Below, piece after piece: positions 1 through 61,724 of a DNA stretch of 61,724 nucleotides. The first letter of the stretch is position 1; each line of letters starts with the position of its first letter. The position numbers and the translations under genes were made by a program. Source of the DNA: Halodesulfovibrio sp. MK-HDV (GTDB lineage Bacteria > Desulfobacterota > Desulfovibrionia > Desulfovibrionales > Desulfovibrionaceae); assembly GCF_009914765.1 (NCBI RefSeq), contig NZ_WYDS01000023.1:1-61724 (forward strand), given 5' to 3'. The notes under the pieces were generated by a model. The model saw nothing but the letters and a program-made list of their open reading frames with translations. It searched no databases and was not told the origin of the DNA.

Positions 1-1213
1 AGACTTTGTGCGCAATTTTATCTGCTGTTTCGAATGAGGTCTTGGTGGCTTTGTCTTGCACTAGCTCGATGCCGGTCATGATCCCGCGATTGCGGATTTC
101 GCCGACATGGTCGAGTTCGAGCATGGCTGCGAGCCTGTTTTGCAGATGGGCAATTTTAGGCTGAAGCTTTTCCATGACGTTGTTGGCTTCGAAATAGTCG
201 AGGTTTGCTATGGCTGCTGCACATGCGAGCGGGTTACCTGTGTATGTGTGACCATGGAAGAATGTTTTGAACTCTTCGTGCTTGCCGAGGAAGCCGTTGT
301 AGATAGCTTCTGACGCAACTGTTGCTGCTAAAGGCAGGTAACCGGCGCTGATACCTTTTGCGAGACAGATGATATCCGGCGTGATGGATTCTTGTTCACA
401 GGCGAACATGGTTCCGGTCTTGCCGAAGCCTACTGCGACTTCATCTGCAATGAGGATAATGTTGTGACGCGTGCAGAGATTGCGAACGTGGGTGAGGTAG
501 CCTGTGGGGTGCATAAGCTGTCCTGCTGCACCTTGAACCAGTGGTTCGATAACGAATGCTGCGGCAGTATTGCCGTGCTGTTCGATAACGTCTTCTACAT
601 GCTGGAAGCATTCGCGATCACAAGTGTCTTTTTCTTTGCCGAACGGACAACGGTAGCAGTATGGTGTGATGACTTTTTCACCTTGGAAAAGCATGTGCTT
701 GTAGGTTGCGTGGAATAAATCCATGCCGCCTACAGCAACAGAACCAATGGTGTCGCCGTGATAGGCGTTTTGCATGGAAATAAATTTGATGCGGTTTGGA
801 TCGCCTTTTTCTGCTTGCTGCTGGAACTGGAACGCGATCTTGAGCGCGACTTCAACGGCAGTGGAGCCACTGTCAGAGTAGAATACGCGGGTGAGTCCTT
901 CAGGTAGAATATCAACGAGGCGTTTTGCCAGTTCTGTTGCAGGAACGCTGGCAAGGCCGAGCATTGTTGTGTGGGCAATCTTCGTAAGCTGCTCCTGCAC
1001 GGCTTTGTCGATCTCCGGCACACAGTGACCGTGTACGTTTGTCCACAAAGAAGAAATACCGTCTAAGTAGCGGTTACCCTCTGTATCAATAACCCAGTTG
1101 TCTTTACCGCTTTCGATAATGAGCTGGTCTTGCTGCGTCCATTCTGCCATTTGAGTGAACGGGTGCCATACATTTGTGCGGTCGATATGTTGTAATTCTT
1201 GTGTAGTACTCAT
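1..1213 (-). CDS. bioA: Adenosylmethionine-8-amino-7-oxononanoate aminotransferase, C-terminus cut by window edge
   Basis: Transfers the amino group of S-adenosylmethionine to KAPA to give 7,8-diaminopelargonate, the step before dethiobiotin in biotin synthesis. The reading frame begins with ATG at 1213 (MSTTQELQHIDRTNVWHPF) and stays open to base 1, giving about 404 residues; the family is usually 420-460, so only the tail is missing. The N-terminal WHPFTQM stretch, the ISSLWTNVHGH segment and the PLP-lysine motif CLAKGISAGYLPL (forward about 340-380) are characteristic. It lies 9 bases downstream of bioB on the same strand, so the two form a bioBA operon. The function call is by family; the assignment is firm because gene neighbour bioB and birA agree. 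Confidence 0.93.
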   Translation of the reverse strand, partial: MSTTQELQHIDRTNVWHPFTQMAEWTQQDQLIIESGKDNWVIDTEGNRYLDGISSLWTNVHGHCVPEIDKAVQEQLTKIAHTTMLGLASVPATELAKRLVDILPEGLTRVFYSDSGSTAVEVALKIAFQFQQQAEKGDPNRIKFISMQNAYHGDTIGSVAVGGMDLFHATYKHMLFQGEKVITPYCYRCPFGKEKDTCDRECFQHVEDVIEQHGNTAAAFVIEPLVQGAAGQLMHPTGYLTHVRNLCTRHNIILIADEVAVGFGKTGTMFACEQESITPDIICLAKGISAGYLPLAATVASEAIYNGFLGKHEEFKTFFHGHTYTGNPLACAAAIANLDYFEANNVMEKLQPKIAHLQNRLAAMLELDHVGEIRNRGIMTGIELVQDKATKTSFETADKIAHKV

Positions 1214-1222
1214 GTGTGCTCC

Positions 1223-2203
1223 TTATAATACGCCCATGCTTGAAAGCATGTTGATGTCGTCTGCCATGTTACGTCCGCCAGTGGTCAGGTAGTTTCCGAT
1301 CATAAGACCGTTGGCACCTGCCATGGGGATCAGTGGTTGAAATTCGCCGAGTGTGTTCTCGCGTCCACCAGCAATTAGGATGTCTTGTGTCGGGAGAATG
1401 AATCGGTAGACAGCAATGGCACGCAGTGCTTCGGAAGGTGCAAGAAGCGGCTGGTTTTCGAGTCGTGTACCTTTGACCGGAGTCAGAAAATTCATGGGAA
1501 CAGATGGTACATTGAGATCGCGAAGGGTGCAGGCAAGCTCAACCCGTTGGTTGCGGTTTTCGCCGAGACCTAATATGCCGCCGGAGCAGACACGGAAACC
1601 GGCGTGAAGTGCATTCTGAACGGATGCAATATCATCGTCGTATTCGTGTGTGCTGCAAATAGCAGAAAAGTGTGAACGTGCAGTCTCGAGATTGTGATGG
1701 TAGCTGGAGAATCCAGCTTGGCGTAACCGTTCTGCCATGTCCGGTGAAAGCTGACCGAGCGAGCCACAGACCTTGATGCTGGTCTGAGTAGTAATGGCAA
1801 GTGCTGCCTCGCAAACGGTATCAAGTTCTTTGTCAGAAAGAGCCATGCCGCTTGTCACAATGCCGTATCTATGCGCGCCGCCCGCTTCCAGCTCTTTTGC
1901 GCGGGTAAGCAAAGCATTCGGGTCGATCAGTGGATAAATGGGCGCGCTCGTGTCATGGTATTTTGACTGTGCACAGAAGGAACAGTCCTCGCTGCATTTA
2001 CCTGATTTTGCGTTTACAATACCGCACGTGAATGCTGCACTTGTAGTAACAGTGGAGCGGATGCGTTGTGCACCTGCAAGCAGGTCAAGCGTTGCGCTTT
2101 CAGGCAGGGTTATCAGCATTTCAGCATCAGTGCGGCTGACGCCTTTTCCTGACTGGACAACCTCTTCGCACAGGGCGTACACAGTTGAAGCAGTAGTGGT
2201 CAT
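1223..2203 (-). CDS. bioB: Biotin synthase
   Basis: Radical-SAM enzyme that inserts sulfur into dethiobiotin to make biotin. 326 residues, normal length. The cluster-binding motif CxxxCxxC is at Cys70, Cys74 and Cys77 (GKCSEDCSFCAQ), followed by the family segment CGSLGQL and the late block NFLTPVKGT. The start is ATG at 2203, preceded by AGAGAA as a weak ribosome site. It is first in the operon with bioA. Its promoter is not obvious close to the start: the nearest good -35 (TTGACA) lies about 575 bases upstream, inside the BirA operator, with a repeat-rich leader in between. Confidence 0.96.
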   Translation of the reverse strand: MTTTASTVYALCEEVVQSGKGVSRTDAEMLITLPESATLDLLAGAQRIRSTVTTSAAFTCGIVNAKSGKCSEDCSFCAQSKYHDTSAPIYPLIDPNALLTRAKELEAGGAHRYGIVTSGMALSDKELDTVCEAALAITTQTSIKVCGSLGQLSPDMAERLRQAGFSSYHHNLETARSHFSAICSTHEYDDDIASVQNALHAGFRVCSGGILGLGENRNQRVELACTLRDLNVPSVPMNFLTPVKGTRLENQPLLAPSEALRAIAVYRFILPTQDILIAGGRENTLGEFQPLIPMAGANGLMIGNYLTTGGRNMADDINMLSSMGVL

Positions 2204-2261
2204 TATGATTTCTCTGAAATTTTTTTAGATGTGAAACGCATTTTTTGTTCGATAAGTGCTG

Positions 2262-2400
2262 TGTGCCTTCGGCAACTCTCCGAGGGGCAAGGGCTCTGCC
2301 TCCACAAGGGACTGGCATCCGTAGCACTCGTTCCTCGTGAACGGCTACTGGCGCAAGCACCCGCAAGGGGGACGCCCCCTTGACCGCGATTATGGGTGAG
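2262..2400. repeat. GC-rich dispersed intergenic repeat, copy A
   Basis: Non-coding GC-rich block between bioB and birA. Its core at 2357-2394 is found again at 61580-61617 with one mismatch in 38 bases, and a shorter shared part (GGGCAAGGGCTCTGCC) precedes it in both. The core contains a short inverted repeat CAAGGGGG/CCCCCTTG. Reading frames across it are low-complexity and not protein-like. The surrounding 2204-2821 has no supported gene. Confidence 0.7.
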
Positions 2401-2529
2401 GGGGGGGGAACCATTGCCGCAAGCTCAGAAGGTAAGTTGTTTTTTGTAAAGACCAATGGTGCGTTTGGTTACGTTTGTTTTTACGGCATGCGGCGAAGGT
2501 CGAGATTAAAGTTTAAGACGAGTTGGACT

Positions 2530-2712
2530 CGTTAGTAAAAGTTTTTTAAGGCCTTTGACCGTTAACGAGTCTTCGAGTTTTACGGACGAAGAGAGTGTAA
2601 CGGGTCTGGGGGAAACTTTTTACAAAGCTTTAGCCGTTCTTGAAGAATGAAAGATTACGGATAAAGACAGTGAAACAAGTTTCAGCCCAGCCGCCGGAGG
2701 CATATCTTGAGA
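2530..2712. repeat. Degenerate GC-rich dispersed repeat, copy C
   Basis: The phrase GGGTCTGGGGGAAACTTTTTAC and, about 95 bases on, CAGCCGCCGGAGGC keep the order seen in the better preserved copy at 20868-20970 (GGGTCTGGGGGAGAACCC and CCAGCCGTCGGAG). The rest has decayed to A+T. It looks like an old copy of the same family as the other GC-rich repeats in the window. Confidence 0.5.
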
Positions 2713-2775
2713 GAACCTGATGCGGACACATCTTGTGTCGTATTTGTACTGTCGGATTATCTGAGAGTGATGCTA

Positions 2776-2809
2776 TTGTCAACTTTGAGTGGAAGTGTAA
2801 GGTTTACAA
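2776..2809. promoter_or_regulatory. BirA-type biotin operator
   Basis: TTGTCAACT, 16 bases, GGTTTACAA: half-sites and spacing match the enterobacterial bio operator (TTGTAAACC-N16-GGTTTACAA). It ends 12 bases before birA, so it should make birA self-controlled. On the minus strand its left half contains TTGACA, followed after 15 bases by GATAAT, a possible promoter for the distant bioBA operon. Seen directly; binding is inferred. Confidence 0.75.
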
Positions 2810-2821
2810 TTAGAGGTAGAA

Positions 2822-3808
2822 ATGGCTTCAAAAGGTGATGCGGTTCGTGAAAAGCTTCTGGAATTGTTACAGAAAAATACAGAAGGCTATACATCTGGAG
2901 AAGATGTAAGCCGGATGTTCTCAATTTCGCGTGCTGCGGTGTCAAAGCATGTTGGAGTGCTGCGTGCTCAGGGACACGAGATTGAAGCTGTTACCCGCAA
3001 GGGGTACCGTCTGTTGCACAAAGCAGAGTTGCTCACGGAAGATATTGTACAGCAGGGATTGAAAACAAAGATTTTTGGTCAGCGTGGCGTTCATTATCTG
3101 CCGAGCGTTGGATCTACCAATATTGAGGCAATGCAGCTTGCATTTACTGATGCACCGGAAGGCACCGTTGTTGTAGCTGATGAGCAGACAGGGGGACGTG
3201 GGCGACAAGGACGCACGTGGCATTCTCCGCTTGGCTGCGGGTTGTATGTCTCGGTAGTTTTGCGACCTGACATTGCCCCGAATGAGGCGCCAATCATTAC
3301 GTTGTTAACCAACGTGGCTGCTGCAGAAGCCGTTTACGAACTGGTTGGGATTTTACCTGTTTGCAAATGGCCGAATGATGTTCTTATTGAAGGTTGCAAG
3401 ATTGCAGGTAACCTTACTGAGATTTTTCTTTCCGGCGATGCTGTCGGACATATTGTGTCCGGTGTTGGAATCAATGTACGTCCGTTACCGAAGAAATTGG
3501 TGCCGGATCTTCGCACCGCTCCGTGCTCTCTTGAAGGGGTTGCTGGCAAAAGCATTTCTCGTGTGGAACTTCTTCAGGCGTATTTAGTTCGATATGAGCA
3601 TTGGTATATGCTTGTGAAAGAGCAGGGCTTTGCTCCGCTCCTAACTCGCTGGAAAGAGCTTACTGATGTTGTTGGTAAAGAGCTTACAGTGCAGGTGCGT
3701 GGAGAAACAATTAAAGGCACCGTGACCGATGTTTCTACTGACGGTATGTTGCTTTTGCGCAGTAAAAACGGTGTTGAACATCGTTTGTTTTCTGGCGATA
3801 TTTTGTAA
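2822..3808 (+). CDS. birA: Bifunctional biotin ligase / biotin operon repressor BirA
   Basis: Activates biotin with ATP and attaches it to the biotin carboxyl carrier protein; the N-terminal domain makes it also a repressor. 328 residues. A winged HTH spans about residues 8-65 (SGEDVSRMFSISRAAVSKHV), the ATP/biotin loop GRGRQGR is at 125-131, and KWPNDV at 182-187. The C-terminal SH3-like domain follows. Start ATG 2822 has a GAGGTAGA site. It points away from bioB. The BirA-type operator immediately upstream suggests autoregulation, unlike E. coli where birA is outside the bio operator. Confidence 0.95.
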   Translation: MASKGDAVREKLLELLQKNTEGYTSGEDVSRMFSISRAAVSKHVGVLRAQGHEIEAVTRKGYRLLHKAELLTEDIVQQGLKTKIFGQRGVHYLPSVGSTNIEAMQLAFTDAPEGTVVVADEQTGGRGRQGRTWHSPLGCGLYVSVVLRPDIAPNEAPIITLLTNVAAAEAVYELVGILPVCKWPNDVLIEGCKIAGNLTEIFLSGDAVGHIVSGVGINVRPLPKKLVPDLRTAPCSLEGVAGKSISRVELLQAYLVRYEHWYMLVKEQGFAPLLTRWKELTDVVGKELTVQVRGETIKGTVTDVSTDGMLLLRSKNGVEHRLFSGDIL

Positions 3809-4204
3809 TTTTCTTCTTGATGTCAGCCTTTGATCGTAGGCTTGTCGTTTTCTCTGAGGACAGTGTTTTAATGTCCAAAGAGAGGGCGCACCGTTTGGCA
3901 GTTGCGTTTATTTTTGTCCGAGCGGTAAATTCTTAATTACAAAAAAAACGGCTGTAGATTTAGTTCCTTTTTGTCCGGCAAGGCGCTGACTGTCCTATTT
4001 CCTATTCAGTTTCTCCAAAAATATCATATGAAGAATTCGCACCTCCTTATCTAGTGTAGCGTTGAAGAACGCTGCAAGAATTTGAAGACAGTTGGGTATA
4101 AATGTGTCCCTACGTATAAAGTAGTATTTGCATTTTCTTGGCTGTACTTTTTCCCCATCCGTATTACTCTTTGCTCTTCAACACTTTCACTTGGTAATAA
4201 ATTA
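3809..4204. other. Gene-free spacer between birA and the MATE gene
   Basis: 396 bases with no supported gene. It contains short imperfect inverted repeats (AGGACAGTGTTTTAATGTCC at 3857-3876 region; AGCGTTGAAGAACGCT near 4059-4074) but no T-run terminator. A frame open from 4082 continues into the MATE gene, but its 41 residues do not look like the family N-terminus. Confidence 0.5.
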
Positions 4205-5596
4205 ATGAGTAACTCAGAGAAGATACCAGACCCGACATCATATAGATCTATATGGAATCTTGCGTGGCCGCAGATTCTTATGATGATGTTCCATTTTTTA
4301 ATCGGCTTTGTCGATGTTTGGGTAGCCGGGCAGATAGATTCAAATGTTCAGGCGGCTCTCGGGATGATCTCCCAGACCTCTATGTTCTTCTTTGTCATAG
4401 CTATAGCCATTGGTAATGGCTGTGTTGCTGCCATTGGCCAGTCCATAGGGGCAGGTTTACATAAAAGGGCTGCACGGTATGTTGGATTAGTTGTGTTGCT
4501 TGGGTTGACTTGTGGTCTGTGTGTTTCTGGCTTGGGCTTAATTTTCCGCGATGCCTTTTTGGGAATACTGCAGACTCCTGAAGAGATTTATCCCATCGCA
4601 ATGTATTTTCTAAAAATTTATTTAGTGCTCCTGCCTGTGTACTATGTGTTTGTTATTACAAACTCTATATTTCGGGCAAAGATGCTGGTCTTTATCCCAA
4701 TGCGGGCAATCATCATTGTTGCATTGGTGAATACTATTGCTGACTTGGGGTTCGGACTTGGCTGGTTCGGCTTCCCAGAGTTTGGTTACCAAGGGGTAGC
4801 ATGGGCAACTCTGCTTTCTGTTACTGGTGGTACAATTTATAACTTTAGTGTGCTTGTTAAACGAAAAATTCTTGTCAGACGCTCTTTCGCCCCGATGCGT
4901 TGGGTTCGCCGTGCGTTGCCTTATCTGGTAAAAGTAGCGGCTCCAGCTGGCGGGACTCAGGCTCTGTGGCACACAGGGTACATAGTGCTTTTCGCCATTG
5001 TTGCTTCGTTGCCGTACGACGCGGTTGACGCGCTTGCGGGACTTGCCGCGGGGATGCGTATCGAATCCCTTTTATTCCTGCCTGCGTTTGCGTTTAACAT
5101 GACTGCAAGCATTCTTATCGGGCATTCACTGGGTGCCGGAAACAAGGCCGAGGCGAAACGCGTCGGGTTGCGTATTTTGGGTACCGCATGTGGGCTTATG
5201 TCCATAATCGCCATCATATTCTGGCCATTTATTGACCCTATGGCAAAATTTCTTGCACCTGAAGCCGATGTCACCATACAGGCGGCCGTGTATTTGAAAT
5301 ACAACATTATTTCTATTCCGTTCACTGTTGCCAGTATGACACTTGGCGGTATTATGACTGGTGCAGGTGCGACGATATACAATTTCTGGATTTATAGCAG
5401 TGCTTCGTGGCTGGTTCGGTTACCCGTGGCGTATATCCTCGGTCATCTGATTTTAAAAGATGCAGAGGGTGTTTACATTGCCATGCTCGTTTCACAGGTA
5501 TTCCAGTCCACAACAATGTTTTATATATTTATGCGTCGCGACTGGTATCGCTTCAGCATGATTAAACGCAAAAATGCGACCGCTCCGGCTGCGTAG
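4205..5596 (+). CDS. MATE family efflux transporter
   Basis: Predicted inner-membrane multidrug/cation antiporter of the MOP superfamily. From ATG 4205 (MSNSEKIPDPTSYRS) the protein is 463 residues with about 12 membrane helices arranged as two similar halves, as usual. Family signs are the early LAWPQILMMMFHFLIGFVDVWVAGQ segment and the mid-protein ALAGLAAGMRIESLLFLPAFAFN. A frame open from 4082 would add 41 residues, but these are not typical and the shorter start fits the family. Ribosome site is weak (GGTAAT). The stop is 8 bases from the DUF2156 gene, so both are probably co-transcribed. Substrate cannot be told. Confidence 0.9.
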   Translation: MSNSEKIPDPTSYRSIWNLAWPQILMMMFHFLIGFVDVWVAGQIDSNVQAALGMISQTSMFFFVIAIAIGNGCVAAIGQSIGAGLHKRAARYVGLVVLLGLTCGLCVSGLGLIFRDAFLGILQTPEEIYPIAMYFLKIYLVLLPVYYVFVITNSIFRAKMLVFIPMRAIIIVALVNTIADLGFGLGWFGFPEFGYQGVAWATLLSVTGGTIYNFSVLVKRKILVRRSFAPMRWVRRALPYLVKVAAPAGGTQALWHTGYIVLFAIVASLPYDAVDALAGLAAGMRIESLLFLPAFAFNMTASILIGHSLGAGNKAEAKRVGLRILGTACGLMSIIAIIFWPFIDPMAKFLAPEADVTIQAAVYLKYNIISIPFTVASMTLGGIMTGAGATIYNFWIYSSASWLVRLPVAYILGHLILKDAEGVYIAMLVSQVFQSTTMFYIFMRRDWYRFSMIKRKNATAPAA

Positions 5597-5604
5597 GAGT
5601 CTTC

Positions 5605-6510
5605 ATGAAAGAACTTGTTTTTGAACCGATTACTTTTGAACGTAAAGATGAATACATGGAGCGTTTGGCTCGAAGCAACACCAAGTCATCCGACTTCAGT
5701 TTTACAAATATTTGGGGCTGGGCAGACGAGTACGGCCTTGAATGGGCGTGGACAGATAATTTAGTTTGGATTCGTCAGTCTACTACCGGTGATTCAGAGA
5801 TTCCCGTTGTTCGTCACTGGGCGCCAATTGGTAACTGGGATAACGTGAACTGGGCGGATTGTCCGTATATGAAGCAAGCCCGCACGTTCCATCGTGTACC
5901 GGAGCGTCTGCTTGCAATCTGGAATGAAAAGCTTGGCGGTCGCGTCACTTCTCAAGAAGATCGTGGACAGTGGGATTACATTTATGACGTCGAAGAGCTT
6001 GGTGAGCTGCGTGGTAAGAAATTCCATAAAAAGAAGAACCTCGTAAACCAGTTTAAGAAGCTTTATACCTACACATATGAGCCAATGACCGCTGACTGCG
6101 TTGAAGCCGTGCTTGAAATGCAGGAAGAGTGGTGCATGTGGCGCGAATGTGAAGACTCTCAGTCTCTTCTTGCTGAAAACGACGCAATCCGCCGCGTACT
6201 GGAACAGTGGGACGAAATACCATCTCTTATTGGTGGTTCTATTCAAGTGGAAGGCAAAGTTATTGCTTATACGGTAGCAGAAGCTATCAACGACGAGACC
6301 GTTGTTATCCATTTTGAAAAAGGTCAAACTGACTACAAAGGTATTTATCAGGCCATCAACAATTTCTTCCTGACTGACGGTGGTTCCCGATTTACCTATG
6401 TAAACCGCGAGCAGGACTTAGCAGACGAAGGGTTGCGTAAAGCGAAGATGAGCTACAACCCAACCGATTTTGTGAAGAAGTTTGTGGTTGAATTAGCAGA
6501 AGAAAAGTAA
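5605..6510 (+). CDS. DUF2156 (LPG synthase C-terminal-like) protein
   Basis: 301 residues resembling the DUF2156 family, which has the GNAT-like fold of the C-terminal domain of phosphatidylglycerol lysyltransferase. Visible family features are the N-terminal FEPITFERKDEYMERL, SDFSFTNIWGWA at about 29-40, a HKKKNLVNQFKK basic stretch near 141-152, and the end segment YVNREQDLADEGLRKAK. No membrane helices are seen, so this is the soluble stand-alone form. Start ATG 5605 has GGAGT in front. It follows the MATE gene by 8 bases. A role in aminoacyl or acyl transfer is only suggested by the fold. Confidence 0.85.
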   Translation: MKELVFEPITFERKDEYMERLARSNTKSSDFSFTNIWGWADEYGLEWAWTDNLVWIRQSTTGDSEIPVVRHWAPIGNWDNVNWADCPYMKQARTFHRVPERLLAIWNEKLGGRVTSQEDRGQWDYIYDVEELGELRGKKFHKKKNLVNQFKKLYTYTYEPMTADCVEAVLEMQEEWCMWRECEDSQSLLAENDAIRRVLEQWDEIPSLIGGSIQVEGKVIAYTVAEAINDETVVIHFEKGQTDYKGIYQAINNFFLTDGGSRFTYVNREQDLADEGLRKAKMSYNPTDFVKKFVVELAEEK

Positions 6511-6563
6511 AATTTCATGAGCTGAAAACAGCCGGTTATTTTTTCATTTACTATAGAATGTAT

Positions 6564-6619
6564 GAAAAACGTCAGATTCGGAGCATGCAGTGGCTGTATG
6601 TGCGGGTTTGACGTTTTCC
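6564..6619 (+). other. Long stem-loop upstream of the NifU-like gene
   Basis: GAAAAACGTCA at 6564-6574 pairs with TGACGTTTTCC at 6609-6619, enclosing an inner hairpin GCATGCAG/TGTATGTGC (6583-6603). No T-run follows, so it is not an ordinary terminator. It lies about 100 bases before the NifU-like start and may be an RNA leader or a processed end of the DUF2156 transcript. Confidence 0.4.
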
Positions 6620-6722
6620 TCGTAACAGCGCAAAGTGCAGGGCTATCTTTGTCTACGTTTGACACCGTTTTTTAACGGAGATAGAAGTGCCACACATCAT
6701 ATACAGACCTGTGAGGAATAAC

Positions 6723-6956
6723 ATGACTCTTAATGAAAAAGTTGAAGCAGCGTTGGATAAAGTTCGCCCTTACCTTCAGAATGACGGTGGCGACGTTGAA
6801 CTGGTAGATATTTCTGAACGCGGCATTGTAACTGTACGCCTTACCGGCGCTTGCAAGGGCTGCCCGATGTCCCAGATGACCCTGCGAAATACTGTAGAGC
6901 GTTTTGTTCTGAAAGCAGTGCCTGAAGTTAAGGCTGTTGAGCCAGCTGAAGACTAA
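6723..6956 (+). CDS. NifU-like C-terminal domain Fe-S scaffold protein
   Basis: 77 residues consisting only of the NifU C-terminal (Nfu) domain, which carries a [4Fe-4S] cluster for delivery to client proteins. The core is DKVRPYLQNDGGDVELVDI and the cluster motif CxxC is in GACKGCPMSQMTL. The start chosen is ATG 6723, 6 bases after GAGGA; an upstream ATG at 6687 in the same frame would add twelve non-family residues (MPHIIYRPVRNN) and lacks a site. It stands alone between DUF2156 and gltX. Confidence 0.92.
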   Translation: MTLNEKVEAALDKVRPYLQNDGGDVELVDISERGIVTVRLTGACKGCPMSQMTLRNTVERFVLKAVPEVKAVEPAED

Positions 6957-7282
6957 AAAATTGATGGCAACTCCGCATCTTGCGGCGTTTCGTTGAAAAA
7001 GAAAGATTTTCACAGAGGTCTAACTCAGGTTTGATCTTGATTTTTTCTCATGCCGTTACACTTTTTTATCCGTAAAGCTTGAAGAGTTGTTAGCGGCAAA
7101 AGGTTGCACTGCGCGGGTTTGAATCAATCTGCGCGGCAGGAATGTTATTAGCAAATAAGTAGTAATCTAGGCGCATATATTTTTGCCTCAGGGCATCGCC
7201 TTATTAGGCGAGGATTGTTTATCTGTTTTGGACAATCACAGTTGGATGCGTCCGGTTTTTTATATTTTTAGGAGATAGTTAC
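6957..7282. other. Spacer before gltX
   Basis: 326 bases with no gene. Contains a small hairpin CGCC-TTATTA-GGCG at 7197-7210 and a direct repeat TGCGCGG near 7110-7136. An AGGAGAT ribosome site lies at 7270-7276 for gltX. No known riboswitch class is recognised. Confidence 0.4.
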
Positions 7283-8674
7283 ATGACTAAAGTAGTCACC
7301 CGTTTTGCTCCGTCCCCGACCGGGCATTTACACATCGGTGGTGCACGCACCGCTATTTTCAGTTGGTTGCTTGCTCGCCACAATGGCGGCGAATTTGTTC
7401 TGCGTATTGAAGATACTGACAAAGAACGTTCTGAACAGCAGTACACAGACGCAATTCTTGCTTCTATGGAATGGCTTGGTCTTAGCTGGGATGCAGAACC
7501 TGTATACCAGAGCCAGCGCGATGATCTGTACAACAAGTACATTGATCAGCTGCTTGCAGAAGGCAAAGCGTACTACTGTGACTGTACTTCTGAAGAAGTA
7601 GAAGCAATGCGTGAAGAAGCCCGTGCTAATGGCAAAAAGCCTAAGTACAACGGCAAATGTCGTGAGCTTGGTCTGGAGAAAGCAGAAGGCCGTGTAGTGC
7701 GTTTTAAAGCACCGCTTACTGGTCGTACTGTTTGGAAAGACCTTGTTAAAGGCAGCATTGCTTTTGACAACGAAGAGCTCGATGACATGATCATCCGCCG
7801 TAGCGATGGTTCTCCTACGTACAACCTTGCTGTTGTTGTAGATGACCATTCACAGGAAGTTTCTCATGTGCTTCGCGGTGATGACCATGTGAACAACACT
7901 CCTAAACAGATTATGGTTTATAATGCACTGGGCTGGGATCTTCCTGAATTCGGTCATGTTCCAATGATTCTTGGTTCTGATCGTAAAAAGCTTTCCAAAC
8001 GTCATGGCGCAAAATCCGTTATGGAATACGAAAAAATGGGTCTGCTTCCGCAGGCGCTGGTTAACTACCTCGTACGTCTTGGCTGGTCTCACGGTGATCA
8101 GGAAATTTTCGCTCTGGACGAACTCATCGAAAAATTCTCAGCTGACAATCTTTCTTCTTCCGCTGCCGGTTTTGATTCAGACAAACTTCTCTGGCTCAAC
8201 TCTCAGTACATGAAAGAATCTACTGACGCTGAACTTGCAGCACTGGTTGCACCGTTCGTAAAAGAAGCCGGTTTTGAGGTTTCCATTGAAACATTAACTT
8301 CAATGGCTCCTCTTTTTAAAGATCGTGCAAAAGATCTTGTTAGTCTTGTAGACGCAATGTGTTTCATGCTTCTTTCTGATTCCGAATACGTGTTTGAAGA
8401 AAAAGCAGTAACCAAAGCGTTAACTGAAGAAGGCAAACAGCATCTTGCAAATATGCGTGAACAGTTTGCAGCACTTGAAGCTTTCACTAAAGATACTACC
8501 CACGATGTTATGGGTAACTATGTATCTGATAATGGCCTCAAGTTTAAAGCTGTTGGCCCTCCATTACGTGTGGCACTTGTTGGTGCGATGGGTGGTCCTA
8601 ACCTCCCTGACGTTATGGAGATCATCGGTAAAGAGCGTACCCTTGCTCGTATTGACCGTGCTCTTCAGCAGTAA
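7283..8674 (+). CDS. gltX: Glutamate--tRNA ligase
   Basis: Charges tRNA-Glu with glutamate; class I synthetase. 463 residues, normal length. The HIGH-type motif HLHIGG is at residues 15-20 just after RFAPSPTG, and the KMSKS-type motif KLSKR is at about 236-240 (GSDRKKLSKRHG). The C-terminal alpha-helical anticodon-binding domain ends in ARIDRALQQ. Strong AGGAG site 7 bases before ATG 7283; followed by a clear intrinsic terminator, so it is probably a single-gene unit. Confidence 0.97.
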   Translation: MTKVVTRFAPSPTGHLHIGGARTAIFSWLLARHNGGEFVLRIEDTDKERSEQQYTDAILASMEWLGLSWDAEPVYQSQRDDLYNKYIDQLLAEGKAYYCDCTSEEVEAMREEARANGKKPKYNGKCRELGLEKAEGRVVRFKAPLTGRTVWKDLVKGSIAFDNEELDDMIIRRSDGSPTYNLAVVVDDHSQEVSHVLRGDDHVNNTPKQIMVYNALGWDLPEFGHVPMILGSDRKKLSKRHGAKSVMEYEKMGLLPQALVNYLVRLGWSHGDQEIFALDELIEKFSADNLSSSAAGFDSDKLLWLNSQYMKESTDAELAALVAPFVKEAGFEVSIETLTSMAPLFKDRAKDLVSLVDAMCFMLLSDSEYVFEEKAVTKALTEEGKQHLANMREQFAALEAFTKDTTHDVMGNYVSDNGLKFKAVGPPLRVALVGAMGGPNLPDVMEIIGKERTLARIDRALQQ

Positions 8675-8697
8675 GATTTTTATTATTGTCATTCAGA

Positions 8698-8727
8698 AAG
8701 CCGCTACAAACGTAGCGGCTTTTTTTG
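8698..8727 (+). terminator. Intrinsic terminator of gltX
   Basis: AAGCCGCTAC-AAAC-GTAGCGGCTT followed by a run of seven T; starts 24 bases after the gltX stop. Confidence 0.92.
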
Positions 8728-8751
8728 TAGTTACCAGTTGGAGCTTAAGGA

Positions 8752-8826
8752 TTGAATTTTACAAGTTGAATTTTGACAGTTGAATTTCAAGAGCAGAATT
8801 TCATGATTGAATCTCATGGGTTGAGT
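8752..8826. repeat. Five-unit 14-base imperfect tandem repeat
   Basis: Units at 8752, 8766, 8780, 8794 (13 bases) and 8807, each beginning TTGAATTT or a variant (TTGAATTTTACAAG, TTGAATTTTGACAG, TTGAATTTCAAGAG, CAGAATTTCATGA, TTGAATCTCATGGG), with a truncated TTGAGT after. It lies between the gltX terminator and the sigma-54 region. No coding frame uses it. Confidence 0.7.
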
Positions 8827-9009
8827 AAAAACGAGTAAACCGCGTGAGAAATGCTTAAACGGGATTTGTGGGGTGGATATTTTTGAAGTTTTTGGGAGCT
8901 CCGCAAGTTGAAGCCGTGCCTCTTGGAATTCTACGGAAAAGATAGCAGAGCGGAGGGAGCTTAAGCCACGGGATGCAGGGCACAGGCACTTTTGAGGCGC
9001 TCAAAAAAC

Positions 9010-9033
9010 ACATTGAATTGCTGTATTCAATGT
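9010..9033. promoter_or_regulatory. 9-bp palindrome upstream of the ureohydrolase promoter
   Basis: ACATTGAAT-N6-ATTCAATGT, a perfect inverted repeat of different sequence from the two nearer sites. It may be a separate operator; nothing identifies its protein. Confidence 0.4.
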
Positions 9034-9043
9034 TGAATTAATA

Positions 9044-9063
9044 CCTATGCAAAAGTGAATAGG
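9044..9063. promoter_or_regulatory. Putative activator (UAS) site 1
   Basis: CCTATGCA-AAAG-TGAATAGG, an 8-bp inverted repeat with one mismatch. It shares the core TATnCAAAAGTGAATAG with site 2, 67 bases downstream centre to centre. Located about 150 bases before the predicted sigma-54 transcription start, as expected for an enhancer. Confidence 0.65.
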
Positions 9064-9110
9064 TTGAAATGTGTTGTGATTACAGACTTTTTTCTTTTTG
9101 CTCTTATAAA

Positions 9111-9130
9111 ACTATTCAAAAGTGAATAGT
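9111..9130. promoter_or_regulatory. Putative activator (UAS) site 2
   Basis: ACTATTCA-AAAG-TGAATAGT, a perfect 8-bp inverted repeat, about 88 bases before the predicted start. Likely bound by the PAS-AAA-HTH activator encoded downstream. The A+T-rich stretch 9131-9180 between it and the promoter could bend. Confidence 0.68.
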
Positions 9131-9181
9131 CGGTAAAACTTTCTTACAGATATTATCAATAAAATTTAACGGGTTATGTTT

Positions 9182-9196
9182 TGGCATGAGGCTTGC
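9182..9196 (+). promoter_or_regulatory. Sigma-54 (-24/-12) promoter for the ureohydrolase-symporter operon
   Basis: TGGCATG-AGGC-TTGC matches the sigma-54 consensus TGGCACG-N4-TTGC with one C-to-T change and exact spacing. It lies about 150 bases before the ureohydrolase start, and a sigma-54 activator gene is two genes downstream. Confidence 0.8.
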
Positions 9197-9346
9197 CTCT
9201 ATAGAGGTACAACCCTGCCCTTGTCCGGCAATTTACTTTGATAAATTGATGTCGTGTTTCATGACGAATTTAACTTGTATATTGATTTTGTGCCCGTTTG
9301 TTTTGCTGAGACTGTCCCATGGGCAGGGCAATCTCAGGAGGAAAGT

Positions 9347-10303
9347 ATGAGTAAACCAGTTAATTCTTTAGAATCCCCACGTTTTTGCGGTGTGCGTACT
9401 TTTATGCGTTTGCCTCATGTTGCTTCAGCAGAAGGTGTAGACTTCGCAATTTTAGGCGTACCGTTTGATACCGCGACATCATATAAGCCCGGCTGTCGTT
9501 TTGGTCCCGAATCTATTAGAGCGGCTTCCAGCATTTTGAAAAATTACAACGAAGTGCTTGATGTAGATATTTTTGAAGAATGTAGCGGTGTGGACTGGGG
9601 CGATATTGATATTGTTCCTGGTTACTTGGAAGAGAGCTTTGAAAAAATTGAAGAAGGCGTGGCAACCGTGCTACAGGAAGACGCTATTCCTGTAATCATG
9701 GGCGGCGATCATTCAATTACATTACCGGAATTGCGTGCTGTCGCTAAAAAGCATGGGCCGGTAGCTCTTATTCATTTTGATGCCCACTCCGATACAGGTA
9801 GTGACTACTTTGGTAAGCCGTACAACCATGGAACAACCTTCCATTGGGCTATCAAGGAAGGACTGATCAAGCCTGAAGCATCTTCTCAGGTGGGAATCCG
9901 TGGTCCATTGTACAGCCGTGATGCTTTACAGTTTGCACGTGAGAGTGGAATGGATGTGATTACCGGATGGGAATTGCATCACATAGGCATTGAAGCTGCT
10001 GTTAAACGCATTCGCGAACGCATCGCTCCGGGAACTCCAGTTTTTCTGACCTTTGATATCGACTTCCTTGATGCTGCATATGCACCGGGAACCGGTACAC
10101 CTGAAATTGGTGGCTTTACCACTCATGAAGCACTAAAACTTGTGCTCGAATCTTGTCAGGGGTTGAATCTGATCGGGATGGATCTTGTTGAAGTTCTGCC
10201 TGAATCTGACACTGCTGATATTACATCCTTTGCTGCTGCCGGAATCATGCATGCCTTTCTGTCATGCCTTGCCTACAACAAGAGACAAGCTGGAACGGAG
10301 TAA
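9347..10303 (+). CDS. Ureohydrolase of the agmatinase/guanidino-acid family
   Basis: Binuclear-manganese hydrolase that cleaves a guanidino group to urea plus an amine. From ATG 9347 (AGGAGG at 9337-9342) it is 318 residues, typical for agmatinase. Metal-binding motifs are GGDHS at 119-123, DAHSD at 145-149 and FDIDFLD at 236-242, followed by APGTGTPEIGG. An upstream frame start at 9254 lies beyond the promoter leader and is rejected. It precedes a sodium symporter by 3 bases, so the pair probably imports and hydrolyses one substrate. Agmatine is the default guess; guanidinobutyrate, guanidinopropionate or guanidine itself cannot be excluded from sequence. Confidence 0.9.
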   Translation: MSKPVNSLESPRFCGVRTFMRLPHVASAEGVDFAILGVPFDTATSYKPGCRFGPESIRAASSILKNYNEVLDVDIFEECSGVDWGDIDIVPGYLEESFEKIEEGVATVLQEDAIPVIMGGDHSITLPELRAVAKKHGPVALIHFDAHSDTGSDYFGKPYNHGTTFHWAIKEGLIKPEASSQVGIRGPLYSRDALQFARESGMDVITGWELHHIGIEAAVKRIRERIAPGTPVFLTFDIDFLDAAYAPGTGTPEIGGFTTHEALKLVLESCQGLNLIGMDLVEVLPESDTADITSFAAAGIMHAFLSCLAYNKRQAGTE

Positions 10304-10306
10304 CAT

Positions 10307-11785
10307 ATGTCTATCGATCTTATAATTATCCTCGCCTATTTCCTCGTAATGATCGGGTGCGGTATTGCTGGAATCTTTTTCGCAAAAAGTAATGAAGATT
10401 TTCTTGTTGCCGGTCGTAACTTAAAATTTTGGATGTACTTTCCCTGTCTTGCCAGTGTTATTCTTGGTGGTGGTGCTACCTTCGGTTCTGTAAAGCTTGC
10501 CTATCAGTTTGGTTTCTCCGGAGCATGGGTTGTGCTTATGTATGGCTTTGGTGTGATGAGCATGGGCATTTTGCTTTCAAGCAAAATGGCTAACCTTCGC
10601 GTTATCAGCCTGAGTGAAATGCTGGAAGTGCGTTATGCAGCCAGTGCACGGTACATCAGTGCAATTATCTCCTGCATATACACCGCAATGATCGCGGTTG
10701 TTCAGGTTATCGCCATCGGTACTATTCTCCACGCATTTTTCGGTTGGGATATGGTTACATCCATGGTCGCCGGTGGTGCAGTATCTTTGCTGTACACCCT
10801 GCTTGGCGGTATGTGGTCTGTAACCATTACAGATGTTATCCAGTTTGTGTTGATGATGGTTGGCGTGTTCGGCTTCCTCGTACCGCTTTCTGTCGAAAAA
10901 GCCGGTGGCCTTGATGCGTTGTTCAACGCAGTTCCACCTTCCTACTTTGATCCGTTTGCTATCGGCTGGGATCAGCTTCTTATGTACTTCCTGCTCATGT
11001 ATCTTGGTATTATGATCGGTCAGGACATCTGGCAGCGTGTATTCACCGCTAAGAGCGGTAAAGTTGCAACCCGTGGTACGATTACGGCTGGCTTCTTCTC
11101 CATACTCTGGGGCGGAGCAATGGCAATCTGTGGCATGGCAGCATTTGTTCTGCTCCCTGATCTTGACGAACCACAGAAAGCTCTCGGTCAGCTTGTTGTA
11201 ACAGTTATGCCTAGCGGCCTGCTTGGTATGGTTGTCGCGGGCTTGCTCTCCACACTTATGTCCACAGTTAGTGGTACAATTCTCGCTTCTTCTACACTTA
11301 TCATTAACGATCTTGTTAAGCCTTTCCGTGGTGAGATGGATAACAAGCAGGAGATGTTCCTTGCCCGCGTAATTACCTTTGCTGTAGGTATTGTTGTACT
11401 TCTTCTTGCAGTTGTTATCGGTGACGTAATGCATGCTCTTGATATCGCATATGCACTGCTTTCCGGTTGTATCTTCGTACCGGTTGTTGCTGGATTTTTC
11501 TGGCGAAAAGCGACAGCACAGGGTGCTGTATCTTCAATCGTAGTAAGTGGTATTGTTACAACTATATGCATTATGACCTACGGTGCGTTTTCCGCATACA
11601 CCATCATTTACGGTATTTTGAGCAGCGCGGTTGTTCTGGTTGTCGTTAGCTTGATGACCGGCCCTCCGAATCCTGCACAACTTGCAGATTGGGAAGCTCG
11701 TCTTGCAGCTTCTGAACAGTACGATGCAGATTCAATGACTGATGAAGAGCGTCAAGCTCAGGCACAGCCAGCGGCAATGCATTAG
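10307..11785 (+). CDS. Sodium:solute symporter (SSS family)
   Basis: 492 residues with about 13 membrane helices, starting directly in the first helix (MSIDLIIILAYFLVMIGCG). SSS signs are the FLVAGRNLKFWM segment near 31-42, the early GGGATFGSVKLAYQFG block, and LLSTLMSTVSGTILASSTLI in the later half, where the sodium site lies in family members. It begins 3 bases after the ureohydrolase, with GGAACGGAG in front, and ends at a strong terminator, so it forms a two-gene operon under the sigma-54 promoter. The C-terminal tail of about 40 residues is hydrophilic and Gln/Ala-rich. Substrate is inferred to be the guanidino compound. Confidence 0.92.
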   Translation: MSIDLIIILAYFLVMIGCGIAGIFFAKSNEDFLVAGRNLKFWMYFPCLASVILGGGATFGSVKLAYQFGFSGAWVVLMYGFGVMSMGILLSSKMANLRVISLSEMLEVRYAASARYISAIISCIYTAMIAVVQVIAIGTILHAFFGWDMVTSMVAGGAVSLLYTLLGGMWSVTITDVIQFVLMMVGVFGFLVPLSVEKAGGLDALFNAVPPSYFDPFAIGWDQLLMYFLLMYLGIMIGQDIWQRVFTAKSGKVATRGTITAGFFSILWGGAMAICGMAAFVLLPDLDEPQKALGQLVVTVMPSGLLGMVVAGLLSTLMSTVSGTILASSTLIINDLVKPFRGEMDNKQEMFLARVITFAVGIVVLLLAVVIGDVMHALDIAYALLSGCIFVPVVAGFFWRKATAQGAVSSIVVSGIVTTICIMTYGAFSAYTIIYGILSSAVVLVVVSLMTGPPNPAQLADWEARLAASEQYDADSMTDEERQAQAQPAAMH

Positions 11786-11822
11786 CAGCTAATTTGCAGC
11801 GGAATATATTGATACAAAGAAT

Positions 11823-11857
11823 AAAAGCCCGGAGAGATTCTCTCCGGGCTTTTTTGT
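11823..11857 (+). terminator. Terminator of the ureohydrolase-symporter operon
   Basis: AAGCCCGGAGAGA-TTC-TCTCCGGGCTT followed by six T. Confidence 0.93.
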
Positions 11858-12011
11858 AAATGAGCGGTTTGCCTGAGGACACCGCATTTGCTAGGGTCAA
11901 CCGTGCTGACATCATAAGAATGTATGCTTCTGCATATTCTGTATAACAGTTGTAGTTCGGTAGGCAGACTGGATTATGGCTGTACCAACCTTTTTTCACT
12001 AGGAATTGTGT

Positions 12012-13427
12012 ATGCGCAATTACACGCCCTATGAAAGCGGGGTGCGGGACTTCTTGGCAGAGTCTCTTCCCCTTCGCGCAAATTTACCGGATTTGCACGA
12101 TCTTTATTCTGTAATCGAATCCATGCACGATAATGTTGTTATCGTGGATAAAGTAGGCGTCATTATCTGGGTGAGCGGCTGCTTTGAGAAAACATACGAA
12201 ATTTCAAAAAGTGAAATTGTCGGTAGAACCACATACGATATGGAAGCAGAAGGTTTTTTCTGTCCATCCGTAGCTTCTCTTGTGTTACAGGGAAAACAGA
12301 CTGTGACCATTGTCGAAGGCAATCAGCTTGGGGGGCGTAACATTGTTACGGGTGTACCTATTTATGATAAAGCCGGAGATGTAGAGTGGGTTATCAGCTA
12401 TACCGTGGATTCTCGATATTTTCTGAAGCTCAACAATGAATATGAAAAGCTGAACACCGCGCTTGATGGTGAGCAGATTGTCTTGAGCCCTGACCCTTCT
12501 TCGTGGGGAGTTGTTGCCATCAGTCCGGCAATGCAAAGGGTGCTCGAGTATGTTTCTAAAGTAGCACTCGTTGATACAAACATTTTGATTACCGGTGAGT
12601 CCGGTGTTGGTAAAAATGTTATCTCCCGCCTGATCCATAAGCAGAGTGATCGTTCCAACGGTCCGCTTATGGAAATTAACTGTGCCGGTATTCCGGCAAC
12701 CTTGCTTGAATCAGAATTGTTTGGGTACGAAGCCGGAGCGTTCACCGGTGCCAGTCGACACGGAAAGGTCGGGCGCATTGAACTTGCTAATGGTGGAACG
12801 CTTGTGCTTGATGAAATCGGCGAGCTGCCTCTTGAATTGCAAGCAAAGCTTTTGCAGGTAATTCAGGAAAAAAAACTTACCAAACTTGGCGGTACTCGCG
12901 CCATCAATGTGGACTTCAGGCTGATTGCCGCGACGAATCAGAATTTACGCTCTCTCGTAGATAAAAAATTGTTTCGTAGCGATTTGTTTTTCCGCTTGAA
13001 TGTGCTTCATCTGGTTATCCCTCCACTTCGTGAACGTACCGAAGACATTGTACCGCTTGCGAATAATGTTTTGGAAGAAGCCAATGGAAAGTATTCTACA
13101 AATAAATATTTTTCACCGGAAGTGATGGATGCTTTGGAAATGTATTCATGGCCGGGTAATGTGCGGGAGTTGCGAAATGTAGTGGAACGACTTGTCATTA
13201 TTTCGGAACAGCTCATTATCGCGGAAGAAGATTTGCCGTCACACATTCAGGATGGTGCTTTTCTAGAGCGTGAAAACAAGCTGCCGTTGAAAAATGCGCT
13301 TCACGAGTTGGAAAAGAAACTTGTAACGCGCGCATTCCATAAACATAAAACAACGGTGGCCACAGCGAAAGCATTGGGCATAAGTCAACCGAGTGCTGCG
13401 CGTAAGATAACAAAATATTGTAGGTAA
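12012..13427 (+). CDS. Sigma-54-dependent transcriptional activator with PAS sensor
   Basis: Enhancer-binding protein that opens sigma-54 promoters by ATP hydrolysis. 471 residues from ATG 12012 (AGGA 8 bases upstream; a TTG six bases earlier is possible). Order: PAS domain at about 35-135 (SMHDNVVIVDKVGVIIWVSG), central AAA+ domain with Walker A GESGVGKN at 195-202, the sigma-54 contact loop GAFTGA at 242-247 and Walker B LDEIGELP, then a Fis-type HTH at the end (ATAKALGISQPSAARKI). No receiver domain is present, so the signal is probably a ligand sensed by PAS. It has its own upstream region after the symporter terminator. It is the obvious regulator of the preceding operon. Confidence 0.93.
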   Translation: MRNYTPYESGVRDFLAESLPLRANLPDLHDLYSVIESMHDNVVIVDKVGVIIWVSGCFEKTYEISKSEIVGRTTYDMEAEGFFCPSVASLVLQGKQTVTIVEGNQLGGRNIVTGVPIYDKAGDVEWVISYTVDSRYFLKLNNEYEKLNTALDGEQIVLSPDPSSWGVVAISPAMQRVLEYVSKVALVDTNILITGESGVGKNVISRLIHKQSDRSNGPLMEINCAGIPATLLESELFGYEAGAFTGASRHGKVGRIELANGGTLVLDEIGELPLELQAKLLQVIQEKKLTKLGGTRAINVDFRLIAATNQNLRSLVDKKLFRSDLFFRLNVLHLVIPPLRERTEDIVPLANNVLEEANGKYSTNKYFSPEVMDALEMYSWPGNVRELRNVVERLVIISEQLIIAEEDLPSHIQDGAFLERENKLPLKNALHELEKKLVTRAFHKHKTTVATAKALGISQPSAARKITKYCR

Positions 13428-13514
13428 TGTTCTGTATTGTTACTGCGAATGTTGCTGTTTCAACGATACGATTCTTTATCTTTCTCTTAATATTACTTTG
13501 GAAATTGAATAGAA

Positions 13515-13553
13515 AAAGGGTGATTCTACGTACATGTAGAATCACCCTATATT
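13515..13553. terminator. Bidirectional terminator
   Basis: AGGGTGATTCTAC-GTACAT-GTAGAATCACCCT, a perfect 13-bp stem (13517-13548). T-rich on the plus side (ATATTTT) and on the minus side (TTTTTC). It separates the activator from the convergent 84-residue gene. Confidence 0.85.
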
Positions 13554-13645
13554 TTCATACGAGCGCTATGTTGAGCAACACACATTGCGTGGCCGGAGGA
13601 CGATAAATATCGTCCTCAGACAATGCAGCATCTGCTGCTATAGTC

Positions 13646-13900
13646 TTACTGCGCTGGTAGATCGTCTTTGGTATACATACGCCAGCTTGTTGTACCGTCC
13701 TCAGACGATTCAGGCTCAACACGTAGAATAGGTTCACCTTTCCAGTAATATATCATGGATTCGTCAGAGAAAACATCACACTTCATGTTCTCTGCGACAA
13801 CATGTGGTTCTAGTTTTGCTACTTCAATTCCCAGTTCACTTAACTGTTCGCGCAGCAGGTCTTCAACACGCGCTGCAGCGCTTTGGGACATCTTGGTCAT
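13646..13900 (-). CDS. Conserved-looking small protein of unknown function
   Basis: 84 residues, acidic, no signal peptide or membrane helix. I do not recognise the family. The start ATG at 13900 has a strong AGGAG 7 bases upstream, and the sequence (EDLLREQLSELGIEVAKLEPH at the front, YYWKGEPILRVEPE later) has normal amino-acid composition, so it is very likely real. The first half looks helical and the second half beta-rich. It is divergent from the CRP/FNR gene at 14125, sharing the 224-base region 13901-14124. Confidence 0.75.
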   Translation of the reverse strand: MTKMSQSAAARVEDLLREQLSELGIEVAKLEPHVVAENMKCDVFSDESMIYYWKGEPILRVEPESSEDGTTSWRMYTKDDLPAQ

Positions 13901-14124
13901 AGATTTCTCCTCATTATGCTGAGCGGACTATATCCTTGATTGCAATAGTTCGCAATTGTGTTGAGGTGTTGGAATGTAAACAGTGACAACTTAGTTGGAA
14001 TGATGACGGCTTGCCCGCAAGTTGCTATAAGGTGGCTATGCCTAGAATGTAGAAACGTGTCTACCGTGTGTGAGCGTCTTTTTGATGACGCAACATATTA
14101 TATAGATTAGTAAAAAGGATTGTC

Positions 14125-14808
14125 ATGCAACTTACTACAGTGCTTTCTCAAATGCCCTTTTTTAGTGGACTCTCTGAAGAACAGCTTTCAGGATTGGCAG
14201 CCATTGCTGTAAAAAAAGATGTAGGACGCGGACAAATTATTTTTTATGAATCCGCTCCGGCAGAAGGTTTCTATATTGTTTTGTCCGGCAGAGTTAAGAT
14301 TTACAAGACAGGCCCTGATGGACGAGAGGCGATTATTCACCTGTATGGCTCAGGCGAAACATTTGGCGAAGTAGCAGTTTTTCAGAACAGTTCATTCCCT
14401 GCACATTCTGAAGCAGTAGAAAAGTCCTCATTGGCATTTTTCCCGCGCAAAGGTTTGTTGGATTGCATTGCCAAAGACCCTGCGCTTGCACTCGCCATGC
14501 TTGGTGCTATGTCTATGAAATTACGAATGTTTACCAAGCAAGTAGAAGCGCTAACGCTTCACGAAGCCCCTCAGCGTCTTGCATCGTATCTGCTGTACAC
14601 CAGTGAAGAAAAAAATGGAGCTGTTACCTTTAAGCTTGATGTTTCTAAAGGATTGCTCGCAGGTATGCTTGGAACAGCACGTGAAACGCTATCCCGTACT
14701 CTTTCTAAAATGGCAGATCGGGGACTTGTTTCGGTAGAAGGGCGACAGATTACCATTGAAGACATGGCTGCGCTTGAAGATTTGGCGGAAGGTGAAATAG
14801 TTCTTTAA
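14125..14808 (+). CDS. CRP/FNR family transcriptional regulator
   Basis: 227 residues: cyclic-nucleotide-binding-like sensor domain at about 5-125 (GQIIFYESAPAEGFYIVLSGRV; GSGETFGEVAVF) and a C-terminal winged HTH at about 150-215 with recognition helix TARETLSRTLSKM. The E-x-x-S-R pattern resembles FNR rather than CRP. No N-terminal cysteine cluster as in FNR is present, so it is not an FNR-type Fe-S sensor. Desulfovibrio HcpR proteins have this architecture; two matching operators sit at the ferredoxin gene (16823-16838) and at hcp (24151-24166), which makes HcpR a reasonable but unproven identity. ATG 14125 follows AAAGGA. Confidence 0.85.
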   Translation: MQLTTVLSQMPFFSGLSEEQLSGLAAIAVKKDVGRGQIIFYESAPAEGFYIVLSGRVKIYKTGPDGREAIIHLYGSGETFGEVAVFQNSSFPAHSEAVEKSSLAFFPRKGLLDCIAKDPALALAMLGAMSMKLRMFTKQVEALTLHEAPQRLASYLLYTSEEKNGAVTFKLDVSKGLLAGMLGTARETLSRTLSKMADRGLVSVEGRQITIEDMAALEDLAEGEIVL

Positions 14809-15420
14809 ATCTATCCACCCGCAATTTCATAATATAGTTTTGCGCTCATAGTTTTTTAATTCCTGAGTCGGTCGGCTGTAGAGCGCGCCAGATCAGGACT
14901 TTTTGTCGCGAGGCTGTGTCCCTCATAAGGTTTCATTACGCAGCACAAATTAGTCAGGTAGGTACAATACCAACACTAATGAGGTTACAGCATATCTCAG
15001 CTTTTTTTCTTTTAGCAGGTCAAAAATACAGTTGCTTGATTTTGTACATAATTACCAACTGTTGCATTCATCTTGTTTTTTGTGATTACATTTGATTACG
15101 ATGAGTGTCTTCTGCAACATGTTGTTAGCATTACTAGATTGAACTAAAGAGTTGTTTATGAACCGCCGTTGAAATACTTCAACGGCGGTTTTTTGCTGTA
15201 ATAAAAGAATGATGCAGTGTTTTTTGTACGCAGTGAAGAAAGAATACAGCAATCTATCAACAATATTACGATGTAGTAATGTTTGTTTTGTGTTCTTTCT
15301 GCTAGCGTGTTGGTAATTGCTTAAGGTTGTTGCGATCAGTGTAGCAGCAGGCTGCATTTTCTAATGTTGAACGTAACAGATTCTTATAGATTAAAAAACT
15401 GTATTGATAGGAGGCACATT
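14809..15420. other. Long gene-poor region with an orphan terminator
   Basis: 612 bases without a supported gene. It contains CCTGA...TCAGG pairing at 14862-14897 and a strong terminator at 15161-15194 that no coding gene on the plus strand needs, since the regulator ends 350 bases earlier. A small RNA ending there is possible. Short frames here lack ribosome sites. Confidence 0.45.
15161..15194 (+). terminator. Orphan intrinsic terminator, possibly of a small RNA
   Basis: AACCGCCGTTGAA-ATAC-TTCAACGGCGGTT followed by TTTT. No gene ends within 350 bases upstream on this strand. Confidence 0.8.
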
Positions 15421-15873
15421 ATGGTAAGAGCAAAAATGATTGCTTGTAATATTGGAGCATTATTGGTTTTGGCTATATTGATTATGCCGACAGCTGTTAA
15501 AGCACAAACATGTGGCCCGCAGCCGTGTGTAAAGGTTCAACCGTGTGTGAAAGCAGTTCCTTGTCCACAGCCTGTTCCGTGTCCGCAACCTGCACCGTGT
15601 GTACGTCCTGAACCGTGCATTAAGCCGTTACCGTCTGCAATGCCGTGTCCAAAGCCGTGCCCACCGCCAGTAGTTGTTGAGAAGGTAGTTCCTTGCTCAC
15701 CTTGTCCACAATTTGCTGTATTATCTGTTCCTTGCAACCAGATGGCAATTAATAGAGTTCTTTCTAATGCATCAAAATGCAAAGTTAGACGTCCAATGTA
15801 CCGTGGCGCTTGCATGAGTCGTTGTCTGTCCCCTTGTGGCAGATGGTGGGCTGGCTACCCTCGTGTTAAGTAA
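15421..15873 (+). CDS. Secreted Cys-Pro-rich repeat protein
   Basis: 150 residues from ATG 15421, which has a strong AGGAGG site at 15409-15414. Residues 1-29 form a signal peptide ending VKAQT; an upstream start at 15364 would bury it. The mature part carries 16 cysteines, most in PC pairs, in a repeating pattern of about 6-7 residues (QPCVKVQPCVKAVPCPQPV) from about 30 to 82, then a second Cys-poor stretch and a basic Cys-containing end (KCKVRRPMYRGACMSRCLSPC). I do not recognise a family. It could bind metal or be disulfide-cross-linked at the cell surface; that is inference. A strong terminator follows, so it is monocistronic. Confidence 0.8.
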   Translation: MVRAKMIACNIGALLVLAILIMPTAVKAQTCGPQPCVKVQPCVKAVPCPQPVPCPQPAPCVRPEPCIKPLPSAMPCPKPCPPPVVVEKVVPCSPCPQFAVLSVPCNQMAINRVLSNASKCKVRRPMYRGACMSRCLSPCGRWWAGYPRVK

Positions 15874-15925
15874 CTAACATTTTAACTGTGCAGGCACATT
15901 GCAATGCCGCACAAGAAATTCATAT

Positions 15926-15961
15926 GAAAAGGCCGCAGTACTTGGTACTGCGGCCTTTTTC
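15926..15961. terminator. Bidirectional terminator between Cys-Pro gene and ferredoxin
   Basis: AAAAGGCCGCAGTAC-TTG-GTACTGCGGCCTTTTT, stem of 15 bp, with A/T runs on both sides. Serves both convergent genes. Confidence 0.92.
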
Positions 15962-16019
15962 TAACTTTGTCTGGTAAGGTGAACGTGTCGTTCTGTGGAG
16001 AAAATATTGTTTGGGTCGA

Positions 16020-16748
16020 TTAGCCGAACATTGTTTTTTGAGCTCTGCCGCCACCACAAGTCATGATAGTTTCATTAGCTTCAATAGTAACACCGGCAAG
16101 TTTAATTGCGTCTGCTAATGCGCGGGAAAGACCGGTACAGCAAGGTACTTCCATACGAAGAACGCTGATGGAGCGGATGCCGCTGGTTCGGATAATGTCA
16201 GCAAGTTTGTTTACGTATTCGTTGGTATCATCAAATTTAGGGCAACCAATGAGAACAACTTTATCTTTTGCAAACTCACTGTGGAAAATTGGTGATGCTG
16301 CTGCTGCACAGTCTGCCGCAACAAGCACGTCTGCGTCTTTAAGGTATGGAGCAGTCGGTGGAACAAGACGGATTTTGAGAGGCCAGTGACCAGGGCCGGA
16401 AACTTTGCTGCCCGGTACCGCAATCTCAACAGTCTTCATGCTTTTAACATGAGATCCCATGCAACCGCACGGACTGGACTGAGGTGCTTCTTTTTCGTCG
16501 CGCTCTTTTACCCATTCCATTGCAGCTTCTTCGTCAAACTCAGGAGCTTCTCGTTCAATAATATGCAATGCGTCCTGAGGACATGCACCAAGGCATGCGC
16601 CTAAGCCATCACAGTATTCATCTTTAACGATTTTTGCTTTGCCGTTGATGATCTGGATAGCACCCTCAGCACAGTCAAGAACGCACAAGCCGCAGCCATC
16701 ACAACGTTCTTCATCAATCTCTATAATCTTACGCATTACTTTATTCAT
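16020..16748 (-). CDS. 4Fe-4S dicluster ferredoxin-type protein
   Basis: Electron-transfer or electron-sensing iron-sulfur protein, 242 residues from ATG 16748, 6 bases after AAAGGAG; a start at 16820 would add 24 atypical residues. Ferredoxin domain at about 8-65: first cluster Cys16, 19, 22, 26; second set Cys46, 52, 56, where the usual second cysteine is leucine (CDGLGAC), so the second cluster site has only three cysteines. The C-terminal half has conserved-looking motifs (LIGCPKFDD, EVPCCTGL, TCGGG) that suggest a further cofactor or thiol site. It carries the same upstream operator as hcp, suggesting it supplies electrons to Hcp. Confidence 0.85.
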   Translation of the reverse strand: MNKVMRKIIEIDEERCDGCGLCVLDCAEGAIQIINGKAKIVKDEYCDGLGACLGACPQDALHIIEREAPEFDEEAAMEWVKERDEKEAPQSSPCGCMGSHVKSMKTVEIAVPGSKVSGPGHWPLKIRLVPPTAPYLKDADVLVAADCAAAASPIFHSEFAKDKVVLIGCPKFDDTNEYVNKLADIIRTSGIRSISVLRMEVPCCTGLSRALADAIKLAGVTIEANETIMTCGGGRAQKTMFG

Positions 16749-16822
16749 AAAAACTCCTTTTAGCGAAGTCGCTTTAATTCCTTGTCTGTTGAGTTCACAA
16801 TACTCGATTCGTTTTTTCATGT

Positions 16823-16838
16823 TGTGACATACGGCAAA
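16823..16838. promoter_or_regulatory. CRP/FNR-type operator upstream of the ferredoxin gene
   Basis: Read in the gene direction: TTTGCC-GTAT-GTCACA. The hcp upstream site is TTTGAC-TCGC-GTCACA in the same orientation. Centre 82 bases before the ATG. Probable common regulator (HcpR-like). Confidence 0.6.
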
Positions 16839-17021
16839 AATAAGGACTTTTTCTCTAATAATTACATTTTTTTCTGAAAAACTTTTCAGTAGTCATAACT
16901 TCCATTGGTTGCAGAATATATGCTTATAAAATTACAAAAGTAGACTTGCAAGTTTCGCTTCTCTTGGGCAATCTTTAGTGTGTAGTGAATTGCTTAAAGA
17001 GCTCTTAATAAGGAAAAATCC

Positions 17022-17693
17022 ATGAAATTCGCTGAAATAAACTTGCTTTCAGAGCTAGCAAAGCCTGAGTTTAAAGATTTACGCGCCGCAATGAACGAGC
17101 GAAAATTTGTTGCCACCGAGATGATAGCAGATCCTTCTGATCCTTCAATTGATGAAATATCAAAACCGAATGCATCCGGTGCCGGTAGTGTTTTCATTGT
17201 TAAAGAAGGGCGTTTGAGAGTTTTCCTCGCGGCAGAAGGTAAAGAGTTTACACTGTCTATTTTGGAAAAGGGTGATATTTATACCTGTCATACCGGAACA
17301 TTTGTTCAGGCACTTACTTCAGGAGTGTTGCTTACCACAAGTATCCCTGTGTTCCATACCTACATGCGCGATATTCCGCAGGTAAGTAAAGTCATGGTTC
17401 GTATTCTCGGTAATATGCTGAAAAGCACTTTCGGCATTATTGATGGTCTTGTTTTCGGGGATGCTTCTACACGTCTTGCTGATTTCTTGTTATCTGTAGC
17501 AAAAGAAGAAGACGGAAAACTCGTAGCTCGGCTTGGTATGACTGGTGAACAACTTGCACAACACGTTGGTTCCACTCGTCAGACTGTTTCAACTTTGCTT
17601 AATGATATGGTTCGATCCGGCATTCTGGTTCGGGTAAAACGCGGAGTTTTTGAAATTGTAGACGAAACACGTTTGGATGAGCTTAATAAATAG
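17022..17693 (+). CDS. cooA: CO-sensing transcriptional activator CooA
   Basis: CRP/FNR-family haem protein that activates carbon monoxide dehydrogenase genes when CO binds. 223 residues. The sensor segment FIVKEGRLRVFLAAEGKEFTL leads to GDIYTCHTG, where His90 aligns with the haem ligand His77 of Rhodospirillum rubrum CooA; the cysteine (Cys89) is shifted by one relative to Cys75. Residues about 36-52 are an insertion compared with that protein. The HTH is at about 170-195 (TGEQLAQHVGSTRQTVSTLL). It sits 113 bases upstream of cooS, and a CooA-type site lies in between. AAGGAA precedes ATG 17022. Confidence 0.88.
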   Translation: MKFAEINLLSELAKPEFKDLRAAMNERKFVATEMIADPSDPSIDEISKPNASGAGSVFIVKEGRLRVFLAAEGKEFTLSILEKGDIYTCHTGTFVQALTSGVLLTTSIPVFHTYMRDIPQVSKVMVRILGNMLKSTFGIIDGLVFGDASTRLADFLLSVAKEEDGKLVARLGMTGEQLAQHVGSTRQTVSTLLNDMVRSGILVRVKRGVFEIVDETRLDELNK

Positions 17694-17728
17694 AAATGCA
17701 ATGCCTATTCGTCTATTTTTAAAGTAAT

Positions 17729-17744
17729 TGTCAGCTTGCCGACA
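17729..17744 (+). promoter_or_regulatory. CooA binding site upstream of cooS
   Basis: TGTCA-GCTTGC-CGACA, matching the TGTCG-N6-CGACA pattern known for Rhodospirillum CooA with one half-site mismatch. Located 63-78 bases before the cooS start, right for class II activation. Confidence 0.8.
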
Positions 17745-17806
17745 GAATGAGATTTGTGAGTGTGCAATAGAGGAGACTGAACAAAAATTTTTGGAGGAGA
17801 GCATTT

Positions 17807-19696
17807 ATGGTAAAAGAACCAAAACGACCTGAAGATCTTTCTATGTGGGAAGACGCGCAAGCAATGATCCGTAAAGCGAAAGCGGAAAGCATTGAAACTG
17901 CGTGGGACAGATTGGAGCGTCAAACTCCACACTGTAAGTTCTGTGATCTTGGCACAACCTGCCGAAACTGTATCATGGGGCCTTGCCGAATCAGTACTAA
18001 ACCGGGTGCAAAAATGAACCTTGGCGTATGCGGTGCCGACGCAGACGTTGTGGTTGCCCGTAACTTTGGTCGCTTTATCGCTGGTGGTAGCGCTGGTCAC
18101 TCAGATCACGGTCGTGATTTGATTGAAGTACTGGAAGCGATTGTTGAAGGTGACACCAAGCACTACAAGATTACCGAACCAGAAAAGCTTATTCGCATCG
18201 CAGCAGAGGTTGGCATTGCCACCGAAGGCCGCGAATTGAACGACATTGCAATTGATCTTGTTGATGAATGTTATAAAGATTTTGGCTCCCGTCGTTCCTC
18301 CCTTGCCTTTTTATCCCGAGTTCCAGAACAGCGTCTTGCGTTGTGGGATCGCGTAGGCATTACCCCGCGTGGTGTTGACCGCGAAATTGCAGAAATGATG
18401 CACCGTACTCACATGGGCTGTGACAACGATGCACCGAACACGCTCCTTCACTCAGCACGTTGTGCACTGGCAGACGGCTGGGGTGGTTCCATGATTGGTA
18501 CAGAGCTTTCCGATGTTATTTTCGGTACTCCAACTCCGTCTCGTTCCACCAGCAACCTCGGTGTTATCAAAGAAGATAAAGTAAACATTTTGGTACACGG
18601 TCATAACCCTGTTGTATCCGAAATGATTCTTGCTGCAGCACGTCTTCCTGAACTTGTTGAAAAAGCAAAAGCTGCTGGCGCAGCTGGTATCAACGTAGCC
18701 GGTCTTTGTTGTACCGGTAACGAGCTGCTTATGCGTCAGGGTATCCCTATGGCTGGTAACCATCTCATGACAGAACTCGCCATCGTTACCGGTGCTGTTG
18801 AGTCAGTTGTTGTTGATTACCAGTGTATTATGCCTTCCATGGTAACTGTTGCACAGTGTTACCATACCCGCTTTATCACCACTGCGGAAAAAGCTAAATT
18901 TACCGGTGCAATGCACTTTGAAGTTCATCCGCACAATGCTCTTGAGCAGGCAACTGCAATTGTTGAAGAGTCTATTAAAGCATACGTAGAGCGCGACAGC
19001 GGTCGTGTGGAGATTCCAGTAGAGCCAGTAGAAATTATGACCGGCTTCTCCAACGAAGCTATTCTTTCTGCACTCGGCGGAACCCTTACTCCTCTGATTG
19101 ATGCTATCAAAGCTGGCAAAATTCGCGGTATTGTTGGCATCGTGGGTTGTAACAACCCTAAAATAAAACAGGATTCCGCAAACGTCGGCCTTGCTAAAGA
19201 GCTCCTCAAACGCGACATTCTTGTTCTCGTTACCGGTTGTGTAACAACTGCCGCCGGTAAAGCTGGGCTTCTTGTACCTGAAGGTATCGAGATGGCAGGC
19301 GAGGGCATTAAAGAAGTGTGTGGTTCACTCGGCATTCCGCCAGTACTTCACCTTGGTAGTTGTGTAGATAACTCACGTATCATGCACCTTTGCGGCCTTG
19401 TTGCAAAAGAGCTTGGCGTGGACATCTCCGATCTTCCAGTAGGTGCTTCTTCTCCAGAATGGTATTCAGAGAAAGCTGCTGCAATCGGCATGTATGCTGT
19501 AGCAAGTGGTGTTATGACTCACCTTGGTCTGCCGCCGAACATTCTGGGTTCCGAAACTGTAACCAACATTGCCCTTGAAGGGTTGGAAGACATCGTAGGC
19601 GCCCACTTTGTTGTGGAAGAAGACTACGTGAAAGCCGCAGGGCTTCTGGATGCACGCATCCGTATGAAGCGTCTTGGTCTTGGTCTTTCTGAATAA
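17807..19696 (+). CDS. cooS: Anaerobic carbon monoxide dehydrogenase, catalytic subunit
   Basis: Nickel-iron enzyme oxidising CO with water to CO2 and electrons. 629 residues, normal. N-terminal cysteines: Cys43 and Cys46 form a CX2C pair (PHCKFCD) for the D-cluster, then Cys52, 55, 60 and 75 for the B-cluster. CX2C is the form reported to hold a [2Fe-2S] D-cluster in Desulfovibrio vulgaris, instead of CX7C with [4Fe-4S]. C-cluster region motifs include HGHNPVVSE, AGLCCTGNE and IVGCNNPKIKQD. Strong TTGGAGGAG site before ATG 17807. cooC follows; no energy-converting hydrogenase or CooF is adjacent, so the electron acceptor is not encoded here unless the ferredoxin at 16020 serves. Confidence 0.97.
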   Translation: MVKEPKRPEDLSMWEDAQAMIRKAKAESIETAWDRLERQTPHCKFCDLGTTCRNCIMGPCRISTKPGAKMNLGVCGADADVVVARNFGRFIAGGSAGHSDHGRDLIEVLEAIVEGDTKHYKITEPEKLIRIAAEVGIATEGRELNDIAIDLVDECYKDFGSRRSSLAFLSRVPEQRLALWDRVGITPRGVDREIAEMMHRTHMGCDNDAPNTLLHSARCALADGWGGSMIGTELSDVIFGTPTPSRSTSNLGVIKEDKVNILVHGHNPVVSEMILAAARLPELVEKAKAAGAAGINVAGLCCTGNELLMRQGIPMAGNHLMTELAIVTGAVESVVVDYQCIMPSMVTVAQCYHTRFITTAEKAKFTGAMHFEVHPHNALEQATAIVEESIKAYVERDSGRVEIPVEPVEIMTGFSNEAILSALGGTLTPLIDAIKAGKIRGIVGIVGCNNPKIKQDSANVGLAKELLKRDILVLVTGCVTTAAGKAGLLVPEGIEMAGEGIKEVCGSLGIPPVLHLGSCVDNSRIMHLCGLVAKELGVDISDLPVGASSPEWYSEKAAAIGMYAVASGVMTHLGLPPNILGSETVTNIALEGLEDIVGAHFVVEEDYVKAAGLLDARIRMKRLGLGLSE

Positions 19697-19712
19697 TAAG
19701 TAAAGTACGGCT

Positions 19713-19757
19713 TAACGTAGTGCGGCGCTGCATCCCCCGCACTACGTTAGCTGCTTT
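19713..19757 (+). other. Stem-loop between cooS and cooC
   Basis: TAACGTAGTGCGG at 19713-19725 pairs perfectly with CCGCACTACGTTA at 19737-19749, loop 11 bases, then GCTGCTTTTTC. The T-run is displaced from the stem, so partial termination or 3-prime protection of cooS mRNA is more likely than a full stop. Confidence 0.7.
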
Positions 19758-19785
19758 TTCGGTACGGCATGGGAGATAATGTAGA

Positions 19786-20577
19786 ATGAAGTTAGCATTT
19801 GCAGGCAAAGGTGGCGTGGGTAAAACTACCCTCACCGCATGGATGGCAGATTATCTTGCCCGAAAAGGGCAGAATGTGTGGCTGGTAGACGCAGACACAG
19901 CACTTTCTCTAGGCGAAGCCTGCGGGATTGATCGCAGCAGTCTACCAGAAGCCCTTATTCACCGTGAAGATTTGATTCGCGAGCGAATTCGGCAGGAAAA
20001 TACCAGCATGTTCACCTTGAATCCTGAGGTTAGTGACTTGCCGGAGGCTCTTTCCGTAGAGCTTCCAGTTACAGGAGACATTGAACAAGGTACAACTGCC
20101 GGATCAAAACGCTTGCTTGTGATGGGTACTGTGACAGGAGCCGGAGGCGGTTGTGCCTGTGCTGCCAACACACTTCTTAAAGCCATTCTCGCGCACCTCG
20201 TTCTCGAAAGAAACGATTGGGTGCTCGTAGATTTGGAAGCAGGAGTGGAGCACTTAGGGCGCGGAACCGTTGCACACGTAGACGGACTTGTTGTGGTATC
20301 TGAACCAAGTATGCGCGGGCTGCAAACTGCTGCCGATGTGGGCGCAATGGCAGCAGATCTAGGATTGAATAAACAAGTTCTTGTTCTTAATCGTTCTGAC
20401 ATAGAAACACCAAAACTCCCACTGCTTGAAGGACTCCCCAAGCAAGTGGTTTCCATGCCGTACCTATCATCTCTCGCAGCACGACAGTTGGAAACCGGCA
20501 ACGTGCTTGGTCTGACAGATGAAAAAATTGATCTAGTTGTTGAACAAGTGTTAGCAAGCTTTGGAGCGGATGTTTAG
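19786..20577 (+). CDS. cooC: Carbon monoxide dehydrogenase maturation ATPase CooC
   Basis: MinD-type P-loop ATPase that helps insert nickel into CooS. 263 residues. The deviant Walker A GKGGVGKTT is at 7-15, LVDADT follows near 33-38 and the later VDLEAGVEHLGRG is typical for CooC. Two cysteines in CACAANT near 123-126 could form the metal-binding CxC site of the dimer interface. GGGAGA precedes ATG 19786. Expressed with cooS but separated by 89 bases that include a hairpin. Confidence 0.95.
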   Translation: MKLAFAGKGGVGKTTLTAWMADYLARKGQNVWLVDADTALSLGEACGIDRSSLPEALIHREDLIRERIRQENTSMFTLNPEVSDLPEALSVELPVTGDIEQGTTAGSKRLLVMGTVTGAGGGCACAANTLLKAILAHLVLERNDWVLVDLEAGVEHLGRGTVAHVDGLVVVSEPSMRGLQTAADVGAMAADLGLNKQVLVLNRSDIETPKLPLLEGLPKQVVSMPYLSSLAARQLETGNVLGLTDEKIDLVVEQVLASFGADV

Positions 20578-20579
20578 AG

Positions 20580-20715
20580 CTGCTGTCTCCGACGGCGCCT
20601 GTCGGCGGGCTTACCAGCGGGATGCCTTCGGCGAACCTGCTGTGCTTGCCTCCGGCGGCCAGAGAACCTTTCTGTAGAAAGGCTTCTCTGGACTCTCCAA
20701 AGACTTTTATTTGCG
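20580..20715. repeat. GC-rich dispersed repeat, copy B1
   Basis: Begins 3 bases after cooC. Reverse complement matches copy B2 at 20868-20970 in order: AATAAAAGT, a GAGAA/CCTTT hairpin, GCCGCCGGAG (GCCGTCGGAG in B2), then CGCCGAAGGCA. B1 and B2 are therefore inverted relative to each other. Confidence 0.65.
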
Positions 20716-20776
20716 AGATAAGCTTATTTTTTACGTAGGCTCGCGGCTTATGCCTCACTACCTTTCCAGAAATTTA

Positions 20777-20813
20777 TAAAGGCCGTCCTAAAATATTAGG
20801 GCAGCCTTTTTTG
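20777..20813 (+). terminator. Terminator downstream of cooC
   Basis: AAAGGCCGTCCTAA-AATA-TTAGGGCAGCCTTTTTT, imperfect 12-bp stem and six T. Lies between the two inverted repeat copies, 200 bases after cooC. Confidence 0.8.
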
Positions 20814-20867
20814 TTGTTCAAGTCAGTAATGTTAAGCCGTGTGCGAAAATTATCTACGGGCGTTCTT

Positions 20868-20970
20868 CGCATAATAAAAGTTTTAGGAAGGGGGTCTGGG
20901 GGAGAACCCTTTTCCAAAAGGGTTTCCTCCAGCCGTCGGAGACTCGCCGAAGGCACGAAAAACTCAAGCG
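20868..20970. repeat. GC-rich dispersed repeat, copy B2
   Basis: Contains GGGTCTGGGGGAGAACCC, the hairpin CCCTTTTCCAAAAGGG, and CCAGCCGTCGGAGACTCGCCGAAGGC. Relatives in this window: B1 (inverted), C (2530-2712, decayed). Followed at 20978-21005 by an A/G-rich low-complexity run. Confidence 0.65.
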
Positions 20971-21016
20971 CCGCAGGCAAAAAAAGAAAAAGAAAAAGAA
21001 AAAAGCACCGCAGACA

Positions 21017-21056
21017 CAAAAAAAGAGCACCCTTGTTAAGGATGCTCTTTTTTTGT
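21017..21056 (-). terminator. Terminator of the methyltransferase gene
   Basis: AAGAGCACCCTT-GTT-AAGGATGCTCTT with A-run on the left and T-run on the right, so it can work both ways; on the minus strand it starts 7 bases after the methyltransferase stop. Confidence 0.85.
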
Positions 21057-21062
21057 TTGTTG

Positions 21063-21725
21063 CTATCTATCGTCTTTGCGTGCGCTGAACATGGCAACAC
21101 AACCTTTGACTTCAATTTTAACATTGGAGAAGCGGGACTCCAGCACATCGCGCAGTCCGTTACGGTAATCGCGATTGTTGGAGAAGATGCCTCTTTTGTT
21201 GTAGAAAGCCATAAGGTTTTGTGCGGCAAAGTTCTGGCGTACGCCGTGGCTCAGGATAGTTGAGCCGAATATTTTACCACCGTCGTGCAGGTACTCAGAA
21301 AGAGTGTCCAGAAGCACGGCTTTTTCTTTGATTGCTCCGGGGAGGCAATGGAAGAGGTAGTTAATGCTTATGGATTCAAATTTTGCGCATGGCAGGTTAA
21401 GCGGTGCAAGAATGTTTGCCTGATATATTTCTGGATTGAAGCGTTTAACGCGTGCTGCTGCGGTTTCGAGACTTGTATTGTTTAAGTCTAGCAGAGCAAG
21501 GCGGCGTTTTTGTTCGAGCAGGCATTTGTCGAGGAAGTAGCCGGTGCCGACACCGACATCAAGGTGGTTTAGCGTAACGTGTTTACGAAAGTGATGGCGT
21601 AGGTGTTTGGTCGGGCAACGCCAGATGAATGAGTTGGAAACGCCGAGTACCCATATATCGTATAAGGAAAGGACAGGTTTTGTGTATATGGCCTGTCCTG
21701 CGTGAATTGCTTGTGAGTGTTTCAT
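21063..21725 (-). CDS. Class I SAM-dependent methyltransferase
   Basis: 220 residues. The SAM-binding motif I is LDVGVGTGYFLDKCL at about 55-69 and the acidic end of strand 2 is LALLDLN near 77-83; a later FHCLPG segment matches motif IV region. The N-terminal 50 residues (YDIWVLGVSNSFIWRCP) are as in a small group of methyltransferases of unknown target. Start ATG 21725 has GAGGAG 8 bases upstream. It is monocistronic. Substrate unknown. Confidence 0.85.
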   Translation of the reverse strand: MKHSQAIHAGQAIYTKPVLSLYDIWVLGVSNSFIWRCPTKHLRHHFRKHVTLNHLDVGVGTGYFLDKCLLEQKRRLALLDLNNTSLETAAARVKRFNPEIYQANILAPLNLPCAKFESISINYLFHCLPGAIKEKAVLLDTLSEYLHDGGKIFGSTILSHGVRQNFAAQNLMAFYNKRGIFSNNRDYRNGLRDVLESRFSNVKIEVKGCVAMFSARKDDR

Positions 21726-22294
21726 TGTAGAATCTCCTCATCATGTCATTGATGATGAACCGTTGGGTCTGAATACTTTTATGCTGTATGAGGACAAAGA
21801 GGGCAGCACAATCTGCAACTCGTATCGCATGAACAATGTTCAGGAGAAGTTAAAAAAAGCTATAAAGCTCATAAGAGTTGTTTTTGTGGTGTGTTCTCAA
21901 GTGATTTCAACTGGTATAGGCATAGAAAAAGCGCCCTGTACGTTGCCACAGGGCGCTTTATCACTGATAGCCAAGAGGTGAATACAACATCATTAAAAAT
22001 AACGAAAGTTGAAATCGCCTCGCAAGGAGGTAACGGCTTCTAAGAAGAGTCTTATCATATTGCTGAATAAATTAGACGTCATCAAAGTGACATTGTGCTT
22101 TTATAAGCTCCAGTACGATTGCATGTACATATCACAACAAACGTACCGGACATAGGAACTTGGGGAGTTGGGTGTTCCAAAAGCGAGAAAGGGAAGCTAA
22201 AAATCGCTATACTTATTTTTAAGCTGTCAATCCGTCATAAAGCAGCACAGTAGTTGCTGGTTCATGACAGGCTGACAGGGTGTGCAGTAAATAA
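21726..22294. other. Gene-free region between the methyltransferase and hcp terminator
   Basis: About 570 bases. A frame at 21763-21981 runs through a terminator stem and has no ribosome site. Contains a strong AGGAGG at 22026-22031 with no start behind it, and the direct repeat TGACAGG-CTGACAGG at 22266-22281. It may be the remains of a lost gene or hold a small RNA ending at 21925. Confidence 0.4.
21925..21960 (-). terminator. Orphan terminator, minus strand
   Basis: AAAGCGCCCTGT-8 bases-ACAGGGCGCTTT, with the T-run (TTTTTC) on the minus strand. No minus-strand gene ends just upstream (hcp has its own terminator 370 bases away), so an unannotated transcript may end here. Confidence 0.65.
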
Positions 22295-22326
22295 AAGCCC
22301 CTCCCGCGTAATGCGAGAGGGGCCTT
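22295..22326 (-). terminator. Terminator of hcp
   Basis: AAGCCCCTCCCGC-GTAAT-GCGAGAGGGGCCTT, 14 bases after the hcp stop on the minus strand, with TTTTATTT following in that direction. Confidence 0.85.
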
Positions 22327-22339
22327 CGTGCTTAGGACA

Positions 22340-23935
22340 CTATCCGAGGATAGCTTTGAGATCTTCGTCTGGAGTAGAGATAGGTTTGATACCGTAGTTC
22401 TCTACCAGAACGTTAAGGATGTTCGGGCTGATGAATGCAGGAAGTGTAGGTCCAAGACGGATGTCGGTGATACCGAGAGAGAGAAGGGTGAGAAGAATAA
22501 CAACAGCCTTCTGCTCGTACCAGCTCAGGATCATGGACAATGGAAGTTCGTTTACGCCGCATTCAAATGCGCCAGCAAGAGCGATTGCAATCTGGATTGC
22601 AGAGTATGCATCGTTACACTGACCAATGTCGAGGAGACGTGGAATGCCGCCGATGTCGCCGAGTTTCTTATCAAAGAAGCGGAATTTACCACAAGCAAGA
22701 GTAAGAATTACGGTGTCTTCTGGAGCTTTTTCTACGAATTCAGTGTAGTAGTTACGGCCAGGTTTTGCGCCATCACAGCCGCCAACGAGGAAGAAGTGAC
22801 GGATTGAACCGGCTTTAACGCCTTCGATTACTTTGTCTGCAACACTCATTACGGTGTTATGACCGAAGCCACAAAGTACGCTGCCGTTCTCTGTTGTTTC
22901 AGTAAAGCCTGGCTGTGCGAGAGCGCGTTCGATAACTGGAGTAAAATCTTTGCCGGGGCCAATGTGGGTAAGACCAGGCCAGCCAACGAGACCAGTTGTG
23001 AATACGTTGTCTTTGTAGACGTCCTGAGGTTTCTGAATGCAGTTAGTTGTAAAGAGGATTGCACCAGGGAACTCAGGGAATTCTTTATGCTGGTTCTGCC
23101 ATGCAGTACCAAAGTGGCCGTAGAAGTGATCAAACTTCTTGAGCTCTGGGTATGCGTGACATGGGAGCATTTCACCATGTGTGTAAATATTGATGCCTTT
23201 TCCTTCAGTCTGCTTGAGAAGGAGGAAGAGGTCCTGAAGATCGTGACCGGTAACGAGGATAGCTTTACCCGGTACGTGGCCGAGAGGTACTTCTGTTGGT
23301 TCTGGGTGACCGAATGTACCGGTGTTAGCAGTATCAAGAAGTTCCATTGCACGAAGGTTAACTTCGCCACATTTGAGGCAAAGACCGAGCCATGCTTCAA
23401 GATTGCGTTCTTCACCATCGTAACCTGCAGCAAGGCCGGTGTAGATGAAGTGATATACAGAAGAGTCCTGCTGACCAAGAACGCCAGCGTGATCTACGTA
23501 GGCACAAAGACCTTTCATACCGTAAATGAGAAGCTGTTTAGCTGAACGGATATCTTCGTCAGCATCGAAATCTTTTGTTGAGTGAGTTTCACCCTGAGCG
23601 ATTAAGCCTTCAATGGTTTCTGCTGGCTCAAATGCGCCCGGACCGCTCTGGAAGTGAGTATCGAGAGCTTTACGGTGTGCAACGATTTCGTTGATGTATT
23701 TCTGAAAATCTTCTGGAGCGAAGTTTACGTTAGTAAGTGTTGTAAAGAGCATCTTGGCAGTGAAGTGGCCAAGGTTGTTGCTGCTGTCACCTTTTTTAAG
23801 TGCTGCAAGAGCAAGGCCGCGAAGTGCATAAACTGTGAGATCTTGAAGGGCTGCGACGTCTGCTTTTTTGCCGCATACACCGATTTTATCACAGCCGATG
23901 CCTTTGGCTGTCTGCTCACACTGGTTACAGAACAT
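22340..23935 (-). CDS. hcp: Hybrid cluster protein (hydroxylamine reductase / NO-detoxifying)
   Basis: Prismane protein with a [4Fe-4S] and an oxo-hybrid Fe-S cluster; linked to nitric oxide and hydroxylamine reduction in nitrosative stress. 531 residues from ATG 23935. N-terminal cysteines 3, 6, 15 and 21 (MFCNQCEQTAKGIGCDKIGVC) bind the first cluster. Later motifs LVTGHDLQDL, LFTTNCIQKP, VGGCDGAKPGR, LACGKFRF and DIGQCNDAYSA carry the hybrid-cluster ligands. The start was chosen because the family begins MFC and AAAGGAG lies 7 bases ahead. An ATG at 24010 with its own GAGGTG would add a 25-residue amphipathic leader (MLEFFKKLFKSDEATQ). A CRP/FNR-type operator lies upstream. Confidence 0.95.
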   Translation of the reverse strand: MFCNQCEQTAKGIGCDKIGVCGKKADVAALQDLTVYALRGLALAALKKGDSSNNLGHFTAKMLFTTLTNVNFAPEDFQKYINEIVAHRKALDTHFQSGPGAFEPAETIEGLIAQGETHSTKDFDADEDIRSAKQLLIYGMKGLCAYVDHAGVLGQQDSSVYHFIYTGLAAGYDGEERNLEAWLGLCLKCGEVNLRAMELLDTANTGTFGHPEPTEVPLGHVPGKAILVTGHDLQDLFLLLKQTEGKGINIYTHGEMLPCHAYPELKKFDHFYGHFGTAWQNQHKEFPEFPGAILFTTNCIQKPQDVYKDNVFTTGLVGWPGLTHIGPGKDFTPVIERALAQPGFTETTENGSVLCGFGHNTVMSVADKVIEGVKAGSIRHFFLVGGCDGAKPGRNYYTEFVEKAPEDTVILTLACGKFRFFDKKLGDIGGIPRLLDIGQCNDAYSAIQIAIALAGAFECGVNELPLSMILSWYEQKAVVILLTLLSLGITDIRLGPTLPAFISPNILNVLVENYGIKPISTPDEDLKAILG

Positions 23936-24150
23936 AGATAACTCCTTTGAAGGTACATTTACTTGAGTTGCTTCGTCTGATTTGAAAAGCTTTTTGAAGA
24001 ATTCTAACATACTGGTACACCTCGTATGGTATAGGAAATTTTTGTGTATATCATCTAACAGCAACTGGAAAGCAATTCATCAAAATAGGTGATGTAAGAA
24101 GGAAGTTCGTTGCTGTTGAATGCAACCTACCTATCCCATGTGTTTTATTC

Positions 24151-24166
24151 TGTGACGCGAGTCAAA
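24151..24166. promoter_or_regulatory. CRP/FNR-type operator upstream of hcp
   Basis: Gene direction: TTTGAC-TCGC-GTCACA, with perfect inner TGAC/GTCA inverted symmetry and N4 spacing. It is nested in a larger inverted repeat CCCATGT (24136-24142)/ACATGGG (24170-24176). Same motif as at 16823-16838. Confidence 0.65.
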
Positions 24167-24333
24167 AAACATGGGTAGTGCGCAAAAAAACATTTTTTAC
24201 GGTATTACTTTTATCGTATTGAATTTCTCATGTTCCCATTGTGAGGGACATTATATAGGGTGTACTCAGCGTTTCTCGCGCATTTATTTGCCGTTTGCTT
24301 GCAAGAAAAAAGGAGAAAGTATATTTTTTCTTC

Positions 24334-24362
24334 TTGACGAGTGAGTTGGGAATGCGTAAATA
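24334..24362 (+). promoter_or_regulatory. Sigma-70 promoter of tRNA-Val
   Basis: TTGACG (24334-24339), 17-base spacer, TAAATA (24357-24362); tRNA begins 22 bases downstream. Confidence 0.7.
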
Positions 24363-24383
24363 CCATCTTCGCCGTAACGGTGT

Positions 24384-24458
24384 AGGCGCGTAGCTCAGTG
24401 GTAGAGCACTACCTTGACATGGTAGGGGTCAGCAGTTCGATACTGCTCGTGCCTACCA
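24384..24458 (+). tRNA. tRNA-Val (anticodon GAC), CCA encoded
   Basis: Acceptor AGGCGCG pairs with CGTGCCT, D-arm GCTC/GAGC, anticodon stem CTACC/GGTAG with loop TTGACAT, T-arm AGCAG-TTCGATA-CTGCT, then A-CCA. 75 bases. Followed by a terminator and thrS. Confidence 0.96.
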
Positions 24459-24474
24459 ACACTGACGGATTGTA

Positions 24475-24500
24475 GGGAGGCGTTAGCCTCCCTTTTTTTT
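24475..24500 (+). terminator. Terminator of tRNA-Val
   Basis: GGGAGGC-GTTA-GCCTCCC followed by eight T; ends 33 bases before thrS. Confidence 0.92.
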
Positions 24501-24532
24501 ATATATATCGAAAATTTTCAGGAGATGCCATC

Positions 24533-26467
24533 GTGAACGTGTCTATTGAAGGACAAGTTGTAGAGGTAGCAGCAGATGCAAGCTTCCGAGATGCCCTGAG
24601 AGAAGTACTCAGCGGTAAAAAATTCAAGACTGTGTTGGCTGCAAAGTGCGGCACGACAACGCTTGATCTCACAGCAACTATTCCGACGGGCTGTGAAGAG
24701 ATCACGCCTGTCTACGTGGACACGCCGGAAGGTCTTGATTTGCTCAGACACTCCACTGCACACATTATGGCTGATGCAGTAAAACGTCTGTTCCCTTCTG
24801 CTAAGGTTACTATTGGTCCTTCCATTGAAAACGGCTTTTACTACGACTTTGACGTAGAGCGCCCGTTCTCACCGGAAGACCTTGAAGCAATTGAAGCGGA
24901 AATGACTAAGATCATCCGTGAGGCCGCTCCATTTACTTGCGAAGTTGTTTCCAAGGATGAAGCGAAGAAGCTGTTTGCAGATATGGGCGAAAGCTACAAG
25001 CTTGAGCTTATCGATGCCATTGATGATGAAGTTGTATCTATCTACCGTCATGGCGAATTTGCAGACCTTTGTCGTGGTCCACATCTTCCGACTACCGGAT
25101 ACGTTAAGTCGTTCAAACTCATGTCTGTTGCTGGTGCTTACTGGCGCGGTGATGAAAAGAACCAGATGCTTTCTCGTATTTACGGTACCGCTTTTGCTGA
25201 TCCTAAAGAATTGAAAAAGTACCTTCATCGTCTTGAAGAAGCGAAAAAACGCGACCACCGTAAACTCGGTGCTGCGCTTGACCTCTTTAGCTTTCAGGAA
25301 GAAGGCGGCGTTGGTATGGCTTACTGGCATCCAAAAGGTGCTCTTGTCCGTACCATCCTTGAAGACTTCGAACGTAAAGAGCATTTAAAACGCGGTTACG
25401 ATATCGTACAGGCACCACAGATTCTTAAGCGTGAGCTTTGGGAACGTTCCGGCCACTACGAGAACTACCGCGAAAATATGTACTTCACCGAAATCGATGA
25501 TGTACCATATGGCGTTAAGCCTATGAACTGTGTTGCGCACATGCTTATTTATAAGTCTCACATGCGCAGCTACCGTGACCTTCCAATGCGCTACTTTGAG
25601 CTTGGTGTGGTTCACCGTCACGAAAAGTCCGGCGTATTGCACGGCCTTATGCGTGTCCGTCAGTTCACTCAGGATGATGCTCATATTATTTGCCGCCCTG
25701 ACCAACTTCAGGAAGAGATTGTTGGTGTTCTTAACTTCGTTAAAGACATTATGAATGTTTTTGGTTTTGAATACTCACTTGAGCTTTCCACCCGTCCTGA
25801 AAAATCCATTGGCGAAGACGCTGACTGGGATCTGGCAACAGAATCTTTGGTTGAAGCGCTCAAAGTCATTGATCTTCCTTACGAGATTAACGAAGGTGAT
25901 GGGGCATTTTACGGACCTAAGATTGACGTTAAGCTTCGTGACTGCCTTGACAGAGAATGGCAATGTGCTACCGTTCAGTGTGATTTTACCTTGCCAGAAC
26001 GCTTTGACTTGGGGTACGTCGGCGAAGATGGTGAACGCCACCGTCCTGTAATGGTCCATCGCGTTATCCTTGGTTCGGTTGAACGCTTTATCGGTATTCT
26101 GACTGAACACTACGCTGGTGCATTCCCGACTTGGCTTGCACCGATGCAGGCTCGCGTGTTGACTGTTACTGATGCACACAACGAATTTGCAGAAAAAATC
26201 AAAGCGGAACTTCTTAAAGAAGGCATCCGCGTTGAGGCAGATACTCGTAATGAAAAGCTGGGCTACAAAGTTCGTGAAGCCCAGGTTTCTAAGATCCCGT
26301 ATATGCTAGTTATCGGGGATAAAGAGATTGAAGAGCAAGGTGTGAACGTACGCATGCGTAAGGGCGAAAACCTTGGTCTGAAATCCGTTTCGGAAGTGGC
26401 AGAGCTTATTAAAGCTGATTGTGAAGAACCGTTTAAAAGCGGAGGGTTAAGCTATCGCTTTTCCTAA
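24533..26467 (+). CDS. thrS: Threonine--tRNA ligase
   Basis: Class II synthetase charging tRNA-Thr, with editing of mischarged serine. 644 residues: TGS domain at about 1-62, second additional/editing domain with [10 protein letters not shown] near 74-83 and the zinc-type C..H set, catalytic core with motif 2 and MNCVAHM, and a C-terminal anticodon-binding domain ending at 644. It starts with GTG at 24533 (AGGAG 8 bases upstream); no ATG is nearby. First gene of the classic thrS-infC-rpmI-rplT-pheST cluster; it overlaps the proposed infC start by 14 bases. Confidence 0.97.
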
Positions 26468-26999
26468 GTATCGTAGGCAAGAGCCGCAGGATATGACAAA
26501 GCGCAACGAACAAATTCGTGCGCGTGAGGTTCGTGTTATTGGTGAAACAGGTGAGCAGCTGGGTATTCTCGGAAGAAACCAGGCCATCGACATCGCCAAA
26601 GAAAAAGGACTCGACCTCGTAGAGGTAGCCGCTAGTGCTGAGCCACCAGTCTGTAAAATTATGGACTATGGTAAGTACAAGTTTGAGCTGAAGAAGAAGA
26701 AACAGGAAGCAAAGAAAAATGCTGCTGTAGTTCAGGTTAAAGAAATCAAAGTTCGTCCAAAAACTGACGAGCATGATTACCAGACCAAACTCAAGCACAT
26801 TCGTCGCTTCCTCGAAGCCGGTGACCGTTGTAAAGTTACTGTGTTCTTCCGTGGACGTGAAATCGTTCATAAAGATCGCGGTCTTACAATATTGGAACGG
26901 GCTATGGAGGATACCAAAGATATCGCAAAAGTAGATCAGATGCCACGTTCCGAAGGACGTACCCTGCACATGTTGCTGGTACCGACTGCAAAGAAATAA
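26454..26999 (+). CDS. infC: Translation initiation factor IF-3, probable ATC start
   Basis: Binds the 30S subunit, prevents subunit joining and checks start-codon pairing. The safe frame from ATG 26493 ([16 protein letters not shown]) gives 168 residues. In the same frame ATC at 26454, 8 bases after a strong GGAGG at 26441-26445, adds [15 protein letters not shown]-3 proteins often start MAF plus basic residues before RRNEQIR, and infC is known for AUU-type starts used for self-control. ATG 26493 has only GCAGGA. I therefore prefer 26454 (181 residues). N-domain to about 85, [10 protein letters not shown] linker, C-domain with EIKVRP and [17 protein letters not shown]. Confidence 0.93.
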
Positions 27000-27029
27000 G
27001 CATTCTGACTTGATTTTGTGATTGATTTG

Positions 27030-27122
27030 GAGCAATATCCCCGTTTCGCGTAGTCATACTTGTTATTCTGCGCATTGCTCAGAGGAATTTTTTGAAAACT
27101 CCCTGTATTGCAGGGGGTTTTC
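27030..27122 (+). promoter_or_regulatory. Leader/attenuator region before rpmI-rplT
   Basis: GAGCAAT (27030-27036) pairs with ATTGCTC (27074-27080) over a 37-base loop, then a terminator-like hairpin AAAACTCCCTG-TATT-GCAGGGGGTTTT (27095-27120) follows with T/C run. rpmI starts 60 bases later. Position fits L20-mediated control, as known in other bacteria, but no family match is claimed. Confidence 0.5.
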
Positions 27123-27183
27123 TCTCGCGTGCTGTCGTTACGCTGTAGAATGACAGTACAGCAATAACGGTAAGGAGATTAAC

Positions 27184-27381
27184 ATGCCAAAGATGAAAAC
27201 CAGACGTGGCGCTGCAAAGCGTTTTTCTTTGACTGGTACCGGCAAGTTCAAACGTCGCAAGCAGAACCTTCGTCACATCCTGACAAAGAAAAGTGCTAAG
27301 CGTAAAATGAACCTCGGTCAGTCTGCTATTGTTGATAAAAGCAACGAGAAAGCTGTTCGTCGTATGCTTCCATACGCATAA
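27184..27381 (+). CDS. rpmI: 50S ribosomal protein L35
   Basis: 65 residues, very basic, starts [25 protein letters not shown], the L35 signature, and ends MLPYA. Strong AAGGAG before ATG 27184. 89 bases before rplT. Confidence 0.97.
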
Positions 27382-27470
27382 GACATTATCAACTTAGTAA
27401 ATAACTTTTTTACGCGCTCCGTTGGCAGTTCTCTCGCCTCACGGAGTGACAAAGACCCTGGAGGGTATCC

Positions 27471-27824
27471 ATGCGAGTCAAGAGAGGCTTGGCGGCCCAT
27501 CGTCGCCATAAGAAATATCTGAAGATGGCTAAAGGTTTCCGTGGCGGTCGTTCTAAATTGTACCGTACCGCACGTGAAGCAGTAGAAAATGCATTAGTAT
27601 ATTCTTACCGTGACCGTAAGACTAAGAAACGTGAGTTTCGTCGTCTTTGGATTCTGCGTATCAACGCAGGTTCCCGTTTGAACGGTCTTTCCTACAGCAA
27701 GTTCATGCACGGCCTGGCCCTGGCTGGCATTGAACTGAACCGTAAGGTCCTTGCTGACCTTGCAGTTCGTGAAAAAGAGCACTTTGCACAGCTTTGCGAA
27801 ATCGCAAAAGCTAAGCTGAGCTAA
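27471..27824 (+). CDS. rplT: 50S ribosomal protein L20
   Basis: 117 residues, basic, starts [20 protein letters not shown] and contains the L20 signature around [11 protein letters not shown] (57-67) and NRKVLADLA near the end. L20 assembles early on 23S rRNA and usually represses its own operon. TGGAGGG precedes ATG 27471; pheS follows after 17 bases. Confidence 0.97.
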
Positions 27825-27841
27825 GTAGCAGTTTCAGGTAT

Positions 27842-28879
27842 ATGAGCCTGATACATGAATTAGAAAGCCTGGTTCAGGAGCTTAACAGCGGCCTGGATCA
27901 GGCTTTTTCGTTAACCGTAGTGGAAGATTTGCGTGTAGCCTTTTTGGGCCGAAAGGGTAAACTCGCGCAGATCATGCAACGTCTTCCAGAACTGTCAGCA
28001 GAAGAGCGTCCGGAAGTTGGTAAAACTGCAAACATCGTAAAAGGCAAACTTACTGGTTTGCTTGATGCATACAAAACCAAACTGGAAAGCGCAGAAGAAG
28101 CGGACAAACTTGCCAAGTTTGACCCTTCCATGCCGGGACGTATGCCTTGGCAGGGTTCATTGCACCCTGTTACTAAGGTAATGACAGAGATCTGTGACAT
28201 CTTCAAAGGTCTTGGTTACGACATTGTAACCGGTCCTGAAGTTGAGAACGATTTTTATAACTTTGAAGCGCTCAATCTGCCTCCAGAGCATCCGGCGCGT
28301 GACATGCAGGATACCCTGTACGTAACAGATAATATTCTTCTGCGTACACACACATCCCCAATGCAGGCACGTACCATGCTCAAGCAGAAGCCACCGCTTG
28401 CTATTATCGCACCGGGTAAAGTGTATCGTCGTGATTCCGACATTACACACACACCTATGTTCCACCAGATCGAAGGTCTGCTGGTTGGCGAAAAAGTAAG
28501 CCTCGCGGAGCTTCGTGGTACTCTTACAGCCTTCTTGCAGGAAGTGTTTGGACCGGAAACAAAAGTTCGTTTCCGCCCTAGCTTCTTCCCGTTCACCGAG
28601 CCTAGCGTAGAAGTAGATATTTCTTGCTGCATGTGCGGTGGTGAAGGTGAAGTGGACTGTCAGCCTTGTCGTGTTTGTAAGCAGACCGGTTGGGTTGAAA
28701 TCCTTGGCTGTGGCATGGTCGATCCTGAAGTGTTCAAGAAAGTTGGCTATGATCCGGAAAAATACACCGGTTTTGCCTTCGGTCTTGGTGTGGAACGTGT
28801 TGCAATGCTCAAATACGGCATTGGCGACCTCCGCATGTTCTTCGAGAACGATGTGCGTTTCCTTAACCAGTTCATATAG
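27842..28879 (+). CDS. pheS: Phenylalanine--tRNA ligase, alpha subunit
   Basis: Catalytic subunit of the alpha2-beta2 class II enzyme. 345 residues. N-terminal coiled-coil about 1-90 that contacts tRNA, then motif 2 [36 protein letters not shown] and motif 3 [17 protein letters not shown]. The [10 protein letters not shown] segment binds the substrate. The loop [20 protein letters not shown] is richer in cysteines (six) than in the E. coli protein and could bind zinc. Pairs with pheT 17 bases downstream. Confidence 0.97.
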
Positions 28880-28896
28880 CAGGGGAGAATAGTACC

Positions 28897-31305
28897 ATGC
28901 TTTTAAGTATTAACTGGTTGAAAGAGTTTGTTCCGTTTACCGGAACAATTCAGGAACTTGACGACGCGCTGACCATGCTTGGTCTTGAAGTGGAAGAAGT
29001 CATTCGTCCATTTGAAGGCATTAAGCCAATGGTTATCGGTCACGTTGTTGAGTGTGAGAAACACCCGGAAGCAGAAAAACTTTCTGTTTGTAAGGTTGAA
29101 GTCGGCGATGAAGAGCCTTTGACTATTGTCTGCGGTGCACCGAACGTTCGTAAAGGACTGACAGTTGCTGTAGTTAAAGTTGGCTCTGTAATGCCTGACG
29201 GCACTAAGATTAAAAAGACAAAACTTCGCGGTATTCCATCCTTCGGCATGATTTGTTCCGAGCGTGAGCTTGGTCTTTCAGACGAACATGATGGCATCAT
29301 GGAGCTTCCTGAAGGGCTCGTGCCGGGTGCAAACCTTGTTGAGTCTCTCAAGCTTGATGAAGAAGTGCTGGATATTTCCATCACTCCTAACCGTGCAGAT
29401 TCTCTGAGCGTACTTGGTGTTGCTCGTGAGGTTGCTCTTGCTTTTGATCTGCCGCTCACCGTTCCTGAGTACAATCTTGTTGAATCCGGCGTTGATTGCT
29501 CTGAAGAAGTTGCAATCGAAATTGCCGATGCAGATAAATGTTACTGCTACTACGGTCGTATTCTTGAAGGTGCTGCCATTGGTCAGTCTCCTGCATGGAT
29601 GCGTTACCGTCTCGTAGCTGTTGGATTACGTCCTATCTCTAATATTGTAGACGTAACCAACTACATCATGATGGGCTTTGGTCAGCCTCTCCACGCATTC
29701 GATCTTGATCGCCTTGAAGGTGGCAAAATTGTTGTGGATACTGCTGCTGAAGGTGAAAAGTTTACTACTCTTGATGAGCAGGAACGCACACTTAAAGCAA
29801 CAGACCTCCTGATCAAAGACGGCAGCAGAAGCGTTGCTCTTGCTGGTGTTATGGGTGGCGCTAACAGCGAAATCCATGATGGTTCAACACGCATTTTCCT
29901 TGAATCTGCTGTGTTCCATCCGGCATCAGTGCGTCGTACCGCTCGTCGCCTTACTCTCTCATCTGATGCTTCTTTCCGCTTTGAACGTGGTGTTGACCAG
30001 TTAAATTGCCCACAGGCAATGGATCGCGCAGCAGCAATGCTTGCCGAACTCACTGGCGCAACAATCCGCAAAGGCGTTTGTAAAGCAGAGCCTAAGCCTT
30101 GGATCGCTCCAGAGCTTCAGTTCCGCCCGCAGCGCTGTCGTGACCTTCTCGGTGTAGATGTAGAAGATTCTTTCTGCAAAGCTACCCTTGAAAAGCTTGG
30201 TTGTACTATTTCCGGTTCCGATACAGCAAACTGGACTATCGTACCTCCTAGCAACCGTCTTGACTACGAGCGTGAAGTAGACTTTATTGAAGAAGTAGCG
30301 CGCGTATACGGCATGGACCGTATCGAGCCTATTCTTCCTCAGGTAAAACGTACTCTCGAAGCACGTAACGACGATTGCAACGAATACGAGTTTTGGTCTC
30401 TCATTAAGCGCTGGGGCTGCGGTCTCGGTCTTAACGAAGCAATCAACTACTCCTTTGTTGGTCATGCAGATCTTGATCTGTTTAATCTGCCGAAAGACAA
30501 CCGCATTACTATCATGAACCCGCTCTCCTCTGAGCAGGATGCTATGCGTACTGAGCTTGCTCCGGGTCTTTTGCAGAACCTTCGTCACAACTTGGGTCAT
30601 GGCAACACAGGTCTGCGCTTGTTTGAACTTGCGCATATCTTTGAAGCTGACGAAACAAGTGATACAACTGTACGTGAATCCGGTCGTCTGAACATTCTGT
30701 TCTACGGTGATCGTTTTGATTCTGCGTACCCGCGTATGGCTTCTGAAGCAGAGTATGCTGATATTAAAGGTTGTGTAGAACATCTTCTTGCACACCTGCA
30801 TGCTGGTGAAGTTAGCTTCACTCTTGCAGAGTCCCATGCATGGATGTCTCCAGCTGTAGACGTTGTAGCGGGCGGCCATAAGGTCGGCACTATCGGCAGA
30901 ATCAACCCTGAGATTGCTGATGCCTACAACGCTAAAAAAGATGTCTGGTTTGCAGACCTCGACACAGACGTGCTGAGCAAACTGTATGTAGCAAGCTGCA
31001 TTAAGTTTAAAGGCCTTGCTGTGCATCAGTCTGCTTGGAATGACATCACTGTAATCGCTCCGATTACACTTAATGTTCAGTCTATCTTTGATCAGGTTGC
31101 AGCTACTAAGTTGCCACTTCTTGAGAAAATGGAACTGATCGACGTGTTCGTGCCTGAATCTTCAGAAGATGCTGAAGAAACACGCAATTTGACCTTCCGC
31201 CTTACTTTTCGTCATAGTTCTAAGACGTTAAAAGATAAGGATGTGGACAAAGAGCGTAAAAAGGTGGTTAAATCTCTCGAAAACGCATTGCCTGTTCGCA
31301 TCTAG
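28897..31305 (+). CDS. pheT: Phenylalanine--tRNA ligase, beta subunit
   Basis: 802 residues, the usual length. Order: EMAP/tRNA-binding OB domain about 40-150 (CEKHPEAEKLSVCKVEVG), B3/B4 editing domain about 210-390, B5 domain about 400-475, catalytic-like core, and the anticodon-binding (FDX-ACB) domain at the C-terminus (FRLTFRHSSKTLKDKDVDK). GGGGAGAA precedes ATG 28897. merR-like gene follows after 26 bases. Confidence 0.97.
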   Translation: MLLSINWLKEFVPFTGTIQELDDALTMLGLEVEEVIRPFEGIKPMVIGHVVECEKHPEAEKLSVCKVEVGDEEPLTIVCGAPNVRKGLTVAVVKVGSVMPDGTKIKKTKLRGIPSFGMICSERELGLSDEHDGIMELPEGLVPGANLVESLKLDEEVLDISITPNRADSLSVLGVAREVALAFDLPLTVPEYNLVESGVDCSEEVAIEIADADKCYCYYGRILEGAAIGQSPAWMRYRLVAVGLRPISNIVDVTNYIMMGFGQPLHAFDLDRLEGGKIVVDTAAEGEKFTTLDEQERTLKATDLLIKDGSRSVALAGVMGGANSEIHDGSTRIFLESAVFHPASVRRTARRLTLSSDASFRFERGVDQLNCPQAMDRAAAMLAELTGATIRKGVCKAEPKPWIAPELQFRPQRCRDLLGVDVEDSFCKATLEKLGCTISGSDTANWTIVPPSNRLDYEREVDFIEEVARVYGMDRIEPILPQVKRTLEARNDDCNEYEFWSLIKRWGCGLGLNEAINYSFVGHADLDLFNLPKDNRITIMNPLSSEQDAMRTELAPGLLQNLRHNLGHGNTGLRLFELAHIFEADETSDTTVRESGRLNILFYGDRFDSAYPRMASEAEYADIKGCVEHLLAHLHAGEVSFTLAESHAWMSPAVDVVAGGHKVGTIGRINPEIADAYNAKKDVWFADLDTDVLSKLYVASCIKFKGLAVHQSAWNDITVIAPITLNVQSIFDQVAATKLPLLEKMELIDVFVPESSEDAEETRNLTFRLTFRHSSKTLKDKDVDKERKKVVKSLENALPVRI

Positions 31306-31331
31306 TAGCAAACAGCCCTGCAGGGAGACGT

Positions 31332-31742
31332 ATGAAAGCAAAGATCTATCGTATCGGAGAGGCTGCTACCCTGCTTAACTTAAAGCCGTACGTGTTACGG
31401 TTTTGGGAAACAGAATTTAAACAGCTTATCCCTATACGCACCCAAAAGGGACAGCGTATGTATTCCGAACAGAATGTGCTTCTGCTTCGGGCGGTACGGC
31501 ATTTGCTTTACGAACGCGGATTGACCATTGAAGGTGCCCGAAAGGTGCTTGGTCAATATGAAGAAATGTATGGCTCTATCACCGGTCCGGAACAACCCGG
31601 GCCGGAGATAGAGGCTTTTTGTACGGGGAGCGGCACTGAGACTCTTTTGCTAGGGCAAGAGGCGACCGGTGCTGTTGATGTTGAGGAGATAATAACCGAG
31701 CTCACATCACTCCGTGATATGCTTTTAACGGGGCGTCGCTGA
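31332..31742 (+). CDS. MerR family transcriptional regulator
   Basis: 136 residues with the MerR winged HTH at about 4-72 (YRIGEAATLLNLKPYVLRFWETEF; RMYSEQNVLLLRAVRHLLYERGLTIEGARKVL) and a short C-terminal tail without cysteines, so not a metal-thiol sensor of the MerR/CueR kind. The same position after pheT holds such a gene in many deltaproteobacteria, often with ihfA between; ihfA is absent here. GGGAGA precedes ATG 31332. Target unknown. Confidence 0.9.
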   Translation: MKAKIYRIGEAATLLNLKPYVLRFWETEFKQLIPIRTQKGQRMYSEQNVLLLRAVRHLLYERGLTIEGARKVLGQYEEMYGSITGPEQPGPEIEAFCTGSGTETLLLGQEATGAVDVEEIITELTSLRDMLLTGRR

Positions 31743-31830
31743 TGCACCCGTCTTTTTGTGTGGTTTGTCCGTAGTGGACGAGCGCACCAACATAGCACCA
31801 TAACCGGCGAAAGCCACAGAGAACATAACT

Positions 31831-32487
31831 ATGATCCTTTCACCTTCGTTATTGTCTTCTGACTTCGGCAGACTTGCTGAAGAATTACAGGCACTCGAAC
31901 AGGCAGGACTTAAATGGGTACACTGGGATGTCATGGATGGCATGTTTGTACCTAATATTACTCTCGGAGCACCAATTATCAAGCGCCTGCGTAAAGAGAG
32001 TAACCTCTTTTTCGATGTGCATTTGATGGTTCAGCAGCCAGAGCGCTATGTAGACGACTTTGTGGATGCCGGTGCAGACATGGTTGTTGTTCATGCTGAA
32101 GCTACTCACCACCTTGAACGTACCATTGCGGAAATTAAACGCAAAGGTGCACAGGCTGGTGTTGCTCTTAATCCGCATACTCCTCTTTCTGTTCTTGATT
32201 ATGTTCTCGACGAACTCGACATGGTACTCATTATGAGTGTTAACCCGGGCTTCGGCGGACAGAAATTTATTCCATTCAGCATGCGCAAGGTTGCAGAACT
32301 TTCCAGCATGATTAAACAGCGTGGTCTTTCAACCCTTATTCAGGTTGATGGCGGTGTTGATCCTAATAACACTGCAGAATTGGTACGTAACGGCGTAGAT
32401 GTCCTTGTATCCGGTTCTGCATTTTTTGGTTTCCCACCGTACGCTGAACGCTTGAAGACGTTTGAAGAAATAGCCCGCAACGCATAG
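31831..32487 (+). CDS. rpe: Ribulose-phosphate 3-epimerase
   Basis: Interconverts ribulose-5-phosphate and xylulose-5-phosphate in the pentose phosphate pathway. 218 residues, TIM barrel. Signatures: LSSDFGRLAEEL, HWDVMDGMFVPN (metal-binding H-D), FDVHLMV, MSVNPGFGGQKFI, and QVDGGVDPNN. ATG 31831 with AGAGAA. Located 113 bases before tkt, which uses its product, so the two are functionally and probably transcriptionally linked. Confidence 0.97.
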   Translation: MILSPSLLSSDFGRLAEELQALEQAGLKWVHWDVMDGMFVPNITLGAPIIKRLRKESNLFFDVHLMVQQPERYVDDFVDAGADMVVVHAEATHHLERTIAEIKRKGAQAGVALNPHTPLSVLDYVLDELDMVLIMSVNPGFGGQKFIPFSMRKVAELSSMIKQRGLSTLIQVDGGVDPNNTAELVRNGVDVLVSGSAFFGFPPYAERLKTFEEIARNA

Positions 32488-32600
32488 CGGACTTTTTGAA
32501 AATTGTTATCAGTGGTTGTCATGGCGGCGATTAATGTCTATCGACTGCCTCAGCAACCAGTTGGAAAAAATTTATTGCATCCATTCTTTTGGAGGAAACG

Positions 32601-34598
32601 ATGCCGTCTCGTAAAGACCTCGCAAATGCTGTTCGTGCTTTAAGCATGGACGCTGTACAGAAAGCAAATTCTGGCCACCCAGGCGCGCCAATGGGCATGG
32701 CAGATATTGCTGAAGTTCTGTGGAACGACTTTCTTAAGCATAACCCAAGCAACCCTGCATGGGCTGACCGTGACCGCTTTGTTCTGTCTAACGGCCACGC
32801 TTCAATGCTTATCTACTCTTTGTTGCACCTCTCCGGTTACGACTTGAGCATCGAAGATATTAAAAATTTCCGCCAGATGGGTTCAAAAACTCCAGGTCAT
32901 CCAGAATACGGAATGACCCCGGGTATTGAAACCACTACTGGCCCTCTTGGTCAGGGTATTGCTACCGCAGTTGGTATGGCAGTTGCTGAAAAAACACTCG
33001 CTGCCCACTTCAACCGCGATGGCTTTGACGTTGTAGACCACTACACCTATGCATTCATGGGTGACGGTTGTATGATGGAAGGTATTTCTCATGAAGCATG
33101 TTCTTTTGCCGGTACCTTGGGTCTTGGTAAACTCATCGCATTCTGGGATGATAACGGTATCTCCATTGACGGCAAAGTAGGCCATTGGTTCAACGAAGAC
33201 ACATGTGCCCGTTACAAAGCGTACGGTTGGCATGTTGTTTGTGACGTTGACGGTCACAACCCTGAAGCAATCAAAAAAGCTGTTGAAGAAGCTAAAGCAG
33301 AAACTGAGAAACCTTCTCTTATCTGTTGCCGCACCATCATCGGCTTCGGTTCCCCGCACAAGCAGGGCACTGCAGCTACTCACGGCGCACCTCTTGGTGA
33401 CGACGAGATTGTAGCTACCCGTAAAGAAATCGGTTGGGATCATCCTGCATTTGATATCCCTGCTGACATTGCTGACGCATGGAACGCTCGTGAGCGTGGT
33501 GCAGCAGCAGAAAAAGAATGGGACGGCATGTTTGCAAGCTACCAGATTGCACATCCTGAACTTTCTAAAGAATTTATCCGCCGCATGGCTGGTGACCTTC
33601 CTGAATCTTTCGAGGCTCTTGCACAGAAAGCAATTGATACAGCTAACGCTGCTGCTAAATCTGCTGCAACCCGTAAAGATTCCCCGGTTGCTCTTAACGC
33701 ATTCGGCCCTGTAATGCCTGAACTCCTTGGCGGTTCTGCAGACCTTACCGGTTCTGTAGGCACCAAGTGGGATCAGTATGAGCTGCTCTTTAAAGATCAC
33801 TGGAACGGCAACTACATGTCCTACGGTGTTCGTGAGTTCGGCATGGGTGCTATGATGAACGGTATGACACTGCACGGCGGTATCATTCCTTACGCTGGTA
33901 CCTTCCTCGTCTTCTCTGACTACGCAAGAAACGCAATTCGTCTTTCCGCTCTCATGGGCATCCGTACTATCTGGGTACTCACTCATGATTCCATCGGACT
34001 TGGCGAAGACGGTCCTACTCATCAGCCAGTAGAACACCTTGCAAGTCTGCGTTTGATCCCTAACTGCCACGTATGGCGTCCTTGTGACACCGTTGAATCC
34101 ATCGAAGCATGGAAATCCGGTGTTGAAACAAAGACTGCTCCTTCTTGTTTATCCATGTCCCGTCAGACTCTGCCATTCATGGAACGTACTGAAGAAGCAC
34201 TCGCCAACGTTAAACGTGGCGGCTACGTACTCCGCGATTGTGAAGGCACTCCTGAGTGTATCCTTATCGCTTCCGGTTCTGAAGTTGGTCTCGTTGCAGA
34301 AGCATACGACCGCCTCACCACCGCAGGTCGTAAAGTTCGCGTTGTTTCCATGCCTTGTACTAACGTATTTGACGCACAGGATGCTGCATACAAAGAAAGC
34401 GTTCTGCCTTCTTCTGTTACAGCTCGTGTTGCTGTTGAAGCAGCTGCGGCTGACTTCTGGTACAAATATGTTGGCCTTGCAGGTCGCGTAATCGGCATGA
34501 CCACCTTTGGTGAATCTGCACCGGCAGGCGAACTCTTCAAGCACTTCGGTTTCACCGTTGAGCATGTTGTAGAAGCTGCTGAAGAAACCATGCGCTAA
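32601..34598 (+). CDS. tkt: Transketolase
   Basis: Thiamine-diphosphate enzyme moving two-carbon units between sugar phosphates. 665 residues from ATG 32601, with GGAGG at 32591-32595; a frame start at 32589 is inside this ribosome site. Visible: N-terminal [37 protein letters not shown], the ThDP motif [32 protein letters not shown] split over 150-180, and [20 protein letters not shown] in the pyrimidine domain. Ends with a terminator 130 bases downstream. Confidence 0.97.
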
Positions 34599-35015
34599 GA
34601 CTAGACTGTAGTCTTTTGTCTCTGGCGGGTAAGGATCCTTTCCGACACCGCGTGAGAGATACTTTTTCTGACTGCGATATGCAGTTGAAGAAATAAGCTG
34701 CATGGGGACAGTGCTTCCCATAGATAGTATGACCCAAACACGTCCTGCGTGTTTGGGTCTTTCTTTTATTCACGTGCGTTTTTGTGTACGATGTAAAAGT
34801 GGTATTTATGCACTAACTAAGTGCAATAGTAGTTGCAGTGTCTGAGGGTGGTATGAAAAGAACATTTAGAAACCCTTGTAGTGACATTCAAATATCAAAC
34901 AGGTATGTTTACAATAGGTACAGCACGCGACTTTGTAGGCTAGCCGCGACGCAATTCAATACTCGTTCGATATTTATCAAATCTCAAATCAGTTACCAAT
35001 AATAACTGGAGCACC
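34599..35015. other. Spacer between tkt and the Lon-like gene
   Basis: 417 bases. Holds the terminator at 34731-34768. A 49-codon frame at 34853-35002 (MKRTFRNPCSDI) with GAGGGTGG in front ends 13 bases before the protease gene; it may be a leader peptide but composition is not convincing. Otherwise no gene. Confidence 0.4.
34731..34768 (+). terminator. Terminator downstream of tkt
   Basis: GACCCAAACACG-TCCTG-CGTGTTTGGGTC followed by TTTCTTTT. Confidence 0.88.
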
Positions 35016-37445
35016 ATGAGCAAGATCCGGCCTCTTTCTGCCAAGAAATTGCGCGCCAAACTCGCGCTTTCTCACATTCCGTACAAAAGCAGCACCGATA
35101 TTAAATTAGATGCAACCAGCTTTCATGCCCACCAGCCCCGGGCAATGCAGGCGCTCGAACTTGCACTGCACATAAAAGATATCGGCTACAATATCTTTTT
35201 GGCAGGGAGCGCAAACCTTGGTCGCAACTACATGTTGCAAGAATTTTTGCGTGAGAGGGCAAAGGCTTTGCCTGTTCCGCCAGATATGCTTTACGTGAAT
35301 AACTTTGATGATCCAGACGCACCGATTTTGCTCACCGTTCCGGCAGGCAAAGGGCGCTCGCTGAAACAGGATTTTTCTCAGGCTATTTCCAATGTGCGCA
35401 AAGAACTGCCAAAACGTTTTGAAAGCGACAGCTACTTAAAAAAACGTACCATTATTATGGATCAGTTTGCTGAAGAACGTGATTCCTTGTTCAAAGAGAT
35501 GGACTCGATTGCAGGCAAAGAAGGCTTCCATATGGATCTTGATGAGCAGGGCAGTATTACACTGTACCCGCTTATTGATGGTAAGCGTCTTTCAGAAGAT
35601 GAGTTTGAACGTATTGATTCTGTTTTGAAAAAGAGTTTGAAGTCAAAGGGTGACAAGCTTCTTCAAGCGCTGAACGCATTGCTCCGCAATATGAGCAATG
35701 CTGAACAGGGGCTTCGTACCAAAGAGAAAAATTTAGATAATGAACTGACTACAGAAGTTCTTGATGAACTGTTGCAGCCGGTCATTAAACAATACGAAGA
35801 ATGCTGCCACAGTGAACCACTAGCAGAATTTTTCAAAGCTTCAAAAGCAGATATTTTAGAGCACGTTGAAGCGTTGTTGCCGAAAGAACCGTCCAATGCT
35901 CCATTGTCTTTGCCGGAAGCTTTGCAGCAACAGCATCCGGAAGACGCTACTGCACCGTATGATATCAACGTGTTCGTTGATCATTCAGAAACTAAGGGTG
36001 CCCCGATCATTATGGACGATCACCCTACAGTTGCAAATTTACTTGGTTGTATTCAGCGCGAAGCCGAAATGGGTGCGTTGATTACTGACTTCTCCCTCAT
36101 CAAATCCGGTTCTCTGCATCAGGCAAACGGTGGATTTCTGCTGCTGCATATTGAAGATATTCTTTCCCAGAATGGTTCTTGGGAAGGGCTTATGCGTGCG
36201 CTTCGTTCCGGTCTGGTTCGTATCGAAGACAGCGAAGAAGGGCAGGAGGCAACCAAGACCAAAGGTATTGAGCCTGAGCCGCTTTTACTCGACCTTAAAG
36301 TCATCTTGATTGGTGGCGAAGAAATTTACGAACAGTTGCTCGAATCCGATGATCGGTTTCCGAAACTGTTTAAGATTAAAGCGCACCTTAATGATGCTAT
36401 GCCACGAGGCAAGGAAGGCTATGGTGTGTACCTGCACCGTATGGCCGGTATTATTGATGACTGCGATCTGTTGCCGTTCACTAAAGAAGCAATGGCAGAA
36501 GTTATCGATTACGGCTCCCGCATTGTGGAAGACCAGACTCGTCTTTCTCTCAAATTTCCTTTGGTCAGAGAAATCATGATTGAAGCGTCTGCGCTTGCAT
36601 CAATGGATAAAAAGAAAGTTGTGGACGGTGCCATAGTTCATAAGACGCTGATTACTCGTCATTACAGAAACAACCTGTACGAAGAAATATTCTTTGAAGA
36701 GTATGATCGCGATCTGATTAAAGTAACCATGCAGGGTGAAAAAATTGGTCGTGTTAACGGACTTTCTGTGTCCATGTATGGTGATTTCGAATTTGGTTTG
36801 CCGCATCAGATTGCCTCGACTGTAGGCGTAGGTCATGGCGGTGTTATTGACCTTGAACGTGATGCGGAGCTGAGTGGCCCTATTCATACTAAAGCGATGA
36901 TGATCCTGAAAAGTTATCTCATCGGTATGTTTGCACATAACAAGCCACTGGTTCTGACCGGTTCATTATATTTCGAGCAGGGCTATGCCGGAGTTGAAGG
37001 GGATTCAGCCTCCGGTGCAGAACTTGCCGCGCTGCTTTCTGCTCTTGCAGAGGTGCCGTTGTCACAATCGTATGCCTTCACCGGTGCTGTATCTCAGAGC
37101 GGTGAAATTCTTGCTGTAGGCGGCGTAACTCGTAAGATCGAAGGCTACTTCGATATTTGTTCCCGCCGTGGCCTCACAGGCAAGCAGGGCGTTATTTTGC
37201 CTAAAGACAATGTGGATCAGTTGATGCTGAAACGTGAGATTGCCGACAAGGTGGAAGAAGGTCTCTTCAGCATTTATCCTGTGACACACATTGAGCAAGC
37301 TTTGGAGCTTCTTACCGGCATGAAATGCGGTTCCAGACGTAAAGACGGTTCTTTCACTAAAGATTCGTTGTTTGGCCGTGTTGATAGTCGTCTTAAAGAA
37401 CTTGGACGGCTTGCTACTCATGCGTACAAACAGAACCGCAAATAA
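35016..37445 (+). CDS. Lon-like ATP-dependent protease (YcbZ/LonB-type, S16)
   Basis: 809 residues. The C-terminal S16 protease domain has the catalytic serine Ser664 in EGDSASGAEL and lysine Lys707 in VGGVTRKIEGYF, 43 residues apart exactly as in E. coli Lon (679/722). The N-terminal AAA-like part has a deviant Walker A, AGSANLGRNYM at about 64-74, with Gly-Arg where Gly-Lys is usual; this is normal for the group. A helical insertion lies at about 190-310. No Lon N-terminal substrate domain. Probably a soluble quality-control protease of unknown substrates. TGGAG precedes ATG 35016. Confidence 0.92.
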   Translation: MSKIRPLSAKKLRAKLALSHIPYKSSTDIKLDATSFHAHQPRAMQALELALHIKDIGYNIFLAGSANLGRNYMLQEFLRERAKALPVPPDMLYVNNFDDPDAPILLTVPAGKGRSLKQDFSQAISNVRKELPKRFESDSYLKKRTIIMDQFAEERDSLFKEMDSIAGKEGFHMDLDEQGSITLYPLIDGKRLSEDEFERIDSVLKKSLKSKGDKLLQALNALLRNMSNAEQGLRTKEKNLDNELTTEVLDELLQPVIKQYEECCHSEPLAEFFKASKADILEHVEALLPKEPSNAPLSLPEALQQQHPEDATAPYDINVFVDHSETKGAPIIMDDHPTVANLLGCIQREAEMGALITDFSLIKSGSLHQANGGFLLLHIEDILSQNGSWEGLMRALRSGLVRIEDSEEGQEATKTKGIEPEPLLLDLKVILIGGEEIYEQLLESDDRFPKLFKIKAHLNDAMPRGKEGYGVYLHRMAGIIDDCDLLPFTKEAMAEVIDYGSRIVEDQTRLSLKFPLVREIMIEASALASMDKKKVVDGAIVHKTLITRHYRNNLYEEIFFEEYDRDLIKVTMQGEKIGRVNGLSVSMYGDFEFGLPHQIASTVGVGHGGVIDLERDAELSGPIHTKAMMILKSYLIGMFAHNKPLVLTGSLYFEQGYAGVEGDSASGAELAALLSALAEVPLSQSYAFTGAVSQSGEILAVGGVTRKIEGYFDICSRRGLTGKQGVILPKDNVDQLMLKREIADKVEEGLFSIYPVTHIEQALELLTGMKCGSRRKDGSFTKDSLFGRVDSRLKELGRLATHAYKQNRK

Positions 37446-37532
37446 AACGTTTTAGTAGTATTGGACGGCACGGCTTGCAGGCTTTGTGCTGTCTATGTAC
37501 TATGGCAATACATCTATTGTTTCTGAGGGGAT

Positions 37533-38261
37533 ATGGACTCTTTTTCTGTAAGCGTAATCATACCCGTCTGGCATGAAGCTGCTGGAATTAATGAACGCAT
37601 CGCGCATGTGTTTCAACGCGCGGCAGAATCGCTGTGTGCTACTGCTGTAGAAGTCATTGTTGCTGATGGTGATTCAGAGGCAACAACGCTTGCAGCAATT
37701 GAGCATGACGCGGTTATTTCCATACAATCTCCTCAAGGTCGTGCTGCGCAGATGAATGCAGGGGCAGCACAGGCAACGGGTGAAGTTTTGTTGTTTCTGC
37801 ATGCAGATACGGTTCTCCCCGTCGGTGCTTTTGATTTAATTCAGGATGCATTGAAAGAGAGCAATCATGCAGAAGTTAGTGCAAAGGCGGGCGCATTTAC
37901 CTTGTCCATTGCCAGCGACAACAGGTTTTTATATCTTGTAAGCGCGTTGGCAAATTGGCGTAACAGGCTCACCCGTACACCGTACGGTGATCAAGCGCAG
38001 TTTTTTGTACGATCATATTTTGAAGAACTTTCAGGATATGCTCCCGTTCCACTTATGGAAGACGTGGAGATAATGCGTAGGATTCGTGGACGTAACGAAC
38101 CTATCGCAGTCATCGATGCTCCGGTTTCTACATCTGCACGCAGGTGGGAGACGGAAGGTATGTATAGATGTACGTTACGCAACGTGCTGTTGCGTTTATT
38201 ATACGGGGCAGGAGTTTCTGCTCAAACACTTTCGCATTGGTATCGCGCCATGAAGGGGTAG
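37533..38261 (+). CDS. TIGR04283-type family 2 glycosyltransferase
   Basis: 242 residues, GT-A fold: VSVIIPVWHEAAGI at the start, EVIVADGDSEATT near 42-54, GRAAQMNAGAAQATGEVLLFLHADT at about 70-94 with the metal-binding HAD, and PYGDQAQFFVRSYFEELSGYAP in the acceptor part. This subfamily usually stands next to a TIGR04282 protein, as here (5 bases apart). The pair is named after arsenosugar clusters but is found without ArsM/ArsS as well; neither is in this window. GAGGGG precedes ATG 37533. Confidence 0.9.
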   Translation: MDSFSVSVIIPVWHEAAGINERIAHVFQRAAESLCATAVEVIVADGDSEATTLAAIEHDAVISIQSPQGRAAQMNAGAAQATGEVLLFLHADTVLPVGAFDLIQDALKESNHAEVSAKAGAFTLSIASDNRFLYLVSALANWRNRLTRTPYGDQAQFFVRSYFEELSGYAPVPLMEDVEIMRRIRGRNEPIAVIDAPVSTSARRWETEGMYRCTLRNVLLRLLYGAGVSAQTLSHWYRAMKG

Positions 38262-38266
38262 CTTTA

Positions 38267-38995
38267 ATGACCGACACATGTATTCTTTTTTTCATTAAGT
38301 ATCCGAATCACGGCAATGTTAAAACACGGCTCGCTAAAGTTATTGGCGAAGAAGTTGCTACCTCATTGTACCGTAATTTCGTACAGGATATGCTCAAGGG
38401 ATTTGAGAAGGTAGAATCACAGCTGCGTATTTGTTATGCACCTTGCGGAACTGAAGATCCGGAAAAGGACTTTAAGGGCTGGCTTGGCTCTCAGTACGAA
38501 TACCGTGAGCAGGTGGGTGACGATATTGGCGCGCGTATGAAGCACGCTATGCAGTCCGCTTTTGCTGAAGGTTTCCGCCGTGTATTGATTATCGGCAGCG
38601 ATATTCCGGATTTCCCACCGGAATTACTTACAAAAGCATTTTTAGATCTTGATAGACAGGATGCAGCTGTAGGCCCGTCATACGATGGCGGCTACTACCT
38701 GATCGGTTTCAGAAAAGACACATTCATTCCTGAAGTCTTCGACGATATTCCTTGGTCTACACGCGACGTGTACCGTGCAACTCTTGCGAAAATTCAGAAA
38801 GAAGACCTCGAACTTATCCGTCTTCCGGACTGGAACGATGTTGATACAATCTGGGATCTGAACCTGCTGTTCAGAACCAACCGTAACAGCTCTTTCCGTA
38901 AGTCCTCCACGTATGCAATTTTACGTGAACATTCTAAGCTGATTCGTCAGTACGATGTAGACCTTCCATCACATTGTCGCCTTGATGAAGAATAG
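38267..38995 (+). CDS. TIGR04282 / DUF2064 glycosyltransferase
   Basis: 242 residues from ATG 38267; an earlier in-frame start at 38168 overlaps the previous gene. Nucleotidyl/glycosyltransferase-like fold: FFIKYPNHGNVKTRLAKVIG at 6-25 (nucleotide-binding), VLIIGSDIPDFPPELL near 107-122, and GPSYDGGYYLIGF near 136-148, the DUF2064 signature. Co-transcribed with the preceding glycosyltransferase and followed by a strong terminator. Product unknown. Confidence 0.9.
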   Translation: MTDTCILFFIKYPNHGNVKTRLAKVIGEEVATSLYRNFVQDMLKGFEKVESQLRICYAPCGTEDPEKDFKGWLGSQYEYREQVGDDIGARMKHAMQSAFAEGFRRVLIIGSDIPDFPPELLTKAFLDLDRQDAAVGPSYDGGYYLIGFRKDTFIPEVFDDIPWSTRDVYRATLAKIQKEDLELIRLPDWNDVDTIWDLNLLFRTNRNSSFRKSSTYAILREHSKLIRQYDVDLPSHCRLDEE

Positions 38996-39013
38996 ACTCT
39001 GTTAGAAAATACA

Positions 39014-39055
39014 CAAAAAACAGCCTGTATCAGAAATGATACAGGCTGTTTTTTT
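39014..39055. terminator. Terminator of the glycosyltransferase pair
   Basis: AACAGCCTGTATCA-GAAA-TGATACAGGCTGTT with A and T runs either side; also suits the convergent small HTH gene. Confidence 0.93.
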
Positions 39056-39126
39056 GCTCTAGATACGTGCTTATGCTGCTAACAAAGGTGAAGGAGGTTT
39101 GGCATACACGCATTCAGGCGGATATA

Positions 39127-39300
39127 TTATTCTGTCGGAGCGTAGTAGCAACGCTTAGGTGAGTGAATATCACCAGCTTCTTTTAATTTTTTAATAGCTT
39201 TGGATACTTCTTTACTATCAACACCCAAAACTTCTGCTACTTCACCCGGACGGACAGGCTTGCCTGCGTTTTTCATTGCTTCAAGTACTTTTGCTTCCAT
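39127..39300 (-). CDS. Very small winged-HTH protein (57 residues)
   Basis: ATG at 39300 (AGGAG 8 bases upstream) to TAA at 39127-39129. The sequence is almost exactly one winged helix-turn-helix: EAKVLEAMKNAGKPVRPGEV, then AEVLGVDSKEVSKAIKKL as helix-turn-recognition helix, then EAGDIHSPKRCYYAP as the wing. Such stand-alone wHTH proteins occur in Desulfovibrio. Role unknown, DNA binding likely. A promoter with TTGACA and an inverted repeat CCTAT-N5-ATAGG lies upstream, which could be its own operator. Confidence 0.85.
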   Translation of the reverse strand: MEAKVLEAMKNAGKPVRPGEVAEVLGVDSKEVSKAIKKLKEAGDIHSPKRCYYAPTE

Positions 39301-39335
39301 GGGTAACTCCTGATGTTTTCATTATTGATACAGGT

Positions 39336-39366
39336 TCCTATTATCGATAGGTTGATTGGCTGTCAA
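39336..39366 (-). promoter_or_regulatory. Promoter and inverted repeat of the small HTH gene
   Basis: On the minus strand TTGACA (39361-39366), 17 bases, TAATAG, or 15 bases and GATAAT. The -10 region is embedded in CCTAT-CGATA-ATAGG, a 5-bp inverted repeat that may be an operator. Confidence 0.5.
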
Positions 39367-39563
39367 CAATTTTCGTCAGGAAAATATACGGTGCAGGTTC
39401 GTATTTAGGATGCGTGTTGTGTATTTTGGGTATAACTATGTTTTTTTTAAAGAATAAATAGGTATTTTTGTTGCCCGAAAGATGCGTAGGAAGGTACTAT
39501 AGTTCCATTATCCTGTAATTGAGTTAAAGCCCTGCATGTCCGGCAGGAGGAAGGGAGTGGAAT

Positions 39564-39830
39564 ATGTTTGCAAAGAGATGGCGTACGATCTGCGCACTGG
39601 TTTTTGCGTTGATATGTATTATTTTAAATTGGCAATGGGGCGTCGGGATTATGTTCCTGCTATGGGCAATACGGGATATTGCTGATGGCGAATCTCGCTT
39701 CGTCGAAGTAATAAAAAGATCTGAGGAACTTATACTGTATATCCTCGTTATTTTCATGCAACTTTTCTTTGCGTTATTCTTCTTAGTTGTAGACTTTTCA
39801 AAGAATGATTTTTTACTCTGGTTTTTATAA
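39564..39830 (+). CDS. Small membrane protein of unknown function
   Basis: 88 residues, starting MFAKRWRTICALVFALICII. Hydrophobic stretches at about 9-37 (one or two helices) and 58-78, joined by a charged loop ADGESRFVEVIKRSEE. GGGAGTGG precedes ATG 39564 and a clean terminator follows, which supports a real gene. No family recognised. Confidence 0.7.
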   Translation: MFAKRWRTICALVFALICIILNWQWGVGIMFLLWAIRDIADGESRFVEVIKRSEELILYILVIFMQLFFALFFLVVDFSKNDFLLWFL

Positions 39831-39856
39831 GAAAAACTATTGTTAGCAGTATCGAT

Positions 39857-39892
39857 AAAAGGCTGAATTGCAATGCAATTCAGCCTTTTTTA
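39857..39892 (+). terminator. Terminator of the small membrane protein gene
   Basis: AAAAGGCTGAATTGC-AAT-GCAATTCAGCCTTTTTT. Confidence 0.92.
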
Positions 39893-40067
39893 CTTTTGGT
39901 AAATGTTTTTACTTTGTTTTAGATTTATGTTTCTGTATACATATTTGTAAATATCATAAGGTTTACGTATCGTTGACTAAGTTGTGTAGTGCTTACTATC
40001 TTTTTATAGAATAACCACATGTTGTTTATATGTTCTTATATGTGATTAAGAGTTCTTTGGGGGGTAT

Positions 40068-41690
40068 ATGGGATGGAAGTTGAAGGCACGCTTGTTAAAG
40101 CCATTTTTTCTAATATTCATCGTTTGCTGTTATGTAATCTTTCTCGCGATAACTGCTGTTTACCAAGATAAAGTTGCCAACAAAGAAGAGTTGATACGAA
40201 TTGATCAGAATCGAGCCGTGAGTATTCGAAAATCCAGCCTGATGGAGGACTTTAACGTCCCTTTTGCTGATGTTCGTATACTTGCAGATATTTTGTCATA
40301 CAGAATAAGCAGCTACAGCCTTTACAAAGAAGACGCCTTGCGTGTGCTGTATTCATTTGCAGAGAATAAACGCGGGTATGGTCAGGTACGTCTTCTGAAT
40401 GCTCAGGGATATGAGCAAATTCGTATTAACCGAGAACGTGGACGAATCCGCGTGGTTCCTCAGGATGAATTGCAGCAAAAAGCACATCGCGGGTATTTTA
40501 AAGCCTCAAAAAAGCTTGGTGTTGGTGATGTGTTTGTTTCCCGTCTTGACCTCAATATAGAAAATCAAAAAATAGAAACTCCTTATGTACCTGTAATTCG
40601 TTTTATGACTCCGGTTGTGGACGATACTGGTGTGCGAAGGGGATTAATGATTCTTAATTTTTATGCAGCTGAAATGCTCATGCATTTTCAGGATGTCGCT
40701 TCTGATATTATGAGCAACGCGATGCTGTTGAATAATGAAGGGCACTGGCTTGTTTCTGACCATGAAGAAGCGTGCTGGGCTTTTATGTTTGAAAAAGATC
40801 CGACAAAGCTTTGCGAAAAAGCTTTTGCTGCGCAGTATCCAGCTATTTGGAAAATGGTGAAGCAGGGAGCTACCGGTCAAATTAAGAATGAGGACGGAAT
40901 GTTCACATGGACAACGGTAAGTCCTGCGTTTGCTATTTCTCCAAAAATTGGCAAAGGCCAGCAAGCTTATCCGCCTGTGGCTGTCAGCCCGTATCAATGG
41001 GTTGTAATGCAGCATGTAAGCATTGAAAAACTCAATGCTATCAGAGATTCAATTTATGAAACGTGTTTGTTGGCGTGGATAGTTATTTCGTTCATTACTG
41101 GCTGTACCTTATGGTTTACACTGTTATCCATCCAGCGAAGTCAGGAGCACAGAGAAGAACTGGAAGTTTTGGCACATCACGACTGGTTAACAGGGCTCTC
41201 CAATTTGCCGCATATGTTCATTAAATTGGAAGAAGCCTGTGAGAAAGCCAAAATAAGCAACATTCAGTTCTCTGTTATGTACATTGATTTGGATGATTTC
41301 AAGTTTGTAAACGATCGATACGGGCACGAGTCAGGTAACATTGTGCTCCGCCATGTGGCATCTGTACTCCGTAAAAATGTACGTCTTACAGATACGGTTG
41401 CTCGAATTGGTGGGGACGAATATGCGATCCTTCTAGAAAGGATGCCGACCACTGATAAGGCACAAGAGATTGCATTTAATATCCTTACATCGTTTGAAAC
41501 TCCTGTTGTTTTAGAATGCGGCAGTAGAGTGTATGTTAAAGCAAGTATCGGTATTGCTGACTGGAATGAGAACGTGACAGGCCCTGATGACTTGATGAGG
41601 CGGGCAGATGCCGCCATGTACGAGTCTAAGAAAGAAGGAAAAAATACGATATCCATGTATTCAGAGGCTACTGACAACGTCGCTGTGTAG
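40068..41690 (+). CDS. Membrane diguanylate cyclase with extracytoplasmic sensor
   Basis: Makes cyclic di-GMP. 540 residues: membrane helix at about 10-33, periplasmic sensor about 34-325 of Cache-like type (VRLLNAQGYEQIRINRERG; PVIRFMTPVVDDTG), second helix about 338-360, then a GGDEF domain at about 375-530. The active site is GGDEY at 448-452, a permitted variant. The inhibitory I-site RLTD is at 439-442, five residues before it, so product inhibition is expected. DLDDFKFVNDRYGHE is present. GGGGGG site before ATG 40068; single gene with its own terminator. Confidence 0.94.
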   Translation: MGWKLKARLLKPFFLIFIVCCYVIFLAITAVYQDKVANKEELIRIDQNRAVSIRKSSLMEDFNVPFADVRILADILSYRISSYSLYKEDALRVLYSFAENKRGYGQVRLLNAQGYEQIRINRERGRIRVVPQDELQQKAHRGYFKASKKLGVGDVFVSRLDLNIENQKIETPYVPVIRFMTPVVDDTGVRRGLMILNFYAAEMLMHFQDVASDIMSNAMLLNNEGHWLVSDHEEACWAFMFEKDPTKLCEKAFAAQYPAIWKMVKQGATGQIKNEDGMFTWTTVSPAFAISPKIGKGQQAYPPVAVSPYQWVVMQHVSIEKLNAIRDSIYETCLLAWIVISFITGCTLWFTLLSIQRSQEHREELEVLAHHDWLTGLSNLPHMFIKLEEACEKAKISNIQFSVMYIDLDDFKFVNDRYGHESGNIVLRHVASVLRKNVRLTDTVARIGGDEYAILLERMPTTDKAQEIAFNILTSFETPVVLECGSRVYVKASIGIADWNENVTGPDDLMRRADAAMYESKKEGKNTISMYSEATDNVAV

Positions 41691-41709
41691 AGATATGTAG
41701 TAACAAATG

Positions 41710-41757
41710 CGAAAGAGAATGATGTTGAGTAGTTGCTCGACATCATTCTCTTTTTTT
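41710..41757 (+). terminator. Terminator of the diguanylate cyclase gene
   Basis: AGAGAATGATGTTGAG-TAGTTG-CTCGACATCATTCTCT followed by seven T. Confidence 0.92.
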
Positions 41758-41918
41758 ATGTTCTATAAAGCTTTTTGCGAAGCTGGAAGAGTAGTGAGAC
41801 AACATTAGACACTCCCTTGCAACAGGCGAAAAAGTATGACAAACCCCCCGCAGAAAAGGTGCATTGTGCACGCGTAAATATAGTCATAGTGATTCCCTAA
41901 TTTGACAGGAGCAGCGAC

Positions 41919-43100
41919 ATGGCATCTATTGGAACCCCCTTAACTCATTCTGCAACTAAAATTTTGTTACTTGGCTCGGGTGAGCTTGGTAAGGAAGTAG
42001 CCATTGAGGCAATGCGCCTTGGTGCGGAAGTTGTTGCGGTTGATCGTTACGAGAATGCTCCCGCCATGCAGATTGCTCATCGCTCTTATGCTATCAATAT
42101 GCTTGATGGCAAAGCGTTGCGGGATGTAGTGGAAAAGGAACAGCCGGATTTGATCGTTCCTGAAATCGAAGCAATTGCAACAGATACTCTTCTTGAACTT
42201 GAAAAAGAAGGCGTAACTGTTGTTCCGACTGCTAAAGCAACTTGGCTCACCATGAACCGTGAAGGTATTCGCCGCCTGGCAGCAGAAGACCTTGGTGTGC
42301 CGACTTCCCCTTACCGTTTTGCCGATACCGAAGAAGAATACCGCGCTGCTGTAGCAGAAGTGGGTATGCCGTGCGTTGTTAAGCCGGTTATGAGTTCTTC
42401 CGGTAAAGGACAGAGCACCGTCAAAAAAGAAGCAGATATTGAATCCGCATGGATATATTCGCAGGAAGGCGGACGTACCGGTGGTGGACGAATCATTATT
42501 GAAGGCTTCGTAAAGTTTGATTACGAGATTACACTTCTGACAGTTCGTCATGCCGGTGGAACCAGCTTTTGCGATCCCATAGGTCACTATCAGGAAGATG
42601 GAGATTACCGGTTGTCATGGCAGCCGCAACCTATGTCCGCCATTGCGCTGGAACGTGCACGGGAAATTGCCCGCATTGTAACAGATGCATTAGGCGGATT
42701 TGGTATTTTCGGGGTTGAGCTTTTCATTAAAGGTGACGATGTGATCTTCAGCGAAGTTTCACCACGTCCACACGACACAGGTCTTGTGACTGTTATTTCT
42801 CAGAACTTGAGTGAATTTGCTTTGCATGCCCGTGCTATCCTCGGACTTCCGATTCCGGAAATCACTCAGCGTGGTGCAGCAGCATCTAGCGTTGTTCTGG
42901 TGGAAGGAAATGGCACAGGTGCGACATTCTCAGGGCTCGATAAAGCCTTGAGCGAACCGGAAACCCAGCTTCTTATTTTTGGTAAAGCAGAAGTACAGGG
43001 ACGGCGTCGTCTAGGTGTAGCACTTGCCCTTGATGAAGATATTGAGAAGGCAAAAGCCAAAGCTAAACGTGCTTCTTCAGCCGTTACTGTGACTTTTTAA
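41919..43100 (+). CDS. purT: Formate-dependent phosphoribosylglycinamide formyltransferase
   Basis: ATP-grasp enzyme that formylates GAR with formate and ATP in purine synthesis, independent of formyl-tetrahydrofolate. 393 residues. Signatures: [28 protein letters not shown] at the N-terminus, [13 protein letters not shown], and in the ATP-grasp core [20 protein letters not shown]-like [15 protein letters not shown] and [19 protein letters not shown] precedes ATG 41919. Fits a sulfate reducer that handles formate. Confidence 0.97.
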
Positions 43101-43110
43101 GTAGATGTAT

Positions 43111-43182
43111 GCCTAGGGTGTGTTTCTTAAGTGAATTAAGAAACACACCCTAGTACGTTTGAATTAACCAAACGTACTAGGC
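43111..43182. repeat. Compound palindrome able to form a three-way junction
   Basis: Two abutting perfect hairpins: 18-bp stem 43113-43130/43136-43153 and 12-bp stem 43150-43161/43169-43180, sharing the CTAG at 43150-43153. The outer GCCTAG (43111-43116) also pairs with CTAGGC (43177-43182), so a closed three-armed form is possible. No T-run on either strand, so it is not a standard terminator. It lies between convergent purT and the universal stress protein gene. Confidence 0.75.
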
Positions 43183-43201
43183 AGGTGATATGTAAGGTTG
43201 G

Positions 43202-43702
43202 CTACTCACTCTTGGAGTTAACCACCCAGAGAGCACAGTCTGTAAACTGGCGGAGCAGGTCACTAGAAACACTTCCGAAGAGGAACTCTTCTTCTTTACT
43301 TATGTCTCGGCGTCCGATGACTACGGTGCCGTGGTTCCCTTCTTTCTGAATAGCAAGAATGTCGTCCGCTATGGATTCACCTGTCGTGCAGACTTTTGCG
43401 TCTTCAAAAGGTGAACTGCAACTGATGATGTATTCATCATTAATTGCACTATTACTAATGTTGTTGCTGGCAAGTAGGCCTCGAGCCTTTGCCAGCTTTT
43501 GTTTATACTCAACGACAAGTTCGGCGCATTCAGCACGCCACCGATACTCAGATTCAAATAAATCTTTGTCTGGAAGCCTTTCGATAATGAGCAGCGTCAC
43601 AAGTACGTCTGGAATGGATCGAATCATTCTGGCTGTATATTCCACAGCTTCAAAAGAAGGCTTGGAAGAATCGAATGCCACAAGGATGTTGTAGATGTTC
43701 AT
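43202..43702 (-). CDS. Universal stress protein (UspA family)
   Basis: 166 residues, one Usp domain: MNIYNILVAFDSSKPSFEAVEYT at the N-terminus and the ATP-loop region GNHGTVVIGRRDISKEEEFLFGSVSSDLLRQ toward the C-terminus, close to the G-2x-G-9x-G-S/T pattern, so nucleotide binding is possible. ATG 43702 overlaps the stop of the upstream kinase-like gene by 4 bases (ATGA), which indicates translational coupling. Confidence 0.9.
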   Translation of the reverse strand: MNIYNILVAFDSSKPSFEAVEYTARMIRSIPDVLVTLLIIERLPDKDLFESEYRWRAECAELVVEYKQKLAKARGLLASNNISNSAINDEYIISCSSPFEDAKVCTTGESIADDILAIQKEGNHGTVVIGRRDISKEEEFLFGSVSSDLLRQFTDCALWVVNSKSE

Positions 43703-44682
43703 ACTTCAGGATACCTCCCACGGGCTGACTTAAATACGGGGAGTTCGTGAAAACATGTAAGCAGCGCGCTTACAAACTCCGTAACTGATGAATAAAAAAC
43801 GCTATTTTTTGCCGAAAAGTGCATGCAGATATTGTTCAAGGTGTCGGGGATATACGGATATCTTTTTTGAATGTTTGCCAGTCTGTGCGGCATTGCAAGT
43901 GCCATGTCTTCTGAAGCTACTTTTATGTTCTGGTTTAGTGCGAGGACTTGTCTGGCAGTAATTTCCCGTTGTCCGACAAGTAATAGAAGAATGCTGCCAA
44001 GGCCGAATAAATCCAGTGCAAAGGGATTATCCCGTAGGCCGAAAGTGTAGTCGAAATCAATCCAGCGCCACTCTTTGGTTCCGGCCTCAACAAGCAAATG
44101 ATCTCGTCGGATATCACCATGCTGTTCGTGATTTTGATGTAGATGATCAATGGCCTTAGCGGCGCCAATAAATTTTGCAAAGTAGTCCGGAAAAATAGTA
44201 TTGAAATATTCTTCGTGCGACAGCTCAATACGGTCGAGTGCTATATCCAATTCTGACCCGTGGATGATGTCTAATATTCTGACACAGTTTCCCTTTTCAT
44301 CCAGAACTGTTCTGCCTTGCATAAACCGCATATCTCCATCAACAAGCTCGAGTATTCTGGATTCCTTACGCGGGCTCCGGTAGCAACTGGAGCGGATGCT
44401 TCCTATGGAAATGTCAAACTTTTCATAAAATTCCAGCTTAATAATATGATGCTTCCCAGTTTCCAATTCCCTACATCGCTTCACCCAGTATTTTGGGTCT
44501 TCAAGCCCGAATCGTCTTTCAGAAAGATTTTTGGTCACAAGATGATGTTTTCCATCAAGGAGCATTACGTCACCATAATCAATGGACATAAACTCTGTGG
44601 TATTGGTGACGATTCTACCTGCACGTTTACGTGGAAACGTGGGAATGTAGTGCGTCAGAATTTCGTAGGCACTTGTACCCAT
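43699..44682 (-). CDS. Protein kinase-like protein with atypical catalytic loop
   Basis: 327 residues from ATG 44682 (AGGAC site); a start at 44757 would overlap the preceding gene. The middle resembles a eukaryotic-type kinase: catalytic loop HGDIRRDHLLV, where H-x-D is kept but the usual Asn is His, and WIDFDYTFG in place of DFG. The N-lobe carries FHHLVTKNLSERRFG-like lysine context and a GS-rich start but no clear glycine loop. It is sandwiched in an operon between a DUF1499 protein and a universal stress protein and coupled to the latter. Activity is uncertain; it may phosphorylate a non-protein substrate, as HGD-type kinases do. Confidence 0.75.
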   Translation of the reverse strand: MGTSAYEILTHYIPTFPRKRAGRIVTNTTEFMSIDYGDVMLLDGKHHLVTKNLSERRFGLEDPKYWVKRCRELETGKHHIIKLEFYEKFDISIGSIRSSCYRSPRKESRILELVDGDMRFMQGRTVLDEKGNCVRILDIIHGSELDIALDRIELSHEEYFNTIFPDYFAKFIGAAKAIDHLHQNHEQHGDIRRDHLLVEAGTKEWRWIDFDYTFGLRDNPFALDLFGLGSILLLLVGQREITARQVLALNQNIKVASEDMALAMPHRLANIQKRYPYIPDTLNNICMHFSAKNSVFYSSVTEFVSALLTCFHELPVFKSARGRYPEV

Positions 44683-44713
44683 CGGTTGTCCTGTGTGAAG
44701 AGGGTGAAAAAAA

Positions 44714-45163
44714 TCAGCCTTCGAGCTCGTCTTCCATGAACCGTCGGATAGATTCAATACGTCTTCGGTTTACACCGAAATCGTACCAGCCAGTGCGTGA
44801 TGCAGAACGCACATGGATCTTGTCGCCTGCAAAAAACAGCTCCAGATCGTCTGTGAAACCAAAAAACATGGAGCGGATGCTAACGCGGATATAGTGGCTT
44901 GCTTTTTCTTCCAGCTCAGCGTTGGGAAGCTGCTGAACGTATTCTACAAGCATGGGGAATATTGCAAGAGTGCTTGCTGTGGGAACAAGCGCCTCTACGT
45001 AATGACTGTCACTTTGAGGCAATTTACTGCAAACGCAGTTGGGAGAGATAGGGCAGGGGGAAAGGACATCGTCAGATATTGCAACTGCAATAGTTTTGTC
45101 CAGAGTGGTTGCTGTGTAGTTGGTGCTTTTGTTTGAAGAGCTGAATAAAGAACGAATTCGCAT
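44714..45163 (-). CDS. DUF1499 family protein
   Basis: 149 residues. The DUF1499 hallmark SPNCVCSKLP is at about 41-50, followed by the pattern FPMLVEYVQQLPNAELEEKASHYIRV and the ending RSASRTGWYDFGVNRRRIESIR. No clear signal peptide although many family members are exported. First gene of the three-gene operon with the kinase-like and Usp genes. Function unknown. Confidence 0.87.
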   Translation of the reverse strand: MRIRSLFSSSNKSTNYTATTLDKTIAVAISDDVLSPCPISPNCVCSKLPQSDSHYVEALVPTASTLAIFPMLVEYVQQLPNAELEEKASHYIRVSIRSMFFGFTDDLELFFAGDKIHVRSASRTGWYDFGVNRRRIESIRRFMEDELEG

Positions 45164-45333
45164 AGTTCACCTGCCTGTAAAAACTATAAGTTCTCTGAAT
45201 GCGTATTGTGCCATGTGCAGGATTTAGGGCAAATGAAAGAAGGCAAAAAGGCACCAAATTCATAAAGTAATCAAGAGATGAATGAAGCTAATTTCTTTGA
45301 TGATGCTTTTTGCTTGGTAAAATAAAGCTAACA

Positions 45334-45372
45334 AAAAAGCGCCCCGCAATAACTATTGCGGGGCGCTTTACG
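45334..45372 (-). terminator. Terminator of the amino-acid ABC operon
   Basis: AAAGCGCCCCGCAAT-AACT-ATTGCGGGGCGCTTT with the T-run (TTTTTT) on the minus strand, 15 bases past the permease stop. Confidence 0.92.
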
Positions 45373-45386
45373 TGCAATGGATCAGA

Positions 45387-47171
45387 TTACATCTTCAAGT
45401 TAATCTGCTCCGGTGAGAGCTTCCTTTCGAGGTGCTTTGCGTACTTGGACATAAGCAAGCAAGGGAGGAAATACAGAACAGCTGCTGTTGTCCAGAGCTC
45501 CATTGATGCAATCATCAGTCGGTTATCGAGTGCCTTGGTTACAGAGGTAAGCTCCATTACACCAAGAACAGTGACAAGTGATGTGTCCTTAAAGATTGCA
45601 ATGAACAAACCTACGATTGGCGGAATCATTTGCTTCAGAGCCTGCGGGAGGATGATTTTACGCATTGTCTGCCAGTAGGAAAGGCCGGATGAGACTGCAG
45701 CTTCGACTTGTCCCGGAGGGATGTTTTGGATGCCGCCTCGTACAATTTCAGCAAGGTACGCTGCTGTAAAAAGCGTAAGAGCGATGGCTGCTGACCATAC
45801 TGTATTGATGAAGCTGTCAAACAAAACAGGGATGAGGAAGTATACCCAGTAGATTACAATAATCAGCGGGTTTCCTCGGATAAGTTCAATGTAGATCAAG
45901 CTTGGAATGCGGAAGATGCGGTTTGTGGAGCTACGTCCAAGCCCGACAATAAGTCCGATAAAGAAGCTTGCGAAGATAGCAACAATGGCAATGATGAAGG
46001 AAAGGGAGAAACCACCCAGCCCCATAAAGAGATCATCACCTGTTGCGTTCGGGAACTGCCATACCAGCATGGTTGGTAGTTCTTTTAAAATGACAGACCA
46101 GTCGAAGTTGTAAAAGCCTTTTGCCAGCGAGAATACCAGACCCGCAAGTATGAGAAGAAATGCCCCTTTACTGATAAGCACGAGCACGGTGTAGAGCTTT
46201 TTAAGGAGCAACTGGCTTGTATTTGTGGTAACTCCGGCCTGCATGTTTTTTCTACGTCTTTGACGTAAAAACTGAGCAGCAGGGTGGAATAAAATTTTGT
46301 TTACGAAGTTAATAGGAATAAGCAGCAAGTTAATGAACATAACCGGCAGGCTGTTTTTTCCGTTGCTTGAAGAACGAATGCGTCCGTCAACTCCGTTGAT
46401 TACAAAAGCAATGACAAGAGAGAAGGAAAGATACAGCACAGACGCAGCTGTAGTTGCTTCGAATCCCTTAAATGTCAGTGCTTCTACCTGCTGTGCCTGC
46501 CATGTGAGGTCTGCAACGCCTACAACCATAGCAAGGGAAGTGTTTTTCATGTTGTTGAGAAATTCACTACCGAGAGGCGGAATGATTTCTCGGAATGCAA
46601 GAGGCAGAATGATTTTACGCAGTACCTGAACATACGACAGGCCTGAAGAATATGCTGCTTCAAGTAAGCCTTTCGGAATGGACTGAAGACCTGCACGGAT
46701 AACTTCTGCCATGAACGCACTGGTGTATATGCCGACGGCAAAGGTGGCTGTCCAGAATTCAAACTGCGTTTCAAAAAGAAGTTCTCTACCTGCTTCCGGC
46801 AATGCCTGCGGGAAAGCGAAATAGAAAAAGAACAGAATTACAAGCAGTGGCGTGTTACGGAAAAATTCTACAATACAGGTTGCTGTCCAGTTCAAGGGTT
46901 TGAAGTCCGAGAGGCGGGCAAGGCCGAGGGCTGTGCCAAGGGAAATGCCAATGATAGAACTGATAAGGGTAATTTTAACGGTAAGCCAGAGACCGTTCAG
47001 AATCTCAACACCGAAGTTGAGCTGGTAGGTGTCGTTAACAGTGAAGAGAATCGGCCACTGAAAGTCGTACCCGAAATCGAAGACCCAGCCCCAGTAATAG
47101 AGGCTGATAATGCCGAGCACAGCGAGAACTGTGTTCTGAACCCAAACTTTTTCCAACCAATAGCGTAGCAT
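45387..47171 (-). CDS. Amino-acid ABC importer, two permease domains fused in one chain
   Basis: 594 residues where HisM/GlnP-type permeases are usually about 220-250. Two complete permease units are visible: residues about 50-275 and about 365-575. Each has the EAA loop, EAAYSSGLSYVQVLRKIILP in the first and EAAVSSGLSYWQTMRKIILP in the second, and each ends in a conserved LGVxDLT/LGVMELT segment. They are joined by about 90 residues containing another membrane helix and a basic patch QRRRKN. The fusion would make the whole membrane part of a polar amino-acid importer from one gene. Downstream of the binding protein gene. Confidence 0.9.
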   Translation of the reverse strand: MLRYWLEKVWVQNTVLAVLGIISLYYWGWVFDFGYDFQWPILFTVNDTYQLNFGVEILNGLWLTVKITLISSIIGISLGTALGLARLSDFKPLNWTATCIVEFFRNTPLLVILFFFYFAFPQALPEAGRELLFETQFEFWTATFAVGIYTSAFMAEVIRAGLQSIPKGLLEAAYSSGLSYVQVLRKIILPLAFREIIPPLGSEFLNNMKNTSLAMVVGVADLTWQAQQVEALTFKGFEATTAASVLYLSFSLVIAFVINGVDGRIRSSSNGKNSLPVMFINLLLIPINFVNKILFHPAAQFLRQRRRKNMQAGVTTNTSQLLLKKLYTVLVLISKGAFLLILAGLVFSLAKGFYNFDWSVILKELPTMLVWQFPNATGDDLFMGLGGFSLSFIIAIVAIFASFFIGLIVGLGRSSTNRIFRIPSLIYIELIRGNPLIIVIYWVYFLIPVLFDSFINTVWSAAIALTLFTAAYLAEIVRGGIQNIPPGQVEAAVSSGLSYWQTMRKIILPQALKQMIPPIVGLFIAIFKDTSLVTVLGVMELTSVTKALDNRLMIASMELWTTAAVLYFLPCLLMSKYAKHLERKLSPEQINLKM

Positions 47172-47241
47172 GAAATAGCGAACCTTTTAGCAAATGGATA
47201 CAGCGTAAAGTGCCTACTGCTGTTGTGCGGTAGTGGTAAAA

Positions 47242-47269
47242 CGTACGTCCGGCGCAAACCGGACGTACG
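47242..47269 (-). other. Intercistronic stem-loop between binding protein and permease genes
   Basis: CGTACGTCCGG-CGCAAA-CCGGACGTACG, perfect 11-bp stem, followed on the minus strand by only TTTT. Probably protects the upstream binding-protein mRNA and lowers permease output. Confidence 0.7.
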
Positions 47270-47293
47270 AATAATGATCAGTAGATCAGACGC

Positions 47294-48118
47294 TTATGGC
47301 CAGAGTTCGATGGAACCGGACATAGGCATAGCGAAAGGAGTGTCTGCACCGTACCATTTGTTGTAAATGGTCATGTAGGTGCCGTCACGCCACATATCCT
47401 GAAGACTGGCGTTAACAGCGTTGCGCAGGTTGGAATCGTTCTGTGGAAGACCGATACCGTAAGGCTCGTCGGAAAGGAATTCGCCTACGAGCTCAAATTT
47501 ACCAGGAGTTTTGGAGGCGTACCCAAGAAGAATAGTTGCGTCTGTGGACCAGCCAGCAACGCGACCCATCTGAAGAGCCTGGAAGCATTCAGATTCTTTC
47601 TGGAAAGAAATAACGTGTGCAGCAGGATTGGCAACACCCATAGCTTTAAGAGCACGTTTTACGTTAATTTCGGAAGTTGTACCCTGCATGGTAGCAATCT
47701 TTTTGTCTTTCATGTCGGCAAGAGACTGGTATTTACCAGTCTTAGCGAGAACTTTCTGGCCGTCGAAGAAATATGTGATAGAGAAGTCGATGGATTTTTC
47801 ACGCTCACGAGTGTGAGTCATGTTTGCAACAGATGCATCAATACGACCCTGCTGAATAAAAGCGATACGAGTTTTGTTGTTCACTTTTACACGTTCAATA
47901 TCAACACCAAGGCGTTTTGAAAGTTCGGTAGCAACATCATAGTCAAAACCAACCCACTCACCTTTGTCATTAAAGAATGCGCCAGGGATGGAGTCGGTCA
48001 TGATGCCGATACGAATTTTCTTATCCTTCATGATACGGTCGTAAGACGGGCCGGCAAAAGCAACGGACGCCATCATTACGAGAGCCAATGTTAAAGCAAG
48101 AACTCTACTAATACGCAT
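47294..48118 (-). CDS. Periplasmic amino-acid-binding protein of ABC importer
   Basis: 274 residues from ATG 48118, six bases after GGGAG; a TTG six bases earlier would only add two residues. Signal peptide at about 1-22 ending ASVAFAG. Family 3 solute-binding domain: IRIGIMTDSIPGAFFNDKGEWVGFDYDVA, the ligand signature region GRIDASVANMTHTRERE, and SIDFSITYFFDGQKVLAK. The RERE-FS pattern suggests a glutamate/aspartate or glutamine binder. It is the middle gene of the ATPase-binding protein-permease set. Confidence 0.92.
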   Translation of the reverse strand: MRISRVLALTLALVMMASVAFAGPSYDRIMKDKKIRIGIMTDSIPGAFFNDKGEWVGFDYDVATELSKRLGVDIERVKVNNKTRIAFIQQGRIDASVANMTHTREREKSIDFSITYFFDGQKVLAKTGKYQSLADMKDKKIATMQGTTSEINVKRALKAMGVANPAAHVISFQKESECFQALQMGRVAGWSTDATILLGYASKTPGKFELVGEFLSDEPYGIGLPQNDSNLRNAVNASLQDMWRDGTYMTIYNKWYGADTPFAMPMSGSIELWP

Positions 48119-48210
48119 GGTCAACTCCCAGTTTCGGTGTATTAATTTCTACCGCAAAAGCGGTAAGCCTCCAGAATGACAAAAAAGCAAAATTACGAGC
48201 AGCGGCTCAA

Positions 48211-48942
48211 TTAATGAGACAAAATTTTGCTTAAGAACTCTTTACTACGATCGTGCTGTGGATTGTTGAAGAACTCATGCGGAGTGTTTTCTTCTACTAA
48301 GATGCCTTCATCCATGAAGATAACGCGATCAGCAACCTCTCGGGCAAAACCCATTTCATGCGTAACGCACGCCATGGTCATACCTTCGCGGGCAAGCGCT
48401 TTCATTACATCAAGAACTTCGTTGATCATTTCAGGATCAAGAGCGGATGTCGGTTCATCAAAAAGCATGATTTTTGGCTTCATAGCAAGGCCGCGGGCAA
48501 TTGCCACGCGCTGCTGCTGTCCACCGGAAAGTTGGCTGGGAAACGCACCCGCTTTGTCTGGAATGTTTACTTTTTCAAGTAGTTCCATGCCAAGCCGGTC
48601 AGCCTCTGCACGAGGCATGTTGCGTACCATTGTAGGTGCAAGTGTCACATTTTCCAAAACTGTCATATGCGGGTACAGATTGAATTGCTGAAACACAAAA
48701 CCAATCTCTGCACGCAATGTCGTAAGGTCAAGACGTGGGTTATGAAGATCCATGTCGTCGACGATTATTTTGCCCTGCTGGATGGGCTCAAGTCTGTTTA
48801 TGCAGCGAATAAGAGTTGATTTGCCAGATCCAGAAGGTCCACATATTACAACTACTTCGCCTTGTTTTATTTCAAGGTTTATGTCTTTCAGCACATGGTG
48901 GTCACTACCGTACCACTTATTCACTTGTTCGAAACGAATCAC
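48211..48942 (-). CDS. Amino-acid ABC importer ATPase
   Basis: 243 residues. The start chosen is GTG at 48942, 6 bases after GGAG; a TTG at 48954 is inside the same site. Walker [10 protein letters not shown] at 35-43, Q-loop [13 protein letters not shown], signature LSGGQQQR, Walker [16 protein letters not shown]-loop VTHEMGFA. GlnQ/HisP subfamily, matching the fused permease and binding protein downstream. First gene of the operon. Confidence 0.95.
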
Positions 48943-49344
48943 AGAGTACTCCAAATTGAAAACACAAAAATATTCAAGTCTCGTCTCCGCTGCTATCAGA
49001 AAAAACTGTCAAAATGCAAACAAAAAGTATGATTTAACAAAATTGTAAACAAGAATTAGCAGTCTGATTAAACACTCAAAAGTATGAAAAATAGTACCTT
49101 AGAGATGTGTTGAAAGATGGATAACGAAAAAATGAAGATTTGAGTTGTAAAAATGCGCAATATTTGTTGGGTATTCTTGTTATATATTGCTTTTTTTACA
49201 CTCTTGTAAAGCTTGAGCATGTCGTGTTGAATTGCAGGTGCTTATTTTTCTGTGCCACTTGGATGTCAAAAAAGAGGTGGTAGCAGGCAGGGACTATATA
49301 TGGTAGTTCCCCATCCAATAAAGGAAAGGAAAAAAGGGTACCAA
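48943..49344. other. A+T-rich divergent intergenic region
   Basis: 402 bases between the ABC operon and the membrane protein gene; rich in A/T and with purine runs (AAAGGAAAGGAAAAAAGGG) just before 49345. No hairpin or gene I can support. It must hold both promoters. Confidence 0.4.
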
Positions 49345-50097
49345 ATGAAACAGTCGATGCAAACAAAGTGGGGTGATCTGTGTGGTGTTTTTGCCGCACA
49401 ATGCCGATCATTCTGGATGATGTGGAGCATATGTCTGTTACTGCTCTTGAGTGCATTCTACGCTGCCGGTAGCGTCTTTGCGGCTATTGCATTCGGTGGC
49501 ATCTTGGGGTGTATCGGTGCGATGCTGTTAGGTGAAATGAGTGCATTTGTCCGTGATGGCGAGTTTGATGTTGCAAGTGCTGGAATCGCTATTTTGGCAG
49601 CAGTAATGGCTAGTGCAGGTTTTTTTGTACCGGTCAAATGGACAGTGGTGGCAGGATGTCTGCTCAGTTCAGGCTTGCTTTTCTGTTATCTTCTCAAACG
49701 TCTTGATAACGAGACGGGGATGAATATTCAGTCCGGCTTGTGGCTTGGTTCTGTGTTCACTGCAATGCTGTGCGTTTTTCTCTATGCGGGACCGTTTGCT
49801 CAATTTGTGCATATGGCCGCCTACATTCTTGCTGTTGTTCTTTATGGATTATTCCTGCTTAATTTGGCAAACGGTGCAGAACAGGGATTACGGGCAGCAT
49901 GGTATGTTGCTTTGATTATCGGCATTGCCAGCCTTGGCGGAACTGCATTTAACCTGCTTGAGATTGATCCCGATCCGGCGATCACATTTAGCGGTCTTGC
50001 TACAGGACTTGGTTGTACTATGCTGTATTCCCCGATTAAGCAGCTACTGGCGACTATGGCGAAGAGGCACGAGGAAGATTGGAGAGATTTTTTATAG
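49345..50097 (+). CDS. Polytopic membrane protein of unknown function
   Basis: 250 residues from ATG 49345; an open frame from 49252 has no ribosome site and adds basic residues. About seven hydrophobic segments: near 23-45, 46-66, 77-97, 99-118, 130-150, 155-175 and 188-205, with few charges. The C-terminus KRHEEDWRDFL is cytoplasmic by the positive-inside rule. No family recognised. A terminator shared with the TetR gene follows. Confidence 0.75.
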   Translation: MKQSMQTKWGDLCGVFAAQCRSFWMMWSICLLLLLSAFYAAGSVFAAIAFGGILGCIGAMLLGEMSAFVRDGEFDVASAGIAILAAVMASAGFFVPVKWTVVAGCLLSSGLLFCYLLKRLDNETGMNIQSGLWLGSVFTAMLCVFLYAGPFAQFVHMAAYILAVVLYGLFLLNLANGAEQGLRAAWYVALIIGIASLGGTAFNLLEIDPDPAITFSGLATGLGCTMLYSPIKQLLATMAKRHEEDWRDFL

Positions 50098-50117
50098 CTG
50101 CAAGTAATCAGCAAACA

Positions 50118-50153
50118 CAAAAAAACCGCTATGGATTGTAGCGGTTTTTTTTA
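50118..50153. terminator. Bidirectional terminator
   Basis: AAAACCGCTA-TGGATTG-TAGCGGTTTT with eight T on the plus strand and an A-run on the left. Confidence 0.9.
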
Positions 50154-50156
50154 TGA

Positions 50157-50780
50157 CTAAGTGGCGGTGCGGTGCATCGTGTGTATGCGGACTGCGGCAA
50201 TAACAGAGATAACGGCCTGTTGAGCTGTGAATTCGCGGTTCTCTTCTGGCTTCATGCTGACCATGAGAGCGAGATGCATTCCGAGTTCGAGAAAAAATTT
50301 AATCAAGTGGTGTTCGAAGGTTGTATCAAAGCGTTCATGTATAGCTTGGTTAAGAGTCGTAAGGATTCGCTCGTCATGGGTTTTGTCTAGTTGTTTAACG
50401 TGCTGATTCATGACGGCTGCCTTAGTAAGCTCCACTGCAATGGCGTGATCTTCGTTTGAGTGTCCCGCAATGTACTCTCTGAGCAGGTGGCCAAAGAACT
50501 CGTCAACGCCTGACCAGGTTGTGCCATTTGTCAGCTGTGTGGTGAGGAATAGGTAAGATTCGTCCAGACGCTTTTGATAAAGCTGACTAATGATGTTTTC
50601 TTTGTCCGGAAAGTAGCGGTACACGGTCCCGATATTAAAGCCTGATGCAGCAGCAACGCGATTGGTGGTAAATCTTTCATAGCCTTGTGAAAGCAGTACG
50701 CGTTTAGAAGCTTCAAGAATGCTGTTGATAGTCGCGATCGCACGCCCTTGTTGTGGATTGGTGCGTAGCGTGTTGTTCAT
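50157..50780 (-). CDS. TetR family transcriptional regulator
   Basis: 207 residues from ATG 50780, 6 bases after AAGGAG; a frame start at 50852 adds unrelated residues. HTH at about 16-62: ATINSILEASKRVLLSQGYERF, then TTNRVAAASGFNIGTVYRYFPDKENI, the TetR signature. The C-terminal ligand domain is helical and unassigned. Convergent with the membrane protein, so not clearly linked to it. Confidence 0.93.
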   Translation of the reverse strand: MNNTLRTNPQQGRAIATINSILEASKRVLLSQGYERFTTNRVAAASGFNIGTVYRYFPDKENIISQLYQKRLDESYLFLTTQLTNGTTWSGVDEFFGHLLREYIAGHSNEDHAIAVELTKAAVMNQHVKQLDKTHDERILTTLNQAIHERFDTTFEHHLIKFFLELGMHLALMVSMKPEENREFTAQQAVISVIAAVRIHTMHRTAT

Positions 50781-50960
50781 GTCTTGCTCCTTAGTGCCAA
50801 ACTCATAGCCCGACAATTGCATTGACTCAAGGGGCATAGGGAAAACAAGCAAAAGGTTAATTCTTCAGTTATGATAATTAGATGTAGATAATTGTAATGG
50901 GGAGTGCGAGGAGAAAGGGAAATTGATATGGGAAGTCTTGTTGGCGGTGATTTAAGGATA

Positions 50961-50992
50961 CAAAAAAAAGTCCAAAGCGTTAAGCTTTGGAC
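50961..50992 (-). terminator. Terminator of tRNA-Ser copy 1
   Basis: Minus strand: GTCCAAAGC-TTAAC-GCTTTGGAC followed by eight T. Confidence 0.92.
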
Positions 50993-51005
50993 AATAATTT
51001 CTATC

Positions 51006-51100
51006 TGGCGGAGAGGGAGAGATTCGAACTCTCGGTACCAGTTTTGCCAGTACACACGATTTCCAATCGTGCTCCTTCAGCCGGGCTCGGACACCTCTCC
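51006..51100 (-). tRNA. tRNA-Ser (anticodon GGA), copy 1
   Basis: Class II tRNA of 95 bases: acceptor GGAGAGG/CCTCTCC, long variable arm TGTACTGGCAAAACTGGTACC, anticodon loop TTGGAAA, T-arm GAGAG-TTCGAAT-CTCTC, discriminator G and encoded CCA. Identical to copies 2 and 3. Confidence 0.97.
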
Positions 51101-51228
51101 GCGTTGCGAATGTGTAGCTATCAAAGGTGTGGGAGCGTTGCAAGCAAAAAATACAAAAAGGATGCATTCTAGGAAGATGAGGTTTTGAAAACTTATTAAC
51201 GAGCTAATGCTGATTTGCATAGATCGAG

Positions 51229-51657
51229 TTATAAGATGTGAATTTTGTATTTTTCCGCAAAACGCTTTTTATCAGCTTCAGAAATTTTGTTTAAGCTTAA
51301 GACTTCTCGTAAGAATCCTTCGGAAGGGCCTCCCGGCGCGTTGATTACTAATATGTGGCTATCAGTAAGCGCTTTGAAACTTCGAAGTACTTGAGGGCCA
51401 GCGATGACCAAATCTCCCTCGGTGGTGGTGAGTGTCTCGTTATTGATGGTAAACTCAACTTGGCCCGAGATAGTATAGAAAATTTCATCATCAATTTCAT
51501 GATAATGAAGAGGGGCACCATTTCCTTTTGTGAGAATGCTGTCGAAGATGGATACTTTTCCATCCGTATCACTCCCTGTCGCAAGAAACGCTATGTTTTC
51601 ACCACTTCGTTGGCTGTAGGCTTCAGCTTCACCTTTTCGGATTATCTTGTATCTCAT
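51229..51657 (-). CDS. Cupin domain protein
   Basis: 142 residues with one cupin fold. Motif 1 is GAPLHYHEIDDEIFYTISGQVEF at about 46-68 (metal-type H-x-H, E) and motif 2 is GDLVIAGPQVLRSFKAL near 81-97, where the usual histidine is absent, so a full metal site is not certain. GAGGAAG precedes ATG 51657. It lies alone between identical tRNA-Ser genes 1 and 2. Substrate unknown. Confidence 0.85.
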   Translation of the reverse strand: MRYKIIRKGEAEAYSQRSGENIAFLATGSDTDGKVSIFDSILTKGNGAPLHYHEIDDEIFYTISGQVEFTINNETLTTTEGDLVIAGPQVLRSFKALTDSHILVINAPGGPSEGFLREVLSLNKISEADKKRFAEKYKIHIL

Positions 51658-51835
51658 AAAGGCTTCCTCAAGTGTTATAGGTCATCAGTCTTATGTTCAA
51701 GACTGAGGCGAACACTATTGTAGTCTACAATTGGGGAAACGCAAAATTTAATATTATATTGAGGGGAGAGGTGTGTAAGATATTTGGGAAGGTGAGGTGA
51801 TTATGTATCTGGAATTGTTAGGCTTGATGTGAGAA

Positions 51836-51873
51836 CAAAAAAACCCCTTTGATTCATTGAATCAAAGGGGTTT
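51836..51873 (-). terminator. Terminator after tRNA-Ser copy 2
   Basis: Minus strand: AACCCCTTTGAT-7 bases-ATCAAAGGGGTT then TTTTT. Confidence 0.9.
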
Positions 51874-51885
51874 ATTGAAATCATC

Positions 51886-51980
51886 TGGCGGAGAGGGAGA
51901 GATTCGAACTCTCGGTACCAGTTTTGCCAGTACACACGATTTCCAATCGTGCTCCTTCAGCCGGGCTCGGACACCTCTCC
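51886..51980 (-). tRNA. tRNA-Ser (anticodon GGA), copy 2
   Basis: Base-for-base identical to copy 1 over all 95 positions. Only 8 bases separate it from the T-run of the ffs terminator, so it has no room for its own promoter unless that lies inside ffs; read-through and processing seem likely. Confidence 0.97.
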
Positions 51981-51988
51981 GCGATGTG

Positions 51989-52024
51989 AAAAAGAAGGCA
52001 CAAACATTTCTGCTTGCGCCTTCT
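51989..52024 (-). terminator. Terminator-like hairpin after ffs
   Basis: Minus strand: AGAAGGCGCAA-GCAGAAATG-TTTGTGCCTTCT then TTTTT. Directly between ffs and tRNA-Ser copy 2. Confidence 0.8.
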
Positions 52025-52109
52025 GGGAGTCGGACACCCACATACAACTGCTACGGCTGCTTTCTTTCGAACCTGACCGAGTTGACAGCGTATATGCCGC
52101 CCGACTCCC
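52024..52109 (-). ncRNA. ffs: Signal recognition particle RNA (4.5S, small bacterial type)
   Basis: The minus strand carries the SRP core GTCAGGTTCGAAAGAAAGC followed by AGCCGTAGCAG, matching E. coli GTCAGGTCCGGAAGGAAGCAGCC with a GAAA in place of the GGAA tetraloop and matching stem changes. The ends GGGAGTCGG and CCGACTCCC pair, and the whole folds to one long hairpin of about 86 bases. It lies 25 bases after tRNA-Ser copy 3 and has no promoter of its own in that gap, so the two are likely co-transcribed. Confidence 0.93.
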
Positions 52110-52134
52110 TACTCAATTAGGGTAAGTTTTGACG

Positions 52135-52229
52135 TGGCGGAGAGGGAGAGATTCGAACTCTCGGTACCAGTTTTGCCAGTACACACGATTTCCAATCGTG
52201 CTCCTTCAGCCGGGCTCGGACACCTCTCC
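52135..52229 (-). tRNA. tRNA-Ser (anticodon GGA), copy 3
   Basis: Identical 95 bases to copies 1 and 2; flanks differ (GACGTG/CACGTC pair outside the acceptor stem). First in the tRNA-ffs-tRNA transcript. Confidence 0.97.
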
Positions 52230-52242
52230 ACGTCGAGGTGGA

Positions 52243-52271
52243 TAACTAGCAAACAGGATAGTACTTGGCAA
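52243..52271 (-). promoter_or_regulatory. Possible promoter of the tRNA-Ser/ffs cluster
   Basis: Minus strand TTGCCA (52266-52271), 17 bases, TAGTTA (52243-52248), 14 bases before tRNA copy 3. The -10 is weak. Confidence 0.4.
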
Positions 52272-52287
52272 GCGAAAAAGCAAAAAA

Positions 52288-52320
52288 AAATAAAAAAAGG
52301 ACGGCAAAAGTGCCGTCCTA
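52288..52320 (-). terminator. Terminator of small selenoprotein gene 1
   Basis: Minus strand: AGGACGGCA-CTTT-TGCCGTCCT followed by TTTTTT; 6 bases past the TAA stop of the gene at 52326. Confidence 0.92.
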
Positions 52321-52325
52321 CAATG

Positions 52326-52517
52326 TTATTTATTGTCGTGAGTATCGTTTTTGTCTTTCGGGGAGCCTCCCCGATGATGACCGGGGCATCAGCCTCCGCC
52401 ATTACGAATCATTTTCGCGAAAAAAAAGACTACGAAAATGAGTGCTAATATAGAAAAAATATGACTCATTGAAAAACCTCCGAAGCTTCCAAAGCCTCCA
52501 AAAAATGAACATGACAT
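52326..52517 (-). CDS. Predicted small membrane selenoprotein 1 (TGA = Sec43)
   Basis: A 63-residue frame if TGA at 52391-52389 is read as selenocysteine. Start ATG 52517 (MSCSFFGGFGSFGGF) or ATG 52469 (GGAGG in front; 47 residues). Glycine/phenylalanine-rich N-terminus, membrane helix SHIFSILALIFVVFFFAKM, then IRNGGG-U-CPGHHRGG and a charged tail to TAA 52328. Basic residues after the helix place Sec in the cytoplasm. Bases 52359-52373 form hairpin CGGGG-AGGCU-CCCCG, starting 15 nt after the TGA, within the range for a bacterial SECIS. Terminator follows 6 bases after TAA, not after the TGA. Without Sec it would be a 42-residue peptide. Confidence 0.75.
52359..52373 (-). promoter_or_regulatory. 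Putative SECIS hairpin of selenoprotein 1
   Basis: CGGGG-AGGCU-CCCCG on the minus strand; apical loop starts at +21 after the TGA and has G in its second position. Same loop as in the second gene. Confidence 0.7.
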
Positions 52518-52651
52518 TAGGTGTGCTACCTTGTTGTGGGTGATACAACTGTGTTCATGTTATATCTACTGAGATAGTAGAGTCTCTGTTGTTCAGAAGC
52601 TCAACTGGTTTGCGTTAGAAGAACTTTAGAACAGGCGGAGTAGGAAATCAA

Positions 52652-52683
52652 ATAAAAAGGGCGGCATAAATGCCGCCCTTTTA
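52652..52683 (-). terminator. Terminator of small selenoprotein gene 2
   Basis: Minus strand: AAAAGGGCGGCA-TTTA-TGCCGCCCTTTTT; 5 bases past the TAG stop at 52688. Confidence 0.92.
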
Positions 52684-52687
52684 CTAG

Positions 52688-52864
52688 CTATTTACAGTTG
52701 TGCTTTTTCTTGTTTGCAGAACCGCATGAGCATCCTGACGAGGAGCCTCCCCGTCCGTCAAAGCTAATGCCTCAACCCGAGGGTTTATGGCCTTTTGGAA
52801 CAACTTTGATACAGACGAGTGCTATAATTACTAGTCCCACTAGGGGAATTAGGTATCCAAGCAT
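52688..52864 (-). CDS. Predicted small membrane selenoprotein 2 (TGA = Sec31)
   Basis: 58 residues if TGA at 52774-52772 is read as selenocysteine. ATG 52864 has AGGAG 5 bases upstream. Membrane helix MLGYLIPLVGLVIIALVCIKVV, basic linker PKGHKPSG, Sec in PSG-U-GISFDGRGG, then a Ser/Gly/Cys stretch SSSGCSCGSANKKKHNCK ending at TAG 52690. Same plan as gene 1: N-terminal helix, C-terminus cytoplasmic, Gly before Sec, basic tail. A hairpin with the identical AGGCU loop begins 18 nt after the TGA. Two cysteines (CxC) and a terminal Cys could pair with Sec. Terminator lies right after TAG. Confidence 0.78.
52739..52753 (-). promoter_or_regulatory. Putative SECIS hairpin of selenoprotein 2
   Basis: CGGGG-AGGCU-CCUCG on the minus strand, loop starting at +24 after the TGA. 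Compared with gene 1 one stem pair is G-U instead of G-C, and the loop is unchanged. Confidence 0.72.
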
Positions 52865-52888
52865 AGGGTCTCCTGAGAAGGCGCTCCA

Positions 52889-53677
52889 CTATTTCTTTTC
52901 TTCGTTTCTGATACCGATACCTACGGTGTGGTAACCACAGTCAACGTGGAGTACTTCACCGGTAACGCCGGCAGAAAGGTCAGAAGCAAGGTACAGTGCG
53001 TTTTTACCAACATCTTGGATGGTAACGTTGCGCTGCATTGGAGCGTTTGCTTCGATGTAGTTAAGGATCTTACGGAAGCCACCGATACCGGAAGCTGCAA
53101 GAGTCTTAATAGGACCTGCGCTGATAGCATTGATACGTACATTTTTAGTACCAAGGTCAACAGCGAGGTAACGTACGCTAGCTTCCAGAGCAGCTTTTGC
53201 CACACCCATTACATTGTAGTTAGTAATAACTTTTTCAGAGCCGTAATAGGACATAGTGATAATTGACGCATTGTCAGTTAACAGATGCTCAAAAGCACCA
53301 CAGACTGCAGTCAACGAATAAGCAGAAATGTCCATGGCAAGTTTAAAGCCATCTCGGGATGTGTTGATAAAACGTCCCTGAAGATCTTTACGGTCTGCGA
53401 AACCGATGGAATGAACAATGATATCCACACCACCCCATTTCTCTTCAACCAATTTCACTGCTGCAGCAATTTCTTCATCGCTGCTTACATCACACTGGAA
53501 GATGAAATCACCATTAAGCTCTTCACAGATAGGCTCAACGCGTTTTTTCAGAGCATCGCCAAGAAAGTTAAACGCTAATTTAGCGCCATTTTCTTTGAAT
53601 TCTTTGGCAATGCCGTATGCAATGCTTTTGTTGTTGGCAACGCCCAAGACGAGGGCTCGTTTCCCTTCAAGAAGCAT
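52889..53677 (-). CDS. fabI: Enoyl-[acyl-carrier-protein] reductase (NADH), FabI
   Basis: Last reduction of fatty-acid elongation. 262 residues, SDR fold: atypical nucleotide motif GVANNKSIAYGIAKEF at about 12-27 as in FabI, HSIGFADR near 90, and the catalytic pair Tyr-x6-Lys in NYNVMGVAKAALE near 153-163. Ends GIGIRNEEKK. GGAGTTC precedes ATG 53677. purC follows upstream on the same strand at 67 bases distance. Confidence 0.96.
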   Translation of the reverse strand: MLLEGKRALVLGVANNKSIAYGIAKEFKENGAKLAFNFLGDALKKRVEPICEELNGDFIFQCDVSSDEEIAAAVKLVEEKWGGVDIIVHSIGFADRKDLQGRFINTSRDGFKLAMDISAYSLTAVCGAFEHLLTDNASIITMSYYGSEKVITNYNVMGVAKAALEASVRYLAVDLGTKNVRINAISAGPIKTLAASGIGGFRKILNYIEANAPMQRNVTIQDVGKNALYLASDLSAGVTGEVLHVDCGYHTVGIGIRNEEKK

Positions 53678-53743
53678 ATGAACTCCATTTCAGTTTGTCC
53701 GCAGGGTAGCGGACATCTTCGGTATTTATTGTGGTTGCACTCA

Positions 53744-54640
53744 TTAGAGTAGCAGTGTTTGCTCTGTAAGTATAGTGTAGGCCTCAGCGTACTTTTTGCC
53801 TGTTTCGGCAACAACTTCGTCTGGCAGAGCAGGAGCTGGCGGGGTCTTATCCCAGTCCTGTGCGCTGAGCCAGTTACGTAAGTACTGTTTGTCAAAGCTA
53901 GGCTGTCCCTGACCTGGGGTGTAGCTGGACTTAGGCCAGAAGCGGGAAGAGTCTGGAGTGAGAACTTCGTCAATAAGTGTCAGTTCTCCATCAACCATGC
54001 CAAATTCAAATTTGGTATCAGCAATGATGATGCCCTTTTCTTCTGCAAATTCACGGCCTTCAGAGAAAATGCGCAAACTTACATCTGCTACTTTTTCAGC
54101 AAGTTCTTTGCCGATCATTTCTGTAGCACGCTCTACAGAAATGTTTTCGTCGTGGTCGCCCAGTTCTGCTTTGGTGGAAGGGGTAAAGAGCGGGGTCGGA
54201 AATTTTTCAGACTCAAGCATACCTTCCGGCAGTTCATAGCCGCACACAGAACCGGTTTTGTTGTAGTCTTTCCAGCCGGAACCGGAAATGTGACCACGTA
54301 CAATACATTCAATAGGAAGCGGCTTTGCTTTTTTAACAAGCACGGAGCGTCCTTCCAGTTCATCTGCATATTTATGCAGCGGTTCAGGGAAATCTTTTAC
54401 GTCAGATGCGATGAGGTGGTTGGCTATGATGTGCTCGAACTTTTTCATCCAGAACAGGGTGATCTGGTTAAGGATAACACCTTTGTACGGGATAGGTTCT
54501 GCCATGATCACGTCGAATGCTGACATGCGGTCGGTAGTAATAATAAGCAGACTGGATTCATCAATTTCGTAGATATCGCGAACTTTACCGCGAGAAAGAA
54601 GCGGATAATCCGTGATAGTGGTCTTCGTAACGATTTTCAT
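53744..54640 (-). CDS. purC: Phosphoribosylaminoimidazole-succinocarboxamide synthase
   Basis: SAICAR synthase of purine synthesis. 298 residues, the longer type. Signatures: [27 protein letters not shown] at about 18-44, [15 protein letters not shown], and [36 protein letters not shown] 6 bases before ATG 54640. Same strand as hisD (20 bases upstream), likely co-transcribed. Confidence 0.97.
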
Positions 54641-54660
54641 GCGAGAACTCCTGCAAGGGG

Positions 54661-55968
54661 CTATTTCTTTAAGCGGGTTTCTGCGGAACGGGCGTGTGCT
54701 TCCAGTCCTTCAAGACGTGCAAGGCGCGCAATTTTTGGCGCATTCTTTTGCGTGAAGGAAGCAGACGCAGCAATAATGCTGGATTTTTTTGTGAAGGTTT
54801 CAACGGACAAAGCCGATGAAAAACGCGCAGTGCCATTGGTTGGCAGTACGTGGTTCGGGCCTGCAAAGTAGTCGCCGACAGGTTCCGGTGAGTTAGCGCC
54901 CATAAAGATAGCGCCAGCATTACGGATAGTCGGTAACAACGCCCAAGGATCTTCAACAATTATTTCCAGATGCTCAGGTGCAACACTGTTGGAAAGCTCC
55001 ACTGCGGTAGCCATGTCCGGAGTAACAACAATAGCACTCCAGTCTTTAAGGGCTGTTGCGGCAATTTCATTGCGCGGGAGCAAACCGGTTTGCGTGCCAA
55101 GCTCTTCGAGAACAGCTTTAGCAAGCTGGTCATCGTCAGTAACAAGCATGGCGGAAGCAAGCGGATCATGCTCTGCTTGAGAGAGCATGTCTGCGGCGAT
55201 CTGCACAGGGTTTCCGGTGTTATCAGCAAGAATTAGAATCTCGCTAGGACCGGCAACCATGTCGATGCCTACAGTACCGATAAACAGGCGTTTAGCGGTG
55301 GTCACAAATATATTTCCAGGGCCGGCAATAACATCTACAGCAGGAATGGTATCTGTGCCGTAAGCAAGGGCTGCAATTGCCCATGCGCTGCCACAGGCAA
55401 ACACATTTGTAATGCCAAGATGATGTGCGGCTGCCAGGATATACTGGTTCGGAACGCCATCAGCGCGCGGTGGTGATACAACGCAGATTTCTTCTACGCC
55501 TGCAACCTGTGCGGGGATAACGTTCATAAGCATACTGGAGATAAGCGGGGTGTCGCCACCTTGGCCGCCCGGAACATACAGTCCGGCTCGGTCAACAGGG
55601 CGAACAACCTGTCCCAAAATTGTTCCGTCTTCGCTTGTGGTAAACCAGGATTTCTCTTTCTGGTTTTCGTGGAACGTGCGGATATTGTGTGCAGCTTCTT
55701 TGATAATATCAAAATCTTCTGCAGGAATGTCTTGTGCAGCCTTTGCTAAGGTTGCTTCGGACACTCGCACCATATCTTCGGTAAACGAAGGGCAGTCAAA
55801 CTTTTGCGTGTAATGAACAAGAGCCTTATCCCCTTCTGTATGCACATGATGCAGAATCTCACGCACCACAGGTTCAACAGAATTCTCAGGGTTATCCCGT
55901 CCAGCGAGAAGTTCCCTGATCCCCTTCCAATCCTTTTTGGACTGGTAGCTGATCATACGACAGGGCAT
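54661..55968 (-). CDS. hisD: Histidinol dehydrogenase
   Basis: Zinc enzyme oxidising histidinol to histidine in two NAD steps. 435 residues. Signatures: [29 protein letters not shown], the family block [15 protein letters not shown] near 238-252, and [14 protein letters not shown] near 270. Also [22 protein letters not shown] with metal ligands late in the chain. TTAGGAG before ATG 55968. First gene of hisD-purC-fabI on the minus strand. Confidence 0.97.
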
Positions 55969-56086
55969 ACTGGCTCCTAATCAAATAAGGTTCATAAAAC
56001 TAAATCCGACGCCCCATCCTTATAAGAGGGTGTCGGAAAAGTCGAGAGCATTACGGCGGTAAAAATGACACAGCAGAAGGTTTTAT

Positions 56087-57505
56087 CTAGAACTGATAAT
56101 CCCAAAGAAGTACGGCACGGTAAGCGTCACGGGTATCGGAAGTTCCCCAAACTTGAGGGTCTACCTCGATATGGATATATCCGAGGCGTAAAATTATACT
56201 AAAGTTTTCGAACAGTTTCAGTGTGGTTTCAGAATCTATTTCAACAAGCCAATCTTTGTTGGTGAGATAGGTTCCCCAGTTGTTTCTATATCCACCTTGA
56301 AGGAGCTCAGGAGAAAATCTGTTGTTTTGTACCGCATCCGTACTGTTGGTGCCATGCATGTACAGAAATTTGCAGGATGTTGTAAGGTCTTCAGTGAAGA
56401 CTAGATCATCAACAACAAGTCCTAATGTCCAACGACCTGTAGCATCCTGAATGAGAAGTGATGATTCTGTTGTAATTGCGTACTTGTAATACCCGAAGTC
56501 TGTAAGACCCCATTGGTTTGTTATAAAGGGCATTCTTCCTGCGCCGTTTTCATATGCATTGTCATCATCACCGCTTGCCCACCAGCCAAGAATACCAATA
56601 GTCATAAAATCGAATGCCCAGTCTACCTCACCTAAAAGAACAGCACCTTGCCTGCTGGCAGAATCAGTGCCGCCATGCAATGTTCCCCACATAAGATCAG
56701 TTTTCACTGTTAGGTTGCGAATTCCGTGATATCGACCTGAAAATCCTCCCCAAAAAGCCCATGGGTTGCCTGAAAAATTAGAAAATCCATTCCATAACCC
56801 TATATTGCCGCCATCGACCCACGCTGAGCCTAATGGATCACCCGCAACATTTTTTCCAAAATCACTCCATACGATATACGGTGTGAAAACATGATCGTCT
56901 GGAGCGTAGGTATAAGTGGCAGCAAAGAGATCCATGGTTTCATTTGAACGGGATTGGTTTAATCGGTCATATGATCTACCCCAAATGAAGGATCCGTTCA
57001 TCTTGTCTGTAAATTCATATTGAAGAACGAAGGCAGCCAAGTTGTCATCAAGAATTATGGAACCACCCACCTGATTAGGGAGATGGACAGACGTGAGACC
57101 GGCTCTTGCCTTTAGTGGAATGTCTCTAGGTTCAACTTTCAGAAAGGCATAGGTTGTTTGGATGTTAACGCCGTCTGTGCCTATTTGACCGCCTTCAAAT
57201 TCACTGTTTTCCTTATCAACGCCCCAAAAGGTGTCGATTTCAAATAGCGCCATGGCGGAAACCACCTGATGTGGATTGAAATCAAACTGGAATCGGGAAT
57301 ATTGGGAAGCTCGGAAGTTGTTGTTGATATCTCTGCCTGAGTATGGAGAAGCAAATCCCAGAAGAGAACCTGTTGACCATTGCGTGAACACTTGTAATGT
57401 TCCTGATGGGTGTATTTCCAGCGCAAGACATGGCGTCGCCAGATACAGAAATGAGGCGAGAGCAGCGCATACAATAATAATAGAAGTGAGATACTTTTTT
57501 TTCAT
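56087..57505 (-). CDS. Outer-membrane porin of the Desulfovibrio homotrimeric type
   Basis: 472 residues. Signal peptide 1-29 (MKKKYLTSIIIVCAALASFLYLATPCLA), then a beta-rich chain with alternating aromatic and polar residues, many Trp/Tyr/Asn, ending in WDYQF; a terminal Phe is the outer-membrane insertion signal. Features such as FDFNPHQVVSAMALFEID and YRAVLLWDYQF are typical of Desulfovibrio porins. No ribosome site as strong as its neighbours; single gene. Possibly forms the main general pore. Confidence 0.88.
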   Translation of the reverse strand: MKKKYLTSIIIVCAALASFLYLATPCLALEIHPSGTLQVFTQWSTGSLLGFASPYSGRDINNNFRASQYSRFQFDFNPHQVVSAMALFEIDTFWGVDKENSEFEGGQIGTDGVNIQTTYAFLKVEPRDIPLKARAGLTSVHLPNQVGGSIILDDNLAAFVLQYEFTDKMNGSFIWGRSYDRLNQSRSNETMDLFAATYTYAPDDHVFTPYIVWSDFGKNVAGDPLGSAWVDGGNIGLWNGFSNFSGNPWAFWGGFSGRYHGIRNLTVKTDLMWGTLHGGTDSASRQGAVLLGEVDWAFDFMTIGILGWWASGDDDNAYENGAGRMPFITNQWGLTDFGYYKYAITTESSLLIQDATGRWTLGLVVDDLVFTEDLTTSCKFLYMHGTNSTDAVQNNRFSPELLQGGYRNNWGTYLTNKDWLVEIDSETTLKLFENFSIILRLGYIHIEVDPQVWGTSDTRDAYRAVLLWDYQF

Positions 57506-57647
57506 GGCATAACGTGTTGAGATTAAAGTCTATCATTAAGCTATGTATCACTGGTATAGATGGGAATGATATTTACGAGATGTCAGATTTAAGCAGCTCA
57601 AAAAGCAAGATTAGAATTCAAACGAGAAAGATGGTACACGAGTAATT

Positions 57648-59498
57648 ATGGAACCTATCGATTTAAAAACGATTCCCGTTTCTCCGGGAGTCTATTTATA
57701 TAAAGATGCGCACGGGCGTGTCGTATATGTGGGGAAGGCAAAACACCTACGTAAACGTGTTGCTTCGTATTTTCGTCCGCCGGAAACACAAACTCCTAAG
57801 ACTCGGGCAATGCTGCGTCAGGCACAGACCATAACAACTTTGATCACTACGACGGAAAAAGAGGCATTGTTGCTTGAGGCGAGCCTCATTAAGAAACATC
57901 GCCCTCGGTACAACATTCTGCTTCGAGACGATAAGCAGTATGTGCTGTTTAAGTTGAATAAAAAGCATCGTTGGCCTCGATTGACCCTAACGCGAAAGGT
58001 GCTGAAAGACGGCTCAAAATATTTTGGCCCATTTACTTCGTCCCATTCTGCATGGGAAACGCTCAAGGCTGTTCACAAAGTGTTTATGTTGAGACGATGT
58101 GCAGATAGAGCTTTTTCCAATAGGGTTCGTCCATGTCTGTACCATCACATAGGACAGTGCCTTGCCCCGTGTTGTCTGGAAATTTCGCATGATGACTATT
58201 CGGAGCAAGTGCATCGCGTAGAGTTATTGCTTTCAGGAAAATCAAATGAGCTGGTGGAAATACTCACAACAAAAATGTACGCCGCGTCTGAATCTATGGA
58301 TTTTGAAACAGCGGCGCAGCTTCGGGATCAGATTAAAGCGGTTGAAGTGACAGTCGAAAAACAGGCAGCTGTAATCCCGACTGCTCATGACATGGACGTT
58401 ATTGGTCTTGGAGAAACAGACAAAGGACTTGCACTGGGGATTTTGTTTATTCGTGGTGGGATTCTCATCGACAAGAAAAATTACTTTTGGGCAGGGCTCG
58501 GTCTCGAAGAAGCGCCGGAGTTACTCCAGTCTTTTATTGCACAATATTATGGTGTGAACAGCTTTGTTCCGTCGCGCGTGGTAGTTCCATGGGGGAATGA
58601 TGTGCTCGGCGATGAAACTAACGCGGAACCTTTGGTTGCCCATGCTGAAGCGTTAACAGAGTTACGAGGGATGCAGGTGCGTGTTACTTCTCCGAGGAAC
58701 GACACAGAAAGTAAGCTTGTAACCATGGCGACAGCCAACGCCATTGATGATTCAAAAAATAAGCGCAACATTAGTCCTCTTACCATTTTGCAAAAGCGGC
58801 TTGGCTTAGCAGAAGAGCCATATCGAACAGAAATTGTGGACGTGTCCCATACCTCAGGAAAAGATACCAGAGTTGGGATGGTTGTTTTTGAAGGTGAGTC
58901 ACCTGCTAAGAGCGAATATAGAACTTATGCCTTCACAGACGAGGAAGGTGGAGGGGATGACTATGGCGTGTTGGCACTGTGGATGGAGCGGCGCTTAAAT
59001 TCAGGTCCGCCGTGGCCGGATTTATTACTCATTGATGGCGGGCGCGGGCAGTTGAACGCCGTTGTCAGTGTTTTGGAGGCTCACGGGCAGGGGGATTTAT
59101 GTTCTGTTATTTCTATTGCGAAAGCTCGCAAGGATGAAACAGGCAGGGCAGACAGGCGAAAAGGGAATATTGAAGACAGAATTTTTCTTCCCGGACGTTC
59201 AAATCCACTTCAACTGAAAGCAGGTGCACCGGAGCTGCTTTTATTGCAGCACATGCGTGATCTATGCCACGATTATTCAATTGGCAGGCACAGAAAAGCG
59301 CGTGCAGGACGTGCGTTGACTGGTGAACTTCAGCGGATACCCGGCATTGGGCCTTCAATGGCAAAAAAATTATGGACGCATTACTCTTCAGTAAAAGAAA
59401 TGGCTGCTGCTTCTGTTACTGATTTGATGCAAATTGATGGGGTCGGAAAGAAAAAAGCGGAAGCAATATTTGAAGGGCTTTCAGTTTTTAGAGGATAA
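57648..59498 (+). CDS. uvrC: Excinuclease ABC subunit C
   Basis: Makes both incisions in nucleotide excision repair. 616 residues: GIY-YIG nuclease at about 10-90 (PGVYLYKDAHGRVVYVGKA), Cys-rich segment RPCLYHHIGQCLAPCC near 163-178, UVR motif EILTTKMYAASESMDFETAAQLRDQI near 204-229 for UvrB binding, RNase H-like second nuclease domain with DVSHTSG and LLIDGGRGQLN, and HhH repeats at the C-terminus (IPGIGPSMAKKL; IDGVGKKKAEAI). ATG 57648 has only CGAG in front. Confidence 0.96.
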   Translation: MEPIDLKTIPVSPGVYLYKDAHGRVVYVGKAKHLRKRVASYFRPPETQTPKTRAMLRQAQTITTLITTTEKEALLLEASLIKKHRPRYNILLRDDKQYVLFKLNKKHRWPRLTLTRKVLKDGSKYFGPFTSSHSAWETLKAVHKVFMLRRCADRAFSNRVRPCLYHHIGQCLAPCCLEISHDDYSEQVHRVELLLSGKSNELVEILTTKMYAASESMDFETAAQLRDQIKAVEVTVEKQAAVIPTAHDMDVIGLGETDKGLALGILFIRGGILIDKKNYFWAGLGLEEAPELLQSFIAQYYGVNSFVPSRVVVPWGNDVLGDETNAEPLVAHAEALTELRGMQVRVTSPRNDTESKLVTMATANAIDDSKNKRNISPLTILQKRLGLAEEPYRTEIVDVSHTSGKDTRVGMVVFEGESPAKSEYRTYAFTDEEGGGDDYGVLALWMERRLNSGPPWPDLLLIDGGRGQLNAVVSVLEAHGQGDLCSVISIAKARKDETGRADRRKGNIEDRIFLPGRSNPLQLKAGAPELLLLQHMRDLCHDYSIGRHRKARAGRALTGELQRIPGIGPSMAKKLWTHYSSVKEMAAASVTDLMQIDGVGKKKAEAIFEGLSVFRG

Positions 59499-60039
59499 GG
59501 GCTTTTTCTAAGCCTGATTCTGTCAGTGTTTGGATGGAATAATAATGGTTGCACTTTCATTAATAACAGCTTTCCCCTTTGTCTATCCTACGAAAATCTT
59601 TTAATTAGTTGCAATATTGTGTAAAAAAGGGCTACAAGTAGTTTGGTCATGTTTGAAGCGCTGAAATAGAAAAACTAATAATGTCTTAAAATAGAATTAA
59701 GAGAATTGGTTAGAAAATAGGTTGAGTGTAGTTTAAAATGACGTTACGTTAGCGGTCACTTACAAAGTGAAATTAAACACTACTTTTTCAGAAACTTGCA
59801 TCATGTGAATGGACGGAAACATTTTATTGGTGTATCTGGGAATTTGAGATTATATTTGGGAGTTTGTATAGGGTGTTGCTTTAACATGAACAGGAGGGGG
59901 ATATTGCCGCGTTAGGCGTAGTGTGGCGATATACAAAGCACATGGTTTTTACACGTTCTAGACTAATGAGACCTCATATGGCGTATTGAGGTGTGTTAGA
60001 GCCTGGTGTGACTCCTCGTAGCAATGTGTAGGGAGAGTT
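59499..60039. other. A+T-rich gene-free region upstream of the CII-like gene
   Basis: 541 bases without a supported gene. An imperfect hairpin ATATTGCC/GGCGATAT lies at 59901-59932. No terminator is seen close after uvrC. No tRNA or known RNA recognised. Confidence 0.4.
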
Positions 60040-60330
60040 ATGATGCGTTCAGAGTTAACTAAGATTGTCCATGAACTGGTGTTAAACAGTCCGATTCCAG
60101 CAAAAGCGCTCGCGAAAGAAATTGGCAAGCCGTATTCGACCTTGCTGCGCGAAGTTAATCCGTATGATGCCGGAGCTAAGTTGGGCGTTGAAACATTGAT
60201 GGACATAATGAAGAAAACTGGAAACGTTGAACCATTAGAGTACATTGCTCAAGAAATGGGATTTGCGATTGTAGATCCAAAACTTATGGCAGAGCCGAGT
60301 GACACTGCTAATCTCGCCGAGATTGCATAG
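60040..60330 (+). CDS. Phage regulatory protein CII (CP76)-like
   Basis: 96 residues matching the CP76/CII family of phage P2-type regulators: ELVLNSPIPAKALAKEIGKPYSTLLREVNPYDAGAKLGVETLMDIMKKTGN, an HTH at about 18-45, followed by LEYIAQEMGFAIV. Such genes stand alone in many Desulfovibrio chromosomes without a prophage, as here. ATG 60040 or 60043; GGGAGAG in front. Function probably DNA binding. Confidence 0.87.
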   Translation: MMRSELTKIVHELVLNSPIPAKALAKEIGKPYSTLLREVNPYDAGAKLGVETLMDIMKKTGNVEPLEYIAQEMGFAIVDPKLMAEPSDTANLAEIA

Positions 60331-60379
60331 CGAGTAATCACTAATGCAATAGGCTGAGGTTGTCAGTCTCTGTCAATCT

Positions 60380-60414
60380 TTAAGAGACCTGTAGTAATAC
60401 GGGTCTCTTTCTAT
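60380..60414 (+). terminator. Terminator of the CII-like gene
   Basis: AAGAGACCTGT-AGTAAT-ACGGGTCTCTT then TCTATTTT. Confidence 0.8.
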
Positions 60415-60425
60415 TTTATGCGTAT

Positions 60426-60464
60426 AAAAAAAGCTCCTGCTACAATGTCAGGAGCTTTTTTTGC
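60426..60464. terminator. Bidirectional terminator, also for mnmA
   Basis: AAAAAAGCTCCTG-CTACAATGT-CAGGAGCTTTTTT; 28 bases past the mnmA stop on the minus strand. Confidence 0.9.
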
Positions 60465-60491
60465 ATTTTACTACATAGAACTTTTGTTTTG

Positions 60492-61526
60492 CTACATAGA
60501 GCTTTCAATGATGCCGCCACCAAGAACAGTGAGGTCCTCATCATAGACACAGCAAACTTGTCCGCTTGCTGGAGGCGATTGAGGTTCTTGGTAGGTAATG
60601 ACTAGCATGCTACCTTGTTCACTGATGGATACAGGAATAGGCTGCTGCCGGTAGCGAGTGCGAACAAGAAGTTCTTTGCCCCAGAGTTCCTTAGCAACAA
60701 GAAAGTTCATGTTGCTTACGATGCAACCCGTGGAAAGCAATTCAGCTTTCGGGCCCACAATCAGTATGTTCTTTTTCAAATCTTTGCGGATAACATACAA
60801 TGGTTCTTTCCACGCAATGCCAAGCCCTTTACGTTGCCCCTCAGTATGTTGCCACAGCCCGTTGTGTTTACCAACGACTGTGCCGTCAGCAAGTTCCATA
60901 TTACCGCCGGTGCCGAGTTTTGCACCTCTATTAATCAGGAATGCACGGTAATCATCGTTCGGGACAAAACAAATTTCCTGACTTTCACTCGGATATGCAG
61001 GAGCAATCCCACGTGCAGCTAAGTCGGCCTTAATGTCTTCTTTCTTCATTTTACCGAGCGGGAAAAGAGCCTTTTCCAATTGGTGCTTCGGCACAAGAGA
61101 CAAAAAGTAGCTCTGGTCTTTTTTTACATCAAGGCCACGTGAAAGCGTACGCCCGTAAACTGGATGATCTTCCAGAACAGCATAATGCCCAGTAGCAATT
61201 TGGTCTGCTCCAAGCTTTTCTGCTTCACGCAACAGCGCGCCGAATTTCATGCTTGCATTGCATAATGCACATGGATTCGGAGTACGACCGTGTACGTATT
61301 CATCCATGAAAGGGTCAACAACACACCGTTCGAACTCTTCATGCAGGTCTACAGCATAAAAAGGTATATCCAGCGCTGCGCACATGGCATCAATCGCGTC
61401 TTCTCTTTCTTTGCAGGGAGCAAGAAAGTGTGCGTGAAGTGCAAAAATGTCGTGTCCCTGTTCTTTCAATGTGAGCAGGGCGTACAAAGAATCTGTTCCG
61501 CCGCTTACTGCAATTGCAATGGTCAT
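60492..61526 (-). CDS. mnmA: tRNA-specific 2-thiouridylase MnmA
   Basis: Thiolates U34 of tRNA-Lys, -Glu and -Gln. 344 residues. PP-loop ATPase motif SGGTDS at 8-13, the catalytic NPCALCN with Cys86/Cys89 at 85-90, and second cysteine in SQEICFV near 185. The family usually has about 360-370 residues, so this one is slightly short at the C-terminus (ends GGGIIESSM). Some deltaproteobacterial members have this shorter form. AGGAA precedes ATG 61526. A 12-base direct repeat lies across the stop codon. Confidence 0.95.
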   Translation of the reverse strand: MTIAIAVSGGTDSLYALLTLKEQGHDIFALHAHFLAPCKEREDAIDAMCAALDIPFYAVDLHEEFERCVVDPFMDEYVHGRTPNPCALCNASMKFGALLREAEKLGADQIATGHYAVLEDHPVYGRTLSRGLDVKKDQSYFLSLVPKHQLEKALFPLGKMKKEDIKADLAARGIAPAYPSESQEICFVPNDDYRAFLINRGAKLGTGGNMELADGTVVGKHNGLWQHTEGQRKGLGIAWKEPLYVIRKDLKKNILIVGPKAELLSTGCIVSNMNFLVAKELWGKELLVRTRYRQQPIPVSISEQGSMLVITYQEPQSPPASGQVCCVYDEDLTVLGGGIIESSM

Positions 61527-61547
61527 TTGGTATTCCTGAACGTTTTA

Positions 61548-61617
61548 GCATGGTCTCCGACGGGCAAGGGCTCTGCCCTGCACCCGCAAGGGGGACGCCC
61601 CCTTGACCGAGATTATG
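61548..61617. repeat. GC-rich dispersed repeat, copy D
   Basis: GGGCAAGGGCTCTGCC followed by the 38-base core at 61580-61617, the same as 2357-2394 with one mismatch. Placed 20 bases upstream of mnmA on the minus strand. Confidence 0.7.
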
Positions 61618-61724
61618 TGATATGACCTATCTATACTTATGAAGATATTTGGTCATAAGAAAGTTTAAAATTTTTGTTTATCAATAAGATAATGCTCCAA
61701 CTAATAGCTGGCTGCGTATTATTG

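Follow-up and report, generated by a model that had tools for sequence, protein, structure and literature searches.

SELENOK and SELENOS of eukaryotes are the described selenoproteins whose layout comes closest to that of the proteins analyzed here. Each has one N-terminal helix and a short tail with one selenocysteine (Sec), and Cys forms occur in some species. The tail is cytosolic and unstructured, and it is often glycine-rich and basic. According to the available text of one source, the Sec of SELENOK and SELENOS is the second or third residue counted back from the C-terminus, and SELENOK works with the palmitoyl transferase DHHC6 (PMC10650576).

Known prokaryotic selenoproteins use UGA and a bSECIS hairpin for decoding, and some contain CU or GU motifs. 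Small thioredoxin-like or SelW-like selenoproteins carry CxxU or UxxC motifs, with Sec and Cys in the same small protein. A 2026 review, in the parts available, gives a bSECIS model with a loop of 3-9 nt that has a G in its first two positions, a stem of 4-16 bp, a distance of 16-37 nt from the UGA, and a minimum free energy (MFE) of -7.5 kcal/mol or lower; its Table 1 contains 119 prokaryotic selenoprotein families or subfamilies, many with NCBIfam accessions (PMC13188914). Going by the table entries, none of the 119 was recognizable to us as a tiny protein that crosses the membrane once and is encoded near fabI. Ribosome profiling with mapping of termination has been applied to SelW in Campylobacter jejuni (PMC11955535). 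In other sulfate reducers, the deep-Sep study describes three hypothetical selenoproteins without domains (DG, DW, and DF), known here from its text, and its authors state that the method may miss selenoproteins that lack Cys homologues (PMC12013277, also available in part).

The window, that is, the whole stretch of 61,724 nucleotides from Halodesulfovibrio sp. MK-HDV that was analyzed, contains two neighboring tiny genes that we call P1 and P2 (Table 1). An initial annotation had proposed that both are membrane selenoproteins, each read through one TGA and ending at TAA or TAG ahead of a terminator. Both minus-strand frames were confirmed, each with a single in-frame TGA and a terminator-like hairpin beyond the stop. 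We consider the best explanation overall, with a probability of roughly 0.87, to be that P1 and P2 are genuine tiny selenoproteins, P2 being the local member of a set encoded behind fabI and P1 a second gene of the same architecture. From the comparisons below, P2 is almost certainly a selenoprotein and P1 very probably is one.

P1 reads MSCSFFGGFGSFGGFSMSHIF...NGGG-U-CPGHHRGG... up to its TAA, and P2 reads MLGYLIPLVGLVIIALVCIKVVPKGHKPSG-U-GISFDGRGG... up to its TAG. In P2, a helix at about residues 5-19 is followed by a basic linker, Sec31, and the tail GISFDGRGGSSSGCSCGSANKKKHNCK. The end and frame first given for P1 stand, and its start at 52517 was probably too early: the better start is the second ATG, at 52469, since GGAGG lies 7 nt upstream of it and the similarity of the most distant relatives begins there. 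The gene ahead of P2 is fabI; the best 12 NCBIfam matches are all to enoyl-ACP reductase FabI, each below the cut-off of its own model. A search of the 24-nt gap between fabI and P2 found no terminator-like site, and a promoter search for P1 gave nothing beyond chance.

Table 1. Coordinates of P1, P2, and adjoining features in the window.
Feature	Position	Strand	Basis
purC, upstream neighbor	53744..54640	-	model match
fabI, enoyl-ACP reductase; stop 24 nt before P2	52889..53677	-	NCBIfam matches
Shine-Dalgarno-like AGGAG of P2	52870..52874	-	read from sequence
P2 gene, predicted 58-aa single-pass membrane selenoprotein, Sec31, stop TAG	52688..52864	-	one-TGA orthologues in 10/10 genus genomes
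Sec-UGA codon of P2	52772..52774	-	TGA in 10/10 orthologues
bSECIS hairpin of P2: stem of 8 bp closed by a GGC loop, spacing 24 nt from UGA	52737..52755	-	inside 36 nt (12 codons) invariant in 6 close relatives
Intrinsic-terminator-like hairpin after P2, 12 bp	52655..52682	-	computed
Shine-Dalgarno-like GGAGG of P1, 7 nt before conserved start	52477..52481	-	read from sequence
P1 gene, predicted 47-aa single-pass membrane selenoprotein, Sec27, stop TAA	52326..52469	-	TGA orthologues in 5/10 genus genomes; conserved Met
Sec-UGA codon of P1	52389..52391	-	TGA in 5/5 orthologues
bSECIS hairpin of P1: stem of 7 bp closed by a GGC loop, spacing 21 nt from UGA	52358..52374	-	compensatory change in 3/7 pairs, 5 species
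Intrinsic-terminator-like hairpin after P1	52298..52319	-	computed

The likeness to SelK and SelS that had been suggested for P1 and P2 holds for the layout and fails for the position of the Sec, which is residue 31 of 58 in P2 and residue 27 of 47 in P1. Because the Sec is not near the C-terminus, we place both proteins outside SELENOK and SELENOS. They are also shorter, and their SECIS is of the bacterial, in-frame kind. By eye, the tail is rich in glycine and proline and positively charged in P1, P2, and the proteins of genus g9, and less so in genus g3. With only 20 (P1) and 27 (P2) residues behind the Sec, there should be no room for a thioredoxin fold, and, in contrast to the thioredoxin-like and SelW-like selenoproteins, no CxxU or UxxC motif is common to the fabI-linked set. 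In searches of NCBIfam 20.0 with 13 sequences and of Pfam with 12, no model reached its cut-off, the nearest being PGF-CTERM (18.1 bits against a cut-off of 18.8, for the g14 protein). A literature search that subscription papers mostly lay beyond found nothing on tiny bacterial membrane selenoproteins or on fabI-linked ones. The initial annotation was aware of no described bacterial family of this kind, and P1, P2, and their relatives seem, judged by sequence, to be an undescribed selenoprotein family.

Orthologues of P2 are present in 10/10 genus genomes, in each no more than about 30 nt from fabI by coordinates, and those of P1 in 5/10. The TGA is at the identical column in all 10 P2 orthologues and all five P1 orthologues, counts that come from related species and are not independent. 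The fate of the sequence past the TGA had been singled out beforehand as a point on which the selenoprotein reading could fall; in relatives it is kept as codons. Among six close relatives, pN/pS behind the TGA of P2 is 0.19, with differences of 26/0/60 by codon position (summed over pairs), and before the UGA it is 0.16, so the frame is not decaying. As a control, frame +1 behind the UGA gave a ratio of 0.79 and frame +2 had no synonymous differences. Every gap between the TGA and the stop of P2 is a multiple of three, and a CxC and a further Cys near the C-terminal end are kept in 10/10 orthologues. Over the P2 hairpin, 12 successive codons are without a nucleotide change in six genomes despite a synonymous divergence (pS) of 0.44 before the UGA, which argues for a second constraint at the level of RNA. 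Other tails are under weaker constraint, with a pN/pS of 0.67 in g9 and a moderate 0.50 in P1.

Profile searches with P2 over 288 genomes and with P1 over 285 genomes of the family, which we take to be the Desulfovibrionaceae, found nothing convincing outside the genus and turned up no Cys counterpart of either protein itself. That family includes Halodesulfovibrio spirochaetisodalis, the nearest named record at 90% protein identity. The best weak P2 match outside the genus (L028 in G152) was considered as a Cys form and rejected, being out of frame within an 867-residue open reading frame. A comparison of the P1 and P2 profiles gave a weak alignment with a probability of 24.9%.

The genome has machinery for decoding UGA as Sec, as the selenoprotein reading predicts. 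The assembly contains a tRNA-Sec (84.6 bits, above the gathering score) and SelB (about 386 bits; 385.6), and three formate dehydrogenase alpha (fdhA) genes above the curated cut-off (G000:C11, C4, and C2; L308-L310) each have one in-frame TGA. In all three, the TGA is followed at 23 nt by a hairpin whose loop is GGC or GGG. These fdhA genes serve as the nearest positive control at hand, since they share a genome with P1 and P2: like P1 and P2, they have one in-frame TGA and a SECIS with a GGC or GGG loop at similar spacing, whereas their products are enzymes of about 1,000 residues, and the decoding signal is the sole shared feature. Two further formate dehydrogenase matches, below the cut-off (C44 and C3), also have one TGA each. 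In the lists of open reading frames around selB and tRNA-Sec, no selA was recognized by eye.

The hairpins of P1 and P2 are of the bSECIS type. The initial annotation had placed them 15 and 18 nt behind the TGAs, which is correct when counted to the 5-bp stem that it described; that stem is part of longer ones, of 7 bp in P1 and 8 bp in P2, around a GGC loop. At -10.7 kcal/mol and a spacing of 21 (P1), and -10.4 kcal/mol and a spacing of 24 (P2), both fit the published model. The stability of a hairpin in one sequence is not decisive, and the evidence is comparative. For single sequences, 12/200 (P2) and 14/200 (P1) shuffles folded equally well, and by our own criteria hairpins of -6 kcal/mol or lower follow 4.9% of TGAs counted across the window (n = 2,224) and 14.5% of those in regions downstream of fabI (n = 1,450). 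Counted by cells of the stem alignments, pairing in five subfamilies is 32/32, 34/35, 49/49 (g9, seven species), 26/30 (g16, five species), and 15/15 (g8, three species), with compensatory pairs in four of the five, g9 and g16 among them. When one partner was slid by 1-3 nt, pairing was lower in every set. The hairpin is part of the lowest-energy fold in 8/10 folded sequences, the exceptions being P1 of G175 and G145. In G143 the lowest-energy hairpin has a loop without G, and another register has one.

Covariation in the P2 stem was assessed in 4/10 sequences (G000, G160, G076, and G171), G143 and G285 having been excluded for gaps. In G171, for example, Gly is replaced by Arg, and a synonymous change in a Ser codon brings the stem pair back. 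In G143 and G285, residues of the hairpin region are replaced or deleted and a hairpin is still there.

An exchange of Sec and Cys was found in genus g3, where the profile of subfamily A4 matched 24/79 genomes. The UGA column has TGA in 13 of these and TGT or TGC in 11. For example, GTPFANHSP-U-APNINHLRWREKSDTPP in a Sec form corresponds to GTPFAHRCP-C-TPYVEHLKWREKSDVPP in a Cys form. A hairpin by our own criteria is present in 13/13 TGA forms and 4/11 Cys forms (Fisher p = 9.5e-4), or, with the spacing limited to 21-25 nt, in 13/13 and 3/11 (p = 2.2e-4); the species are related, and true independence is lower than these p-values imply. In the commonest Cys form, CCTGAAATGGCG and then C or T stand in place of the DNA that yields CCTCCGGTGGAGG in TGA forms, and that hairpin is lost while the protein is nearly unchanged. 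Exchange of Sec and Cys together with loss of the hairpin is a classic selenoprotein signature. Homologues with TGA or Cys in related genomes had been proposed as a check, and they were found with TGA for P1 and P2 and with Cys in this g3 subfamily, which is related to them by place. Where the fabI linkage of g3 Cys forms was looked at, six are behind fabI and one (G259) is on a contig other than that of fabI. One Cys form (L305 in G205) keeps a SECIS-like hairpin of -5.6 kcal/mol at a spacing of 22, and it is possibly a recent conversion from Sec to Cys. Several g3 genomes (L184, L186, L187, L189, L170, and others) have a second tiny, basic-tailed membrane protein without Sec, for example MDTIFMLNLAGIVAFGVAVLGFFYMMGKKKREEDRDRKD, between fabI and the selenoprotein.

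P1 and P2 had been described as two neighboring genes, which they are, and P2 also represents, in this genome, a wider group encoded close to fabI. We searched 135 regions downstream of fabI from members of the family outside the genus (27 loci and 108 regions; six have less than 700 nt, including one with just 50 nt). The filter called for a start with a ribosome site, a hydrophobic stretch at the N-terminus, exactly one in-frame TGA (codon 19-49) with 9 or more residues after it, and a bSECIS-type hairpin, with thresholds set after the first examples were known. It was passed by 27/135 regions, compared with 1/135 reverse complements and 0/135 in each of five dinucleotide shuffles. As bare stems, 15 of these hairpins are at or below the published threshold of -7.5 kcal/mol and the other 12 are weaker. 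A relaxed filter also admits G236 and G234, and of two extra in-family regions (G021 and G026) the former passes, giving 30/137; the other 107 in-family regions, the short ones noted above included, have no Sec-type frame. None of 28 regions downstream of fabI from other families of the phylum passed.

The resulting Sec-type set has 50 proteins from 45 genomes of 10 genera and is beside fabI in nine of them. It includes the 10 genus genomes, G219, and four g3 profile matches (G056, G260, G283, and G262), the linkage to fabI having been looked at for G056. The frame starts about 1-55 nt past the end of the fabI match in g1, g8, g16, g20, and g59, about 160-385 nt past it in g3, g14, and g26, and about 320-490 nt past it in g9. 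In G219 (L111, genus g32), a Sec-type frame with a hairpin of -13.9 kcal/mol lies 1,108 nt behind fabI, which indicates that members need not directly adjoin it. Since P2 has no convincing sequence similarity outside the genus, what ties it to the proteins of other genera is place and architecture. P2 would be the local member of a fast-evolving group of tiny membrane selenoproteins behind fabI in nine genera, and 1.1 kb behind it in a tenth, and P1 a second gene of the same architecture, found in this genus only. Two candidates are left out of these counts: a possible Sec form 567 nt behind the fabI match (L196 in G253, g14; ...WWAKRRACUCGHQGQDDEGACC...), which passes the relaxed filter only, and a possible Cys form directly behind fabI (L155 in G240, g11; MSALLTLVFLVAVVYLLAKAEEKGLFHAAGCPCCREKRRPHRN), which has no clear ribosome site.

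In all 50 Sec forms, simple hydropathy shows one N-terminal helix; the Sec comes 6-18 residues after it, and the tail is short. Each also has at least one Lys or Arg within 15 residues after the helix, which, by the positive-inside rule, suggests that the tail is in the cytoplasm. A Cys outside the helix is present in 48/50 (P1 of G145 and the G056 protein have no tail Cys), and its place varies: CU, UC, U+4, U+6, U+10, U+14, and others, over a range of -11 to +27 relative to the Sec. The layout of helix and Sec is constant and the place of the Cys is not, and so what is conserved appears to be a reactive group held close to the membrane, not a fold.

Comparison of sequences establishes the frames, the conserved UGA, the SECIS hairpins, the tRNA-Sec and SelB genes, the Sec/Cys exchange in one subfamily, and the synteny; translation, topology, the redox role, and any link to FabI are deduced. 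We postulate that the ribosome reads the in-frame UGA as Sec with tRNA-Sec and SelB, directed by the hairpin inside the coding sequence just behind the UGA. The N-terminal helix would anchor the protein and hold the Sec 6-18 residues from the bilayer on a cytoplasmic tail, usually with a Cys, and the Sec and the tail Cys would most likely form a reversible selenenylsulfide. The likeliest role of such a protein is thiol/selenol redox chemistry, with a partner in the membrane or a substrate derived from it as the target, perhaps tied to the synthesis of fatty acids or lipids. We give a role as a membrane redox peptide about even odds.

A rather unlikely alternative, and the one that survives best, is that the Sec and Cys bind a metal, or that the proteins are small subunits of a membrane redox complex, and not free redox peptides. 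The CxC and further Cys of P2, kept in every orthologue, would suit such a site, and hydrogenases and formate dehydrogenases have Sec as a metal ligand (PMC13188914, in its available parts). Against this, the number and place of the Cys differ among subfamilies, a variation not usual where a metal site is fixed, and the common neighbor is fabI, not a redox complex. It is less probable still that the proteins are a switch for selenium status, in which a short and a long form are both made and termination at the UGA without selenium leaves a free membrane helix. The position of the UGA 6-18 residues behind the helix in 50/50 proteins means that termination would leave a complete transmembrane peptide; however, in species with Cys forms the dependence on selenium is gone.

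Two other readings deny that the proteins contain Sec. If the UGA were a true stop, the products would be membrane peptides of 26-30 aa, and the conserved sequence downstream would be an RNA element such as an attenuator, a small RNA, or part of a terminator. In its favor, bacteria commonly make tiny hydrophobic peptides, and the hairpin region shows conservation at the RNA level. We nevertheless find this very improbable, since constraint behind the UGA is codon-like and gaps preserve the frame, the g3 Cys forms read straight through the same column, and the spacing of the hairpin is tied to the UGA, with terminator-like hairpins further downstream. Low-level read-through of UGA occurs in bacteria, but decoding by another tRNA (Trp or near-cognate) as an ordinary residue, or pseudogene decay of the frames, has almost nothing left to recommend it, given tRNA-Sec and SelB, hairpins of the bSECIS type, replacement by Cys and not Trp in 11/24 g3 relatives, and low pN/pS on both sides of the P2 UGA.

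With fabI as the common neighbor, a link to lipid or fatty-acyl metabolism is plausible and unproven, and fabI may be just a stable genomic place. A functional link to FabI is doubtful, and slightly more so given the distance of the G219 frame from fabI. By its place, the set brings selenium close to a gene of fatty-acid synthesis. The pairing of SELENOK with DHHC6 offers a parallel to the fabI-linked peptides that is suggestive only. We speculate, and only tentatively, that the Desulfovibrionaceae evolved membrane-tethered selenol peptides like SELENOK and SELENOS independently of eukaryotes, and that these act together with FabI in fatty-acyl or membrane-lipid chemistry on the cytoplasmic side of the membrane. 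If so, such partners of FabI would have been hidden because most are shorter than 65 residues, are interrupted by UGA, and are so variable that genomic place alone reveals the members.

Ordinary gene finding would probably overlook both proteins. Bacterial genomics probably has a blind spot for tiny selenoproteins, and a whole set appears to lie in it. In layout, the set would be a minimal bacterial counterpart of SELENOK and SELENOS. It also suggests a recipe for finding more: short frames with a helix, a UGA, and a hairpin, near a conserved gene.

On the 3' side of P1 are a tRNA-Ser gene and then the small SRP RNA. Three tRNA-Ser(GGA) genes lie within 1.3 kb on the minus strand (51006-51100, 51886-51980, and 52135-52229), and the small SRP RNA (52018-52113, minus) is flanked by two of them. 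Inspection by eye shows these tRNA-Ser and SRP RNA sequences downstream in the other genomes of the genus too, except that the contig of G175 ends after the tRNA-Ser.
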